Assembly (NCBI RefSeq): GCF_008274215.1
Contig: NZ_VTPS01000016.1
Coordinates: 1-61,774, forward strand
DNA length: 61,774 nt
Direction: 5' to 3'
Source of the DNA: Calorimonas adulescens
GTDB lineage: Bacteria > Bacillota > Thermoanaerobacteria > Thermoanaerobacterales > UBA4877
A program made the translations under genes and the position numbers. The first letter of the stretch is position 1. Each line of letters begins with the position of its first letter. Below, in pieces: positions 1-61,774 of this stretch. The notes below the pieces were generated by a model, which saw only the letters and a list, made by a program, of their open reading frames with translations, made no database searches and was not told the origin of the DNA.

Positions 1-35
1 AGTTTAGTGTTTTTCATGACTTAATTATACAGCTT

Positions 36-59
36 ATACGGGTACTTCGGTACCCGTAT
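36..59 (+). terminator. Intrinsic terminator with UUCG tetraloop
   Basis: A perfect 10-bp stem (36-45 with 50-59) closes on a TTCG tetraloop and is followed by TTGCTTTTA. It would end a plus-strand gene lying left of the window. The poly-T tail is interrupted, so termination strength is uncertain. Confidence 0.7.
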
Positions 60-73
60 TTGCTTTTACGCAA

Positions 74-124
74 TAAAAAAAAGCGCTGTTGCACAATAAA
101 CTATTTAGTCCATTGTGCAACAGC
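74..124 (-). terminator. Intrinsic terminator of the NifU-like gene
   Basis: On the minus strand a perfect 13-bp stem (112-124 with 85-97) is followed by GC and then a run of eight or nine T. It starts six bases after the stop codon of the NifU-like gene, so it is almost certainly its terminator. Confidence 0.88.
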
Positions 125-129
125 CCCTT

Positions 130-363
130 TTACACTGCCAAAACCCTTTTGACCTCAGGTACCATTTGTTTGAGCGACCGTTCAATTCCCTGCTGCAATG
201 TTAAGGTAGAGAACGGGCAGCCACCACAGGCGCCAACAAGCCTCACACTTACGATACCATCTTCAGTTACATTTACTAATTCTACATCCCCGCCATCAGC
301 CTGCAGCGATGGTCTAAGTGTATCAAGAGCTTCTCTCACTTTTTCTTCCATTATATCCACCAT
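130..363 (-). CDS. NifU C-terminal domain Fe-S scaffold protein
   Basis: Small (77 aa) stand-alone NifU C-terminal (Nfu) domain protein. The family carries a labile [4Fe-4S] cluster on a CxxC motif and passes it to apo-enzymes in the cytoplasm. The motif is visible as [18 protein letters not shown], close to the usual CGGCPMSTMTLKNGIE. The preceding [15 protein letters not shown] is the conserved first half of the domain. Two starts are possible: ATG at 363 (AAGG upstream) and ATG at 351 (GGTGG upstream); relatives usually begin near the second. It is a single-gene unit with its own terminator. In an organism rich in Fe-S hydrogenases such a carrier is expected. Confidence 0.9.
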
Positions 364-469
364 CCTTACCTTTATAATTTGCTAACTTGTCATGTTGTTG
401 CTGATTGCATTAAAAGCAAAATGCAGCATAATTAATTTTATTTAGTTAGCAATCAAATCTCCATAATTA

Positions 470-1549
470 TTATATCATATCTTTAGAAATTAAAAAAACA
501 GATTCAGGTTTAATGCATATGAAACCTTCTTTGCCGGGATAAACTTCAATATTGTTTGTGTTCAAGCTACCAATAAATGTCTTGTCAGCAACTGAAAACT
601 TATATTTCCAACTATATCCTGTAGGATAGACCTCTGTAATAATACCATCAAATGTGTTTTCAATCCCTCGTTTATTCTCAGTGAGTGATATGTTCTCAGG
701 CCTTATTAGTACCCTTATCTTTTGCCCTATCTTATATTCATATTGACCGTTTGCTTTAATCTTTATCTTGCTATCATCAAGTACAACGGAATAGATATCA
801 TTCTCAATCTCTGAAATTATACCGTTAAAAATATTTTCTATGCCAACGAATTTTGCGATTCTTTCATCAGCAGGTTTATTCAATATGTCAACGGGTTTTG
901 CCTTTTGAGCTATTTTGCCATCAATCATGACACATGCTATATCTGAAAAATACTGCATCTCTCTAAAATCATGAGTTACAAAAAAGGTCGTAACATGATT
1001 TTTTTTTAATACCAAGTATATATCTTGAATAAGTCCTTCCTTGGTGGGTTGATCCAGAGAAGAAAATGGTTCATCAAGAAACAGTATTTCCGGTTCTAAA
1101 ACCAACGCTCTAGCCAGGCTCACCCTTTGAGCTTCTCCCCCAGACAACGTTGACACGTGTTTATTTCTCAAATGATATATTCCAAGTTTTTCCAACCATT
1201 CTTCAATGAGTCCTTTTCTCTTTTCTTTGCGTATTTTCCTGATTTTTAAACCTATTTCCAGGTTTTCATAAACGGTACCATCGAGTAAAAGAGGCTCTTG
1301 AAACACCACAGACATCTTTCTGCGTATCTCTAACGCATTGGTTTTCGTCACCACCGTTCCCCTATAAAATATTTCACCTTCATCAGGTTTTTGCAAAAGA
1401 GCTAGCACTTTCAACAATGTACTTTTCCCGGCCCCATTAGGTCCAACTATACTCAATGTCTTTCCCTCTTCTATTTCCAGCGAGGGTATATCCAATATAT
1501 TTTTTTCTTTCGTATAATACCTGATACCTTTTACTTCCAGTACTGTCAT
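470..1549 (-). CDS. tupC: Tungstate ABC transporter, ATP-binding protein
   Basis: ATPase of a tungstate (possibly also molybdate) importer, 359 aa. Walker A GPNGAGKST, signature LSGGEAQRVSLARAL and Walker B ILFLDEPFSSLD are all present in the first 240 residues. The last 120 residues form a TOBE-like regulatory domain of the kind found in oxyanion and sugar importers. The ATG at 1549 overlaps the tupB stop in an ATGA arrangement, so translation is coupled. It is the last gene of tupA-tupB-tupC. Assignment to tungstate rests mainly on the binding protein next door. Confidence 0.88.
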   Translation of the reverse strand: MTVLEVKGIRYYTKEKNILDIPSLEIEEGKTLSIVGPNGAGKSTLLKVLALLQKPDEGEIFYRGTVVTKTNALEIRRKMSVVFQEPLLLDGTVYENLEIGLKIRKIRKEKRKGLIEEWLEKLGIYHLRNKHVSTLSGGEAQRVSLARALVLEPEILFLDEPFSSLDQPTKEGLIQDIYLVLKKNHVTTFFVTHDFREMQYFSDIACVMIDGKIAQKAKPVDILNKPADERIAKFVGIENIFNGIISEIENDIYSVVLDDSKIKIKANGQYEYKIGQKIRVLIRPENISLTENKRGIENTFDGIITEVYPTGYSWKYKFSVADKTFIGSLNTNNIEVYPGKEGFICIKPESVFLISKDMI

Positions 1550-2268
1550 CCGCCTATCCTCCGTTGCTGATAATAGGTAAGCAACAAAACGATGGTATAT
1601 GTAAGAAGGAGTAATATGATTCCCAGAGCCAGTGCCAATGAAAAATTTCCTTTGCTGTTTTCCATTACTATGGCAGTTGTAAGTATCCTTGTATAACCCT
1701 TTATATTACCCCCTACCATCATTGATGCTCCGACCTCAGATATTGCACCACCAAAGCCAGCAATAACAGCTGCAATGATAGAATATCTTGCTTCTTTTAT
1801 TATAAGCCACAAATATTGGGCTCTGGATGCACCCAAAGCGATGATTTGCCACCTGTATTTTTTTGCAATCTGCTGTACGCCAGCCATGGTAAGACCGGTG
1901 ATAATCGGAAGCGCCAATATAGTTTGCGCAATGATCATAGCCGTCGGGGTATACATAATTCTCAAATAACCAAGTGGTCCACTTCTCCATAGAAATAGAC
2001 TTACCACAAGCCCAACCACAGTAGGAGGCAAACCCATACCAAAATTTACAAGACTTATTATTAATATCATAACTGCAGTATATCCAGCATTTATCGTTGC
2101 AGACACCCGTTCAGATAAAAAAATTCCCAAGGGTATGCCTATCAAAAATGCTATCAGAGTAGCCGTACATGATACTTTAATAGTTGTAAGCACAATAGAA
2201 ACTATTTCCGGATCAAACCCCAAAAGAAGTTTAATACCCTGCACTATTCCATTAGTTATTAATTCCAT
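1546..2268 (-). CDS. tupB: Tungstate ABC transporter, permease
   Basis: Integral membrane permease of the CysTW/TupB family, 240 aa, with about five or six hydrophobic spans. The cytoplasmic EAA-like loop is seen around IALGASRAQYLWLIIKEARY, and the region ISEVGASMMVGGNIKGYTR is typical of TupB. A GTG at 2280 would extend the reading frame by four codons. The ATG at 2268 is preferred because AGGTGG lies eight bases upstream, just inside the gap after tupA. The gene follows tupA with a 12-base gap and overlaps tupC by four bases. Confidence 0.88.
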   Translation of the reverse strand: MELITNGIVQGIKLLLGFDPEIVSIVLTTIKVSCTATLIAFLIGIPLGIFLSERVSATINAGYTAVMILIISLVNFGMGLPPTVVGLVVSLFLWRSGPLGYLRIMYTPTAMIIAQTILALPIITGLTMAGVQQIAKKYRWQIIALGASRAQYLWLIIKEARYSIIAAVIAGFGGAISEVGASMMVGGNIKGYTRILTTAIVMENSKGNFSLALALGIILLLLTYTIVLLLTYYQQRRIGG

Positions 2269-2280
2269 ATACAAGACCAC

Positions 2281-3216
2281 CTAAGAAGACAATGAATTTT
2301 CATCCTTACCGGCGTCTGGGAAAAACAACGGTTCTCCGTACTCTTTTTTGCCAAAATCACCTATTATTTTCTGGGTTTCAGGGCTTATCATGAAGTCAAC
2401 AAAAGCTTTCGCTCCCTTCACATTTATCATTTTAGCCTTATCCTGGGAAGTCTTTGCGACATAGTCTGGATTTACTTGCATTACATGGTATATATTCAAA
2501 AGCTCTGGACTGCCCTCTGACAGGATGTCCAGAGAAAGGGTGCTCTTTTTTGCCAGATATGTAGCCCTGTCTGTCAATGTATACCCCTGCTTTTCAGATG
2601 CTATATCCAGGGTGGCCCCCATCCCCTGTCCTACCTCCTGATACCATCCACCTGAGGGCTTAATATTGATTGCCTCCCATATATCCATCTCCTTCTTATT
2701 GGTACCAGAATCGTCTCCTCGAGAAATAAATAAGGATTGGTTCTCAGCTATTTTTTTAAAAGCATTCTGAGCATTAAGGCCCTTTATACCTGCGGGGTCA
2801 TCTTTAGGCCCTACTATTATAAAATCGTTATGCATAACCAGCTGTCTATTCATAGCCGCACCCTTGTTGACCACCTCAATCTCTGATGCAGGTGCATGTA
2901 CTAACATAACATCGGCATCTCCATTCTCTCCCATTGCCAACGCCTGGCCAGTCCCTACTGCAATGGTCTTTACCTTGTATCCCGTTTTTTCCTCAAAAAG
3001 TGGTATCAGAACATCCAGAAGACCACTGTCCTGGGTACTGGTAGTGGTCGAAAGGATAACCTCTGAATTTTCTGGTAATGGCTTTTCCGTATTTGACTTA
3101 GTCCGTGAATCAACCTGTCCTTCTCCGGCATTTTTATCTGCAACTGTACTTCCGCAACCAGACACTATCATAAGAGCTACAAACACAACTGCAATAGCTG
3201 TAAATAATCTTTGCAC
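2281..3216 (-). CDS. tupA: Tungstate-binding lipoprotein
   Basis: Extracellular substrate-binding lipoprotein, 311 aa. A signal peptide ends in the lipobox VSGC, making Cys21 the lipidated residue. A linker rich in charged and polar residues follows. The mature domain opens with LSTTTSTQDSGLLDVLIPLF; the TTTS...DSGLL signature is the oxyanion-binding segment of TupA/WtpA-type proteins. GDADVMLVHAP and FISRGDDSGTNKKE are further family blocks. The start is a GTG with AGGGG nine bases upstream. It heads the operon tupABC. No tungsten enzyme (for example aldehyde ferredoxin oxidoreductase) lies in the window. Confidence 0.92.
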   Translation of the reverse strand: MQRLFTAIAVVFVALMIVSGCGSTVADKNAGEGQVDSRTKSNTEKPLPENSEVILSTTTSTQDSGLLDVLIPLFEEKTGYKVKTIAVGTGQALAMGENGDADVMLVHAPASEIEVVNKGAAMNRQLVMHNDFIIVGPKDDPAGIKGLNAQNAFKKIAENQSLFISRGDDSGTNKKEMDIWEAINIKPSGGWYQEVGQGMGATLDIASEKQGYTLTDRATYLAKKSTLSLDILSEGSPELLNIYHVMQVNPDYVAKTSQDKAKMINVKGAKAFVDFMISPETQKIIGDFGKKEYGEPLFFPDAGKDENSLSS

Positions 3217-3444
3217 CCCTTTTCACCCCTCGTTATGTTTTTTTAAACATAATATATCTTCTATAAAAAGCTTAAAATTCCTGCTATAGCTTTAATTTTG
3301 ATAAAACTTTCTTATATGTAAACACAGCATCTTAAACAGCCACGGCATATGTGATACTACAGTAGATACCACATTCTATGTATATTTGTCTCTTTTACGC
3401 CATAGTATTTATAAGACCATAAGATTATGGAGGAGAGGAAGTCA

Positions 3445-4989
3445 TTGGAAGAAAAACTCAGCTTTGCCCAGGGTGCATTTATATTAACTATCGCTAACCT
3501 CATAAGCAGATTATTAGGATTTATCTTCAGAATAGTACTATCAAACAAGATAGGCCCCGAGGGAATGGGTATATTCCAACTGGTAATGCCAGTCTATATG
3601 ACCGCTTTAAGTGTCACCACAGGCAGCATATCTGTTACTGTCTCAAGACTCGTAGCTCAGTCCTTAAGCCGAGGAGATCGTAGATATACTTACAGGATAG
3701 TCTCTTTAAGTCTTATGTTAATCACATCAATAAGTGCCATCATCTCAGGGATACTTATATTTTTTTCCGACTATATATCTTCCAGCATATTAAACGAAGA
3801 GCGTACGATGCTACCAATTATCATCTTTTCACCAGTGCTTTTTATTATTTCTTCCTCAGCAGTTATACGTGGCTATTTTGAAGGAATACAAAACATAAAG
3901 CCGTCAGCAATTGCCAATATCATTGAAGAAGTTGTGCGAATAATTTCTGTACTCTTTCTTATAGATGCAGTAATGCCAATGGGGATAGAATACGCTGTCT
4001 CAGCTGCAATATTCAGTTCTGTGCTTGGTGAAGTGTGTGTCTTTTTGTTCATGGCTTACAAGTATAAGGAAAGGCAGCACAAATATAAAGCATCAACCTC
4101 TGGCCCCCATATAAACAATCACAAATTAATGCTGAATATTGTGGGTACAACCATACCTCTCTCTCTTAATAGATTTGTAAATACATTTCTGCAGTCTATA
4201 GAAGCTGTGATTATACCTCAAAGATTAATGGCAAATTTAAGCAAAGAAGAATCACTCTCTATATTTGGTGAACTTACAGGTATGGCCTTACCCATAGTGA
4301 TGCTACCATCCATCGTAGTAAATGCATTATCCGTTACCCTTGTACCCGCAGTTGCAGAGGCACATGAAAAAAATGACATGGCTACATTGGAGCACAGGGT
4401 CAAAGAGTCTGTAGAATATACGTTAATAATCAGCTTTATAACAAGCACAACACTACTCTCACTGCCCAATGAAATTGCGATAACGCTATACCATAATACT
4501 GAGGTCGGAATCTTTTTAAGAATGTTCTCCCTGGTTGTTCCATTAATTTATACATCGCAGATAATGAATAGTGCACTAAATGGTATGGGCAAACACACAA
4601 TTGCATTTATTAATAATCTATTTGCATCTTTTATGAGGACTTTATGCACTTATATACTTGTAGCAAATTCTAAATTTATGATAAATGGATATTTCATCGG
4701 GTATTACCTTGGATTCTTACTTTTATTCATACTCGACTATATATGCATAAGAAGGTTCATAGGCATTTTTCCGGGTGTGGTTTTTTTTGCAAAAACATTT
4801 ATAGCATCCATTGTATTTTATCTGTGCCTCAAAATTTTTTACTGTTTAAACCCTATACCAAATTCACTAATAAGCCTGGTAATTACCTTACTCCTAAGTC
4901 TTATTATATATCTGTTAATTATGGTGCATACTGGTGTCCTAAGGACAGGAAATCTTATAGGTAACCTACCGTTTTTAAGGAGAGTATAA
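3445..4989 (+). CDS. spoVB: Stage V sporulation protein B-like lipid flippase (MATE/MOP family)
   Basis: Polytopic membrane protein of the SpoVB/polysaccharide exporter branch of the MOP superfamily, 514 aa from the proposed start, matching the usual length near 515. In Bacillus SpoVB is needed for spore cortex and probably moves a peptidoglycan precursor lipid. The N-terminus FAQGAFILTIANLISRLLGF is the family signature, and about 13-14 hydrophobic spans follow. An ATG at 3427 is open, but the GGAGGAG that follows it (3429-3435) is the likely Shine-Dalgarno for a TTG at 3445, nine bases on. The DUF441 gene follows with a two-base gap. Confidence 0.85.
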   Translation: MEEKLSFAQGAFILTIANLISRLLGFIFRIVLSNKIGPEGMGIFQLVMPVYMTALSVTTGSISVTVSRLVAQSLSRGDRRYTYRIVSLSLMLITSISAIISGILIFFSDYISSSILNEERTMLPIIIFSPVLFIISSSAVIRGYFEGIQNIKPSAIANIIEEVVRIISVLFLIDAVMPMGIEYAVSAAIFSSVLGEVCVFLFMAYKYKERQHKYKASTSGPHINNHKLMLNIVGTTIPLSLNRFVNTFLQSIEAVIIPQRLMANLSKEESLSIFGELTGMALPIVMLPSIVVNALSVTLVPAVAEAHEKNDMATLEHRVKESVEYTLIISFITSTTLLSLPNEIAITLYHNTEVGIFLRMFSLVVPLIYTSQIMNSALNGMGKHTIAFINNLFASFMRTLCTYILVANSKFMINGYFIGYYLGFLLLFILDYICIRRFIGIFPGVVFFAKTFIASIVFYLCLKIFYCLNPIPNSLISLVITLLLSLIIYLLIMVHTGVLRTGNLIGNLPFLRRV

Positions 4990-4991
4990 AT

Positions 4992-5453
4992 ATGGAAAAC
5001 CAGTTTATATTATTAGCTTTGATCACCTTAGGGATAGTCAGCCATTCAAACACTATTGCAGTTGCTTCGGCCATACTGTTGATTACTATAACTACCCCTC
5101 TATCCAGATATTTATCAGTAATAGAAAAGTATGGACTGGATATGGGGCTTCTGTTTTTAACGCTTTATATTCTGATACCACTCATAAAAAACAGGGATAT
5201 TTTATTCAGTATATCTGAAACCATTACCTCTCCCATAGGAATTCTATCTGTGGTAGCGGGGGCTTTGGCTACCATCCTCAATGGACAGGGTATTAACCTA
5301 CTAAATAATATGCCCCAATTAATATTAGGCATAATAATAGGTTCATTAATAGGTGTAACTTTTTTAGGTGGAATACCTGTAGGTCCATTAATGTCCGGTG
5401 CTATACTCGTCATGATCTTGTATTTATTAAACCTCTTTGGTATCTATTTTTAG
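4992..5453 (+). CDS. DUF441 family membrane protein
   Basis: Small integral membrane protein of 153 aa with four to five hydrophobic segments. The blocks VVAGALATILNGQGINLL and GGIPVGPLMSGAILVMILYL are characteristic of the DUF441 family. The function of the family is not known. AAGGAGA lies nine bases before the ATG, and the gene starts two bases after the spoVB stop, so the two are co-transcribed. Its stop codon overlaps the stop of the convergent MFS gene by four bases. Confidence 0.85.
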   Translation: MENQFILLALITLGIVSHSNTIAVASAILLITITTPLSRYLSVIEKYGLDMGLLFLTLYILIPLIKNRDILFSISETITSPIGILSVVAGALATILNGQGINLLNNMPQLILGIIIGSLIGVTFLGGIPVGPLMSGAILVMILYLLNLFGIYF

Positions 5454-6649
5454 TCCCTGAATTCCAGCATTATATCCTGGTTCAATTTGATAGCACAAAA
5501 AATCAGGGCTAAAAATGACAATACAGCTGGTACGGCTACCATAATCCACCTACTCATACCTAATAAATAGTCAAAAACTGGTGGCCCTGCAGCCACACCT
5601 ATAAATCTTATACTTCCATATACGGCTGTAACAGAGCATCTTTTTCCCATAGGCACGCTGCTGGTAATTAAAGTATTCAATGACGGAAGGATGAGTCCTA
5701 CTCCAAATCCCATAATCCCCAGTAGAGCCATAAATACCGTTATATTTTTTACAAATATGCTTATAGTCATAATAGCCCCAAGGATAATCAGACCGATTTC
5801 TACAGTTAGCTTAAAGGACTTCTTCTTTTTAAGCACTACACCGTTAATAAACGAGGTAATACTCATCGTAAATACTGGTATTGCTATTAATAAGCCCTTA
5901 TAAATACCTCTAATACCGTATCCATTTTCTAACACATCAGAAACGTAAGATAAAATTCCAAATAATGTAAAAAATGCGGTAGCACCGGCTAATAAACAGG
6001 CCATAAACGGCCACCTTTTATTTTTCATTAATTCCATTACTCCATGAAAATACTCTTCTATTCTACTTTTTGGACCCATATCCTTTTCTTTCACAAATAA
6101 ATAAACAGCTATTGCTACCGGAAATGATATTACCGCATAGACAAAAAAGAGAAGATACCAACTAATCATTACAAATACAGAACCTAGTACAGGGCTCAAT
6201 ACTTTCCCAAACCCGTTTGCCGCCTCATTAATCCCCATAGCCTGACTTCTCTCATTTTCTGTAAAAATGTCACTGGTAAGCGCCATAGCTATAGGGGCAG
6301 TACCAGCGCCCCCTACCCCCTGTATTATTCTACCGACGACTATTCCCATATACGGCTTTTCCATCCATAGTGCAGACGCTCCACAAATCAGCCCTCCTAT
6401 GCCATATATCAATAAAGAAAGCACGATTACAGGTTTTCGTCCAATCCTGTCTGCTAAAAAACCTAAAAATGGGATTGCAATTGCAGCCGGTAAAGAAAAC
6501 AAGGTAATTAATAAACCTGCCTGTAGACTGCTTATATCCATAGCTTTTCGTAATGCCGGCAGTGCCGGAATGAGCATGGAGTTACCAAGAACCATGATAA
6601 ATGGAACCCATGATATGATAAACAAAACAAAGTATTTTCCTTTTTGCAA
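5450..6649 (-). CDS. MFS transporter, drug-efflux type
   Basis: Major facilitator superfamily protein of 399 aa with about 12 transmembrane spans. The loop 2-3 motif is seen as GFLADRIGRKPVI, and GRIIQGVGGAGTAPIAMAL is motif C-like, as in drug:H+ antiporters. The substrate cannot be told. The start is a TTG (6649) with AGGAGGG about six bases upstream. It is divergent from the ABC lipoprotein gene at 6775, sharing a 125-base promoter region, and convergent with the DUF441 gene with four bases of overlap. Confidence 0.88.
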   Translation of the reverse strand: MQKGKYFVLFIISWVPFIMVLGNSMLIPALPALRKAMDISSLQAGLLITLFSLPAAIAIPFLGFLADRIGRKPVIVLSLLIYGIGGLICGASALWMEKPYMGIVVGRIIQGVGGAGTAPIAMALTSDIFTENERSQAMGINEAANGFGKVLSPVLGSVFVMISWYLLFFVYAVISFPVAIAVYLFVKEKDMGPKSRIEEYFHGVMELMKNKRWPFMACLLAGATAFFTLFGILSYVSDVLENGYGIRGIYKGLLIAIPVFTMSITSFINGVVLKKKKSFKLTVEIGLIILGAIMTISIFVKNITVFMALLGIMGFGVGLILPSLNTLITSSVPMGKRCSVTAVYGSIRFIGVAAGPPVFDYLLGMSRWIMVAVPAVLSFLALIFCAIKLNQDIMLEFRD

Positions 6650-6774
6650 AGTAGGCCCTCCTTTTTTTGTCTTTCATTATTTTGAACACAGGAAAGAAAT
6701 TTATACTGTTAACATGTAACATCACCGTAAAAAATTTAATAATATGTATTAGTTTGCAAAAGGAGGTCTGTAAT

Positions 6775-7800
6775 ATGAAAAAAGTGTTTACCTTTTTAAC
6801 AATATTTCTGTTAATTTTTTCTTTAGCAGGATGCTCTACAAATAAACAGGAAAACCATAGCATTACAAATCAGGATATAACTATTCGTATTGCTACTCAA
6901 TACGGACTTCAATATGCTCCAGCACAAATTATGGAGAAAAATAAGCTGATAGAAAAATACATGCCTGGCGCCAATATAGTATGGCAAACATTTCCTTCTG
7001 GAGGCGCCATTAACGAAGCACTGGCAGCCAACAGATTGGATTTCGCTTTTATGGGGCCACCACCTTTTTTAATAAGCTGGGATAAGGGAGTTAAAATTAA
7101 ACTGGTTTCCAGTGTACAGGGTGGGCCAAACGGCATCGTCACATATCGTCCGGACATCAAATCTATTAAGGATTTCAAAGATGACGATAAGATAGCTATG
7201 CCGGGTATAGGAAGCACCCAGCACATATTTCTTCAAATGGAATCTGACAAACTTATGAATGACCTTCATGCAATGGACGATAAAGTTTTTTCTATGTCGC
7301 ACCCCGATGCCATGAATGCATTGCTAAATAAGCAGGTGGCCGCTCATTTTGCATCGGCGCCATACTATTTTGAAGAGATAAGTAATCCTGATTTTCATGA
7401 GGTACTAACAGGAAAAGAGGCCTTTGGAGGCGAATTCACACATATCTTCCTTGTGGCTACAGAGGAGTTTCATAACAGCAACCCCATGGCCTATGCTGCT
7501 GTTTACCAGGCACTGGTTGACTCCATTGCCTATATCAATGAGCATCCGGAAGAGGCGGCTAAGATGCTGGCCCCTATATACAACTTAAGTGAAGAAAAGA
7601 CATTACAGTACATTACATGGAAGGATGTTAATTATTCAACCACACCTTACGGTCTATTAAAAATGGCTGAATTTATGAAAAAAGCTGGTTATATTAAAAA
7701 AACTCCAGAGAAAATGAGTGACATAGCTTTTGAAACCATTGTAGCTCAGATGGGAAAGAAAAACGGAGAAGACACGCAAATAGAGAAATTACAACGCTAA
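6775..7800 (+). CDS. SsuA/TauA-like ABC substrate-binding lipoprotein
   Basis: Extracellular solute-binding lipoprotein, 341 aa. The signal peptide ends in SLAGC, with Cys20 as the lipidation site. The mature part has the NMT1/SsuA-like pattern: YGLQYAPAQIMEKNKL at the start, EALAANRLDFAFMGPPPFL in lobe 1 and a glycine-rich AMPGIGSTQHIF hinge segment. Relatives bind sulfonates, taurine, nitrate or pyrimidine precursors; the actual ligand is not determined by sequence. AAAGGAGGT lies seven bases before the ATG at 6775, which rules out an upstream in-frame ATG at 6667. It heads a three-gene importer operon. Confidence 0.87.
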   Translation: MKKVFTFLTIFLLIFSLAGCSTNKQENHSITNQDITIRIATQYGLQYAPAQIMEKNKLIEKYMPGANIVWQTFPSGGAINEALAANRLDFAFMGPPPFLISWDKGVKIKLVSSVQGGPNGIVTYRPDIKSIKDFKDDDKIAMPGIGSTQHIFLQMESDKLMNDLHAMDDKVFSMSHPDAMNALLNKQVAAHFASAPYYFEEISNPDFHEVLTGKEAFGGEFTHIFLVATEEFHNSNPMAYAAVYQALVDSIAYINEHPEEAAKMLAPIYNLSEEKTLQYITWKDVNYSTTPYGLLKMAEFMKKAGYIKKTPEKMSDIAFETIVAQMGKKNGEDTQIEKLQR

Positions 7801-7819
7801 AAGTCAACGGGGTGATGTA

Positions 7820-8593
7820 ATGTCTAAGAGGTTAAAGCTGACAAAGATCATCTTTATCGTGATTCTACTGGCCATATGGGAGATCACCGCTCATGCCCAT
7901 ATTTTCTCAAGACTCCTCTTCCCTAGTCTTGAAGATATATTTTCCACATTAATTCACGAACTGGAGAAGGGCAATGTGATGCTGCAGACTTACAACTCGA
8001 TTAAAATGATACTGGAAGGCATGATTATAGGCGATATACTTGCTATTATTGTTTCAATATGGGCAATGATTTCCGTGAAAATAAATGAATATGTAACAAC
8101 ACTAGTAGCAATAATGGACCCGCTACCAGGTATCGCACTTTTGCCATTGACCATTTTGTGGTTTGGAACAGGGAAAAATTCAATAATATTTATTATAATA
8201 CACTCAGTACTATGGCCTATGATATTAAATACTGTTACAGGATTCAAGACTATACCTAAGATTTATCTTGAGGTTGGAAGCAACATAGGTCTTAAAAAAT
8301 TCAAAATTATTACCAACATTATGATACCATCCGCACTACCATCTCTTCTTACCGGACTCCGGGTAGGATGGTCAAGGTCATGGAGAGCCCTGATATCAGC
8401 CGAAATGATATTCGGAGCAACTGCAAAAGAAAGCGGCCTTGGGTGGTATATATTTGAAAAAAGATTTATGCTGGATATGCCTGGGGTATTTGCGGGTTTA
8501 CTTATCATTGTGACCATAGGATTTATTGTAGAAACTGTTATATTTGAAATCATAGAAGAAAATACAATTAAAAAGTGGGGAATGACAAATTAG
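7820..8593 (+). CDS. SsuC/TauC-like ABC transporter permease
   Basis: Inner-membrane permease of the BPD_transp_1 family, 257 aa, with about six spans. The EAA loop is visible as EVGSNIGLKKFKIITNIMIP, and WSRSWRALISAEMIF is the conserved segment that follows it in SsuC-type proteins. It begins 19 bases after the binding-protein gene, with GGGGTGAT as ribosome site, and is followed closely by the ATPase. Substrate as for the binding protein: a sulfonate, taurine or other small organic compound is likely but unproven. Confidence 0.88.
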   Translation: MSKRLKLTKIIFIVILLAIWEITAHAHIFSRLLFPSLEDIFSTLIHELEKGNVMLQTYNSIKMILEGMIIGDILAIIVSIWAMISVKINEYVTTLVAIMDPLPGIALLPLTILWFGTGKNSIIFIIIHSVLWPMILNTVTGFKTIPKIYLEVGSNIGLKKFKIITNIMIPSALPSLLTGLRVGWSRSWRALISAEMIFGATAKESGLGWYIFEKRFMLDMPGVFAGLLIIVTIGFIVETVIFEIIEENTIKKWGMTN

Positions 8594-8606
8594 GGGGGTG
8601 TCAAAC

Positions 8607-9410
8607 TTGGACTATTTCCTTGAAATTAAGGAATTAAGCAAAACATTCACTTCCAATGGTAACAAGATTACAGCTCTTGATAAAATAAGTTTTAATCTGA
8701 TGGAAAATGACTTCTTGTGCATACTTGGCCCTTCAGGTTGTGGAAAGTCCACCCTTTTAAGGTGTGTAGCAGGCTATGAAAAAATTGATAGTGGCAAAAT
8801 TATTCTTCAGGGGAAAGAGGTGTCAAAGCCTGGCACTGACAGGATGATGGTTTTTCAGGATTTCAATCAATTATTTCCGTGGTTAACAGTTGAAAAAAAT
8901 ATCGATTATCCTCTTAGGGTTAATTATCCCAAATTAAGCAATATGCAGAGAAAGGAATTAACAGATTATTATCTTGAACTGGTAAACCTCTATAATTTCA
9001 AAGGTTTCTATCCACACCAGCTCTCTGGTGGTATGAAGCAAAGAGTGGCAATAGTAAGGGCACTTTCTCTTCATCCTAAATTACTTTTGATGGATGAACC
9101 ATTTGGCAGCCTTGATGCCTCTACACGATACAAACTACAAAAAGAGTTGTTAAGAATATGTCACCATACTGATGTAACAATCATATTCGTCACTCACAAT
9201 ATTGACGAAGCTATAATACTTAGCAATAAAATTATTGTGCTTTCAAAACAGCCGGGTAAAATAGCAGACATTATAAACAATAATATTGAAAAACCAAGAC
9301 TCCCCGGCATACCTGAGTATGGTGAATTATGGAATAGATTAAACGAGCTGATGGGGTTAGATAAAAGTATAGAAGAGAGTGCAGCTTTGACAAGAGATGA
9401 GGTTATTTGA
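8607..9410 (+). CDS. SsuB/TauB-like ABC transporter ATP-binding protein
   Basis: ATPase of the importer, 267 aa. Walker A GPSGCGKST, Q-loop VFQDFNQLFPWLTV, signature LSGGMKQRVAIVRAL and Walker B LLLMDEPFGSLD are intact. The FPWLTV after the Q-loop is typical of nitrate/sulfonate/taurine ATPases. The frame is open from a GTG at 8598, but that codon is inside the Shine-Dalgarno AGGGGGGTG; a TTG at 8607 with six-base spacing is the better start. The end overlaps the convergent thioredoxin-domain gene by eight bases. Confidence 0.87.
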   Translation: MDYFLEIKELSKTFTSNGNKITALDKISFNLMENDFLCILGPSGCGKSTLLRCVAGYEKIDSGKIILQGKEVSKPGTDRMMVFQDFNQLFPWLTVEKNIDYPLRVNYPKLSNMQRKELTDYYLELVNLYNFKGFYPHQLSGGMKQRVAIVRALSLHPKLLLMDEPFGSLDASTRYKLQKELLRICHHTDVTIIFVTHNIDEAIILSNKIIVLSKQPGKIADIINNNIEKPRLPGIPEYGELWNRLNELMGLDKSIEESAALTRDEVI

Positions 9411-9421
9411 CCTCTTCTCTT
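9392..9421. terminator. Hairpin across two convergent stop codons
   Basis: A 12-bp inverted repeat with one mismatch (9392-9403 with 9410-9421, six-base loop) spans both stop codons of the convergent ABC ATPase and thioredoxin-domain genes. No clear T-run follows on either strand, so it may act as a bidirectional terminator only weakly. Confidence 0.45.
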
Positions 9422-11121
9422 GTCTGTAGACTCTTTAAAAAGTTATTTAAGTCTTCTCCATTATTTACCGGTGGCAAGCATTTATTTCCAATGCAGATAT
9501 ATATGTGTGGGGTTTCATCTATTGTGTAGCCTCTTTTCACAATTTCTTCTTTCCTCCGCACTGTATCAAGAATCTCTAAAATCCCATCTGGAAAATATAG
9601 CGTCCTTAAGTCTTTAAATAAATCTTTAGTCTGTATATCATCTTTTTTACCAACTAATGTAAATTTATATATACCATCAACAAATGCTTTAACGGCACTG
9701 GAATATAAAGAAGCAAATATCCCATATTCACGGTATATCCTGGAGAAATATAATAACGTTTCCTCACTTTTCCGATGATATGCTCTATTGTTAGAAAATG
9801 TATAAAGCTTTAAGCACAGCAGTGCCATTTCACTGTTTACAGGTAAACTCTTTGATATTTGATCATATTTGATTCCTTCAATTGGAAGAAAATCTAAAAA
9901 TCCTCTATCCCTGTCATCATAAAAGACGTCGATAACCCTATCAACTAATTTCATTGATTCATCAAGGTATGTTTTATCTCCGGTTATGCTATATAAGTTT
10001 GTAAACAAATCCGCTGCATATACCTGATCTTCCAGTATATTTGCCTCTTTTGACTCTGGATGATGTTTTATAAGACCTTTTTTATCCATGAATTTCTCTA
10101 ATAACTTATCTGCTATCCTCTTTGCAATTTTCATATATTCACTCTTACCGGTTATACTATAGTATTTTAAAATCGACACGGCAGCCAGTGAATTTTTGTC
10201 AGCATAAAAAGTTTTATCAATTGATGGCTTTTTTAGTTTACCTCGTTTTATTTTATCTGCTTTGTAATATTCCTGGCCAGCAATTTGACCTCCATAAAAC
10301 AGTCCTTTTTTACTATCATAAAGGTATTTCTCTATATAGTTTAAAATATCTTCAGCCACCCTCATGTATAGTGGATGATTGAATACTTGATATGCCTCTA
10401 TGTATAAGGACAATAATCGAGCATTATCATCCAGTAGCTTCTCATAGTTGGGATTGGAAAAGTCTCTCTCTGCAGCATATCTAAAAAAGCCTCCCTCCAC
10501 TCTATCATAAACCTCACTGCCGTACATAATATCCATGGTTTTTACAATAACTCTCTTGATATTTTCATCATTGGTCGCATAGAAGTAACCAATCAGATAT
10601 GAAAGCAATTCTGGGTATAAAAATTTCGGTCTCTTCCCAAAGCCGCCATACTTTGTGTCAAACATATCCATGGCAGATTTAAGGATATATGCCTGTATTT
10701 CATTACATACATTTTTTGAAATTGCTCTGACATATATAGCCTTTTTTTCTATTTTTTTATTATCTCTTCCCGACATTTCATCATTGAATTCCCTGTATAA
10801 CCTGTTTGCTTCTTTTAGCATATGCAATAATTCTTCAGGTGAAATATATGTCCTCCTTATAATAACCTGTCCATTGGGAGACAGTATAGCAGTCGACAGC
10901 CATCCGCTTAATTTATATCTGCCATCAGCATCCAAACTTTTGTCCATGTCTATCCTTATCGGCACAAAATTATCATTAATGTATTTTATTGCCTGGTCAT
11001 CGACATGACACCAGTAACACCAGGGTGCACTGATACTCAAAAGTATAAGTTTATTCTCCTCTCTGGCCTTACTAAAAACTGATTCGTCCCATTCATTCCA
11101 TTTTATAGAGTTTTTCCCCAT
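9403..11121 (-). CDS. Thioredoxin-domain protein of the YyaL/DUF255 (SPATA20-like) family
   Basis: Cytoplasmic two-domain protein, 572 aa. The N-terminal thioredoxin-like domain (about 1-120) has WCYWCH with Cys35 and Cys38 as the CxxC pair. The rest is an (alpha/alpha)6-barrel region as in N-acylglucosamine epimerase and glycosidase folds, with repeated YGGFGKRPKF- and GGFFRYAAERDF-like blocks. Typical YyaL proteins are about 670-690 aa, so this is a shorter, divergent member. The role of the family is not established. ATG at 11121 is preferred over a GTG nine bases upstream because AGGTGG is five bases before it. It is convergent with, and overlaps, the ABC ATPase. Confidence 0.8.
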   Translation of the reverse strand: MGKNSIKWNEWDESVFSKAREENKLILLSISAPWCYWCHVDDQAIKYINDNFVPIRIDMDKSLDADGRYKLSGWLSTAILSPNGQVIIRRTYISPEELLHMLKEANRLYREFNDEMSGRDNKKIEKKAIYVRAISKNVCNEIQAYILKSAMDMFDTKYGGFGKRPKFLYPELLSYLIGYFYATNDENIKRVIVKTMDIMYGSEVYDRVEGGFFRYAAERDFSNPNYEKLLDDNARLLSLYIEAYQVFNHPLYMRVAEDILNYIEKYLYDSKKGLFYGGQIAGQEYYKADKIKRGKLKKPSIDKTFYADKNSLAAVSILKYYSITGKSEYMKIAKRIADKLLEKFMDKKGLIKHHPESKEANILEDQVYAADLFTNLYSITGDKTYLDESMKLVDRVIDVFYDDRDRGFLDFLPIEGIKYDQISKSLPVNSEMALLCLKLYTFSNNRAYHRKSEETLLYFSRIYREYGIFASLYSSAVKAFVDGIYKFTLVGKKDDIQTKDLFKDLRTLYFPDGILEILDTVRRKEEIVKRGYTIDETPHIYICIGNKCLPPVNNGEDLNNFLKSLQTREEVK

Positions 11122-11228
11122 GAACCCCACCTATTTCCTTGTTGTCCTAAACATTGATTGTTATGCTTTATGTCCTAATACTCCTGACATTTTGATGAGG
11201 CAAAGCATCATAGTTATATTTTAACCAC

Positions 11229-11262
11229 AAAAATAGAACCCATACATGATTGTATGGGCTCT
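11229..11262 (-). terminator. Intrinsic terminator of mrp
   Basis: On the minus strand a 12-bp stem (11262-11251 with 11246-11235, one G-T wobble) with a four-base loop is followed by ATTTTTG. It begins seven bases after the stop of the Mrp gene. Confidence 0.8.
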
Positions 11263-11268
11263 AAAACG

Positions 11269-12351
11269 TCATCTTTTCACGCTTGCATAAGACTCGTCAA
11301 TTTCTGTGCAACGCCTATCAATATTGCGAAAAACCTCTTTATATATTTCAGCTACAGGATTACTATCTTCCAGTGCTATTGGCTTACCTGTATCGCTCTT
11401 TTCCCTTATATCCGTTATTATAGGTATTTCACCTAAGACCATAGTCTTTAACTCTTTTGCCAGCTTTTCTGATTCTTTTTCACCAAATATATAGTGCCTG
11501 CTGCCACAGTCGGGGCACTCAAAATACGACATATTTTCTACCACACCAAGTATATCAACCCCAACCTTTTGAGCCATTTTACCCAGTCTACCAGCCACAT
11601 GAGATGCTGCAGATTGAGGTGTAGTTGTCAAAAGAAGGTAGCTTTGCGGTATCAACTGCATTATTGATAGCGGCACATCACCTGTTCCTGGTGGAAGATC
11701 TACAAACATATAGTCTATATCTCCCCACTGGACATTATACATAAATTGCTGTAATATGTTTGATAAGAGTGGCCCTCTCCATATAACAGCAGAGTCCTCA
11801 CTCACAAAATTCCCCATTGATATGGCCTCTATGTCATGCACTCGAATTGGAAACATATGGGTTTCGTCTATTGCATTAGGTCTGATATCATTTATGCCCA
11901 GCATCCTTGATATGCTAAATCCGAGTATATCTGCATCTATCAGTCCCACTTTATGACCAAGTTTTGACGCCGCTATAGCAAGATTTACAGCGATCGTCGA
12001 TTTACCAACTCCACCTTTGCCGGAACCAACCAAAATGGTCCTTGCGGTGTCAAAAACACTATCTTCATGAGTATTTTCACCCATTAGTGCATCTTTTTCT
12101 TCTTTGCTCATCTCCCCAAATGTAACAACTACTTTGTCAAAAACACCCAAGGACAGTATTTTCTTTTCTATGTCATCTTTTATCGTTGCCTGTAATGGAC
12201 ATCCTTTTATAGTGAGATTCACACGTATTTTCACAGTGGAACCATCTATATCAATAGATTCAGGCTTGACCATACCGAGCTCGACAATACTTCTGCCCAA
12301 CTCCGGATCATATACATCTCTTAAAGCATCAAGTATTTTTTGTTTATCCAC
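11269..12351 (-). CDS. mrp: Mrp/ApbC-type Fe-S cluster carrier ATPase
   Basis: P-loop ATPase of the Mrp/NBP35 (ApbC) family, 360 aa. It carries Fe-S clusters to target apoproteins in the cytoplasm. The N-terminal part (about 1-85) is a MIP18/DUF59 domain (LRDVYDPELGRSIVELGMV). It is followed by the deviant Walker A GSGKGGVGKST, LIDADILGFS and FVDLPPGTGD. The C-terminal YFECPDCGS supplies the CxxC that bridges a [4Fe-4S] cluster across the dimer. The start is GTG with GGAGGTG about five bases upstream. Like the NifU-type protein at 130-363, it fits the Fe-S load of the hydrogenases in this window. Confidence 0.92.
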   Translation of the reverse strand: MDKQKILDALRDVYDPELGRSIVELGMVKPESIDIDGSTVKIRVNLTIKGCPLQATIKDDIEKKILSLGVFDKVVVTFGEMSKEEKDALMGENTHEDSVFDTARTILVGSGKGGVGKSTIAVNLAIAASKLGHKVGLIDADILGFSISRMLGINDIRPNAIDETHMFPIRVHDIEAISMGNFVSEDSAVIWRGPLLSNILQQFMYNVQWGDIDYMFVDLPPGTGDVPLSIMQLIPQSYLLLTTTPQSAASHVAGRLGKMAQKVGVDILGVVENMSYFECPDCGSRHYIFGEKESEKLAKELKTMVLGEIPIITDIREKSDTGKPIALEDSNPVAEIYKEVFRNIDRRCTEIDESYASVKR

Positions 12352-12428
12352 TCACAACACCTCCATTTTTTGCAGATATATTATAACATAGAAATCTTCC
12401 TAATATGAAATGTCAAAACAATCAACTC

Positions 12429-13598
12429 CTATTCATAAGACTTAAGGTATATATTTACTATGTCCTGAGTAGTTACTTCTTTTTGGAAATTTTTCAGGGC
12501 TCCCACTAAGGTCTTCTGGGCATCCTGTGCCAAAATTTCTATATCATTTTTAGGCACTCCCAGTTCTTTTAGCGTTAATCTCTTCCCCAAGGCTTCTAAA
12601 AATCGCAGGACCTCATCTTTTAACATTGACGCCAACGCCAATTCATCTATATCGTCAACATTACTTATAAAAAGTTTTGTTATTTCTGCATACCGTTTTG
12701 GATTATATTTGTAACCAAATTCTATAAATGATGGTAATAAAGCAGCCAGGCCATCCCCGTGAGTAATATTATATTTCCCACTTAAGGGATGCTCTAAAGC
12801 ATGTACCAGTGATGTGGCAGATGTTGCCATAGCCATACCAGATAGTGCAGCCGCCCATGCCATTTTTGACCTGGCTTCTATGTCATTGCCATCTTCATAT
12901 GCCTTTTGGAGATTATCTATACACAACCTTAATGATTCATATGCAAACATATCACTCACCGGAGTCGCTGCGGGCCCTATATAACACTCCAGTGATTGAC
13001 AGAAAGCATCAACTCCCGTACTGGCTGTCATAGACGGCGGAAGGCTTTTAACCAGTTCAGGGTCTATAATAGAATATTTAGGAAAGGTATAGTAACTTTT
13101 AAATGAAGGCTTCAATGAGTTTGCCGGATTGGTGATAACCGCTGCTCCATCAGCCTCTGAACCAGTACCGGAGGTGGTCGGAACCGCAATTATGGGATAC
13201 GCACCGATTATCTTCTCCTTTTCCTTATTCGGATCCATAAAATCCCATATTGGCCTCCTGTGATATGCAGCTACAGCAATTCCTTTTGCAGTGTCAATGC
13301 TGCTCCCTCCACCTATTGCAATAATAAAATCACATTCAGAATCTAAAAATTCTTTAGAGCCTTCATCTACAATGATCGTGGTGGGGTTGGGCATTGCATT
13401 GGTATAAAGTACATATTCAACTCCTGAATTTTTAAGCATTGCAGAAAGTCTATTCTGTAGGCCTCCTCTGCTCAGGGTATTCTTCCCTGTAACAACAAAG
13501 GCTTTTTTCCCCAGATCTCTAACAATATCACCTAAGTTGTCAAATTGGCCAGGCCCTACATAAAAATGAGTTTGTATGGAATAATTAAAAGATTTCAT
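12429..13598 (-). CDS. Iron-containing alcohol dehydrogenase with altered metal site
   Basis: Group III NAD(P)-dependent alcohol dehydrogenase, 389 aa. The N-terminal Rossmann-like domain has IAIGGGSSIDTAKG, and PTTSGTGSEADGAAVI is the family block before the metal-binding domain. The metal site of the family is Asp-His-His-His. Here it reads Asp197, Gln201 (in STGVDAFCQSLE), His266 and His280, so the second ligand is Gln instead of His. The rest of the fold looks intact. The ATG at 13598 is preferred to one at 13607 because GGAGGG stands nine bases before the former and touches the latter. Substrate unknown; butanol/ethanol-type enzymes are the nearest relatives. Confidence 0.88.
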   Translation of the reverse strand: MKSFNYSIQTHFYVGPGQFDNLGDIVRDLGKKAFVVTGKNTLSRGGLQNRLSAMLKNSGVEYVLYTNAMPNPTTIIVDEGSKEFLDSECDFIIAIGGGSSIDTAKGIAVAAYHRRPIWDFMDPNKEKEKIIGAYPIIAVPTTSGTGSEADGAAVITNPANSLKPSFKSYYTFPKYSIIDPELVKSLPPSMTASTGVDAFCQSLECYIGPAATPVSDMFAYESLRLCIDNLQKAYEDGNDIEARSKMAWAAALSGMAMATSATSLVHALEHPLSGKYNITHGDGLAALLPSFIEFGYKYNPKRYAEITKLFISNVDDIDELALASMLKDEVLRFLEALGKRLTLKELGVPKNDIEILAQDAQKTLVGALKNFQKEVTTQDIVNIYLKSYE

Positions 13599-13616
13599 AG
13601 CTATCATCCCTCCATG

Positions 13617-15320
13617 TCAAAATAATTTTATTATATCTTCCATGTCCATGCAGTTTATAACGTCCTGTGGCTCAAGCCATCCCTTCCTAGCTATACCCAC
13701 ACCATATTTAACATCCTTAAGCCCTTCAATGTTATGGGCGTCGGGTCCTATGGCAAACCGTACACCTTTTTCCTTTGCAATCTTTAACATTCTCCAGTCC
13801 ATATCCAACCTATACGGGTTAGCATTTATCTCTATTATCTTATTGTTTCTTGCTGCTTCATCAATGACTCTCTTTATATCCAGTTTATATCCTTCTCGTG
13901 ATAAAAGCAATCTTCCAGTGGGATGACCCAGTATTGTCAAATATGGATTCTGGAGTGCTTTTACTATCCTCTCTGTCATATTATACTCTGATAATCCAAA
14001 ATTTGAATGGACAGAGCCAATAATAAAATCGAACCTTTTGAGCAGTTCTTCAGGGTAATCTAAGCTCCCATCAATCAGTATATCTGATTCTATGCCCTTT
14101 AATATTTTCACACCACCAATCATCTCATTTAAATGGTCTATTTCATCCCATTGTCTCAGCAGGTCCTCCTCTTTTAGGCCGCCAGCATAGAAGGCAGATT
14201 GACTGTGGTCAGTAATTCCAATATATTCATAGCCCAGTTCCTTTGCCTTATATGCGATCTCTTCGATAGTCGCCTTTCCATCACTGTATATAGTATGGAC
14301 GTGAAAAATTCCCTTAATATCCTTATCAGATATCAGATATGGCAACGAATGATTAGCAGCAGCCTCAATCTCACCCATATCCTCCCTGAGCTCCGGAGGT
14401 ATAAAATCCAGGCCCAGCATTTTATATAGCTCTACCTCATCTTTTACCTGGATATTTTCTTCACCTCGGAAAAGGCCATACTCATTCATTTTAAGCCCCA
14501 TTTCCTTGGACCTATGCCTCATGGCAACATTATGTTCCTTGCTACCTGTAAAATACTGTAGTGCATAGGGATATTCCTCGGGTCCTATAACCCTCAGATC
14601 AACCTGAATACCATAGCGTGTATATATGCTGCTCTTTGTTTCGCCGGCAGCTATAGTTTCCCTAACATAAGGACCATTTAAAAAAATATCCATAACCTCT
14701 TGCGGTTTGCTGGAAGACACAAGTATATCAACATCCCTTATTATCTCCCTTTTTCTTCTCAGGCTCCCTGCTACCTCAATGTTTATTATGTCCTTACATG
14801 ATTTTAAATAAGATAATATCTCCTCGGCCTGGCCATAAGCCTCTGAATAGAGATACTTACCTTGATATTTCTTATACTGCATTATCCCATCTAAAAATTT
14901 TTTCTGCGTCTTTTCTCCAAAACCGGGAAGCTCTATCAGACGATTCTCAATACATGCATACTCCAGCTCCCCTATGTTCTTTATGCCAAGCTGTCTATAA
15001 AGCACACCAATCTTTTTGGGCCCAATACCCGGAACATTCATAATTTCCAGTAAACTCTCCGGAAGCTCTGCCTTTAAACTCTCATAGTACTCTATCCTGC
15101 CTGTAGTATAATACTCAATAATCTTTTTATTGAGGGCATCACCTATACCTTTTAAATCCTTCAGCCTGTCTTCTCTTATCAAAGATTCAATATCCTCATC
15201 AAGATTTTCCAGCGTTCGCGCTGCATTATAATATGCCTTTGATTTAAAAGGGTTCTCTCCTTTTATTTCCAGAAGGACACCTATCTTGTTCAAAATCTCT
15301 ATCAACTGATTTTTGTCCAT
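13617..15320 (-). CDS. polX: DNA polymerase/3'-5' exonuclease PolX
   Basis: Family X DNA polymerase with a C-terminal PHP nuclease, 567 aa, the usual length of bacterial PolX. It fills short gaps in base excision repair. Residues 1-310 form the polymerase: helix-hairpin-helix motifs at VPGIGPKKIGVL and LPGFGEKTQKKF, the nucleotidyltransferase AGSLRRKREIIRDVDIL with Asp196 and Asp198, and Asp241. The PHP domain (about 335-567) shows FHVHTIYSDG (His340, His342, Asp347) and GITDHS (Asp371, His372). It lies directly upstream, with an 18-base gap, of the alcohol dehydrogenase and downstream of a DNA glycosylase. Confidence 0.94.
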   Translation of the reverse strand: MDKNQLIEILNKIGVLLEIKGENPFKSKAYYNAARTLENLDEDIESLIREDRLKDLKGIGDALNKKIIEYYTTGRIEYYESLKAELPESLLEIMNVPGIGPKKIGVLYRQLGIKNIGELEYACIENRLIELPGFGEKTQKKFLDGIMQYKKYQGKYLYSEAYGQAEEILSYLKSCKDIINIEVAGSLRRKREIIRDVDILVSSSKPQEVMDIFLNGPYVRETIAAGETKSSIYTRYGIQVDLRVIGPEEYPYALQYFTGSKEHNVAMRHRSKEMGLKMNEYGLFRGEENIQVKDEVELYKMLGLDFIPPELREDMGEIEAAANHSLPYLISDKDIKGIFHVHTIYSDGKATIEEIAYKAKELGYEYIGITDHSQSAFYAGGLKEEDLLRQWDEIDHLNEMIGGVKILKGIESDILIDGSLDYPEELLKRFDFIIGSVHSNFGLSEYNMTERIVKALQNPYLTILGHPTGRLLLSREGYKLDIKRVIDEAARNNKIIEINANPYRLDMDWRMLKIAKEKGVRFAIGPDAHNIEGLKDVKYGVGIARKGWLEPQDVINCMDMEDIIKLF

Positions 15321-15386
15321 TTACATCCTCTTCTTTCAATTTCAAACAATCTATCCCAATAATCTTCTTTAAATGTAATCACAAAT

Positions 15387-16088
15387 TCAAATTACCGGAG
15401 CGATTCTATCTTTGGTCCTGTCCAAGGTACAGATTGAACAAAGGTCACTTAAAGGGCATTCGGCGCACTTTGCGGCTTTGCCTCTACATATTATGTTACC
15501 CCATGCATCAATCAAAGCATGATACTCGTTAAACAGGTACAGGTCCGTTTCAAGATTGGACATAAAATATTGTTGTACTCTTGGATAAGTAAATGGTCCA
15601 TCCATAATACCCAGTAAGCTAACCAATCTTTTCGTATAGGCATCCACCACAAAAATAGGCTTTCGGGCTCCATAAAGAATTATGACGTCAGCCGTTTCTT
15701 CACCTATTCCGGGAAGAGACAAAAGTTCTCTTCTTAAAGTTTTTGTATCCTTATCAAAAAATTTGTCAAGTTCTCCGCCATATTCATCAATAATGTGTTT
15801 GCAAAATGCCTTAATATACCTTAACTTCTGATTAAAAAAGCGCGCAGGTCTTATAGCATCTATAATTTCTTCATTCTTAGCATTGTATAACCTATAAAGG
15901 TCTATCAGATCTCTGCTATATAAATTTTCTATAGCCACCTCTACATTTTTCCATGCCACATTTTGAGTGAGAATAGCCCCAATTATCATCTCAAAGTCAT
16001 CTTTTGCAGGCCACCAATGCCGTGGTCCAAAATTGTTATATAGCCTGTTATATATATCCATCAGTTTCATATTTTCCATTCTGTCCAT
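15387..16088 (-). CDS. EndoIII-related DNA glycosylase (COG2231 type), lysine-less
   Basis: HhH-GPD base-excision DNA glycosylase, 233 aa. The hairpin reads LPGIGEETADVIILYG and the catalytic Asp follows in VVDAYTKR. Endonuclease III has a Lys two residues after the second Gly of the hairpin (GRKTAN); here that position is Glu, so a monofunctional glycosylase without Schiff-base lyase activity is predicted. The C-terminal Cys array C-x6-C-x2-C-x5-C (CRGKAAKCAECPLSDLC) binds a [4Fe-4S] cluster. The family includes MagIII-type 3-methyladenine glycosylases. The ATG at 16088 has GGGGG at a normal distance; the one at 16094 is too close to it. It precedes polX, a likely repair partner. Confidence 0.85.
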   Translation of the reverse strand: MDRMENMKLMDIYNRLYNNFGPRHWWPAKDDFEMIIGAILTQNVAWKNVEVAIENLYSRDLIDLYRLYNAKNEEIIDAIRPARFFNQKLRYIKAFCKHIIDEYGGELDKFFDKDTKTLRRELLSLPGIGEETADVIILYGARKPIFVVDAYTKRLVSLLGIMDGPFTYPRVQQYFMSNLETDLYLFNEYHALIDAWGNIICRGKAAKCAECPLSDLCSICTLDRTKDRIAPVI

Positions 16089-16138
16089 TACCATACCCCC
16101 ATGAATATTTTATCATAAATGCTCTTATATCAGAAACA

Positions 16139-16167
16139 TTGAAATCATTTTAGCAATATTATATAAT
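16139..16167 (+). promoter_or_regulatory. Sigma-A type promoter of the hydrogenase-sensor operon
   Basis: TTGAAA (16139-16144), a 17-base spacer and a perfect TATAAT (16162-16167) lie 33 bases before the first gene of the operon. Spacing and hexamers fit the housekeeping sigma consensus well. Confidence 0.75.
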
Positions 16168-16199
16168 TAGTATAGTTATTTTTTTAACAGGAGGCGCCT

Positions 16200-16547
16200 A
16201 TGAAACTATCACAAATAATCACTCTTTTAGATGCAAAACCGTTGAATGAGTTTGACCCTGATATTGAAATTATGACCGCTTGCGGGGCTGACCTTTTAAG
16301 TGATGTGCTTGCAGCCAAGTATGACAAAGCTCTTCTCCTTACTGGCCTTACAAATATACAAGTAATAAGGACCGCAGAAATAAGTGACATCAAGGCAGTG
16401 GTTTTTGTTCGCGGCAAAAAGCCCGGCAATGACATCATATCTCTTGCTTCGCAGTTATCCATACCAGTCATGACTACATCTTACTCAATGTTTGCATCCT
16501 GCGGTATACTATATAAAAATGGGCTTAATCCGGGGGACTCTCTATGA
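16200..16547 (+). CDS. DRTGG-domain protein, first copy
   Basis: Small cytoplasmic protein of 115 aa resembling the DRTGG domain, a putative ligand-binding fold found in CBS- and phosphotransacetylase-associated proteins. Visible blocks are CGADLLSDVLA and ALLLTGLTNIQVIRTA, then VVFVRGKKPG. AGGAGG is seven bases before the ATG. It opens the operon that continues with an anti-sigma-like kinase and the sensory hydrogenase, overlapping the next gene by four bases (ATGA). A second, diverged copy lies at 18272. In Clostridia such proteins recur beside sensory [FeFe] hydrogenases; the ligand is not known. Confidence 0.75.
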   Translation: MKLSQIITLLDAKPLNEFDPDIEIMTACGADLLSDVLAAKYDKALLLTGLTNIQVIRTAEISDIKAVVFVRGKKPGNDIISLASQLSIPVMTTSYSMFASCGILYKNGLNPGDSL

Positions 16548-16969
16548 GTGAACCATACAAATTAAGCTTCGAGGTTAAAGCAATGGATTTTTCAACAGCT
16601 GGTGAAGCATCAAGCACAATAAAAAGCATTCTGATGCGCCTTGGACTGCCTCCTTTGGCAATCAAAAGAGCTGCCATATGCAGCTATGAAAGTGAAATGA
16701 ACATGGTAATACATTCCTATGGCGGCACATTAAGTGTATGCATAGACAACTCCCAAATAATCATTACCGCCGCAGACACTGGCCCGGGTATCCCAGATAT
16801 AGAAAAAGCTATGGAGGAAGGGTTTTCCACTGCACCAGAAGAGGTCAAAGAGATGGGGTTCGGAGGCGGGATGGGACTCCCTAATATCAAGGCCAATGCT
16901 GATGTATTAGAAATTACTTCCTCCAGCACCGGCACCAAAGTAACAATAAAAATATTCTTAGGAGGGTAA
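16544..16969 (+). CDS. Anti-sigma-factor-like GHKL ATPase (RsbW type)
   Basis: GHKL-fold ATPase of 141 aa. The N-box is in YESEMNMVIHSYGG, the G1 box is ADTGPGIPD, and GFGGGMGLPNIKANAD is the G2 region. This is the layout of serine-protein kinase/anti-sigma factors such as RsbW and SpoIIAB, which bind a sigma factor or phosphorylate an antagonist. No sigma factor or anti-anti-sigma partner is encoded beside it. The start overlaps the DRTGG stop, and the hydrogenase-like gene follows after two bases with GGAGGG as ribosome site. It probably relays the state of that sensor. Confidence 0.82.
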   Translation: MSEPYKLSFEVKAMDFSTAGEASSTIKSILMRLGLPPLAIKRAAICSYESEMNMVIHSYGGTLSVCIDNSQIIITAADTGPGIPDIEKAMEEGFSTAPEEVKEMGFGGGMGLPNIKANADVLEITSSSTGTKVTIKIFLGG

Positions 16970-16971
16970 TT

Positions 16972-18285
16972 ATGACACTCCATTCCATAGTACTTAATGA
17001 AGAAAAATGCAAGGGTTGTACCAACTGTATAAAGCGTTGTCCAACAGAAGCAATAAGGGTTAGAAACGGCAAAGCCAGAATTATAGAGAACCGTTGCATT
17101 GATTGCGGCGAATGTATAAGAATATGCCCTAACCACGCAAAAGAAGCACTTATGACTAACATTGATGACATTTATGGATATAAATACAAGGTGGCATTAC
17201 CTGCCCCGTCTTTATACGGTCAATTTAAAGAACCCCCAGAATCTATACTGGGTGCATTAAAAAATATTGGTTTTGATTATATACTGGAGGTGGCATATGC
17301 AGCAGAAATCACTTCTTATTGTATAAGTAAATATCTTAAAGAAAACAATATAAAAAGACCAGCAATTTCTTCATCATGTCCATCTCTCGTAAGGCTGATT
17401 ATGTTAGAGTTTCCAGGTCTTATTGCAAATATCATAAGAGTCGAATCCCCCATGGAAATAGCTGCACGAATAGTAAAAAGGAATTTAAGCAAAGAACTTG
17501 CCGTAAATGAAAACGAAATTGGTGTATTCTTTATTTCCCCATGTGCCGCAAAGATGACGGCAGTAAAAAATCCTATAGGTACAAAAAAATCATATGTAGA
17601 TGGAGTTATTTCCATAAAGGATATCGCACCAAAAATATTAAAACACAGTAAGGATATAAAAGTTGAACTTACCTCATCATCATTAGGCATAGGCTGGGCG
17701 ATAAGTGGAGGAGAGAGCAGGTCTGCCAAAATTGAAAATGCTCTTTATGTTGACGGCATACACAATTGTATACAGGTTTTAAGGGAAATCGAACGTGGTA
17801 AGTTAAATGATATTGAATTTTTTGAGGGCCTGGCATGCCCTGGCGGCTGCATAGGTGGTCCTCTCACTATTGAAAACCTTTATGTAGCTAAGAATCGCAT
17901 AAAAAAGATTATGGACTCACTCCCCTCATCACCAAAACCGTTTGATACTGCCGATGTTAACAATCTTGATTCATACATGATGGACGAGGAGATATATTCC
18001 ACATCAGGGTTAACACTGGACAAAGACCTAAACACTGCTATAAAAAAGTTAACCCTAATAGATAAGATCGAGCCAACTCTTCCAGGGCTTGACTGTGGTG
18101 CCTGCGGCGCCCCTACCTGCAAGGCACTGGCTGAGGATATAGCCATGGGCTGGGCCAGTGAAATGGACTGTATATTTATCCTTAAAAATAAGATATCCTC
18201 TCTCGCAAAAGAGGTAGCCGACATATCCTCAAAACTGCCTCCAACTATACAATATGAAGGGAGAAATAAAAATGAAGGTAAATGA
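16972..18285 (+). CDS. Sensory-type [FeFe] hydrogenase H-cluster protein
   Basis: H-cluster protein of 437 aa. Order: two [4Fe-4S] ferredoxin motifs (Cys13/16/19/23 and Cys42/45/48/52), a shortened H-cluster domain (about 70-315) and a C-terminal [4Fe-4S] domain (Cys375/378/383/400, GLDCGACGAPTC). H-cluster motifs are L1 SSSCPSLV (Cys136), L2 SPCAAK (Cys191) and L3 ACPGGCIGG (Cys289, Cys293). The first Cys of the canonical TSCCP, the proton relay of catalytic enzymes, is Ser here, as expected of slow, sensory-type members. No PAS domain is present. The neighbours (RsbW-like, DRTGG, PHP) support signalling rather than bulk H2 turnover. The end overlaps the next gene by 14 bases. Confidence 0.85.
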   Translation: MTLHSIVLNEEKCKGCTNCIKRCPTEAIRVRNGKARIIENRCIDCGECIRICPNHAKEALMTNIDDIYGYKYKVALPAPSLYGQFKEPPESILGALKNIGFDYILEVAYAAEITSYCISKYLKENNIKRPAISSSCPSLVRLIMLEFPGLIANIIRVESPMEIAARIVKRNLSKELAVNENEIGVFFISPCAAKMTAVKNPIGTKKSYVDGVISIKDIAPKILKHSKDIKVELTSSSLGIGWAISGGESRSAKIENALYVDGIHNCIQVLREIERGKLNDIEFFEGLACPGGCIGGPLTIENLYVAKNRIKKIMDSLPSSPKPFDTADVNNLDSYMMDEEIYSTSGLTLDKDLNTAIKKLTLIDKIEPTLPGLDCGACGAPTCKALAEDIAMGWASEMDCIFILKNKISSLAKEVADISSKLPPTIQYEGRNKNEGK

Positions 18286-18604
18286 GATAATAGACAGACT
18301 GAATTTAAAATTATTGAGCGGTACAAATGGTCTTAGCAAAGAGGTAAACGATGTATATATATGTGACCTGTTAAGCTACGTCATGTCCCATGCCAGTGAA
18401 AATTCACTCTGGATCACAGTGCAGACACATATAAACATTGTAGCCGTAGCAGAACTTGTAGGCATATCATGTATAGTTATACCAGAAAATATCAACGTAG
18501 ACAGTGATACCCTTGAAAGGGCTGAAAGGGAGTCTATACCTATAGTTTCTACATCCTTAACCTCTTATCATATCGCATGCAGGCTAAAGGAACTTGGTAT
18601 ATGA
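18272..18604 (+). CDS. DRTGG-domain protein, second copy
   Basis: Cytoplasmic protein of 110 aa, a diverged paralogue of the one at 16200 (compare MKVNEIIDRLNLKLLSG with MKLSQIITLLDAKPLNE). It ends in SIPIVSTSLTSYHIACRL, matching SIPVMTTSYSMFASCGIL of the first copy. The ATG at 18272 has AAGGGAG eight bases upstream; an in-frame ATG at 18254 is within that site's reach and is less likely. Both ends overlap neighbours: 14 bases with the hydrogenase-like gene and four with the PHP gene. The ligand of the domain is unknown. Confidence 0.78.
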   Translation: MKVNEIIDRLNLKLLSGTNGLSKEVNDVYICDLLSYVMSHASENSLWITVQTHINIVAVAELVGISCIVIPENINVDSDTLERAERESIPIVSTSLTSYHIACRLKELGI

Positions 18605-19302
18605 GACTTTACTATGACCTTCATATTCACACTGCCCTCTCGCCCTGTGCTGATAATACCATGACCCCCAATAACATAATAAACATGGCTTGCTTAAAGG
18701 GCCTTAACGTGATAGCAATAACTGACCACAACAGTGTACTCAATTTGCCACCTTTTTTTGAAATTAATCCAGCCGGCATTATGATAATTCCAGGTGTTGA
18801 GGTTCAATCCAGGGAAGAGGTACATGTACTGTGTTACTTTAAGGACCTGGATAGGGCAATGCATTTTGGCATGAGGTTAGAGGAACGTCTTCCAGATATA
18901 TCATGTTCTCCATTTTTTGGTGAACAACTTATCATTGATAAGCATGACAATATAATACGCAATTATAGCAAACTCCTTTTAGGATCTGTTGACCTTTCAC
19001 TCCATGAAGTCTATAAGTTGGCCAGATATTATGAAGGCGCAGTGGTGCCTGCACATGTTGACAGACCTCACTTCAGCATAATTGCAAACCTTGGATTTGT
19101 CCCAGATGATATTCATTTTAAATCTGTAGAATTAAGTCAACCTGAAAATTTACTTGAATATAAAAAACTTTTCCCTGAAAACACATTGTTTTTATTTTCA
19201 TCAGATGCTCATTTCCTGGGAGACATAAATGAAAAAACTGCATACTTTGATATCAAATATTCAACTATAGACTATATTATTGATTATTTATTGTCATCAT
19301 AA
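18601..19302 (+). CDS. PHP-domain metal-dependent phosphoesterase
   Basis: Trp-dependent-RNase-A/TrpH-type PHP phosphoesterase, 233 aa. DLHIHTALSPC (His8, His10) and AITDHNS (Asp42, His43) are metal ligands, and VVPAHVDRPHFS and FLFSSDAHFLG complete the PHP motifs. The start ATG overlaps the DRTGG stop (ATGA). In many Clostridia a protein of this type sits between sensory hydrogenase genes and hydCBA. It could hydrolyse a nucleotide or phosphoprotein signal, but its substrate is not known. A 186-base gap with its own promoter separates it from hydC. Confidence 0.85.
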   Translation: MRLYYDLHIHTALSPCADNTMTPNNIINMACLKGLNVIAITDHNSVLNLPPFFEINPAGIMIIPGVEVQSREEVHVLCYFKDLDRAMHFGMRLEERLPDISCSPFFGEQLIIDKHDNIIRNYSKLLLGSVDLSLHEVYKLARYYEGAVVPAHVDRPHFSIIANLGFVPDDIHFKSVELSQPENLLEYKKLFPENTLFLFSSDAHFLGDINEKTAYFDIKYSTIDYIIDYLLSS

Positions 19303-19425
19303 AAGGCCTATATTATACAGGTAGCTCAATTTTATGCAATGGAGCTTTGCCATCTATATTGCCTGACTTATATCTCAACATACGATATTGAAGGATCTTT
19401 ATTATAAAAATTTTTATTAAATATG

Positions 19426-19454
19426 TTAAAATATAAACTAATTTATGTTATAAT
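19426..19454 (+). promoter_or_regulatory. Internal promoter before hydC
   Basis: TTAAAA (19426-19431), a 17-base spacer and a perfect TATAAT (19449-19454) lie 34 bases before the hydC start. The -35 box is a 4 of 6 match. This would allow hydCBA to be expressed apart from the upstream sensor genes. Confidence 0.6.
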
Positions 19455-19488
19455 GTTATCAAATGAAATGTTAGGAGGTATCGATGTA

Positions 19489-19974
19489 ATGACCACTCTT
19501 TTAGAGGATACAAAGGAGAAAGAAAAGTTCAAGAGATTGCATAATGTCATTGATGCTTATAAAGATAAACCTGGTGCATTAATACCTGTTATGAATGAGG
19601 CTCAGGAGATATTTGGCTATTTGCCATTTGAGGTACAAAAGGAGATATCAGAAGGATTAAATGTTCCATTAACAGAGGTGTATGGAATAGCTACTTTCTA
19701 TTCTCGTTTCACACTGCATCCCTCTGGAAAATACCGTATTGGTGTATGTCTTGGAACAGCATGTTATGTTAAGGGTTCGGCGCTAATACTTGATAAAATA
19801 AAAGAAAAACTTGGCATTGACGTCAATGAGACTACCCCTGACGGAAAGTTTTCTATCGACTCTACAAGATGTCTTGGCTGTTGCGGCTTGTCTCCTGTCA
19901 TGATGATAAATAATGAGGTTTATGGCAAGCTATCACCAGATAGTGTAGACAAAATACTTGAAAAATACAAATAA
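19489..19974 (+). CDS. hydC: NADH-linked [FeFe] hydrogenase, subunit C (NuoE-like)
   Basis: NuoE/24-kDa-type thioredoxin-fold subunit of 161 aa carrying a [2Fe-2S] cluster. The ligands are C-x4-C (Cys87, Cys92 in GVCLGTACYV) and C-x3-C (Cys128, Cys132 in CLGCCG). It is part of the cytoplasmic HydABC complex, which in relatives makes H2 from NADH together with reduced ferredoxin by electron confurcation. The frame is open from further upstream, but AGGAGGT nine bases before the ATG at 19489 fixes the start. The next gene starts two bases after its stop. Confidence 0.92.
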   Translation: MTTLLEDTKEKEKFKRLHNVIDAYKDKPGALIPVMNEAQEIFGYLPFEVQKEISEGLNVPLTEVYGIATFYSRFTLHPSGKYRIGVCLGTACYVKGSALILDKIKEKLGIDVNETTPDGKFSIDSTRCLGCCGLSPVMMINNEVYGKLSPDSVDKILEKYK

Positions 19975-19975
19975 A

Positions 19976-20893
19976 ATGAGAGACATTTCTTTGCACCTAT
20001 TGGATATAGTCCAGAACTCAGTTGAAGCCCGTGCAACATTGATAATAGTAAAATTAATCATCGCCCCATCAAAGAAAAGGTTTTATATGGTGGTTCGCGA
20101 CAATGGATGTGGTATAGAACATAGCAGGCTTGAAAATCTTACTGATCCATTTTATACCAGCAGGAATACCCGCAATGTAGGTATGGGCCTTTCCCTTTTA
20201 AATGCCTCAGTTAAAAGAAGCTTTGGAAAATTAAGGCTGTATTCTGCAAAATCACGTGGAACTATCGTAACGGCATCATTTAGTTTCAAAAGCATAGACC
20301 TGCCACCTCTCGGAGATATAAGAGCAACCATCTTATCGTTGATAACATTAAATCCACACATTGACTTTAAAATTATTTTGAAATCAAAAACTTGTTCTTA
20401 CACATTGGACACCAGATACATTAAAGAAATACTCCAGAATGTGGAAATAAATAATCCGATAGTTATCGACTTCTTAAGGCAAAAACTTGAAACTGATCTT
20501 AAGAATTTTGAGGAGGAATATAAAATGATGACCCTTGAAGAACTGGAAAGGATTAGAGAAGAGGCCCTTGAAAGAGTCCAGCTTCGTAAGGAGAAAACAG
20601 GCACAAGGATCGTGGTTGGCATGGCCACTTGCGGCATTTCAGCCGGAGCCAGACCTGTTTTGGAAGCAATTATGGATGAGGTATCAAAAAGGGGACTTAC
20701 AGATGTCATAGTAGCTCAGACAGGGTGTATAGGACTTTGTAAATACGAACCAATAGTTGAAGTAACCAGACCAGGCGAAAATAAGGTTACCTATATCAAG
20801 ATGGACCCTGAAAAAGCTAGGAAGATGATAGCTGAGCATATTGTCAATGGCCACGCAATAAAAGAGTGGACCATAGAAAGTATACAACTTTAA
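19976..20893 (+). CDS. GHKL ATPase fused in frame to a ferredoxin-like domain
   Basis: A single open frame of 305 codons joins two proteins that are normally separate in clostridial hydrogenase operons. Residues 1-183 are a GHKL ATPase: N-box DIVQNSVEA, G1 RDNGCGIE, G2 NVGMGLSLL. Residues 184-305 are the thioredoxin-like [2Fe-2S] protein described as the next feature. There is no stop codon between them, and AGGAGG plus ATGATG sits at the junction. The ATG at 19976 has no visible Shine-Dalgarno and begins one base after the hydC stop, so translation is probably coupled. Either a fusion protein, the ferredoxin alone, or both may be made. The ATPase probably regulates or assembles the hydrogenase; its role is unproven. 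Confidence 0.75.
   Translation: MRDISLHLLDIVQNSVEARATLIIVKLIIAPSKKRFYMVVRDNGCGIEHSRLENLTDPFYTSRNTRNVGMGLSLLNASVKRSFGKLRLYSAKSRGTIVTASFSFKSIDLPPLGDIRATILSLITLNPHIDFKIILKSKTCSYTLDTRYIKEILQNVEINNPIVIDFLRQKLETDLKNFEEEYKMMTLEELERIREEALERVQLRKEKTGTRIVVGMATCGISAGARPVLEAIMDEVSKRGLTDVIVAQTGCIGLCKYEPIVEVTRPGENKVTYIKMDPEKARKMIAEHIVNGHAIKEWTIESIQL
20525..20893 (+). CDS. (2Fe-2S) ferredoxin-like protein, internal start
   Basis: Thioredoxin-fold ferredoxin-like protein of 122 aa, beginning MMTLEELERIREEAL. AGGAGG at 20511-20516 is eight bases before this ATG, an ideal site, so the protein is probably made on its own. Only three family cysteines are visible: Cys36 in GMATCGISAGAR, and two in QTGCIGLC. One of the usual four ligands is therefore not Cys. 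Relatives sit before hydB in most clostridial HydABC operons and are thought to pass electrons, although a direct role is not shown. It shares its frame with the upstream GHKL ATPase, and hydB follows after 12 bases. Confidence 0.75.
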   Translation: MMTLEELERIREEALERVQLRKEKTGTRIVVGMATCGISAGARPVLEAIMDEVSKRGLTDVIVAQTGCIGLCKYEPIVEVTRPGENKVTYIKMDPEKARKMIAEHIVNGHAIKEWTIESIQL

Positions 20894-20905
20894 GGAGGAT
20901 TGAAT

Positions 20906-22708
20906 ATGCCTTTTTATAGATCTCATGTGCTTATATGTGCAGGAACTGGGTGTACATCAAATAATTCAGATGCAGTTGCAGAAAAATTTAAGGAAGAACT
21001 TCAAAAACACGGTCTTGAAAATGAGATACAGATCGTAAGAACCGGATGCTTTGGACTTTGTGAGCTTGGCCCTGTAGTAATAGTATACCCCGAAGGAGTC
21101 TTTTATAACAGGGTAAAACCGGAGCATGTGCCCGAACTGGTTGAAGAGCATCTCTTAAAGGGAAGAATAGTTAAAAAATATGTATACGGTGAAGCAATTG
21201 AGGAAAAGGGTGAATTTTTACCTCTTGAAGAAACCAGCTTCTTTAAAAACCAGCACCGCATTGCACTTAGAAATTGTGGTGTCATAAACCCTGAGGATAT
21301 AGAAGAATATATTGCGATGGATGGCTACAAAGCATTGGGGAAAGTTCTCACTGAAATGACACCGCAGGAGGTCATCGATATTGTAAAAAAGTCCGGACTA
21401 AGAGGCCGCGGAGGCGCAGGCTTTCCAACAGGCCTGAAATGGCAATTTACTCATGATGCCAAAGGAACTCAAAAATATGTTGTATGCAATGCTGACGAAG
21501 GAGACCCAGGAGCTTTTATGGATCGAAGTGTACTTGAAGGTGACCCCCATAGCGTAATCGAAGCCATGACAATAGCAGGATATGCTGTAGGAGCTAACTA
21601 TGGATATATATATGTCCGTGCTGAATATCCTATGGCAGTTAAAAGACTAACCATAGCAATTGGCCAGGCCAGGCGTTATGGTCTTCTTGGCAAAAACATA
21701 TTTGGTACAGGATTTGACTTTGACATAGAAATAAGGCTTGGAGCAGGAGCTTTTGTATGCGGCGAGGAGACCGCCCTCATGAACTCTGTAATGGGCCGCA
21801 GAGGTGAACCCAGGCCAAGACCTCCATTCCCTGCAAACAGTGGTGTATGGAACTCTCCCACCCTGCTCAACAACGTAGAGACATATGCAAATATACCACC
21901 CATAATATTAAATGGACCTGAGTGGTTTAGCTCCATTGGCACTGAAAAGTCAAAAGGCACCAAGGTCTTTGCCCTCGGTGGCAAAATTAACAACACAGGA
22001 CTTGTGGAAGTTCCTATGGGTACTACCCTCAGAGAAATAATATACGAAATTGGTGGCGGCATACCAAATGGTAAAGAATTCAAGGCTGTGCAGACCGGTG
22101 GCCCATCAGGCGGTTGTATTACAAAAGATAACTTGGACACACCAATAGACTATGATTCACTGATAAATATCGGTACAATGATGGGTTCCGGCGGCATGAT
22201 AGTAATGGATGAAGACAATTGCATGGTGGATATAGCCAAGTTTTTCTTAGAGTTTACGGTTGATGAGTCATGTGGGAAATGCCCGCCGTGTCGCATAGGT
22301 ATGAAACGGATGCTTGAAATATTAAATAAGATAACTTCAGGAAATGGTGAGGAAGAGGATATTGAAAAATTAGAAGAACTTGGAAATTTTATAAAATCAT
22401 CAGCCCTTTGTGGCCTTGGCCAGACAGCACCCAACCCTGTTCTCTCCACTTTAAGATACTTCAGAGACGAATACGAAGCCCATATAAGAGATAAAAAATG
22501 CCCTGCAGGTGTATGCCAGGCACTCATTCAGTACTACGTCGACAGTGAAAAATGCCATGGATGTGCAAGACCGCTGTGTGTTAAGAATTGTCCTACAGGA
22601 GCAATATCAGGCGTACCAAAGTCACCCTATTCTATCAATCAAGAGATATGTACTAAATGTGGCGCTTGCATGGAAAGCTGCCCCTTTAACGCAATCTATA
22701 AGAAATAA
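20906..22708 (+). CDS. hydB: NADH-linked [FeFe] hydrogenase, subunit B (NuoF-like)
   Basis: Flavin and NADH-binding subunit, 600 aa. An N-terminal thioredoxin-like [2Fe-2S] domain (ICAGTGCTS, RTGCFGLCE) is followed by the NuoF core. GLRGRGGAGFPTGLKWQF and CNADEGDPGAFMDR form the NADH/FMN site, and ESCGKCPPCRIG with SALCGLG holds a [4Fe-4S] cluster. The C-terminus adds a two-[4Fe-4S] ferredoxin domain (CHGCARPLCVKNCPTGAI and CTKCGACMESCPFNAI). This domain order is that of HydB of electron-confurcating hydrogenases. ATG 20906 has AAGGAGG seven bases upstream. It lies between the ferredoxin-like gene and hydA. Confidence 0.95.
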   Translation: MPFYRSHVLICAGTGCTSNNSDAVAEKFKEELQKHGLENEIQIVRTGCFGLCELGPVVIVYPEGVFYNRVKPEHVPELVEEHLLKGRIVKKYVYGEAIEEKGEFLPLEETSFFKNQHRIALRNCGVINPEDIEEYIAMDGYKALGKVLTEMTPQEVIDIVKKSGLRGRGGAGFPTGLKWQFTHDAKGTQKYVVCNADEGDPGAFMDRSVLEGDPHSVIEAMTIAGYAVGANYGYIYVRAEYPMAVKRLTIAIGQARRYGLLGKNIFGTGFDFDIEIRLGAGAFVCGEETALMNSVMGRRGEPRPRPPFPANSGVWNSPTLLNNVETYANIPPIILNGPEWFSSIGTEKSKGTKVFALGGKINNTGLVEVPMGTTLREIIYEIGGGIPNGKEFKAVQTGGPSGGCITKDNLDTPIDYDSLINIGTMMGSGGMIVMDEDNCMVDIAKFFLEFTVDESCGKCPPCRIGMKRMLEILNKITSGNGEEEDIEKLEELGNFIKSSALCGLGQTAPNPVLSTLRYFRDEYEAHIRDKKCPAGVCQALIQYYVDSEKCHGCARPLCVKNCPTGAISGVPKSPYSINQEICTKCGACMESCPFNAIYKK

Positions 22709-22723
22709 CGGGAGGAGATATGA

Positions 22724-24508
22724 ATGGAGATGGTAAAAGTAACAATCGACGGTATAACAAAAGAAGTGCCAAAAGGGTATACTGTACTTGAAGCAGCACA
22801 TTCAATAGGTATTCACATACCAACATTATGTTATTTGAAGGATATAAATCAAATAGGAGCATGCAGGGTATGTCTTGTGGAAATTGAAGGGGCAAAAGGC
22901 CTTCAGGCTTCCTGTGTCTATCCAGTATCTGACGGTATGGTTGTCAGGACCAACAGCCCTAAAGTACGAAAAGCTAGAAAATACAATGTTGAATTAATTC
23001 TATCGGCTCATGACAGAAATTGTCTTACTTGTGTACGCAATAAAAATTGTGAACTTCAGACCTTAGCTGATGAACTTAACATAAATGAGATCAGCTTTGA
23101 TGGCGAGAATATTCACTACCCTATTGATGATTTGTCTCCTTCCATTGTAAGGGATCCTAATAAGTGTGTACTCTGCAGAAGGTGTATCGCTGCCTGCAAT
23201 GAACAGACCGTATATGCTATAGGTATTAACAATAGAGGTTTTAAATCTGTCGTATCTCCTGTTTTTGGCAGAAGTTTGAACGAATCACCCTGTATAAACT
23301 GTGGTCAATGCCTTATATCATGCCCCACAGGTGCTTTGAGAGAAAAATCCAGCATTGAAAAGGTATGGAATGCCTTAAACGACCCTGACACTCATGTAGT
23401 CGTACAGACTGCGCCAGCAGTGAGGGCAGCTCTTGGAGAAGAATTCGGTTATCCCATCGGTACACTGGTAACCGGTAAAATGGCAGCAGCACTTAGAAGA
23501 CTTGGATTTGACAGGATATTTGACACTGATTTTGCAGCCGACCTCACAATTATGGAAGAAGGAAACGAGCTACTCAAAAGATTGAAAAACGGCGGCCCTC
23601 TTCCTCTTATAACCTCTTGCAGCCCTGGATGGGTAAAGTTTTGTGAGGAATACTATCCAGAATTTATTGAAAATCTGTCCAGTTGCAAATCACCTCATAT
23701 GATGCTTGGGGCTATAATAAAGACCTATTATGCGCAAAAAGTCGGTATAGTTCCAGAGAAAATATTCGTTGTTTCCGTAATGCCATGCACAGCCAAAAAA
23801 TATGAGATAGAAAGGCCAGAAATGACCTTTTATGGCATGAAAAACGTGGATGCAGTCATCACAACCAGGGAACTGGCAAGGATGATAAAAGAGGCTAATA
23901 TAAACTTTAATGCCCTTCCAGATGAAGATTTTGATGACCCATTAGGTGAATCCACAGGCGCCGGTGTTATATTTGGAGTCACCGGAGGGGTTATGGAGGC
24001 AGCCCTGAGGACAGTAGCTGATATTGTAGAGGGAAAAGACCTTGATACAATCGACTATAATGAAGTCCGAGGGCTTGATGGGGTCAGAGAGTCTTCTGTA
24101 ACTATTGATGGTATGGAAATAAAGATAGCTATAGCAAACGGAACAGGAAATGCAAGAAAACTTCTTGACAAGGTAAAAGCGGGTGAAGCTTTTTATCACT
24201 TTATTGAAATCATGGGATGCCCTGGCGGATGTATTAACGGCGGTGGCCAACCCATTGTTTCATCCAGGGTTAGGATGGATGTTGATGTAAAAGCACTGCG
24301 TGCCAAAGCAATATACGCTGAGGATGCAGGCAAAACCATAAGAAAATCTCACAAAAATCCGCAAATAATAAAGATATACGAAGAGTTCCTAAAAGAACCA
24401 TTAAGTGAAACGTCTCACCACCTACTTCATACAGAATATGAGTCAAAGGAACTTTATCCCTTTAAAGATACAACAGTTAATAAGAAGGCTGCTACAGCAG
24501 CAAAATAG
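22724..24508 (+). CDS. hydA: NADH-linked [FeFe] hydrogenase, catalytic subunit A
   Basis: Catalytic subunit, 594 aa, with the H-cluster where 2H+ are reduced to H2. From the N-terminus: a [2Fe-2S] domain (CYLKDINQIGACRVCLVE), a His-Cys3 [4Fe-4S] motif (HDRNCLTCVRNKNC), two [4Fe-4S] sets (CVLCRRCIAAC, CINCGQCLISC) and the H-cluster domain. L1 is TSCSPGWV, L2 MPCTAKKYE and L3 GCPGGCINGGGQP. L1 has Ser at the second Cys of the textbook TSCCP. The gene ends at a strong terminator, closing the operon. GGAGGA is seven bases before the ATG. It works with HydB and HydC in the cytoplasm. Confidence 0.95.
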   Translation: MEMVKVTIDGITKEVPKGYTVLEAAHSIGIHIPTLCYLKDINQIGACRVCLVEIEGAKGLQASCVYPVSDGMVVRTNSPKVRKARKYNVELILSAHDRNCLTCVRNKNCELQTLADELNINEISFDGENIHYPIDDLSPSIVRDPNKCVLCRRCIAACNEQTVYAIGINNRGFKSVVSPVFGRSLNESPCINCGQCLISCPTGALREKSSIEKVWNALNDPDTHVVVQTAPAVRAALGEEFGYPIGTLVTGKMAAALRRLGFDRIFDTDFAADLTIMEEGNELLKRLKNGGPLPLITSCSPGWVKFCEEYYPEFIENLSSCKSPHMMLGAIIKTYYAQKVGIVPEKIFVVSVMPCTAKKYEIERPEMTFYGMKNVDAVITTRELARMIKEANINFNALPDEDFDDPLGESTGAGVIFGVTGGVMEAALRTVADIVEGKDLDTIDYNEVRGLDGVRESSVTIDGMEIKIAIANGTGNARKLLDKVKAGEAFYHFIEIMGCPGGCINGGGQPIVSSRVRMDVDVKALRAKAIYAEDAGKTIRKSHKNPQIIKIYEEFLKEPLSETSHHLLHTEYESKELYPFKDTTVNKKAATAAK

Positions 24509-24515
24509 CAAAAAG

Positions 24516-24545
24516 CTCCATTCAGAAATGAATGGAGTTTTTTTA
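24516..24545 (+). terminator. Intrinsic terminator of the hydrogenase operon
   Basis: A perfect 8-bp stem (24516-24523 with 24530-24537), six-base loop and eight T residues follow the hydA stop by seven bases. Confidence 0.92.
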
Positions 24546-24613
24546 AAAAAACGAATAAAAAAGACCAATCCATGTAAAAATATCTTCATAGAGCTTAAAG
24601 GAGATGCTTTTAC

Positions 24614-25615
24614 ATGGTAATTTCAGATAATAAGTCTGACAGGAAAAATATCGAGTTATATGATATCCCACAGGTACATTATGGAATGCAACTTGTAGAA
24701 AACGAACTGTTAAAAGTTATAAGCAAAAGTGACACAATGATCTGCGAAATAATAAAAGGGCTTCTAAATACTGGCAAGAAAATCAGGCCAAAACTTGTTA
24801 TTATATCTGGAATGTGCTTTGACGAACTAAACGAAAAAATGGTATACACAGCAGTGGCGTCGGAACTTATTCATACCGCCTCTCTTATTCATGATGACAT
24901 TATTGATGGTTCTGATTACAGGAGAAACAAACCAACTATAAATTACACATATGGTAATTACGTTGCAGTGCTGGCTGGAGACTTTCTATTTGCAAAGGCA
25001 TTCGAAATTTTGTCAAATCATTACCTTACAAAATGCACTTTGTATTTTGTAAAAGCCATACATGAGATGTGTTCTGGAGAAATTTTACAGTCAAACAGGC
25101 GGTTTGACATCAGCATCACCGAGCACGAATATATCCTCAATATAAGTAAGAAAACCGCCTCCTTAATTTCTGCCTGCTGCATGGCAGGTGCAGAAAATGC
25201 AGGTGAAGATGATTATGTGATTACCTTGATGGGATTATTTGGATACTATATGGGATGTGCATTCCAAATAATAGATGACATACTCGACATCACAGGTAAT
25301 CAAGAAGAGCTCGGTAAACCTGCTGCCCACGATTTAACCGAAGGAAATATCAGTTTGCCATTCATTTATCTTTTTGAAGAAACCAGGTATAAAGACAGGT
25401 ATAAAGATGTGTTGAATAAAAAACAAATTGACAGAGAAGCAAAAGAAGATATGATACACGACGTTCTAAACTCTGATTCTTTATTAAGAGCCAAAAATAA
25501 AGCAAGAGAATACGTTGATAAAGCCATTGAATCATTGTGCAAAGTACCCCAGCAAAACGTCTATAAGGAATTATTAATCAAAATGTCCCTTGATAGTCTG
25601 GAGAGATGTTATTAA
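24614..25615 (+). CDS. Long-chain polyprenyl diphosphate synthase
   Basis: Trans-isoprenyl diphosphate synthase of 333 aa, condensing isopentenyl diphosphate onto an allylic primer. The first aspartate-rich motif is SLIHDDIIDGSDYRRNKP and the second is QIIDDILDITG. The residue five before the first motif is Ala, which generally leaves a deep pocket for long (C30-C40) products such as heptaprenyl diphosphate. GKKIRPKL is the substrate-binding loop. The gene stands alone after the hydA terminator, with AAAGGAGA about ten bases before the ATG. It is convergent and directly adjacent (no gap) to the YtpB-like terpene synthase, which in Bacillus uses a C35 prenyl diphosphate. Confidence 0.85.
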   Translation: MVISDNKSDRKNIELYDIPQVHYGMQLVENELLKVISKSDTMICEIIKGLLNTGKKIRPKLVIISGMCFDELNEKMVYTAVASELIHTASLIHDDIIDGSDYRRNKPTINYTYGNYVAVLAGDFLFAKAFEILSNHYLTKCTLYFVKAIHEMCSGEILQSNRRFDISITEHEYILNISKKTASLISACCMAGAENAGEDDYVITLMGLFGYYMGCAFQIIDDILDITGNQEELGKPAAHDLTEGNISLPFIYLFEETRYKDRYKDVLNKKQIDREAKEDMIHDVLNSDSLLRAKNKAREYVDKAIESLCKVPQQNVYKELLIKMSLDSLERCY

Positions 25616-26683
25616 CTATATCCTCTCCTGACTCCTCATTCTTTTGCATAAACAGTACAAAATTCTGGCAAAATACTCGGAAGAATGAAGGATGTCCCTG
25701 GCATTTATTAAATGTGTCTTTATATCGGCCTTAGGGTCAGAAAGATACATTGCAAGAAGCCCATCTATTACCATACAATGAAATGGCGCATGATTTAATC
25801 CTTTTGCTAATGTTAATGAAGTTGTATAAAAATGCTTCAGGCGTTTTATACATTCTTCCTCATCTCTATAATAACTAACAAAATTTAGATCATCGCTCTT
25901 CAAATCATCATAAAGGTCTATATAATAATCCAGGAGTATATGTAAACCACATACCCACGGAAAATATACCTGAAATATAGATTCTACCTCATTTTTTGTT
26001 AAATCTTTATTAAAAGCAGCAGCGACAAGTACGAATATACCCAATGTAGACCCGCTGGCTGCTGCAAATTCCCATCCATTAATGTCAGGATACTTATTTA
26101 CGTACATGTTAAACCAATCCTTCAATTTCCCCTCTCTCGCATCCTCAGAGAGATGCTTGTAAACCTGAAGATCAGAATAAAGTCCGGCAAGATATAATAT
26201 TTTATCTTTGATTACAACATACGAGGGCAAATCTGCTATGATACCTTTGCATTTTCTTACAATGCCTTTAAGATAATCACCATCATCACTATATGGATAA
26301 TATCTATAATAATCGCTATAAGTGTTGTCAGCAGTAAGTGCGTCAATCACAGCATAGTGCAGACATTTGAAAGCTTTTTCGTCATGTAGACCTACCCTAT
26401 CGCATAAATTATCCAGATAATCACTTATTGTCTGATATGCAACTACGAATTGTATCATTTTCCGCGTGTCAACATATGGATATAATGCATAAATGCTACC
26501 ACCCTGACAGTGAAACTTCTTTGTTGATATACTATCTAAAGCCTGTTTCGAAAGTTCATTATCGGGTATAAGCCTCGCAGAATTTATGTATGTAGACAAT
26601 TCTGCATCAACTAGAGGAAAAACTTTGTAAACAAAATTGTATATTTTATTAGGCTTATACCAGACATTGCTAAAAAATTGCAT
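25616..26683 (-). CDS. ytpB: YtpB-type (DUF2600) tetraprenyl-beta-curcumene synthase family protein
   Basis: Terpene cyclase family protein of 355 aa; Bacillus YtpB is of similar length. YtpB turns heptaprenyl diphosphate into the C35 compound tetraprenyl-beta-curcumene. The family core is clear: KKFHCQGGSIYALY, then VVAYQTISDYLDNLCDR, and LLDYYIDLYDDLKSDDLNF. The aspartates of these blocks probably bind the diphosphate-Mg. The frame stays open for 54 more codons, but the ATG at 26683 has GGAGTG five bases upstream and begins where family members begin. A transcription terminator sits inside the extension. The product in this organism could differ from that of Bacillus. Confidence 0.85.
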   Translation of the reverse strand: MQFFSNVWYKPNKIYNFVYKVFPLVDAELSTYINSARLIPDNELSKQALDSISTKKFHCQGGSIYALYPYVDTRKMIQFVVAYQTISDYLDNLCDRVGLHDEKAFKCLHYAVIDALTADNTYSDYYRYYPYSDDGDYLKGIVRKCKGIIADLPSYVVIKDKILYLAGLYSDLQVYKHLSEDAREGKLKDWFNMYVNKYPDINGWEFAAASGSTLGIFVLVAAAFNKDLTKNEVESIFQVYFPWVCGLHILLDYYIDLYDDLKSDDLNFVSYYRDEEECIKRLKHFYTTSLTLAKGLNHAPFHCMVIDGLLAMYLSDPKADIKTHLINARDILHSSEYFARILYCLCKRMRSQERI

Positions 26684-27037
26684 ATAATCACTCCAACGTG
26701 GTTTTACCATATATCTTTTACATATTTGTTCTGTATTATTACTAAATATATTTTCAATCACAAAATGCATGGGTGTATTTAGAAAAGATAAATGATTTAG
26801 TTTATCTACTTCATTGCACAACCGGTCAGCAAATTTAAACAACAAAAAAGCTATTCAACTCCTTTCTTTAAGAAGTCAAATAGCTTTGTTTCTTCATAGG
26901 GGTAAATTGATTAATAGCAAAGCGGTCAAATCTTTTAAATCAGTCACGTTATTACAGTGTTGATAAGTGGTATTCACTTAGACCACATTATTTTTTGCCT
27001 TGTGGATAACCCCCAAAACTGGCTTTTTTTCTTATTT
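26684..27037. other. Gap between ytpB and ssrA
   Basis: No supported gene. The minus strand is open in the ytpB frame to 26845 but lacks a good start and ribosome site there. The stretch holds the terminator-like hairpin at 26841-26888 and an isolated DnaA-box-like nonamer at 27001-27009 that is best explained by chance. The ytpB promoter must lie within 26684-26840, but I see no confident -35/-10 pair. Confidence 0.5.
26841..26888 (-). terminator. Probable terminator downstream of ssrA
   Basis: On the minus strand AAAGCTATT (26887-26879) pairs with AATAGCTTT (26855-26847); the 23-base loop can fold again. A T-rich tail (TTTTTTGTTGTTT) follows. It is placed to end the smpB-ssrA transcript before ytpB. 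Confidence 0.65.
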
Positions 27038-27389
27038 TGGTGGAGGCGAGGGGAATCGAACCCCTGTCCGAAGGTGCCCCGATAGGAACTTCTCCGGGTG
27101 CAGTTCCTGTTTTAAATTTCACCGCACTGGACTCCCAGGAACAGGATTCCAGATTGGCTAGCTTCATGGATACAATCCTATCTCAAAGCTTTGATAGGAC
27201 CGTTCCCCGCCAAATCGACGCCCAACATTCAGGTGGCGGGAGGCCTGAAGTGGACGGCTACCTTAAATTAGGCAGCTAAAGCTAAATTATCGTCTGCGTT
27301 TATATTTAAGCCCACCGTTTAACGAGCTGATGGAACCTCGACCCGCTATTCCTATCTCAAGCTACCCCCGTCGAAACCAGCACGCCCCC
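27038..27389 (-). ncRNA. ssrA: Transfer-messenger RNA (tmRNA)
   Basis: tmRNA of about 352 nt, rescuing stalled ribosomes together with SmpB. The 5' end GGGGGCG (27389 downward) pairs with CGCCTCC just before the encoded ACCA 3' end (27038), giving a seven-pair acceptor stem with a G-U at the third pair, the alanine identity element. The T-arm GGTTCGATTCC and the 5' GCTGGTTTCGAC are standard. The tag frame reads ADDNLALAA then TAA (27297-27268), with a possible AAC (Asn) resume codon before it. The tag ends in ALAA like other bacterial degradation tags. smpB lies ten bases upstream. Confidence 0.96.
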
Positions 27390-27398
27390 ATATTATAA

Positions 27399-27884
27399 TC
27401 AATATAGGTTTTTTATTTTAAATTCTCTTTCTGTTTCTCTCCTTAATGTCTTTTCTGCTATAGCCTCACGTTTGTCGTAGAGTTTTTTACCCTTAGCTAC
27501 AGCAATCTCTACTTTAACCAACCCATTCTTCAGGTATACTTTTGTTGGTACCAGAGTAAAACCTTCCCTTGAGGTATACCCTACAAGCTTTGATATTTCT
27601 CTTCTGTGAAGCAATAATTTCCTTGGCCTCAAGGGGTCTTTATTAAAAATATTACCCTTTTCATATGGACTTATATGCATATCATACAGGATTACTTCAC
27701 CATTTTCAACTTTTGCATAACTATCCCTTATATTAACCTTACCCATGCGGATAGATTTTACTTCTGTACCCGAAAGTACAATACCCGCTTCATAGGTTCC
27801 TTCAATAAAATAATCATGAAAAGCCTTTTTATTCTGGGCAATAATCTTTATATCTTCTATATGGATTACCCCCTTATCATGCAT
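27399..27884 (-). CDS. smpB: SsrA-binding protein SmpB
   Basis: tmRNA partner protein, 161 aa. The core [35 protein letters not shown] and the C-terminal basic tail [17 protein letters not shown] are all present. SmpB binds the tRNA-like domain of tmRNA and brings it to stalled ribosomes. The gene is ten bases upstream of ssrA. There is no Shine-Dalgarno before the ATG at 27884. Instead a TTGACA-16-TATAAT promoter ends six bases upstream, so a transcript from it would start at or next to the ATG. An internal AAGGGGG precedes an ATA at about 27860, an alternative but non-canonical start. Confidence 0.93.
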
Positions 27885-27889
27885 ACTAT

Positions 27890-27917
27890 ATTATAACAGG
27901 GTTAAATATTTTGTCAA
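27890..27917 (-). promoter_or_regulatory. Consensus promoter directly before smpB
   Basis: On the minus strand TTGACA (27917-27912), a 16-base spacer and TATAAT (27895-27890) fill the 45-base gap between rnr and smpB. Both hexamers are perfect. The expected start point falls at about 27884-27882, on the smpB ATG. It probably also feeds ssrA. Confidence 0.75.
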
Positions 27918-27929
27918 GGGTTATTATCT

Positions 27930-30050
27930 TTACTGATCTTCCAGCACAAAATCTATTTGCCTTCTTGGTACGTTTACAGCAGATACTGTAACCTTAACCT
28001 TGTCACCGATTTTAAAAATCCTCCTGGTGTGTTCTCCTACCAGGATATGCTGATCATCCATATAGTGATAATAATCATCCTTCAAGCTGCTCAAAGTTAC
28101 CAGACCTTCTACTGTATTCTGAAGCTCTACAAAAAAGCCAAAGTTGGTCACGCCGGATATTACCCCATCAAAGGTCATACCTATCTTGTCTTTCATATAG
28201 ACTGCCTTTTCCAGGTCATCGCAGTCACGTTCTACAGACTGTGCGACTCTCTCCATCTCCGAGCTTACCTTAGCTATTTTCTCCAGTACCTTTTCATAGA
28301 ACCTTACCCTTTTTTCATCCATCCTGCCATTGATTATATCCTTGATGATCCTATGGACCTCTAGGTCTGGGTATCTCCTTATCGGTGACGTAAAATGTGT
28401 ATAATAATTTACCGCCAGAGCAAAGTGAGGAGCATGTTCGTTGGAATATCTCGCCTGTTTTAAGGACCTTAGAAGCAGGGTACTTATAACCAGTTCCTCG
28501 GGCGTATCCTTGACCTTATTTAATAGCTCCTGAAGTGCCCTTGGATGTATTTCGCCACTGGCCAGGCCCTTCAGACCAAGTCCAAAGTTGCGGATAAACC
28601 TATTAAAATCCATCAGTTTTTCAATGTCTGGATTTTCATGTATCCTGTATATAAATGGAAAACGCAGCCAGAATACATGTTCAGCAATGGTTTCATTGCA
28701 TACCAACATAAATTCCTCTATTATCCGGTGAGCTATATTTCTTTCACGTTTTTTTATATCCACCGGGCATCCATTTTCGTCAAGTATAACCTGGGTTTCC
28801 GGAATTTCAAATTCTATGCTCCCCCTCTTAAGCCTTTTCCTGTTTAGTATAAGAGCAAGTTCCTTCATAAGCTTGAAATCATCTACAAGATAATCATATC
28901 TTGTCATTAAGTCTTTGTCTTCTTCCTCGAGGATCTTATATACCTGGGTATATGTCATCCTCTCCTTGCTCTTTATAACACTCTCCTTTATGTCATATTT
29001 CACCACGTTGCCCTTATTATCTATTTCCATAATACAGCTCAATGTAAGCCTTACCTCACCTGGTTTCAAACTGCACAGGCCATTGGATAGCTTAAAAGGC
29101 AGCATGGGTATAACACGTCCCGGTATATATATACTAGTACCACGCTTCCTTGCCTCTTTATCAATGGCAGATTTTTCTTTTACATAGTGCGACACGTCTG
29201 CTATATGCACACCCAAGAGATAGTTGCCATTGTCCAATCTTTTTATGGAAACTGCATCATCAAAATCCTTGGCATCTTCCCCATCAATCGTTACAATTTT
29301 TTCGTCCCGCAGGTCAAGCCTCCCAGCAATATCTTCATCTTTGATATTATCTTCAATAGCCTCAGCCTGCTTTATCACCCTCTCAGGAAACTCCACCTCA
29401 ATGTCGTACATCATGATGATGGCCATTATTTCTGTGTCAATGTCATTTTCATCTCCCAACACCTTCACGATACGCCCCTCGGGATTTCTTCGAGGCTCTG
29501 GATACCTTGTTATCTCAGCCACTACCTTGTAGCCGTGCTTTGCTCCATTAAAAGCATCGCGGGGGATGAACACGTCATAATACATCTTCCTGTCATCAGG
29601 GACGACAAACCCATAACTATTGTTATGTTCAAACCTGCCTATGACCCTTGTCACAGCCCTTTTGAGTATCCTTATAACCTCTCCCTCCTGTCTCTTACCT
29701 TCCTGTCCTTCACCTATCAGTTTTACAAAGACCTTGTCTCCATCCATTGCGCCATTCATGTTCGATGAAGATATGAAAATGTCATTTTCTCCATCTTCCC
29801 TTATGAGAAAGCCAAAGCCTTTCTCATTTCCCTGTATTTTGCCTGCAACCATACCCATATGGTGAGGAAGTCCATAAAGTCCTTTGCTGTTTTTTACAAT
29901 CTTGCCATCCTTCTCCAAATCCCTGAGTATTTTTTCTATTTGCTGCTTTTCGCTCTTTTGTATATTAAAAGCTTTCATAAGCTCATTTATGCTCAGCGGC
30001 TTATATGATTCTTCATTCATATAATCTAAAATTTTATCTCTAATACTCAT
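27930..30050 (-). CDS. rnr: Ribonuclease R
   Basis: 3'-5' exoribonuclease of the RNB family, about 706 aa. Layout: N-terminal winged helix (LSINELMKAFNIQKSEK), two cold-shock domains (from MGMVAGKIQGNEKGFGFLI), the catalytic RNB domain with TIDGEDAKDFDDAVSI holding the Mg-binding aspartates, and a C-terminal S1 domain (GMTFDGVISGVTNFGFFVEL). RNase R degrades structured RNA and, with tmRNA-SmpB, faulty mRNAs; smpB follows directly. ATG 30050 is chosen by similarity to relatives. A GTG at 30074 overlapping the HD gene is an alternative; neither has a clear Shine-Dalgarno, suggesting coupling to the upstream gene. Confidence 0.94.
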   Translation of the reverse strand: MSIRDKILDYMNEESYKPLSINELMKAFNIQKSEKQQIEKILRDLEKDGKIVKNSKGLYGLPHHMGMVAGKIQGNEKGFGFLIREDGENDIFISSSNMNGAMDGDKVFVKLIGEGQEGKRQEGEVIRILKRAVTRVIGRFEHNNSYGFVVPDDRKMYYDVFIPRDAFNGAKHGYKVVAEITRYPEPRRNPEGRIVKVLGDENDIDTEIMAIIMMYDIEVEFPERVIKQAEAIEDNIKDEDIAGRLDLRDEKIVTIDGEDAKDFDDAVSIKRLDNGNYLLGVHIADVSHYVKEKSAIDKEARKRGTSIYIPGRVIPMLPFKLSNGLCSLKPGEVRLTLSCIMEIDNKGNVVKYDIKESVIKSKERMTYTQVYKILEEEDKDLMTRYDYLVDDFKLMKELALILNRKRLKRGSIEFEIPETQVILDENGCPVDIKKRERNIAHRIIEEFMLVCNETIAEHVFWLRFPFIYRIHENPDIEKLMDFNRFIRNFGLGLKGLASGEIHPRALQELLNKVKDTPEELVISTLLLRSLKQARYSNEHAPHFALAVNYYTHFTSPIRRYPDLEVHRIIKDIINGRMDEKRVRFYEKVLEKIAKVSSEMERVAQSVERDCDDLEKAVYMKDKIGMTFDGVISGVTNFGFFVELQNTVEGLVTLSSLKDDYYHYMDDQHILVGEHTRRIFKIGDKVKVTVSAVNVPRRQIDFVLEDQ

Positions 30051-30057
30051 AAAATTA

Positions 30058-30609
30058 CTATAAGCCGATTTCACCGGCTATTTTTTTCATCTCCTCCAAT
30101 GCAATATCGAAAAATTCTTCTAAGGTAAGCCCCAGCTCCTCACAGGACTTTATCTGCTCTCTGCTGGCACCTCTGGCAAATGCCTTGTCCTTAAACTTCT
30201 TTTTAATTGAGCTGGCCTTAACATCCTCAAGTTTCTTTGAAGGCATGACCATAGCCACTGCAATGATAAATCCGGAAAGTTGGTCTGCTGCATAAAGTGC
30301 TTTATCAAGCATACTCACCCTTGGCAATCCATGTATCTCATTATGTACTTTCACAGCATATACCATGTCATCATCCAAACCCATTTCCTTCAACATATCA
30401 GCTCCAATAAGGCTATGTGCCTCAGGATTATCCGCAGTCTGTTCATAATCAATATCATGCAGTAGCCCCGTTAGAGCCCATTTTTCCTCATCCTGCCCGA
30501 GCTTCCTGGCCAGGCCTCTCATTATGGCCTCCGTGGCAATCATGTGATCTATCAGATTTCTTGAATATACGTTCTCCTGTATCTTTTGTAAAGCTTCTTC
30601 CCTATTCAT
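30058..30609 (-). CDS. HD-domain (HDIG) hydrolase
   Basis: Metal-dependent HD phosphohydrolase family protein, 183 aa. The HD motif is GLLHDIDYEQ, with an upstream His in NLIDHMIATEAIMRGLA and later His/Asp in HSLIGADML and ALYAADQLSGF. Family members act on nucleotides or phosphorylated small molecules; the substrate is unknown. ATG 30609 has GGAGG seven bases upstream; a TTG at 30615 is too close. It is the gene just before rnr, separated by seven bases from the proposed rnr start, so the two are likely co-translated. Its association with RNase R is not usual in Bacillus. Confidence 0.82.
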   Translation of the reverse strand: MNREEALQKIQENVYSRNLIDHMIATEAIMRGLARKLGQDEEKWALTGLLHDIDYEQTADNPEAHSLIGADMLKEMGLDDDMVYAVKVHNEIHGLPRVSMLDKALYAADQLSGFIIAVAMVMPSKKLEDVKASSIKKKFKDKAFARGASREQIKSCEELGLTLEEFFDIALEEMKKIAGEIGL

Positions 30610-30615
30610 TTTCAA

Positions 30616-30996
30616 ACCTCCAGTAGTATTATGTTACAAATATTATAATAAAATGAGGAAATAATTACAAATTTAATTTTGCTTCATTTCTCATCAAAGA
30701 TAATAACATACCTGCAATTGACGTCACTCAGGATACCATAACATTCGTGTCTGTGACTCGCTATGTACACTTCCACCAAACATACATACATTAGACATTG
30801 AATTTTACGGCATCGTTCAGATGCTCTGGCTCATTTACGCTATTAAAAAGGACACTCTCAAGGCAAATTCTCACATTGAAGTAAGGGTGTGTCCATAGGT
30901 ATCGTTATTCAAACAATCATGATGCTATCACGATTATGGATGTTTATGTCATAAAACATAGAGGATCATATCAAACAAAAAAGCACCTCTCGGTGC
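30616..30996. other. 380-base gap without a recognised gene
   Basis: Lies between the HD gene and hppA. I see the hppA terminator at its right edge and, on the plus strand, a region of about 60 codons open up to a TAG near 30899, without a start codon, ribosome site or recognisable similarity. GGACAC and GTGTCC (about 30850-30897) form an imperfect inverted pair. A decayed gene or mobile-element remnant is possible but not supported. Confidence 0.4.
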
Positions 30997-30998
30997 TT
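30977..30998 (-). terminator. Intrinsic terminator of secG-hppA
   Basis: On the minus strand a 7-bp stem (30998-30992 with 30987-30981, loop of four) is followed by TTTTTTG. The stem starts inside the hppA stop codon. Confidence 0.85.
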
Positions 30999-32955
30999 AT
31001 AAAAAGAGTGGTGCAAAAACCAGCGATACTATTGTCATTAATTTTATCAATATATTTAAGGATGGTCCTGCAGTATCTTTAAAGGGGTCACCTACGGTAT
31101 CTCCGACGACGGCAGCCTTATGGGCCTCACTACCCTTGCCTCCATAATTACCAGATTCAATGTATTTCTTGGCATTGTCCCATGCGCCGCCAGAATTTGC
31201 CATCTGTATAGCCACAAGTACACCGGTAACAACTGCGCCGGTCAGAAAACCGCCCAGTGCCTCTTTGCCCAGTACCAATCCCACAACTACAGGTGCTATC
31301 ACAGCAATAAGTCCCGGCACAATCATTTCTCTTATTGCCGCATCTGTGCTTATCCCGACACATCTGCCATAGTCAGGCTTTGCCTTACCTTCCATTATTC
31401 CTGATATTTCTCTAAACTGCCTTCTTACCTCTTCAATCATCTTATATGCTGCCTTGCCAACAGCCTCCATAGCCATAGACGCAAAAAGGTACGGCATCAT
31501 ACCACCAATAAACATACCTGCAATGACATATGGATTTAAGAGGTCTATTGTCTTTAGACCCACAGCCTGTGAGTATGAAACAAAAAGTGACAGAGCTGTT
31601 AGAGCTGCAGAACCTATGGCATATCCCTTACCTATTGCTGCCGTTGTGTTGCCTACTGAATCCAGTTTATCGGTTATATTTCTTACGCTTTCAGGAAGTT
31701 CGGCCATCTCAGCTATGCCACCTGCATTGTCTGCAATCGGTCCATATGAGTCTACAGATACAGTCATACCCGTGGTGGATAACATTCCAACAGCTGAAAG
31801 AGCTATGCCATATATCCCAAAAAACTTGTAAGCAACTATCGTCGCCAGAGCAATAAGTATAAGTGGAAATGCTGTGGAGGTCATGCCAACGGCCAGGCCG
31901 CTGATTATAGTGGTAGCAGCTCCTGTTTCTGACTGCTGAGCAATATGCTTCACTGGATTATAGTCAGAAGACGTATAATATTCGGTTATCTGCCCTATTG
32001 CCACACCCACGACAAGACCAGAAATGACTGCCCAGAGAGCATTTAAATTGCCAAACATAGCCTTACTGAGGAAAAATGCTGCAATGATTACTATGACGTT
32101 GCTGGAATACGTCCCCATCATAAGAGCCCTTTGAGGGTTGCCACCCTCATCGCTTCTTACGAACATGCTTCCTATAATTGAAGCTATAATTCCAATCCCA
32201 GCAATATAGAATGGGAACAACACATAGTTTACATCTTTCATGACAAGTGCGCCTATGGTAACAGCAGATATGATGGAACCAACATACGATTCAAACAGGT
32301 CAGCACCCATCCCTGCCACATCGCCGACATTGTCACCTACATTATCAGCTATAACAGCAGGATTTCTCGGGTCATCTTCAGGTATACCTGCCTCTACCTT
32401 ACCTACAAGGTCGGCGCCCACATCTGCAGCTTTTGTATATATACCACCACCAACCCTTGCAAACAGGGCAATAGAGCTGGCTCCCAGGCTGTACCCTGTA
32501 ACAACACTGGGTTCTTTAAATATTATATACAGTATACCTAATCCAAAAAGCCCCAACCCTACAACCGACATACCCATTACAGAGCCGCCAGAAAATGCAA
32601 TGTTAAGGGCCTTATTCATACTATTCTTTGCAGCATTAGCAGTCCTTGCATTAGCTCTTGTAGCTACGCTCATGCCTATGTAACCTGATAAAACGGAAAA
32701 GAGTCCACCTATAACAAAACAAAGAGCAGTCAACCAGTTGATGACAAAACCAAGGACAAAGAACATTACGACAATAAATATCGCAATTACCCTGTATTCT
32801 CTAAAAAGAAAAGCCATTGCCCCTTCATGTATAAAATTAGAGAGTTCCTGCATTTTCTCATTCCCAGGATCCTCTCTCATCACCTTGGCGGTTTGATAAA
32901 AAGCAAATACAAGGGCCAACACACCAACGACCGGAGCAAAGTACAAAAAGCCCAT
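30997..32955 (-). CDS. hppA: Membrane-bound ion-translocating pyrophosphatase
   Basis: Integral membrane pyrophosphatase, 652 aa, about 15-16 spans. It couples PPi hydrolysis to H+ or Na+ export. The PPi-Mg site is seen in [36 protein letters not shown] and [15 protein letters not shown]. The segment [19 protein letters not shown] has Ala where K+-independent enzymes have Lys, so K+-dependence is predicted. H+ versus Na+ specificity is not decided by what I can see. GGAGG precedes the ATG. It follows secG with a 21-base gap, forming a two-gene unit closed by a terminator. Confidence 0.94.
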
Positions 32956-32976
32956 CGTTCAACCTCCTCTATTAAA

Positions 32977-33216
32977 TTATCTCATTAAAATAGTAAGAAG
33001 CACGGAAGTAACTATAAAAGCAATTGCACTGATAGTAGTGATCCTGGCAAACATAGCGTCTAGAGTACGTGCCCTGTTTTTACCAAACAGGCTCTCGGCT
33101 CCACCTGCAACCACTCCCTGCACGCCTGATTCTTTGGCAGACTGTAACAATACCGTGGCAGTTAATGTAATAGCAATAATTAAGTGTAATACCTTAAGTG
33201 CTGTTACCAAAGTCAT
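32977..33216 (-). CDS. secG: Preprotein translocase subunit SecG
   Basis: Small membrane protein of 79 aa with two transmembrane helices (LKVLHLIIAITLTATVLLQ and ISAIAFIVTSVLLTILM) joined by a Gly-rich cytoplasmic loop, SAKESGVQGVVAGGAESLF. This is the standard SecG layout; it aids SecYEA protein export. In Bacillus secG stands upstream of rnr-smpB-ssrA; here hppA and an HD gene lie between. Its promoter should be in the 70 bases before the ATG, beyond the eno terminator. Confidence 0.9.
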   Translation of the reverse strand: MTLVTALKVLHLIIAITLTATVLLQSAKESGVQGVVAGGAESLFGKNRARTLDAMFARITTISAIAFIVTSVLLTILMR

Positions 33217-33288
33217 CCCACCTTTCCAGTTGTTTATTCGTAACTTGACACAAATATTTTATCATACTGATGTAAAGTTTACAACTAT

Positions 33289-33321
33289 AAAATGGGCCAC
33301 TTCCCATAGCTGGCCCATTTT
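33289..33321 (-). terminator. Terminator downstream of eno
   Basis: A perfect 11-bp inverted repeat (33289-33299 with 33311-33321) starting with AAAATGGGCC. Because the stem begins and ends with A/T runs it looks bidirectional. On the minus strand it ends the glycolytic operon, about 70 bases after the eno stop. Confidence 0.75.
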
Positions 33322-33390
33322 GTTACATACTATTATTAAATATAAGGTTAAATGTATGTCTTAAACACAAAATTATGTTGCATATTACAC

Positions 33391-34680
<1,290 letters not shown>

Positions 34681-36225
34681 TTATCTCTCCTTTCTTATAA
34701 TCAAATCTTTTCCTGTCATTTCTTCGGGAATCGGTTTGCCAAGCATATCTAAAATCGTAGGTGCTATATCACATAACTTTCCGCCGCTCTTTAACTCAAT
34801 ATTATCCTCGCCAATTATTATTAAAGGAACGGGATTAGATGTATGTGCTGTATGGGGTGCATTTGTCTCTTCATCCCACATCTTTTCAGCATTGCCATGG
34901 TCAGCAGTTATTACTACCTTTCCGCCCTTAGAGAGGACCTTGTCAACTACCATGCCAACACACCTGTCAACGGCCTCTGCAGCTTTGACTGCGGCATCAA
35001 ATACACCAGTATGGCCTACCATATCACAGTTTGCATAATTAAGTACTATCAAATTATACATGCCACTGTCAATACGCCTTAAAACCTCATCTGTTACCTC
35101 AAAGGCACTCATCTCAGGTTTAAGGTCATATGTTGCAACCTTTGGTGATGGTATAAGTACCCTGTCTTCTCCGCTATAAGGCTCTTCTACCCCACCGCTG
35201 AAGAAAAAAGTAACATGGGCATATTTTTCTGTCTCTGCTATCCTCAATTGATTCAATCCCAGTTTGCTTGCGTATTCACCCAGCGTATTTATATAGACCT
35301 CAGGAGGGAAGGCTATATGGACGTTCTTTAATGTGTCATCATACTGTGTCATGGTGACATAATAGGTATTAAAAAAACCCTTCTCCCTTTCAAAACCATC
35401 AAACTCTTCATCAGTTAGTGCATGAGAAAGTTGTCTTGCCCTGTCTGCCCTGAAGTTAAAAAATATCACTGAATCATTTTTCTCAATTGTGGCTGTAATT
35501 TCACCATTTCTTTTTATGACAGTCGGTATTACAAATTCATCATTATTGCCCTCATCATACGATGTCTTTACAGCCATTACAGGGTCATCTGACACCCTGC
35601 CTATACCTAATACAATGGCATCGTAAGCTTTTTTTACCCTCTCCCACCGCTTATCACGGTCCATGGCATAATACCTACCTGAGACAGTGGCAATTTCTCC
35701 TACTCCGATCTCTTTTAACTTTTGTTCAAGTAATTCAATATAACCGGCGGCAGACTGCGGAGGAGTATCTCTCCCGTCAAGAAAAGCATGGACATATACC
35801 CTGTCTATCCCATTGTCTTTTGCCATCTTCAGCAGAGCATATAGATGGCCAATATGACTGTGGACACCGCCATCAGACACAAGACCCATTATATGAAGCT
35901 TGGAATTGTTGAGTTTCACATTATCCATAGCACCTTTCAATGCAGGATTTTTGAAAAAATTTCCCTCTTCAATCTCTTTGGTTATTCTTGTAAGCTCCTG
36001 ATATACAACCCTGCCGGCCCCTATGTTCATGTGGCCCACCTCCGAGTTGCCCATCTGACCTTCAGGCAGTCCAACAGCCAAGCCAGAGCAGCGGAGTGTG
36101 GTATTGGGATAAACCTTAAAATATCTATCTAAGTTTGGAGTATACGCCTTCTTTATAGCATTATATTCATTATCTTCCCCCAAACCATATCCGTCCATAA
36201 CAATTAACGTACAAAGCTCAGCCAT
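34681..36225 (-). CDS. gpmI: Cofactor-independent phosphoglycerate mutase
   Basis: 2,3-bisphosphoglycerate-independent mutase, 514 aa, interconverting 3- and 2-phosphoglycerate with two Mn ions. The catalytic Ser is in [30 protein letters not shown] and [15 protein letters not shown] hold metal ligands; [12 protein letters not shown] and [11 protein letters not shown] bind substrate. It overlaps the tpiA end by eight bases and is followed by eno after three bases. Mn-dependent GpmI is pH-sensitive in sporulating Firmicutes, which suits a spore former. Confidence 0.96.
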
Positions 36226-36970
36226 TTCGTGCCTCCTTAAAATTTACAATCCTTGTAAATTCATTTACCTTCAAGCTGGCACCACCAACAAGAGCACCAT
36301 CTATTCCTTCCCTGTCCATGAAACCTTTTATGTTGTCGGCCTTTACGCTCCCACCATACAATATCCTGACCATTTCCCCTATCTTCAGTAGTTCATCGAC
36401 TTTCTTTCTTATAAACTCAATCACATACAACGCATCATCAGGTGAAGCATTCTTACCTGTGCCTATGGCCCATATTGGCTCATAGGCAATTACCAGTTCC
36501 TTTAGTGATAAATCCTTAAGGTCCTCATCCAGCTCGCGTCCTATTTTTTCTAACGTAAGGCCCATCTCTCTTTCTTCCAGTGTTTCTCCAACACACAGGA
36601 TTGGCTTTAATCCATGCCTTTCACAGGCTTTCATCTTAAGGTTTAACATTCCGTCGTCCTCTTTGAAGTATCCTCTTCTCTCAGAGTGTCCAATTATGAC
36701 ATATTCAACCCCAATCTCTTTAAGCATAAGCGGAGATATTTCGCCGGTATAGGCACCATTATCTTCCCAGCACATATTTTGTGCTCCCAGCTTGATCTCT
36801 GTATCAGATATTTCCCGGGAGACAATACCAAGATCCACAAATGGTGGTATCACAGCAACCTCAACTGTGCTGTCCAACTCCTGCTTTTTAAAATCTTCTA
36901 TAAAGACTTTTGCCTCATCAGGTGTCATATTCATTTTCCAGTTACCAGCTATCAGCGGCCTTCTCATCAT
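36218..36970 (-). CDS. tpiA: Triosephosphate isomerase
   Basis: TIM-barrel isomerase of 250 aa interconverting dihydroxyacetone phosphate and glyceraldehyde 3-phosphate. GNWKMNMT carries the catalytic Lys, [13 protein letters not shown] the catalytic His, and [14 protein letters not shown] the catalytic Glu. [11 protein letters not shown] binds phosphate. ATG codons at 36970 and 36967 are both possible; GGTGG upstream is at a better distance for the second. It overlaps gpmI by eight bases. Confidence 0.97.
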
Positions 36971-36979
36971 CTCACCACC

Positions 36980-38164
36980 CTATTTATCCATAAGCACACT
37001 CACACCCGGCAGTTCCTTCCCCTCTAAAAATTCTAGGGAAGCACCCCCACCGGTTGAAATGTGCGTCATACGGTCTGAAAATCCCATTTGCTCAATAGCT
37101 GCAACTGAATCACCGCCACCTATTATGGTTGTACCCCGGCACTCTGCCATTGCCTCTGCTATCCTTCTTGTCCCTGTGGCAAAAGGCTTTATTTCAAATA
37201 CGCCCATGGGACCATTCCATATTGCGGTCTTTGCATTAACTATCTCCTTTGAGAACAACTCTACAGTCTTTGGCCCTATATCAACGCCAATCATGTCTTT
37301 TGGCATCTCTTCAATGTTTACTGTTTCATATTTAGTATCTGCACTCAATTCCTTAGCTATCACAGTATCAAGTGGTAACAGGAACTTTACATTCCTCTCA
37401 TCCGCTTCCTGCAGCAGTTCTTTTGCCAGGTCTATTTTATCAGCCTCAAGCAATGACTTACCCACCTCAAAACCCTGCGCTTTTATGAAGGTATATGCCA
37501 TACCGCCACCTATAAGAAGCGAGTCAACCTTTGTTATAAGGTTTCTTATAACACCTATCTTGTCGGAAACCTTCGCACCTCCAAGTATCGCTACAAACGG
37601 CCTCTCAGGATTTTCTAAGGCCTGGCCCATGACTGAAATCTCTTTCTCCATTAAAAGCCCGGCAACAGCAGGCAGGTATGCAGCTATTCCTGCAGTAGAG
37701 GCATGGGCACGGTGGGCTGTGCCAAAAGCATCATTTACATAGATTTCTGCCAGTGATGCAAGTTCCTTTGCAAATCCTGAATCGTTTTTCTCCTCCTCCT
37801 TATGGAAACGAAGGTTTTCCAGAAGAAGGACCTCACCATCCCTTAGTGCCAATGCCTTTTGCCTTGCATCATCACCTATGCAGTCCTCAGCAAATTTAAC
37901 TTCTTTTCCCAAAAGCTCAGAAAGCCTCACCGCTACCGGCTTTAAACTGTATTTTAAATTAAATTCTCCCTTGGGTCTACCCAAATGGGATGCCAGTATC
38001 ACCTTTGCTCTGCTATCAATAAGATAATTAATAGTAGGTAGAGCAGCCCTTATGCGTGTGTCATCGGTTATGTCTCCATTTTCATCTATTGGTACATTAA
38101 AGTCTACACGCACAAATACTCTTTTATCAGTCACCTCAATATCCTTAATGGTCTTCTTGGACAT
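36980..38164 (-). CDS. pgk: Phosphoglycerate kinase
   Basis: Two-domain kinase of 394 aa making ATP from 1,3-bisphosphoglycerate. [13 protein letters not shown] and [13 protein letters not shown] bind the acid substrate, and [17 protein letters not shown] with [16 protein letters not shown] belong to the nucleotide domain. The frame is open 15 codons further, but ATG 38164 has AAGGAGGA at a normal distance and gives the usual N-terminus [11 protein letters not shown]. Third gene of the glycolytic operon; not fused to tpiA as in Thermotoga. Confidence 0.97.
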
Positions 38165-38211
38165 AACAACTCCTCCTTCAAAGAGCAGGGAATAAATCCC
38201 TGCCCCCAAGA

Positions 38212-39237
<1,026 letters not shown>

Positions 39238-39273
39238 TTAAAATATTATTGATTTTATATTAATTATCACCAA

Positions 39274-40305
39274 TTATGGTGAATTAATTAACTCAATTAT
39301 CCTTCGTGCGGCACCCTCATCTATAATAAGGCTTTCCGGTGGGATTACCCTGCATGATGCCAGTATTGCCTCTGCCTTTGAAGCACCACCGGATATCGCC
39401 AGTTTATGAGGCAACCTCAAAAGCTCATCAATATCTAAACTTATAGTACCTGCGGTATATACAATCTGGCCATTGATGTTGAAATAATAACCCATTGTCT
39501 CAGCAACTGCTCCGGCATCATTAAGCAACTTTTTAATAGAGTCACTCAGATGCCTTCTTTTAGCCATAACGTCGGCTCGTCCAATTCCATATATTAAAAC
39601 ATCCGCTCTTTTCACATAATCTATGGTTTCTCGAATGCCCTGCTCATTTATAAGAATCTTAAGCGCATCCGAGCTGATATCATCTGGTATATGCAAAAAT
39701 CTATAATTAGCATTTAGTTTTTTGCTAAGTGTGGCAGTAATTGTATTTGCCTGAAACTCCACTTCACGGCCAAGGCCGCCTCTTGCAGGCACTACCATCA
39801 GATTCCTATATGTCTTATCTACGGATAGCACCTCAGCCAAGGCAGCAACAGATGAACCGCCAGCCACAGCTATTATCATATCGTCATGAAGCATTCCAGT
39901 TAAAATGTTAGCTGCCTTTTTTCCCATTTCATTTAAAAGAAAGTGATTTTTCCCTACATCACCCGGTACTATAGTGATATTTTTTATACATAACCTGTCA
40001 CGAATCTGCTTTTCTAACTCTGGCAGCCCTTTAAGGTCATGGATAAAATCCCTCAGGGACTCCAATACATCCACCCCATCCTTTGTTACCCTCATCCCTT
40101 CACCTGAGATAGATATTAAACCCTGTCCCTTTAAAATATCCACCTCATCTCTTATAACCCTTTCTGTCATACCTGTAACACTGCTCAAGAGCCGCCTTCC
40201 TATAGGTTGATTATAATATATTGTATATAAAATAAGGTACCTCTTCTCTGCAACATTTACCAGCTCTGGCAGGATCCTCTTCTGCATTTCTATAATATGA
40301 TTCAT
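39274..40305 (-). CDS. cggR: Central glycolytic genes regulator CggR
   Basis: SorC/DeoR-family repressor of 343 aa. The N-terminal helix-turn-helix is seen in GRRLLSSVTGMTERVIRDEV, and the rest is the sugar-phosphate-binding domain (IAVAGGSSVAALAEVL, VVPARGGLGREVEFQANT). In Bacillus CggR represses gapA-pgk-tpi-pgm-eno and is released by fructose 1,6-bisphosphate. Here it heads the same set of genes in the same order. A near-consensus CggR operator overlaps its own start region (40301-40336), indicating autoregulation. Confidence 0.93.
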   Translation of the reverse strand: MNHIIEMQKRILPELVNVAEKRYLILYTIYYNQPIGRRLLSSVTGMTERVIRDEVDILKGQGLISISGEGMRVTKDGVDVLESLRDFIHDLKGLPELEKQIRDRLCIKNITIVPGDVGKNHFLLNEMGKKAANILTGMLHDDMIIAVAGGSSVAALAEVLSVDKTYRNLMVVPARGGLGREVEFQANTITATLSKKLNANYRFLHIPDDISSDALKILINEQGIRETIDYVKRADVLIYGIGRADVMAKRRHLSDSIKKLLNDAGAVAETMGYYFNINGQIVYTAGTISLDIDELLRLPHKLAISGGASKAEAILASCRVIPPESLIIDEGAARRIIELINSP

Positions 40306-40336
40306 TTATGGTCCCCCATGGTCTTAAAATGTCCCT
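40301..40336 (-). promoter_or_regulatory. Putative CggR operator over the cggR start
   Basis: On the minus strand AGGGAC-N6-AGAC-N4-GGGGAC-N6-TGAA runs from 40336 to 40301. The Bacillus operator is CGGGAC-N6-TGTC-N4-CGGGAC-N6-TGTC, with the same 20-base period. The GGGAC cores and all spacings match. The second half covers the ribosome site and the ATG (40305-40303). Confidence 0.65.
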
Positions 40337-40406
40337 ACCCACTCAAAAAATAAGCCCTCATCTATATTTTATACCAAAATAAAGGCTATAACAATACCTC
40401 AAATTT

Positions 40407-41753
40407 TTAATCAAACCTTTTCCTTCTATTTGATGATGGAATTCCCATTTCATCTCTATATTTTGCCACAGTCCTCCTCGATATATCTATTCCCCTCTCT
40501 CTAAGAAGTTCAGTAATGGTGAGATCACTCAGTGGAGATCGAGGGCTCTCTGTTGCAATTATCTCTGATATAAGGTTCTTTATCACCTCCGATGACACCT
40601 CTCCGTCCTCATGGCTTACACCATTTTTAAAGAAAAATTTAAGTTCAAAAACACCTTTGGGTGTGTCAACATATTTGCCATTTGTTGCTCTGCTTACTGT
40701 GGATTCATGTATGCCACATGTCCTTGCTATCTGTTTTAAAGTCAAGGGTCTTAATCCACTAACGCCCGAGCTAAAGAAATCCCTCTGATATTCAACAATT
40801 GCTTTGATTACATTATAAAGGGTTGTCTTCCGTTGCTCTATATTTTTAATGAGCCAAAAAGCTGATTGAAGTTTCTCATTTAGATATTTAAATTCCTCTG
40901 AGTTCCTGCTGTTATTTAAAAGAAGCTCTCTGTAAAATTTATTGATCCTGAGCCTTGGTATAACACTATCATTTATAATAATCTCAAAATTACCCCTCAC
41001 CTCTTTAATTATCGCATCGGGTACAATATACCTCATATCGTTATATCCTGTAAAGTTGCAACCCGGCCTCGGGTTGAGGGTCTTTAAAATATCTATCATG
41101 TGTTGTACCTGTGATACATCTATGTTCATCTTCCTTGCAATGGCAGTCAGTTTATTTTCCGCAACATCTTTTAGATGGTGCTCTATGAGGTACACGATGT
41201 CATCATTTAATACACCCTTTGCTTTAAGCTGTAAAAGCAGACACTCCTTCAGGTCTCTCGCTCCTACTCCAGGTGGATCAAACTCCTGTACAATTCCTAA
41301 TGCCTTTTCCACAATAAACATATTCTCATGCAGGTACATGGCAATGTCGCTTAAGCTCACTGAAGAAAGGTAACCGTTTTCATCAAGACTATCAATGATA
41401 TACTGGCATACCCTTTTAGTCCTCATTGTAACCGGTGTTAAATGAAGTTGAAACATAAGGTGTTCTCTTAAAGAGGGTACGGAAGGCACATAACTTTCAA
41501 AGGATATGTCCTCTTCGTCATCATCATATCTGCTCTCTCCTGGATTATTCTGGCTTATATAATCGCTCCATTCAATTATATCCATACTGTCATCCTCAGA
41601 GGCCTCCAGGATTGGATTGATTTCCAGTTGTTCTTCTATATACTGGCTTAACTCCAGAACGTTAAGCTGCAGGATATTGAGTGCCTGTTTAAGTTCGGGG
41701 GTCATTATTAATTTTTGAGTTTGGTTTAATATCAGGTTCATATCCACCGCCAT
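40407..41753 (-). CDS. rpoN: RNA polymerase sigma-54 factor
   Basis: Sigma-54, 448 aa. Region I is the Gln/Leu-rich N-terminus (QTQKLIMTPELKQALNILQL) that contacts enhancer-binding activators. An acidic region II (DDDEEDISFE) follows, then the core-binding domain, the helix-turn-helix near LKQIARTCGIHESTVSRAT and the RpoN box SRRTVAKYRD (residues 425-434). It serves promoters with GG/GC at -24/-12. It lies just upstream of cggR, as in many Firmicutes, but the 101-base gap suggests cggR has its own promoter. Confidence 0.96.
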   Translation of the reverse strand: MAVDMNLILNQTQKLIMTPELKQALNILQLNVLELSQYIEEQLEINPILEASEDDSMDIIEWSDYISQNNPGESRYDDDEEDISFESYVPSVPSLREHLMFQLHLTPVTMRTKRVCQYIIDSLDENGYLSSVSLSDIAMYLHENMFIVEKALGIVQEFDPPGVGARDLKECLLLQLKAKGVLNDDIVYLIEHHLKDVAENKLTAIARKMNIDVSQVQHMIDILKTLNPRPGCNFTGYNDMRYIVPDAIIKEVRGNFEIIINDSVIPRLRINKFYRELLLNNSRNSEEFKYLNEKLQSAFWLIKNIEQRKTTLYNVIKAIVEYQRDFFSSGVSGLRPLTLKQIARTCGIHESTVSRATNGKYVDTPKGVFELKFFFKNGVSHEDGEVSSEVIKNLISEIIATESPRSPLSDLTITELLRERGIDISRRTVAKYRDEMGIPSSNRRKRFD

Positions 41754-41901
41754 AAATATCCCAACCCTCTATGGTTAAAGTTTAGTCCCATTCAATTACT
41801 TAAGATTGTGGATGATGCCATTCGTTATACTGGTAAGTATAATGGCTGAATCAGTTTTATATTTATATATATTCTATAAAAATCTTATAAATCCTTCTTT
41901 T

Positions 41902-41930
41902 AAAAAAGATAGGGATCAAAATCCCTATCT
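41902..41930 (-). terminator. Intrinsic terminator of the nucleoside operon
   Basis: On the minus strand a perfect 10-bp stem (41930-41921 with 41916-41907), four-base loop and TTTTT follow. It starts four bases after the deoC stop. Confidence 0.9.
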
Positions 41931-41933
41931 CTA

Positions 41934-42605
41934 TTATAACTCATTTATTATCTTTACGCTAGAACTTGCCCCAATTCTTGTAGCCCCGGCCTCAATCATC
42001 TCTATTGCAGTTTTTAAATCCCTTATTCCCCCTGATGCTTTCACTCCTACATTCGGTCCTACTGTATTCCTCATAAGTTTAATATCCTCTACTGTAGCCC
42101 CTCCGGTCGAAAAACCTGTGCTTGTCTTCACAAAGTCAGCCCCGGCCTCGAGAGCAAGCTCACAGGCCTTTACTTTCTCATCCTTGGCTAAAAGGCATGT
42201 CTCAAGTATTACCTTCACCAGTATGCCCTCTTTGAGTTTTTTGGACTCTCCCACTACACTTTTTATGTCATTTAGCACACGGTCATAGTTCTTGCTTTTT
42301 AACATGCCTATGTTTAAGACCATGTCCAGTTCAGTTGCCCCATTCTCCACAGCGTCAATAGCTTCAGATACCTTTGCCCGTGTGGTAGTAGCTCCAAGTG
42401 GAAAACCAATTACTGTACATACCTTCACACCTGAGTTCTCTAAACATTGCCTGGCCAGGCCGACATATGAAGGATTTACACAGACAGAATGAAACCGGTA
42501 CCCTATGGCTTCATCGCAAAGTTTTTTAATATCAGCTTCACTCGCCTCTGGTTTCAATAGCGTATGGTCTATCATAGAAGCAAGCTTCTCTTTAGTAATC
42601 TCCAA
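41934..42605 (-). CDS. deoC: Deoxyribose-phosphate aldolase
   Basis: Class I aldolase of 223 aa splitting 2-deoxyribose 5-phosphate to acetaldehyde and glyceraldehyde 3-phosphate. The Schiff-base Lys is in [30 protein letters not shown] and [13 protein letters not shown] are family blocks. The start is TTG with GAGAGGTGAT upstream. It is the last gene of the nucleoside operon and feeds glycolysis through the gap substrate. Confidence 0.96.
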
Positions 42606-42621
42606 CTTCTATCACCTCTCA

Positions 42622-43947
42622 TTATAAAGATGTTATACCATCTTTTGTCACAACAGCATATATGAGCTTTGGCTTTTCAACTCGTTCATCTGATGTCTCT
42701 ATAGAGTTCAATATATCTGGCAAAACATTGTTCAACCTTTCTTCATCATTTGCATGGACAGTGGCAATAACCTCACCTTTTTTCACAAAATCTCCAACCT
42801 TCTTATTGAGCATAATTCCTACGGAAAGGTCAATCACGTCTTCTTTTCTTTCCCTTCCTGCACCAAGCCTCATAGCGCACAAGCCAAGTTTCTCAGCATA
42901 AAGTTTCGAAATGTAAAGGTCATTCTCTGCCCTTATATCATACCGTATCCTTGCGGTAGGTAAAAGCGAATAGTCTTCAAGAGCATCAGGATTGCCCCCC
43001 TGTGCCCTTACCATCTCCTTAAATTTTTCAAATCCCATACCTTTTTCCAGGGCATATTCTAACCTTGACGCAGCTTCTTCCATCGTTTTGGCTACACCGG
43101 CAAGCATCAACATGTGACTGCCGAGGAACATGCATACATCCATCAGGTCCCTGCATCCACGTCCTTGAAGAGCCTCGCATGCCTCGATCACTTCAAGGGA
43201 ATTTCCGATGGCCAGGCCCAATGGCTGGTTCATGTCAGTAATCACTGCCACTGTCCTTTTGCCAGCATTTTCCCCTATACTCACCATAACTTGAGCAAGC
43301 TTTAAAGCACTTTCATAATCTTTCATAAATGCGCCGTCACCAAGCTTTACATCCAGTACTATGGCATCTGAACCACCGGCCAGCTTTTTGCTCATTATGG
43401 AACTAGCAATAAGTGGTATAATATCCACTGTGGCTGTGACATCTCTCAGGGCGTAGAGTTTCTTATCCGCCGGGGCCAGGTCTTCGGTTTGTCCTATCAC
43501 TGCCAGGCCAATCCTGTTCACGTTCTCAATAAACTCTTCCATAGTAAGGGATACCTTCATACCCGGAATTGACTCCAGCTTGTCCAGTGTCCCTCCAGTG
43601 TGCCCCAGACCTCTACCAGACATCTTTGCCACAGGTGCCCCGCAGGCAGCCACAAGGGGTGCCAGTACAAGGGTTGTGGTGTCAGCTACACCACCGGTAC
43701 TGTGCTTATCCACTTTTATCCCCTTTATGGGGGAAAGGTCAGCAATCTCCCCGGAATTAGCCATAGCCATCGTGAGGTTTGCAGTCTCAGCGTCATCCAT
43801 TCCTCTAAAATATATAGCCATCGTAAGTGCAGACATTTGATAGTCGGGTATATCACCGGATACATATCCTTGTATAATGTACTCAATCTCTTTTCTGCTT
43901 AGCTTCATACCATCCCTTTTCTTTTTGATAAGATCTACCATCCTCAT
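42622..43947 (-). CDS. pdp: Pyrimidine-nucleoside phosphorylase
   Basis: Homodimeric phosphorylase of 441 aa cleaving uridine, thymidine and deoxyuridine to base and (deoxy)ribose 1-phosphate. The phosphate site KHSTGGVADTTTLVLAPL and SGRGLGHTGGTLDKLES are diagnostic. The C-terminal domain (VGIMLNKKVGDFVKKGEVI) resembles a barrel-sandwich fold. It follows deoB by one base and precedes deoC by 16. ATG 43947 is used, with AAGGGGG upstream; a second ATG six bases on is possible. Confidence 0.95.
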   Translation of the reverse strand: MRMVDLIKKKRDGMKLSRKEIEYIIQGYVSGDIPDYQMSALTMAIYFRGMDDAETANLTMAMANSGEIADLSPIKGIKVDKHSTGGVADTTTLVLAPLVAACGAPVAKMSGRGLGHTGGTLDKLESIPGMKVSLTMEEFIENVNRIGLAVIGQTEDLAPADKKLYALRDVTATVDIIPLIASSIMSKKLAGGSDAIVLDVKLGDGAFMKDYESALKLAQVMVSIGENAGKRTVAVITDMNQPLGLAIGNSLEVIEACEALQGRGCRDLMDVCMFLGSHMLMLAGVAKTMEEAASRLEYALEKGMGFEKFKEMVRAQGGNPDALEDYSLLPTARIRYDIRAENDLYISKLYAEKLGLCAMRLGAGRERKEDVIDLSVGIMLNKKVGDFVKKGEVIATVHANDEERLNNVLPDILNSIETSDERVEKPKLIYAVVTKDGITSL

Positions 43948-43948
43948 G

Positions 43949-45127
43949 TCAAAACCCCCTTATCTGCTCCAAAAAGCTCTTACCATGCTCAAATCTTTCA
44001 AGTCCAAAGTTTTCAGCTATGGTCTGTGCTATATCGGAAAAAGTATCTCTGATGCCTAAAGACTCACCATGCTCATTGGATGGCGTATAGACAAGTAACG
44101 GTACATACTCCCTAGAATGGTCGGTACTTGTTGTGGTTGGGTCGCATCCATGGTCAGCAGTTATAACCAAAAGGTCTTCTTTATGCATTTCAGAAATAAT
44201 TTCCGGTATTGCATCATCAAATTCTCTTAGAGCATCTGCATATCCCTGCGCATTGTTTCTATGCCCGTACTGAGTATCAAAATCCACTAAATTAGTAAAA
44301 ATGATACCCCTCTGTATTTCTTTCATAAAACTTATAGTTGCCCTAATCCCGTCCTTGTTATTGCCCGTATGGTTGCTCCTTGTTATGCCTCGATGTGCAA
44401 ATATGTCCTCTATCTTGCCCACAGCATAGACATCAATTCCTTTTGATATAGCCCTATCCAGTACGGTCTCTCTAATGGGCTCCAAAGAGAAGTCTTTACG
44501 TCTTTCGGTCCTCACAAAGTTCCCAGGAGTACCTGTAAAAGGTCTTGCTATAACCCTGCCTACCGCATGTTCTCCAGTTAATATTTTCCTTGCTGTTTGG
44601 CACATTTCATAGAGTTTTTGGGGTGGTATTATTTCCTCATGGGCTGCTATCTGAAACACACTGTCAGCGGATGTATAGACTATTGGATATCCAGTCTTAA
44701 GATGTTCCTCACCTAGTTCCTTTATAATCTCAGTACCTGAAGCTGCTTTGTTACCCAGTGTCTTTGTACCTATCCTCTTTTCAAATTCCCTTATGATTTC
44801 TTCAGGGAAGCCATCCGGGTATGTCGGAAACGGCCTATCCAGCCGGACGCCAGCTATCTCCCAGTGCCCCGTTGTGGTATCCTTCCCCGCAGATTTCTCA
44901 GCCATTTTGCCATAAAAACCGATAGGATTTTCAATTGGAGGTACACTCTTTAAGGACTTTATATTTCCCAAGCCAATCCTTTGCATATTTGGCAACTTTA
45001 CACCAGTTATCTCTGATACATGACCTAAAGTGTCCGAACCTGCATCACCAAAAAGTGCAGCGTCTGGCAGTTCTCCAATTCCTACACTGTCCAGTACTAT
45101 CAGTATAATTTTCTTAAAATACTCCAT
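43949..45127 (-). CDS. deoB: Phosphopentomutase
   Basis: Alkaline-phosphatase-superfamily mutase of 392 aa, moving phosphate between C1 and C5 of ribose or deoxyribose. Metal ligands lie in [13 protein letters not shown] and [17 protein letters not shown], and the phosphorylated Thr is in [13 protein letters not shown]. It links pdp products to deoC and to the pentose phosphate pathway. It stands between the GntR regulator gene and pdp. Confidence 0.96.
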
Positions 45128-45161
45128 GTGCTCACCTCAGTCAACAATAATGCTTTTCATA

Positions 45162-45890
45162 TCAAACCCTTTTTCTAACAACATAAAATCGGAACTTGTC
45201 TGGTTTAAAGAAGTTAGACGAATAAAGAATTGCTCGGTTATTCTGATCATAGTGTACCTGCTCCAGAAGCAATAATGCATGATTTTTGCCGAGTCCTAAT
45301 TTTTTTGAAGCCACGGGATGATAGCTGATTGGTATTATATCAGAAATGGCATAGGCAATCCTAATATTAAAATTTTTTTCCAAATAACCAAACAATGACT
45401 CGGGAAAACTATCCAATCCATCACTAAGTATACTTACAGGAATTCTATCTATGCAGTATACAACAGGTTCCCCGTTAGCTGTCCTTACCCTATCCACCCT
45501 GTATATCTCACTGTCCTTTTCTATATTTAACCTTTTTGCTTCTTCCTCATTTGCAGGAAGTACGTTTATAGAAAAATCAGTGGTCCCTGCCGTCATCCCT
45601 TCTCTTTCTATGGCTTTAGTAACACTATAGAGTTCCTCTATCCCACTCTTTATAACTGGCCTGCTCTTTACAAAAGTACCCACTCCCTGCTGTTTTACAA
45701 TGAGGTTTTCCTCTTCAAGCACCCTCATAGCTTCCCTTAATGTCATGCGGCTTATTCCAAACTCTTCGGAAAGCTTTGCTTCTGATGGCAATCTATACCC
45801 TGGAGGCCAGTCCCCGCTTCTAATCATTTCCTCCATTTTTTTTAAAGCTACTTCATATAGGGGCCTTCTATCGCTCTGTATTAAACCCAA
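45162..45890 (-). CDS. GntR/HutC-family transcriptional regulator
   Basis: Regulator of 242 aa from the proposed start. The winged helix (RLPSEAKLSEEFGISRMTLRE...) is at about 30-75, and the rest is a UTRA ligand-binding domain (IYRVDRVRTANGEPVVYCID, LLEQVHYDQNNRAILYS). ATG codons at 45932 and 45920 lack ribosome sites; a TTG at 45890 has GGGGTGAT five bases upstream and is preferred. Its place between transporter genes and deoB suggests it controls this operon in response to a nucleoside or sugar phosphate; the ligand is inferred only. Confidence 0.87.
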   Translation of the reverse strand: MGLIQSDRRPLYEVALKKMEEMIRSGDWPPGYRLPSEAKLSEEFGISRMTLREAMRVLEEENLIVKQQGVGTFVKSRPVIKSGIEELYSVTKAIEREGMTAGTTDFSINVLPANEEEAKRLNIEKDSEIYRVDRVRTANGEPVVYCIDRIPVSILSDGLDSFPESLFGYLEKNFNIRIAYAISDIIPISYHPVASKKLGLGKNHALLLLEQVHYDQNNRAILYSSNFFKPDKFRFYVVRKRV

Positions 45891-46013
45891 ATCTATCACC
45901 CCATTTATTTTCAGGATCATATAGTGGACCATCTGCTACAGAATCAGTACTATCAGCATTTATATCCATTGTAAGTAGGTAGTGTTCCTCAAGAAATATT
46001 CACCAATGTCTAT

Positions 46014-46967
46014 TTATCGTGAACCCTTATCATAAGGAATACCTTCAGCCTTTGGCGCTTTTGAGTTTTTAGAAGTAAAGGCTAAAACTACTAACGTAGC
46101 AATATATGGAACCATCTTATATACCTCACTTGGTAAATTCAGTGAAGCAAGGACCGGTATGCCTGAGTATGCTGATGCAATAGTCTTCATCAGCCCAAAA
46201 AAGAACGATGCCAGTAGAATCTTAAATGGATCCCATTGTCCGAAAATCAACACAGCAAGAGCAAGAAACCCATAACCTGCAACTGATGCATTAAAGTTTG
46301 TGGACGTTGGAATGACAAATACAAGCCCACCAATACCTGCAAGTGCTCCTGATATCATAACGCCCATGTAGCGCATCCTGTATACGTTAATACCTACTGA
46401 ATCTGCAGCCTGTGGATGTTCACCGCATGCACGAAGGCGCAAGCCAAACCTCGTCTTATATAAAACCACCCACGAAATTATAAGAATAGCAAAACCAAGA
46501 TAGGTGGTGATATAAGCGTTCTTAAAAAACAGGCCGCCCAACACTGGGATATCTCCAAGCACAGGTACTTTTTCTATCCGGAACTGATTTATAAATGGAA
46601 TCTGCTGAACTGTGCGGATCATACGTGCCACATAAATTGCAAATGCAGGCGCAAACATATTGATTGCGGTGCCACTGATGATTTGATCTGCCTTCATATT
46701 GATTGCAGCATATGCATGTGCAAGGGACAAAATAATCCCTGTTACTGCTGAGATAATAATGGCAATTATAAGTATTGGCTGCCCCGAAATGATTGTTTGA
46801 AACATATTAATAAATAAAACACCGGTAAAGGCACCCATGATCATAATGCCCTCAAGTGCAATATTTATAACACCACTGTGCTCAGAAAACATTCCACCAA
46901 GTGCAACAATCAACAGTGGAATTGAGAAGTACATCATCTGCTGCACAAGAAAATATATAGTATCCAC
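46014..46967 (-). CDS. Nucleoside ABC transporter permease (second)
   Basis: Membrane permease of the BPD_transp_2 (branched-chain amino acid/sugar type) family, 317 aa, about eight to nine spans. GGMFSEHSGVINIALEGIM is the typical N-terminal block, and RFGLRLRACGEHPQAADSVG is the EAA-like loop of BmpA-linked permeases. The start is a GTG with GGAGGGG six bases upstream, two bases after the other permease. Works with the ATPase and BMP lipoprotein encoded upstream. Confidence 0.9.
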   Translation of the reverse strand: MDTIYFLVQQMMYFSIPLLIVALGGMFSEHSGVINIALEGIMIMGAFTGVLFINMFQTIISGQPILIIAIIISAVTGIILSLAHAYAAINMKADQIISGTAINMFAPAFAIYVARMIRTVQQIPFINQFRIEKVPVLGDIPVLGGLFFKNAYITTYLGFAILIISWVVLYKTRFGLRLRACGEHPQAADSVGINVYRMRYMGVMISGALAGIGGLVFVIPTSTNFNASVAGYGFLALAVLIFGQWDPFKILLASFFFGLMKTIASAYSGIPVLASLNLPSEVYKMVPYIATLVVLAFTSKNSKAPKAEGIPYDKGSR

Positions 46968-46969
46968 TA

Positions 46970-48112
46970 TTAATCCCCTCCCTGCTGTCCTGCCTGAACC
47001 GGCATAGCTTCACTTTTGTGTTCAACGCCATCCCCATAACGTGATTGAATAAAATTCTTAAATAACAACGCAAAGGCACTGAAATAGATTATCACCGCTG
47101 TTATGATTTCAGTAACCTGAGGCACAAAGTCATACAACTGCATATTAAACCCCCCAACCGTGAGGTATGCCACAAATATACCAGCAAAGATTATACCAAT
47201 CGGGTTGCCCTGTCCAAGCAGAGCAACAGGAATGCCGTTGAAGCCCTCCTGCGCAAGTGTGTCAAGAACCTCAATGCCCTTGCCAGAACCGGCAAGATAA
47301 AGCAATGCACCACCCAATCCGGAGAGTGCACCCGCAATCATCATTGAAAAGATAATACAACGACGTTCATTGATGCCTGCATATTTAGCCGCATCAGGAT
47401 TTAAACCACAGGCTTTCAATTCAAATCCAAACTGTGTCTTCTCCAAAATAATATAAATTATAATCCCTGCAATAATAGCAATAAAAATGCCGGCATTGAC
47501 GCTTGACGAACTGTTACCAGCTCGGAAAATCTTGTCCAGCCCCATCTTTGGTATAATGGCAGTTTCGGCAACACGCTGGGACTGATTTTTTAAAGAATCA
47601 AAGACTGTATTGACTACAAGAATATTGACCATGTACATACCTATATAATTCATCATAATACACGAGATAACCACATTGACATTGTAAAATGCCTTTAAAA
47701 TTCCTGGAAGTAATCCCCATAATGCTCCTGCCAACATAGCCATAATTAGTGCTACACACCAGTGTAATGCTCCAGGAAGGAACGTCCACTTTACACCAAC
47801 ATAAACGGCAGCAAAGGCTCCTACAATAAACTGACCTGATGCACCAATATTAAATTGTCCGGTCTTGTTTGCAAAACCAACCGAAAGTCCAGTTAAAATA
47901 ATCGGTGTGGCCAGGTATAATACCTGTCCTAGATTTTTCATGTCTGTGACGCCACCAAACAAGATTGCATTAAAACCATTCAGGGCCTGTTGTGGATTGC
48001 TTACCAATATAATAATAAAGCCAACTATAAGTCCCACAATAATTGCTATTAATGAAGAAGCAACATTTGCTACACTTTCTTTGCTTAAAAACCGCTTTAT
48101 TGCTGTGCTCAT
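46970..48112 (-). CDS. Nucleoside ABC transporter permease (first)
   Basis: Permease of the same family, 380 aa, about nine to ten spans. GLSVGFANKTGQFNIGASGQ matches the N-terminal block of the partner permease, and QFGFELKACGLNPDAAKYAG is its cytoplasmic coupling loop. The ATG overlaps the stop of the ATPase gene (ATGA). The two permeases likely form a heterodimeric channel for nucleosides, as in NupBC-type systems. Confidence 0.9.
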   Translation of the reverse strand: MSTAIKRFLSKESVANVASSLIAIIVGLIVGFIIILVSNPQQALNGFNAILFGGVTDMKNLGQVLYLATPIILTGLSVGFANKTGQFNIGASGQFIVGAFAAVYVGVKWTFLPGALHWCVALIMAMLAGALWGLLPGILKAFYNVNVVISCIMMNYIGMYMVNILVVNTVFDSLKNQSQRVAETAIIPKMGLDKIFRAGNSSSSVNAGIFIAIIAGIIIYIILEKTQFGFELKACGLNPDAAKYAGINERRCIIFSMMIAGALSGLGGALLYLAGSGKGIEVLDTLAQEGFNGIPVALLGQGNPIGIIFAGIFVAYLTVGGFNMQLYDFVPQVTEIITAVIIYFSAFALLFKNFIQSRYGDGVEHKSEAMPVQAGQQGGD

Positions 48113-49635
48113 GCAACTATACCCCTTTTCGAGCCCGACATAAATAGGCCAAGCTCCTGCATTGTTGTAGTCTTTGGATCAAGTTCTGCTACAATCTCAC
48201 CTTCATAAATCACGAGAATACGGTCGCTAACATTCATGACCTCATCTAATTCCAATGATATAAGAAGAATACCTTTGCCTGCATCGCGTTCAGCGATAAG
48301 TTTTTTGTATATATACTCAACTGCACCTACATCCAATCCACGGGTAGGCTGTACTGCAATCAATAATTCAGGGTCACGGTCTATCTCGCGTGCTATAATC
48401 GCTTTTTGTTGATTGCCTCCAGACATGCTGCGAGCAATTGTCTTCGCACCCTGTCCGCAACGGATATCGAACTTTTCTATTAGTTCATCAGCATATCTAT
48501 ATATTTCATCATACTTCAAAAAACCATGGCTTTGAAAGCGTGGTGTAAAATAACTTTGTAGAACAAGATTGTATGCAAGATTGTAATCAAGCACCAATCC
48601 ATAACGCTGCCTATCTTCAGGAATATGTCCTATGCCGCCAATGTTGCGCTGACGAATTGAATCATCGGTTATATCCTTTCCATTAAGCTTAATTTTCCCA
48701 CTTGAGGAACGAATCAGTCCAGTCAAAGCATAAACAAGTTCTGACTGCCCATTCCCGTCAATCCCTGCAATGCATACAATTTCTCCGGCACGTACATTAA
48801 ATGACACATTGTTTACCACATTTTTACCGGTCACCCTGCTTTTAACCGTTAAATTCTCTACTTCCAGAATAACGTCTCCTGCACTCTTTTCCTCTTTTTC
48901 CACTATAAGGTCAACCTTGCGCCCGACCATCATTTCAGAGAGTTCTTCTTTTGTGGTGCTTTCAACATCCACAGTGCCAATACATTTGCCTTTACGCAAT
49001 ACAGTACAGCGGTCAGCAACAGCCTTAATTTCATTTAGCTTATGAGTGATAAACAAAATTGATTTGCCTTCCTTTACCAATCCCTTCATTATCATCATCA
49101 ATTCATCAATTTCTTGTGGAGTTAATACCGCCGTCGGCTCGTCAAAAATTAATATCTCATTATTACGGTAGAGCATTTTGAGGATTTCAACCCTCTGCTG
49201 CATACCAACTGTAATATCTTCAATAAGTGCATCGGGATCTACCTTGAGACCATATCGCTCAGATAATTCAATAACCTGCGCACGTGCCTTATCCATTTTG
49301 AGAATTCCGTGCCGTGTAGTTTCAACACCTAAAATGATGTTTTCAAGTACTGTAAAATTCTGTACCAATTTGAAATGCTGGTGTACCATCCCAATACCAA
49401 GGCGATTTGCATCATTGGGATTGTTAATCTTTACTACCTGACCATTTTTCTTGATAACGCCCTCGTCTGGTTGGTACATGCCAAAAAGAATGCTCATAAG
49501 TGTCGATTTCCCTGCTCCGTTCTCGCCAAGAAGGGCATGGATTTCTCCCTTTTTCAATTGAAGAGTCACGTTATCGTTAGCGATGACACCAGGGAATCTT
49601 TTGGTGATGTTACACATTTCAATAATGTAATCCAC
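48109..49635 (-). CDS. Nucleoside ABC transporter, double ATPase
   Basis: Tandem ATPase of 508 aa, two ABC domains in one chain as in ribose and nucleoside importers. Domain 1 has GENGAGKST and LIFDEPTAVLTPQE. Its signature, DITVGMQQRVEILKMLYR, deviates from LSGGQ. Domain 2 has GIDGNGQSE (degenerate Walker A) and SMSGGNQQKAIIAREI. Such asymmetry is normal in this family. The start is a GTG with AGGGGTAA. It lies 171 bases downstream of the binding protein gene. Confidence 0.92.
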   Translation of the reverse strand: MDYIIEMCNITKRFPGVIANDNVTLQLKKGEIHALLGENGAGKSTLMSILFGMYQPDEGVIKKNGQVVKINNPNDANRLGIGMVHQHFKLVQNFTVLENIILGVETTRHGILKMDKARAQVIELSERYGLKVDPDALIEDITVGMQQRVEILKMLYRNNEILIFDEPTAVLTPQEIDELMMIMKGLVKEGKSILFITHKLNEIKAVADRCTVLRKGKCIGTVDVESTTKEELSEMMVGRKVDLIVEKEEKSAGDVILEVENLTVKSRVTGKNVVNNVSFNVRAGEIVCIAGIDGNGQSELVYALTGLIRSSSGKIKLNGKDITDDSIRQRNIGGIGHIPEDRQRYGLVLDYNLAYNLVLQSYFTPRFQSHGFLKYDEIYRYADELIEKFDIRCGQGAKTIARSMSGGNQQKAIIAREIDRDPELLIAVQPTRGLDVGAVEYIYKKLIAERDAGKGILLISLELDEVMNVSDRILVIYEGEIVAELDPKTTTMQELGLFMSGSKRGIVA

Positions 49636-49762
49636 TTCTTATTACCCCTTATTTTTTACGAATTTAAAATATGATATTATCTTGACTGTTAAATTATTGA
49701 ACGGACCTTTTGTAAAAGTCCCTTCTGATTTTGGACCAAATCCTGTATCAAATCTATTAAAT

Positions 49763-49787
49763 CAGGAAGGGCTCAGTGCCCCTCCTG
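49763..49787 (-). terminator. Hairpin between BMP gene and ABC ATPase gene
   Basis: A 10-bp stem with one G-T wobble (49787-49778 with 49772-49763) and a five-base loop lies 20 bases after the lipoprotein stop. On the minus strand the tail (ATTTAATAG) is only weakly T-rich; on the plus strand it is followed by TTTTT. It may be a partial terminator or a 3'-stabilising hairpin that raises binding-protein mRNA. Confidence 0.55.
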
Positions 49788-49806
49788 TTTTTAAACACGG
49801 TATATT

Positions 49807-50970
49807 CTATTCTATAACCTTGACTGTTACCGCCGATGTTTTGAGATCGGTTACGTTGACAGGCTTGCCGCTTGCATCAGTGTCCTTCACAAGTTTAGAT
49901 GCAATGCCGTCTGTGTCGTTGGCAAGTTTTGAATAGATTGCATCATAATCAGCCTTTGTGAATTTCCTAAACTTAGAGGTTTCCATCGGAAGACCAACAC
50001 CATTGTTTTTAGCAGAGAAGATAAGGCTCTGTCCGCCGGGGAAAGTACCCTTATAGTATTGATCAAGCAATGCATAAACGGCCTCGCCCAAACCCTTCAT
50101 TGCCGAGGTAATGACTGTGTCACTCTCATATGACTGATCAACGTCAACACCTATTACCTTGCCATTTGACTGTTCTGCTGCAGCCATTACTGAATTACCA
50201 ACAGCACCACCGCAGGCAAAGATAACCTCTATACCCGACTGATACCAGGAAGCTGCCAGTGTCTGCACTTCAGGTGTTGCATCAAAACCACCGGTATAAT
50301 GGTAGTTTAAAGTGATTGATCCAGGTGCAAGGCCCATTTCTTCAGCAGCAGCCTCTGCTCCCTGAATAAATCCATAACCATAACGTACAACTGCAGGAAC
50401 AGCCATACCACCCATAAAGCCCAGTTTGGTATAACCATCCTTAACGGCCGCATAGCCTGCAAGGTAACCAGCTTGTTCCTCAGCAAACAGAACACCTACC
50501 GTATTCTTTTCGGTGCGATAATTGTAGTTTGCATCATGCGGATTGCCATCAATTAAAATAAAGTTTACATCCGGGTACTGATCCTGTGCAATGTATATTG
50601 GCTCTTCAAACAAAAAGCCCGGTGTGACAACAATCTTTGCTCCACCTTTAACTGCCAGGTCAATTGCGGTTAGATAAGCATCATTGCTCTTCTCAGTTGG
50701 TTTATAGTATTTGTGGGTGATACCCTTTTCCTCAGCATACTTCTTTACGCCTTCCCACGTACCCTGATTGAAAGACTTGTCATCAATAGTACCGATATCA
50801 GTAATCATCGCTATCTCAAATTTGCCATTATCTGAGGTTACAGTGCTATCGGATTTTGTTGTATTGTCCGATTGTGCAGAATTGTTCTGTGTTGTTCCAG
50901 CCGGTGAACCACAGGCAGCAAGCGAGAGCAACATAATTACCGTCAATACCAGAATCAAGATTTTCTTCAA
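49807..50970 (-). CDS. bmpA: BMP-family nucleoside-binding lipoprotein
   Basis: Basic membrane protein (PnrA/BmpA) type binding lipoprotein, 387 aa. The signal peptide ends in LSLAAC (Cys20). The mature domain starts EIAMITDIGTIDDKSFNQGTW, the family hallmark with the nucleoside-contacting Asp and Asn; GVGLPMETSKF and VIGVDVDQSYESD are further blocks. Relatives bind purine and pyrimidine nucleosides. The start is TTG with GGAGGG upstream. It heads the operon that ends with deoC, so imported nucleosides can be broken down by Pdp, DeoB and DeoC. Confidence 0.92.
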   Translation of the reverse strand: MKKILILVLTVIMLLSLAACGSPAGTTQNNSAQSDNTTKSDSTVTSDNGKFEIAMITDIGTIDDKSFNQGTWEGVKKYAEEKGITHKYYKPTEKSNDAYLTAIDLAVKGGAKIVVTPGFLFEEPIYIAQDQYPDVNFILIDGNPHDANYNYRTEKNTVGVLFAEEQAGYLAGYAAVKDGYTKLGFMGGMAVPAVVRYGYGFIQGAEAAAEEMGLAPGSITLNYHYTGGFDATPEVQTLAASWYQSGIEVIFACGGAVGNSVMAAAEQSNGKVIGVDVDQSYESDTVITSAMKGLGEAVYALLDQYYKGTFPGGQSLIFSAKNNGVGLPMETSKFRKFTKADYDAIYSKLANDTDGIASKLVKDTDASGKPVNVTDLKTSAVTVKVIE

Positions 50971-51275
50971 CTCAATCCCTCCAAATCATTTTAAATATTA
51001 CGTAAATCTCCAGACAAATGCCAGATGTCACCCCTCAACCTACAAAATACCGCATTAAAATTCATGTAGACCTATAAACCTTTAACACGTACTAAAACTA
51101 ATGCTATAAAATGCTTTCCTACCCCACCTATTCCTCCTTTTATCATTTTTTTATGAGTGTCAAGTTGTCTGACGTCTTATAGCCTACAGTTAATATTATT
51201 CGACGTATTTTTTTAAAATCCTTCTTGAATTTAAATATTTTTTATTTACATTACTATACATTTAGTTCCATTCCT

Positions 51276-51301
51276 ACGGCTTATAGCTTTGCCGTTTTTT
51301 A
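51276..51301 (+). terminator. Possible attenuator hairpin upstream of agcS
   Basis: ACGGC (51276-51280) pairs with GCCGT (51291-51295) and is followed by six T. The stem is only five pairs long. There is no plus-strand gene before it, so if real it would act in a leader transcript. Confidence 0.35.
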
Positions 51302-51427
51302 GAATATTCCATCATGTACTCCATAGGTTCTGGTATACTTTTAATTTGATTTTTGTTAAAAAAATGATTTGTCTTTATTGCTTAGAATTATAGAGGAAAT
51401 ATAAAAAAATTGTAGAATGTATTATAG

Positions 51428-51441
51428 TGTAAACGTTTATA
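51428..51441 (+). promoter_or_regulatory. cre-like palindrome upstream of agcS
   Basis: TGTAAACGTTTATA matches the CcpA cre consensus TGWAARCGYTWNCW except at position 13, and contains the perfect palindrome TAAACGTTTA. It lies 78 bases before the agcS start. Confidence 0.4.
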
Positions 51442-51519
51442 TATATAAAGTTGGAGGTGGTGGAAAATTTGTTTAATTTGTATAAAACCTTATAACCAAT
51501 AAGTGAAGGAGGAAAACCT

Positions 51520-52863
51520 ATGGAGTGGCTTTTAAACATCAACAAGATTGTAAACGGCATAGTATGGGGACCACCAATGTTAATCCTCATAGTTGGCACC
51601 GGTATCTTCCTGACATTATATCTTGGGTTCCCACAGGTAACAAAGTTTGGCTACATCATGAAAAATACCCTGCTTAGGGCCTTTTCTAAAAAGACCACTG
51701 GTGAGGGCGATATAACCCCTTTTCAGGCAGTGGCAACAGCTCTGGCAGCTACAGTGGGTACAGGTAATATAGCTGGGGTTGCAACAGCTATTTTCCTGGG
51801 TGGTCCCGGGGCTATATTCTGGATGTGGCTTTCAGCATTCTTTGGCATGGTTACAAAGTACTCCGAGGTATGTCTCTCTGTCAATTATCGTGTCAAAAAT
51901 CCTGATGGGTCATTTTCCGGCGGACCCATGTACTATATATCAAATGGGCTTAATGCAAAGTGGTTGGCATATATTTTTGCTGTATTTGGCGCATTAGCAG
52001 CTTTTGGTATTGGCAATATGGTACAGGCAAATTCCACTGCACTTTCACTAAAAGCAGGCTTTGGAATTCGAGAATTATATACAGGCATTGCGCTGGCAGT
52101 GCTAACTGGACTCGTAATAATAGGTGGAGTTAAGCGCATAGGTCAGGTAACCGAATATCTGGTACCTTTTATGGCTATAATATATGTTATTGGTTCACTT
52201 GTCATCATACTGCTACATATAGACAAAATTCCGGAGGCATTTGCCATGATATTTGAAAATGCCTTTACCCCTACCGCAGCATCAGGTGGTTTTGCCGGTG
52301 CAACCATCATGATGGGTGTACGTTATGGCGTTGCCAGAGGTGTATTCTCCAATGAGGCCGGTCTTGGCAGCGCTCCTATAGCTCATGCGGCTGCTACTGT
52401 GGACCACCCTGTAAAACAGGGTATATATGGTGTATTTGAGGTCTTTATGGACACTATAGTTATCTGTACTATGACTGCACTGGTTATACTGACAACAGGC
52501 GTATGGAACAGTGGAAAGACCAGTTCTGAGCTATCCATGTATGCATTTGAAACGGGACTGCCAGGCACGTGGGGTAAGTTTATAGTTGTAATTGGCCTGG
52601 CCCTGTTTGCATACTCCACAATTATAGGGTGGTCGTACTATGGTGAAAAGTGTGTAGAGTTTTTATTTGGCCCTAAGGCCAGACTCCCATACAGGATTAT
52701 ATGGCTTCCATTCATAGGAATAGGTGCTGTTGGCGGCCTTACAGAGCTCTGGAATCTCGCCGATACATTAAACGGCTTGATGGCCATCCCTAACCTTATA
52801 GGCGTCCTGCTCTTAAGTGGGGTTGTCCGTAAGCTGACTAAAGAATACTTTTCTACTCATTAA
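51520..52863 (+). CDS. Sodium:alanine (AGCS) symporter
   Basis: Amino-acid carrier of the alanine/glycine:cation symporter family, 447 aa, about 11 spans. The signature block is seen as FQAVATALAATVGTGNIAGV, and FSGGPMYYISNGL and GVFSNEAGLGSAPIAHAAA are conserved. It imports alanine or glycine with Na+. GAAGGAGG is at a normal distance from the ATG. It is a single-gene unit with a long leader region and shares a terminator with the convergent V-ATPase operon. Confidence 0.93.
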   Translation: MEWLLNINKIVNGIVWGPPMLILIVGTGIFLTLYLGFPQVTKFGYIMKNTLLRAFSKKTTGEGDITPFQAVATALAATVGTGNIAGVATAIFLGGPGAIFWMWLSAFFGMVTKYSEVCLSVNYRVKNPDGSFSGGPMYYISNGLNAKWLAYIFAVFGALAAFGIGNMVQANSTALSLKAGFGIRELYTGIALAVLTGLVIIGGVKRIGQVTEYLVPFMAIIYVIGSLVIILLHIDKIPEAFAMIFENAFTPTAASGGFAGATIMMGVRYGVARGVFSNEAGLGSAPIAHAAATVDHPVKQGIYGVFEVFMDTIVICTMTALVILTTGVWNSGKTSSELSMYAFETGLPGTWGKFIVVIGLALFAYSTIIGWSYYGEKCVEFLFGPKARLPYRIIWLPFIGIGAVGGLTELWNLADTLNGLMAIPNLIGVLLLSGVVRKLTKEYFSTH

Positions 52864-52865
52864 AA

Positions 52866-52892
52866 TAAAAAAGAGGGCTTGCATTGCCCTCT
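52866..52892. terminator. Bidirectional terminator between agcS and the V-ATPase operon
   Basis: A perfect 7-bp stem (52872-52878 with 52886-52892). On the minus strand it is followed by CTTTTTTATTTTA, a strong tail for the ATPase operon; on the plus strand the tail is a weaker CTCCTTTATTTT. It starts three bases after the agcS stop. Confidence 0.85.
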
Positions 52893-52897
52893 CTCCT

Positions 52898-53527
52898 TTA
52901 TTTTGCTATTATCTCCTTCACCTTCATAAGCCTTGCAGTGTTTGCCCTTTCATTTTCCTCTAACTTCATGTTAATGAACCTGATATTTTCCTCCAGCTGA
53001 GGTATCATTACATACTCTAAGGCATTCACCCGTCTCCTGGTCTTTTCTATTTCATCAGCCAGAAGCTGACAGGTCTTTTCTATCTCGGCCAACTCTAAAA
53101 GCTTTGGGAGTACATCCCCCATGACCTTTATCGCATCATCCAGTTCTGCCGAAGTTGTGGCCAGGCCATAGGATAACCCCTTTGATTTTTCTTTTTCCTT
53201 TAATGTTATTTTGGGGACATTTACACTCATTATATTGCGTGTCGTAACTTTTATGTCAATGCTTCTGGCAGGATAAATGAGGCTCTCCTCTATAATGTCA
53301 GGGCTCATGACCGCCCTGGCCATCAAAAAGTTCTTCAGTGCCTTTACAAGTTCAACCTCCACTTCTTCTCGTAACTCTCTATTCTTCTTCACAAGGTCCA
53401 GAAAAGACCGTATAAGCCCATCCTGTTTGTCCTTCAGCAGCTTATGCCCTCTTGTAGCCGTTTTAAGACGGGTCTTAAACTGCATAAGCTCCATCCTTGT
53501 CGCCCTTAAGCTACCCTGTTGAGGCAT
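52898..53527 (-). CDS. atpD: V-type ATP synthase subunit D
   Basis: Central rotor stalk subunit D, 209 aa. Long alpha-helical coiled coil at both ends, with the family block TRMELMQFKTRLKTATRGHKLLKDKQDGL... at the N-terminus and RRVNALEYVMIPQLEENIRF near the C-terminus. It couples the A3B3 head to the membrane ring. Last gene of the nine-gene operon, three bases after atpB and just before the terminator. Confidence 0.94.
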   Translation of the reverse strand: MPQQGSLRATRMELMQFKTRLKTATRGHKLLKDKQDGLIRSFLDLVKKNRELREEVEVELVKALKNFLMARAVMSPDIIEESLIYPARSIDIKVTTRNIMSVNVPKITLKEKEKSKGLSYGLATTSAELDDAIKVMGDVLPKLLELAEIEKTCQLLADEIEKTRRRVNALEYVMIPQLEENIRFINMKLEENERANTARLMKVKEIIAK

Positions 53528-53530
53528 ATA

Positions 53531-54913
53531 CTACACCTCTTTCTTCTCGGGAAGGTACTTCTCGATATATTCATCGTGGATTCTCCTGAGCTCTGACTTA
53601 GGCAATATACTCAAAAGCTCCCACCCTATGTTCAAGGTTTCCTCTATTGTCCTGTTTTCATACTCACCCTGCCTTACATATTTATCCTCAAACTCATCGG
53701 AAAAACGCAGATACAACCTGTCCACATCGCTCAATGCAGACTCTCCCAGTATTACCGAAAGTTCCTTTGCATCCTTACCTGCTGCATAAGATGCAAAAAG
53801 CTGGTTCATCGTATCAGCATGGTCCTCCCTCGTCTTACCTTTTCCAATACCCTTGTCCTTAAGACGCGAAAGGGAAGGAAGCACATTAATGGGTGGATAA
53901 ATCCCTTTCCTGTGAAGGTCACGGGACAATATTATCTGCCCCTCGGTAATGTATCCAGTAAGGTCCGGTATAGGATGGGTAATATCATCCTCAGGCATAC
54001 TTAAGACAGGGATCTGTGTAATAGACCCTATCCTTCCCTTGATTCTCCCTGCTCTTTCATATATAGACGCCAGGTCCGTATACATATAACCCGGATACCC
54101 TCGCCTTCCTGGCACCTCTTTTCTTGCTGCAGAGATTTCCCTCAATGCCTCACAGTAGTTTGTCATGTCAGTCAAGATGACCAGCACATGCATGTCTTTC
54201 TCATATGCGAGATATTCTGCAGCTGTAAGGGCCATTCGTGGTGTGGCTATTCTTTCAATGGCCGGGTCATCAGCTAAATTCATAAAAAGTACTGCCCTGT
54301 CTATAGCTCCCGTCCTTTGAAAGTCATTTATAAAGAAGTTGGCTTCCTCAAAGGTTATACCCATAGCCCCGAATACAACAGCAAACTTTTCCTCAGCGCC
54401 TAAAACCCTTGCCTGCCTTGCTATCTGTGCTGCAAGTCTTGAATGAGGCAACCCTGAAGCTGAGAATATAGGAAGCTTTTGACCTCTTACCAGCGTATTC
54501 AGCCCATCTATAGCTGATATACCTGTCTGTATAAACTCTGATGGATAATCCCTTGATACAGGGTTTATAGGACTACCATTTATATCCAGTCTCTTTTCCG
54601 GCATTATCTTTGGACCATTGTCTCTCGGTCTGCCAAAGCCGTCAAAAACCCTGCCAAGAATATCCATTGACACCCCAAGTTCTATGCCCCTGCCTAAAAA
54701 CCTTACCTTTGTCGTATTTAAATTAATACCTGTAGAACCTTCAAATAGCTCGATCAGTGCCTTATCTTCATTTACCTCAAGAACCTGACCCCTGCGCACT
54801 GAGCCATCCGCCAGCTCTATCTCTACCAACTCGTTGTATTTAGCACCTTCCACGCCTTCAACAAGCATCAGGGGGCCTGCTACCTCTTTTATTGTCTTAT
54901 ACTCCTTTGGCAT
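53531..54913 (-). CDS. atpB: V-type ATP synthase subunit B
   Basis: Non-catalytic nucleotide-domain subunit, 460 aa. It lacks a proper P-loop; the matching place reads [19 protein letters not shown], as in other B subunits. The blocks [17 protein letters not shown] and [22 protein letters not shown] are standard. It alternates with subunit A in the A3B3 head. Its ATG overlaps the atpA stop by one base (TAATG). Confidence 0.96.
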
Positions 54914-56679
54914 TATTCTTCACCCCCAGCTTCATAGAGTTCCTCAATCTCCTGCCTTATCTCTCTCTCAATATCATCAAACTCATCCAAATTATCCTCA
55001 GAGATAAACCTCGCCCTTGCTATCCTTTCCATTACCGGAAGTGACGTTATCTTATTAAACTGCACTCCCTCGTCTATTGCCTTTGATGCCTCATGATAAA
55101 ACTCCAATATAAGACCCAACATCTTCTTTTGCTTTATAAGAGAGGTGTATGTATCAACATCATCAAAGGCATTCTGATGTAGAAAATCCTCCCTTATTGA
55201 CCTTGAAACCTCCATGACAAGCCGATCTCTATAGGAAAGTGCATCTATACCAACCAGCCTTACAATCTCTTGCAGCTCAGATTCTTCCTGTAAAAGACGC
55301 ATGGCCTCCTGTCGCATATCAATAATCTCTTTACCAATGTTTTTCTCAAGCCAGTCCTTTATGTTATCTATATACAAAGAATAACTGGTAAGCCAGTTTA
55401 TTGCTGGAAAGTGACGGCTGTATGCAAGTTGCGCATCCAGTGCCCAGAATACTTTAACAACCCTCAATGTGTTTTGAGTCACAGGCTCGGACAGATCTCC
55501 GCCCGGTGGCGATACTGCCCCTACAGCAGTAATAGAACCAATTCTGCCATCGTTACCCAAACATACAACCTTGCCAGCCCTTTCATAATATTCAGCTATC
55601 CTCGAGCCTAAATAAGCCGGATATCCTTCTTCACCAGGCATCTCTTCCAGCCTGCCTGACATCTCCCTCAAGGCCTCTGCCCACCTTGATGTTGAGTCAG
55701 CCATGATTGCAACACTGTAACCCATGTCCCTGAAGTACTCAGCTATGGTAATACCGGTGTAGATAGATGCTTCTCTGGCTGCAACCGGCATATTAGAAGT
55801 ATTGGCAATAAGCACCGTCCTCTTCATAAGTGGTTCCCCGGACTTTGGGTCCTTGAGCTCTGGAAACTCCATCAGAACATCCGTCATCTCATTTCCTCTC
55901 TCACCGCAGCCAACATAGACAACTATCTCAGCATCTGCCCATTTTGCCAGCTGATGCTGTACCACAGTCTTACCACTGCCAAAGGGGCCAGGAATACAGG
56001 CTGTTCCACCCTTTGCCACAGGAAAGAGCATATCAATTACCCTCTGTCCGGTCACCAATGGCTCCGTGGGGTCGAGTTTTTCCTTTATAGGCCTTTTGTG
56101 TCTTACAGGCCATTTCTGCAACATAGTGATGTCCCTTACGCCGTCTGCCGTCTCAACCCTTGCTATGGTGTCAACCACAGTGAATTCACCGCTGCTTATT
56201 TCTTTTACAATACCCTCTATGCCATATGGCACCATTATCTTATGGACAACCAGGCTTGTCTCTCTGACTGTGCCCAAAATATCACCACTGACCACATGGT
56301 CACCAGGTCTCACTGTCGCTTCAAAAACCCATTTTTTACCATGATCAATCGGATCAGCTGACACCCCTCTTGTTATAAAGCTGCCGACCTTATCTTGAAT
56401 TATTGTCAGTGGTCTCTGTATGCCGTCAAATATGGACTCAATAAGGCCAGGCCCTAGTTCTACACTCAACGGTTCCCCTGTGGATATAACGGGCTCACCA
56501 GGCCCAAGGCCTGAAGTCTCTTCATAGACCTGGATAGAGGCCCTGCCGCCTCTCATTTCAATTATTTCTCCAATAAGGCTTTCTTTTCCTACCTTCACCA
56601 CGTCAAACATCTTTGCATCATCCAGGCCCTCGGCAACGACCAGTGGGCCCGAAACCATGACTATTCTACCCTCTTTCAA
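54913..56679 (-). CDS. atpA: V-type ATP synthase catalytic subunit A
   Basis: Catalytic subunit, 588 aa. The P-loop is [35 protein letters not shown] supplies the catalytic Glu, and [20 protein letters not shown] is the standard arginine/nucleotide block. The A-type non-homologous insert is present near residues 120-200. The start is a TTG overlapping the atpF stop (TTGA), with GGAGAG upstream. With B it makes or hydrolyses ATP in the cytoplasm. Confidence 0.97.
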
Positions 56680-57008
56680 CTTGTCTCTCCTTCCTTCCTA
56701 AATATTATATCCGTACCTATAGCTTTTTCTACGGAATACTTAAGTGAGGTTATGCCGATACCCCTACTGCCCTGATTATTGGGTATAAGGATAATTGAAG
56801 GAAGCGGTTTTGCACTAAACTCTTTTATGGTATCACCTATACGCTCAGCTATATTTTCTGTCACAAAGATAACAGCATAGTCCTTCTTCACAATGTCCAA
56901 TAAAATCCTGTCCGGGTCATCATCTTCTTTTACAGGGAAAGTATCAATACCTAAGGCCTTAAACGCAAGTACTGTATCTGTGTCACCCATAACACCAATC
57001 TTATACAT
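56676..57008 (-). CDS. atpF: V-type ATP synthase subunit F
   Basis: Small stalk subunit of about 110 aa, with a Rossmann-like fold. [19 protein letters not shown] and [14 protein letters not shown] are the family blocks. Two in-frame ATGs exist: 57014 abuts AAGGG, while 57008 has it six bases upstream and gives the common N-terminus M-Y-K-I-G, so the latter is used. It overlaps atpC at its start and atpA at its end. It binds subunit D in the central stalk. Confidence 0.9.
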
Positions 57009-57996
57009 AGGCATCCCTTAACCTTTCTGAAATCAAATCTTTAGCTATATCATTGAGTTTTCCTACCATGACTATCCGCAAAAGCCTTGCCTCGTTTAAC
57101 TTCCCTAATATAAAACCCCATATGGGTTTTGTGCCAAAGGCTGAAAACTTACCCTGCCTTGCATATTCAAGAAGATAATTATCGCACAGTCTCTCCATCT
57201 CCATGGAACTACCGCTTTCAAGCCAGGACTTTATCCCCTGCTCTGCAACCGACGCATAGTCGGTAAATTTAAACCTGTCAGCCAACCCTGCAAGCTGTTC
57301 ATTAAAGATGTTATAGAAAAAATCTTTATCTAACCTGCCATGATCTAAGAGAACAGCCTTTAAAAAATCTATGGACTCATCCATCAGTTTTATCCTAATA
57401 AACGACCGTATATTTATAAGATCGATCTCTCTCTCAATATAGCCCCTTAAAAAGCTGTCTTCCCTTGCCATTTCATACAGATGCTCATACATAAATCTAT
57501 CCATAGCAAAATCAATATAACCAGGTATCTCTGTTTGAATGAACAACTCCTTTGATTTCTCTATGGCAATCCTCAAATACTCAGGTAGTTCTGAAAAATC
57601 CTCATTCTTAAAACAATTATTTAATATTTCTGGCGAAATGGTGCCCATAGACGATAGATGGTAATTCTCACCATTAAAATTTTTTACCTTTAAAAGAACC
57701 TTGCAGTTTAAATAATCCTCCCTTACCCTAAAAAACCTTGTAAATGATGTACTGCCAGTTGCTTCATCCACAGTTCTGTAAACATCCTCAATATGTTTAC
57801 CTATAACATTTTCAAAGTCATATGGAGAGTCATGTTCGTTAAGAAACTCACCATAGGGGGTTTCCTGAAGCATTTTATAAGCATCAAACGCATCAGCAGC
57901 ATCAATCATTCTGTTTAATATGCTTTTATTCAACATCCTGTTCTCAAGCACCTTTATTTTGTTTATAGCAAAAAGATAATCTGTATCTCTTTTCAT
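57001..57996 (-). CDS. atpC: V-type ATP synthase subunit C
   Basis: Subunit C (d in eukaryotes), 331 aa, a mostly helical funnel that joins the central stalk to the K ring. Family blocks: INKIKVLENRMLNKSILNRM at the start, FFRVREDYLNCKVLLKVKN in the middle and GFILGKLNEARLLRIVMVGK near the end. The sequence is poorly conserved in general, and position in the operon (between E and F) supports the call. It overlaps atpF by eight bases. Confidence 0.92.
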   Translation of the reverse strand: MKRDTDYLFAINKIKVLENRMLNKSILNRMIDAADAFDAYKMLQETPYGEFLNEHDSPYDFENVIGKHIEDVYRTVDEATGSTSFTRFFRVREDYLNCKVLLKVKNFNGENYHLSSMGTISPEILNNCFKNEDFSELPEYLRIAIEKSKELFIQTEIPGYIDFAMDRFMYEHLYEMAREDSFLRGYIEREIDLINIRSFIRIKLMDESIDFLKAVLLDHGRLDKDFFYNIFNEQLAGLADRFKFTDYASVAEQGIKSWLESGSSMEMERLCDNYLLEYARQGKFSAFGTKPIWGFILGKLNEARLLRIVMVGKLNDIAKDLISERLRDAYV

Positions 57997-58007
57997 AAGA
58001 TCATCCT

Positions 58008-58604
58008 CTATTCAAACAATATAGAGATTACATCAGGCTCTATCTCTTCCCGTTTCTCTTCAATAAGAGTCTTTATCCTGTAATTCTCCTCAATGCCTTT
58101 ACTGGAAAGAATAAAACCCCCGTCTCCATCAAAACTCTCTTCTGACAGTTTTAATGTAAGCTGCTTGTTGTTTAACTTAAGGTATTCATTGGCCTTTTCA
58201 ACGAAGTCTGGTATACCTTCCCTGTCCCTTTTAGAAAGCATAATCCACACGTTGCCTGTCAGTTCACTCTTCAATAAAAGCCTAAATAACAGCCCCATAT
58301 AATCTTCTTTATTCATATTTATTAGCCTGTCGCTTGCCTCTTTAAATGCCCGGTCTATGAGCTCCTGCTTGGCAGTAAGCATTTCCTTTCTCATATCAAG
58401 CTGAGCCATAGATACCAGTCTCCTGTAATGCTCTTCTGCATCTCTTTTAGCCCTTGCCACAGACTCATCGAACTCTTTTTCGGCCTCTGCTTTTGCTTTT
58501 CTTAATATCTCATCATATTTTTCATTGGCCTCATCAAGTATACTTTTAGCCTCAATATCAGCATCACTTTTTATCTTTTCTAAGATATTATCAAGATTAA
58601 GCAT
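58008..58604 (-). CDS. atpE: V-type ATP synthase subunit E
   Basis: Peripheral stalk subunit of about 198 aa. The first 110 residues are a charged coiled coil (ILEKIKSDADIEAKSILDEA, AKAEAEKEFDESVARAKRDA), and the C-terminal globular part includes DGDGGFILSSKGIEENYRI, as expected. The reading frame is open from GTG 58613, but ATG 58604 is better spaced from GGGAG. It pairs with the G/H-type subunit to form the stator. Confidence 0.92.
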   Translation of the reverse strand: MLNLDNILEKIKSDADIEAKSILDEANEKYDEILRKAKAEAEKEFDESVARAKRDAEEHYRRLVSMAQLDMRKEMLTAKQELIDRAFKEASDRLINMNKEDYMGLLFRLLLKSELTGNVWIMLSKRDREGIPDFVEKANEYLKLNNKQLTLKLSEESFDGDGGFILSSKGIEENYRIKTLIEEKREEIEPDVISILFE

Positions 58605-58617
58605 AATGGCCACTCCC

Positions 58618-59097
58618 TTATATCCTTATGCCAAATACAAGCAGGACTGAACCCAAGAGAGACAACACTGCATATGTCTCAACCATAGCTGCATATGTCA
58701 AAGCCTTTGCCAATTCTTGAGGTCTTTTAGCCAGTATGCCCACACCACTGGCAGCAACCCTCCCCTGTGCTATAGCAGAAAACCATCCAACAATAGAGAC
58801 CGGAAGAGCTGCTCCAAGGAAAAGGAGTCCTTGCCACGTAGTTAAAGGAACCATATTGCCTCCAAGCAAACCAATCTTCGACATTATTATGAACCCAGTT
58901 AAAAGACCATATATTCCCTGAGTACCCGGCAATGCCTGAAGCAACAGTGATTGACCGAACTTATCTGGGTCTTCCGAAATCAGTCCCGATGCACTCTCAC
59001 CAACCAGACCTACACCAATTGCTGAACCAATACCTGGAAATGCTATGGCTATCGCTGCAGCAGCCAGTCCAAACACCTGTCCTAAAGTAATATCCAT
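58618..59097 (-). CDS. atpK: V-type ATP synthase subunit K (rotor ring), Na+-type site
   Basis: Membrane rotor subunit of 159 aa: a duplicated hairpin with four transmembrane helices. The ion-binding carboxylate is Glu140 (MVETYAVL) in the second hairpin only. The Na+ ligands of E. hirae NtpK (Leu61, Thr64, Gln65, Gln110, Glu139) all have counterparts here: Leu56, Thr59 and Gln60 in LPGTQG, Gln111 in AIAQGRV, and Glu140. Na+ translocation is therefore predicted. GGAGGAG precedes the ATG. It sits between atpI and atpE. Confidence 0.95.
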   Translation of the reverse strand: MDITLGQVFGLAAAAIAIAFPGIGSAIGVGLVGESASGLISEDPDKFGQSLLLQALPGTQGIYGLLTGFIIMSKIGLLGGNMVPLTTWQGLLFLGAALPVSIVGWFSAIAQGRVAASGVGILAKRPQELAKALTYAAMVETYAVLSLLGSVLLVFGIRI

Positions 59098-59113
59098 TTA
59101 TAAACTCCTCCTT

Positions 59114-61006
59114 TTATTGATAGTTATAATATTTTAAAGATAACTTGAATGGACTAAACGGCTTGCCTCCGCCTTCATAGAATTTACCATAAAACTCCAC
59201 ATATTGAAGACGGCTGGAGTGGACATAACAGCCCAAACCACTGATGGCAAGGTTAAACACATGCCCGACAATTAAAATTATAAGCCCCAAGATGAAACCA
59301 AGCACTCCACCACCAAGCATTCTTGCCAGTGTATTCATCACCATAGCTATGACGCTTCCCGAAAGACACAAGGCAAGAAGTCTGGAATATGAAAGCACAT
59401 CACTCAAATATCCAGATAAGCCATAAAGGCTTACCAGTCCTGATAAAAACTTCATTATAACTCCACGTTTGCTCCTACCTTGAGTAAGTACAAGACCCAA
59501 AGCACCTATTAAAGCCACAACAGTAGCTACCTTCATAAAGTTTGGGATAGCTAACATTAAAAGCCCTGTAAGAAATATCAACCAGAATCCCTGGTCAAAA
59601 ATCGCATCTATTATATGCCCATTTTTTATGTTTATATAGGCTTTCATACCCAAACCGGTAAATATCTGAATTACGCCTAATGCAAGAGAAAATACCAGCA
59701 TGGTCATAGGATCATTCAGAGGGTTAAACCACAGCGCAGGGATTCCAAACATGTCGCCAAACCATCCTCCAAATAAAGCTCCCCATATAGCGCTGGATAT
59801 ACCACACAAAAGAAGCAGATCCATCAATTTTTTACCTTGGCCTGATGGCTTTATAAGACGCTCGCCCAACCACATTAATACTGAAAGCATTATGCCATAT
59901 CCCACATCACCCAGCATTATGCCAAAAAATACAAAGAAGAATGGCGCCATTATGGGATTTGGGTCTATCTCACCTTTATGCGGCAGGCTGAATAAATCTG
60001 TTATTAACTCAAAAGGTGTTACAAATGCATTGTTTTTAAGCAATGTTGGCGGGTTATCCTCTTCATCCGGATCTTTAAACTCTATATAACAATATGGGGA
60101 CGCATCTCCAACAGATTTTTCAACATGTTCACGATAGGTTTCAGGTACCCACCCCTGTAAGCAGAATGTTCTTCTGGTCATAAGCAGATCATTGTACTTT
60201 TCAAATTTCTCTTTCTGAACATAATAATAGTCATAAAGCGCAGTAAACGCTTCCCAGTCTTTATCGAGCTCTTTAATATTTGCTTCAACCTCAGCTAAAC
60301 CTTCATTAATCGCATCAATTCTCTTATTAAGACTGTTTATAATCTCTTCCGGTGTTCCTGACCCTTCATCTGTAAGGGCAGAAAATCCAAATTGCATCAA
60401 TAAACCATTTGCACTTTCCTCTAAACTGTTCAGGTAAGATATAGCCATAAAGACGGTATTTCTCACCCGTTTTAATTCTCCATAACTAAAATAAGTAAGC
60501 TCTTCAGCACATTTCTGAAAATCAGGCAGATTTTTTGTTTCAATAGTACCGAGTTTTATGGTAGCGTATTTACCCCTGCCCAGTCTCCTGAGCGGAATAC
60601 CTACATCCTTCCACGGTGTTAATACCTCTATCCTACCCTCCAACCTTGCCTTCTCGTTGTTTAATTCATTCTGCTTATTCTCAAGATTGTGAAGAGTTTT
60701 AATATCATCTAAATATCCCGCTTCACCCTTTAGATATTCATTAAAAACTTCATCATTAATTACTGGCTTTTGCTCGAACATTCCCCTCTTGTGGTCATTA
60801 AAATTCTTGAGGAGAGTAATGGCATAATTATACTCACTCAACCTGCCTTCTATCTCTGATAAACTATTTTGAGCAAAAGGTTTTTCTTCTTCCTCAGCTA
60901 CTTCAATAATTTGAACTAGCCCAGATTTATGTAATGTATCTATAATCCTATCCATGTCATCCTTCAGCCCAACAAGGGTCATCTTCTTCATATTAACTAC
61001 TGCCAT
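59114..61006 (-). CDS. atpI: V-type ATP synthase subunit I
   Basis: Membrane stator subunit (a-type), 630 aa. The N-terminal half is a soluble, partly coiled-coil arm (KKMTLVGLKDDMDRIIDTLH at the start). The C-terminal half has about seven to eight spans, starting near NPIMAPFFFVFFGIMLGDVG, with LSDVLSYSRLLALCLSGSVI containing the essential Arg facing the ring. It provides the ion half-channels. The ATG follows the stop of the first gene by one base. Confidence 0.94.
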   Translation of the reverse strand: MAVVNMKKMTLVGLKDDMDRIIDTLHKSGLVQIIEVAEEEEKPFAQNSLSEIEGRLSEYNYAITLLKNFNDHKRGMFEQKPVINDEVFNEYLKGEAGYLDDIKTLHNLENKQNELNNEKARLEGRIEVLTPWKDVGIPLRRLGRGKYATIKLGTIETKNLPDFQKCAEELTYFSYGELKRVRNTVFMAISYLNSLEESANGLLMQFGFSALTDEGSGTPEEIINSLNKRIDAINEGLAEVEANIKELDKDWEAFTALYDYYYVQKEKFEKYNDLLMTRRTFCLQGWVPETYREHVEKSVGDASPYCYIEFKDPDEEDNPPTLLKNNAFVTPFELITDLFSLPHKGEIDPNPIMAPFFFVFFGIMLGDVGYGIMLSVLMWLGERLIKPSGQGKKLMDLLLLCGISSAIWGALFGGWFGDMFGIPALWFNPLNDPMTMLVFSLALGVIQIFTGLGMKAYINIKNGHIIDAIFDQGFWLIFLTGLLMLAIPNFMKVATVVALIGALGLVLTQGRSKRGVIMKFLSGLVSLYGLSGYLSDVLSYSRLLALCLSGSVIAMVMNTLARMLGGGVLGFILGLIILIVGHVFNLAISGLGCYVHSSRLQYVEFYGKFYEGGGKPFSPFKLSLKYYNYQ

Positions 61007-61007
61007 A

Positions 61008-61316
61008 TCATGTCACTATCCTTCCGACAATCATTTGCACGGCCTCGTCAATTCTGGCCTGGGCTTTTTCTACTGTTCTCTTCAATTCTTTTTCATGTTC
61101 CAACTTAAGCCTGTTAATCTCCTCAAAAGCCTTTTTCTCAGCCTCATCCTTTAACCTTGCAGCCTCTTTTTCTGCCTTTGTATTGTATTCAGCAACTATA
61201 TCAGATGCTCTGCTATTGGCTTCTTTTAAAATCTCTTTAGCTCTTGTTCTGGCTTGTTTTATAACTTCCTCTGCCTCATCCTCCATTTCTCTGATATCTT
61301 TTACTATATCATCCAA
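61008..61316 (-). CDS. V-type ATP synthase subunit G/H (peripheral stalk)
   Basis: Short helical protein of about 102 aa, nearly all charged coiled coil (VIKQARTRAKEILKEANSRA, AEKEAARLKDEAEKKAFEEI). This and its first position in the operon match NtpF of E. hirae, the partner of subunit E in the stator. The frame starts at a GTG (61325) that touches AGGAGG; a TTG at 61316, eight bases from it, is the likelier start. The order G/H-I-K-E-C-F-A-B-D equals ntpFIKECGABD. Confidence 0.88.
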   Translation of the reverse strand: MDDIVKDIREMEDEAEEVIKQARTRAKEILKEANSRASDIVAEYNTKAEKEAARLKDEAEKKAFEEINRLKLEHEKELKRTVEKAQARIDEAVQMIVGRIVT

Positions 61317-61687
61317 CCGTCTCACCTCCTAAAATAAAATAGCCCAAAAGGCTATATAAATGATAAATAATAAATAATAAATAATATATATAATATACTC
61401 ATTCGACACCGACTCTTAAAATCCTTCTTTTTGCTAAAATCTTATCATCGAACATTTCACTATATTTTTTAATCACTTCTTAGATTATTATAGTAAAACC
61501 AAAAAGTTTTATATATGAAATTTTATACCTTTTTATGTTCAAAGTCAACTTATGTTTCCGGATCATATTCTCCTTCCACATATTTTCATTAACAGCTATT
61601 CAGCATAACCGTAGTCTTTTTAAAAGCAACTTATTTAGCTCATAAAGAGACATACGTCTTATTTTCCCCCTTTATTTCCCACTTCCG
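61317..61687. other. Leader and promoter region of the V-ATPase operon
   Basis: AT-rich, 371 bases, no gene. It holds the AGGAGG of the first ATPase gene, a 6-bp hairpin at 61339-61355 followed on the minus strand by TTTTATTTTA, and four copies of a 7-base repeat (61357-61384). A TATATT preceded at 17 bases by TTTAAG is a possible but weak promoter on the minus strand near 61390-61420. Nothing else is recognisable. Confidence 0.5.
61357..61384. repeat. Tandem 7-base repeat, four units
   Basis: TAAATGA followed by three exact TAAATAA units, running into a TATATAT tract. It lies in the leader/promoter region of the V-ATPase operon, between the hairpin and the possible -10 box. Confidence 0.75.
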
Positions 61688-61774
61688 TTATAGCATTGGG
61701 TCCATGGTCAGAGCTGGATGGCCAACTTTTGTCAAAAATTCCACAACAGTATCCGGATCTGTGCCGACAGTCTC
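61688..61774 (-). CDS. C-terminal fragment of an unidentified protein
   Basis: The last 28 codons of a minus-strand gene that continues past the right edge. The frame is open from the edge to a TAA at 61690-61688 and contains VVEFLTKVGHPALTMDPML at its end. Balanced composition and an ordinary amphipathic sequence suggest a real coding end, but I do not recognise the family. No terminator with a convincing stem is seen after it. Confidence 0.45.
   Translation of the reverse strand, partial: ETVGTDPDTVVEFLTKVGHPALTMDPML

Follow-up and report, generated by a model that had tools for sequence, protein, structure and literature searches.

Gene organization at the Calorimonas adulescens locus

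The stretch of DNA analysed here (the window; 61,774 nucleotides of contig NZ_VTPS01000016.1 of Calorimonas adulescens) carries five closely packed genes that adjoin hydCBA on its 5' side. Calorimonas belongs to the same taxonomic order as Thermoanaerobacter. The features of the region are the following:

16139–16167, + strand: putative sigma-A-type promoter TTGAAA-17-TATAAT (consensus scan, 11/12 matches)
16173–16190, + strand: weak Rex-like site 5' of DRTGG1 (3 mismatches)
16200–16547, + strand: DRTGG1, 115 aa; invariant D31, S34, T48, G72 and G102
16544–16969, + strand: SpoIIAB/RsbW-type GHKL ATPase/kinase, 141 aa; N-box E49/N53, G1 box D78-x-G-P-G, G2 box G107-x-G-x-G
16972–18285, + strand: HydS, group D (M2e) [FeFe]-hydrogenase by sequence, 437 aa; two N-terminal [4Fe-4S] motifs, H-domain, C-terminal RnfB-like [4Fe-4S] motif, no PAS
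18272–18604, + strand: DRTGG2, 110 aa from ATG 18272; invariant D32, S35, W47 and T49
18601–19302, + strand: PHP phosphoesterase, 233 aa from ATG 18601; metal-ligand residues all conserved
19423–19462, + strand: two Rex-like sites before hydC (3 mismatches each), overlapping the next promoter
19426–19454, + strand: promoter TTAAAA-17-TATAAT before hydC, with extended -10 (consensus scan)
19468–19974, + strand: hydC/NuoE-like subunit, first gene of the likely target operon
19958–20893, + strand: second GHKL ATPase (HATP2) and [2Fe-2S] thioredoxin-like domain, fused in frame
20900–24508, + strand: hydB and hydA, bifurcating-type hydrogenase

The tight packing described in an earlier note on this DNA was reproduced in all its coordinates: DRTGG1 and the ATPase gene overlap by 4 bases, a 2-base gap separates the latter from hydS, and overlaps of 14 and 4 bases join HydS to DRTGG2 and DRTGG2 to PHP, respectively. 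The near-consensus promoter that the note had placed in front of the set was likewise recovered. As hydC has its own promoter, it need not rely on the one upstream of DRTGG1. HATP2 and the [2Fe-2S] thioredoxin-like domain are encoded by two separate genes in most relatives. In Pfam, the first and fourth products match DRTGG, the second HATPase_c_2, the third Fe_hyd_lg_C, accompanied by two [4Fe-4S] motifs and an FeS domain at the C-terminus, and the fifth PHP; the DRTGG1 match lies below threshold (21.8 bits vs. a cut-off of 25.2), yet the protein is a clear family member.

Conservation of the five genes

A scan of species genomes yielded 575 relatives, of which 80 were retained with flanks of up to 10 kb. 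The order DRTGG1-ATPase-HydS-DRTGG2-PHP is present in 91 of 110 fetched loci, mostly from Firmicutes and also from other phyla, and several of the other 19 end at contig ends. Among 199 evenly sampled genomes of the phylum, HydS and the module-type PHP occur together in 65, PHP only in 4, HydS only in 3 and neither in 127, and the two genes lie within 3 kb of each other in 62 of the 65 genomes holding both (since the lineages are related and not independent, such counts overstate the number of events). Chance or loose clustering of the five genes is ruled out by synteny and these co-occurrence counts, and the rare co-occurrence that the earlier note had named as speaking against its proposal was not what we found. 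On comparative grounds, the set is a genuine unit. PHP is absent from some loci in which HydS is retained (L102, L108, and L149).

The two DRTGG proteins are separated by a perfect tree split, with no sequence misplaced and a mean identity of 23%, which rules out recent duplicates; judged by this tree, they are two old, separate orthologous families. Natural fusions of DRTGG1 to the ATPase (L056 and L062) suggest that DRTGG1 contacts the module ATPase. Both families depart from the canonical DRTGG motif. A D-x-x-S motif is invariant in both and, by by-eye motif matching, missing from the genome's two canonical DRTGG proteins; its serine is a candidate phosphoacceptor.

HydS and its published relatives

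The H-cluster cysteines C136, C191, C289, and C293 are invariant across 110 HydS homologues, the H-domain is a match to Pfam Fe_hyd_lg_C, and a PF04060 FeS domain occupies residues 370–402; a PAS domain is matched by Pfam neither in HydS nor in the other four module proteins. What had been noticed from the letters alone, namely the four cysteines, the SSSCPS motif, the missing PAS domain and the RnfB-like C-terminal [4Fe-4S] domain, is thus borne out by sequence, Pfam and homologues. The serine at the proton-relay position is indeed there, with the nuance that homologues usually carry alanine (99/110; Ser in 11/110); it is common to Calorimonas, its family relative L006, Coprothermobacter (L054), Tepidanaerobacter (L056), and three spirochaetes. 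E248, E285, and D261, which correspond to E252, E289, and D265 of the alternative proton path in TamHydS, are conserved at 0.95–1.00, and two active-site methionines are replaced (S189 in ISPCAAK and L287 in GLACPGGC). Besides HydS, the genome encodes one further [FeFe]-hydrogenase, HydA.

Residues and domain plan place the Calorimonas H-cluster protein in group D (M2e) of the [FeFe]-hydrogenases, together with TamHydS of Thermoanaerobacter mathranii (PMC8163306, PMC10407848, PMC13104023). TamHydS shares the domain plan without PAS, the group D proton-path residues and the C-terminal cluster, and its gene also lies 5' of a bifurcating hydrogenase and adjoins a histidine-kinase-like ATPase; HydS of Calorimonas differs in having Ser, not Ala, at the C299 position. 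TamHydS combines low activity with a comparatively low Km for H2 and changes its structure in response to H2 (PMC8163306, PMC13104023), its C-terminal cluster is not reduced by H2 (PMC13104023), and signal transfer from group D hydrogenases is called an open question. The gene on its other flank is named an AraC-family regulator there, which may be the DRTGG gene. The five-gene module, the CBS alternative described below and the Rnf association are absent from the accessible text of all three papers.

Group C sensory [FeFe]-hydrogenases (TmHydS, HfsB, and R. albus HydS) are slow H-cluster proteins proposed to sense H2, as HydS would be, but they carry a PAS domain, and a serine-phosphatase-like partner is encoded in the hfs operon; neither is found in the Calorimonas module.

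A CBS pair in place of HydS

Three of the four genomes that hold PHP only (L145, L146, and L147) contain DRTGG1-ATPase-DRTGG2-PHP with the ATPase fused to a CBS pair (Pfam E ~1e-30); in the fourth, L148, the contig ends. When 59 genomes of one class were surveyed, the same CBS form recurred in L206, L207, and L208, CBS and HydS stood together in L165 and L209, and HydS adjoined all other ATPase loci read. Across a census of 153 ATPase loci, 138 have HydS without CBS, 10 CBS without HydS, two both (L165 and L209) and three neither (L161–L163). The CBS-ATPases fall into four groups on a tree of the ATPase domain, which, with ~140 residues, has modest support.

Further rearrangements keep parts of the set together. 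In five genomes the HydS-ATPase pair has been relocated, mostly beside receiver, CheW or response-regulator genes, and PHP is kept in all five; three of them, all spirochaetes, possess HydS-ATPase together with a paralogous second module, DRTGG1-CBS/ATPase-DRTGG2-PHP. The other two, the clostridial L218 and L157, and the further relatives L155 and L159 have PHP in the arrangement DRTGG1-DRTGG2-PHP, mostly with a Rex site upstream.

Because the CBS pair is exchangeable for HydS on the same ATPase, HydS is most simply a sensory input and reads best as an interchangeable sensor of this ATPase, which in turn is probably the first receiver of the HydS signal; since both co-occur in L165 and L209, the substitution is not a strict one. 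The signal transfer from the H-cluster protein to the kinase-like ATPase, which the earlier note had proposed, gains strong comparative support from this replacement in several lineages, and the HydS-ATPase link can be regarded as well supported by the gene arrangements. The note's further ideas, DRTGG proteins as ligand sensors and PHP as a receiver of the signal, gained no such support.

A metabolic role of HydS, as electron feed or drain for an ATP-driven reductase or in ATPase-powered assembly or repair of HydABC, would fit its ferredoxin-like and RnfB-like clusters, the position of the module next to electron-bifurcating complexes and the reported ability of the class to interconvert H2 (PMC8163306). 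However, the CBS pair that takes the place of HydS carries no electrons, the published activity is very low, and in L167 and L168 the module decays while the hyd genes stay, so that HydABC can exist without it. We thus regard a metabolic role as unlikely.

The ATPase as proposed hub

The catalytic Glu/Asn and glycine boxes of the module ATPase are invariant among homologues. As the GHKL boxes and the catalytic glutamate are kept, kinase activity is plausible. Among solved structures, it is closest to anti-sigma F (SpoIIAB) and RsbW, with which it shares the GHKL fold and the catalytic boxes, and it matches the NCBIfam model spIIAB. It would therefore be conceivable that the ATPase is an anti-sigma factor and that HydS and the DRTGG proteins release a sigma factor transcribing the hyd genes. 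The spIIAB match, however, scores 45.6 bits, far under the anti-sigma F cut-off of 135, and Rex sites already precede hydC in numerous relatives. In agreement with the earlier note, which had seen no sigma factor around the H-cluster protein, no sigma-factor or STAS gene lies beside the five genes in Calorimonas or is among the recurrent neighbours of the module in the loci examined, by which sigma-factor partner switching was ruled out as a working candidate; we rate it as quite unlikely. In contrast to SpoIIAB and RsbW, the module ATPase has an insertion in the lid region, and its partners are HydS, CBS or DRTGG.

The regulatory [NiFe]-hydrogenase of Ralstonia eutropha is an H2 sensor that signals to a GHKL ATPase, in that case a histidine kinase (cited in PMC3492117). 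This parallels the reading of HydS as a sensor talking to such an ATPase, but the Ralstonia system relies on an unrelated metal centre, a PAS histidine kinase and a response regulator, none of which belongs to the Calorimonas module.

The PHP enzyme and nucleotides

The metal-binding residues of PHP (H8, H10, D42, H43, E67, H152, D202, and H204) are invariant among homologues, and the protein matches Pfam PHP. Its AlphaFold model (pLDDT 97.1) has EndoQ, BAD_1165, RNase AM and an AMP-bound phosphoesterase as nearest solved folds, so that the predicted substrate leans towards a nucleotide or nucleic acid rather than a phosphoprotein. A tyrosine-phosphatase-like enzyme was also considered and is not among these folds.

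Alternatively, PHP may degrade an adenine nucleotide or dinucleotide that is sensed by the DRTGG and CBS domains, with the ATPase only gating the response. The resemblance of PHP to the AMP phosphatase, RNase AM and EndoQ is consistent with this scenario, as is the co-occurrence of CBS and DRTGG domains in adenine-nucleotide-regulated pyrophosphatases. These CBS-DRTGG pyrophosphatases and SpxR-type regulators use both domains together, as the module does, which differs by arranging separate proteins around an ATPase and by the extra invariant serine of DRTGG1 and DRTGG2. Against a nucleotide-centred system stand the altered canonical motif of DRTGG1 and DRTGG2, for which no ligand is known, and the lack of a synthetase in the cluster, and we consider it fairly unlikely.

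Neighbouring complexes and output

Of 57 relatives, 21 have Rex sites with no more than 2 mismatches before hydC, compared to 1.4% expected from shuffles, and 5 of 34 have sites with no more than 1 mismatch before DRTGG1, a level never attained in shuffles (exact sites in L044, L048, and L049); the Rex-like sites of Calorimonas are weak before both genes. The module precedes Rnf genes in eight loci, with RnfC confirmed by Pfam, and in about 18 loci that keep ATPase-HydS, neither hyd nor Rnf genes were detected in the vicinity.

Such loci bear on a passenger scenario, in which the genes would simply have travelled along with the hyd superoperon without any common function. The distance matrices of the module genes and the hyd genes are correlated to about the same degree, as simple co-inheritance would allow, but these correlations are uninformative with regard to HydS as a mere passenger, against which the modules without hyd genes speak. 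With PHP kept in genomes that moved HydS and with co-loss in decaying loci, co-inheritance alone appears highly improbable.

The earlier note had suggested H2-dependent transcription of hydCBA as the readout. The Rnf association, the Rex sites before hydC and the absence of any DNA-binding domain recognised by Pfam in the five module proteins make this not the likeliest outcome; more probable than transcriptional control is a protein-level action on ferredoxin:NAD complexes. In support of this, the NADH-dependent hydrogenase activity of T. tengcongensis is reported to drop fourfold at high H2 (cited in PMC3492117), an effect that may also be transcriptional.

A proposed hydrogen-responsive module

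Taken together, we lean slightly towards an ATPase-centred five-gene H2-signalling module that tunes the neighbouring ferredoxin:NAD complex. The SpoIIAB-like ATPase would be the hub and HydS, as a slow group D hydrogenase, its H2 or redox input: H2 would reduce the HydS clusters, and a change in HydS shape would be read by the ATPase. DRTGG1 would bind the ATPase, both DRTGG proteins would act as its targets or co-regulators, and the PHP phosphoesterase would reset the signal or destroy a nucleotide ligand. Rising H2 would thereby tune the adjoining complex (HydABC here, Rnf in some relatives), most likely at the protein level. Comparison of the loci supports directly the integrity of the module, HydS as an exchangeable partner of the ATPase and the DRTGG1-ATPase fusion; we infer every step beyond the ATPase, and H2 as the ligand in this species, the kinase activity, the DRTGG serine as acceptor, the PHP substrate and the target are likewise presumed.

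Some observations run counter to this H2-signalling reading: loci with both HydS and CBS or with neither, loci devoid of PHP, the nearest folds of PHP, which act on nucleic acids or nucleotides and not on proteins, and the failure of H2 to reduce the C-terminal cluster of TamHydS (PMC13104023).

More broadly, it is possible, albeit somewhat doubtful, that the module represents an unrecognised pathway of anaerobes, with an ATPase hub, exchangeable inputs (HydS for H2, CBS for adenylate charge), two DRTGG proteins and PHP, that controls HydABC or Rnf at the protein level, possibly by a nucleotide messenger. Parts of this picture have been published: group D hydrogenases with their low activity, the adjoining ATPase (PMC8163306), the closeness to hydABC and the class label 'putatively sensory', while workers on C. 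thermocellum mention upstream kinases and phosphatases in general terms. The earlier note called the signal output undescribed, which holds in part: the hydrogenase class and its ATPase neighbour are on record, the output is not. No account of the conserved order of the five genes, of two distinct DRTGG families, of the CBS variant or of the Rnf association was found in the (incomplete) open-access literature.

Through the exchange of HydS for CBS, a first receiver is indicated and signal transfer from group D hydrogenases becomes directly testable, and the link to both HydABC and Rnf suggests a common control of ferredoxin:NAD exchange. The module is frequent among fermenting anaerobes that matter in the gut, in digesters and for biofuels, in which the products depend on H2 back-pressure, and it suggests how anaerobes may convert hydrogen pressure into control of electron flow.

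Flanking and neighbouring genes

Across the related loci L007-L036, the gene immediately 5' of DRTGG1 often encodes either a methyltransferase of the FtsJ type or a protein with a SPOR domain, with a spacing of 10-35 bases. Near the module in the window, on the opposite strand, lies a PolX-like gene that shows no sign of module membership:

13617-15320, - strand: PolX-like protein, apparently carrying a PHP domain of its own

In the downstream hyd operon of the window, the [2Fe-2S] protein and the operon's second GHKL ATPase form one in-frame fusion (19958-20893); in most relatives, the [2Fe-2S] protein is encoded by a separate, unfused gene.

Variant loci of relatives

In five loci (L156, L158, L160, L050, and L085), the HydS-ATPase pair is adjoined by a CheW gene or by one that encodes either a response regulator of the OmpR type or a large protein resembling a sensor kinase, and these neighbours possibly represent a second output route. 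Two of these loci encode, directly 3' of the group D HydS, a further H-cluster-like protein of another class:

L085, 11398-13311: H-cluster-like protein, 637 aa, not group D
L158, 2534-4447: H-cluster-like protein, 637 aa, not group D

DRTGG1 and the ATPase also occur without HydS, CBS, or PHP, namely in L161, L163 (genomes G045, G191), and L162 (G072), where Rex lies downstream and, in L162, is followed by multihaem-cytochrome-like and NAD-linked genes.

In L167 (G073), L168 (G041), and L152 (G208), the module is decaying to HydS and PHP remnants or to DRTGG2 alone, with the hyd genes still present and, in L152, adjoining fragments of a broken HydS. These loci represent natural knock-outs that can be used for comparison.
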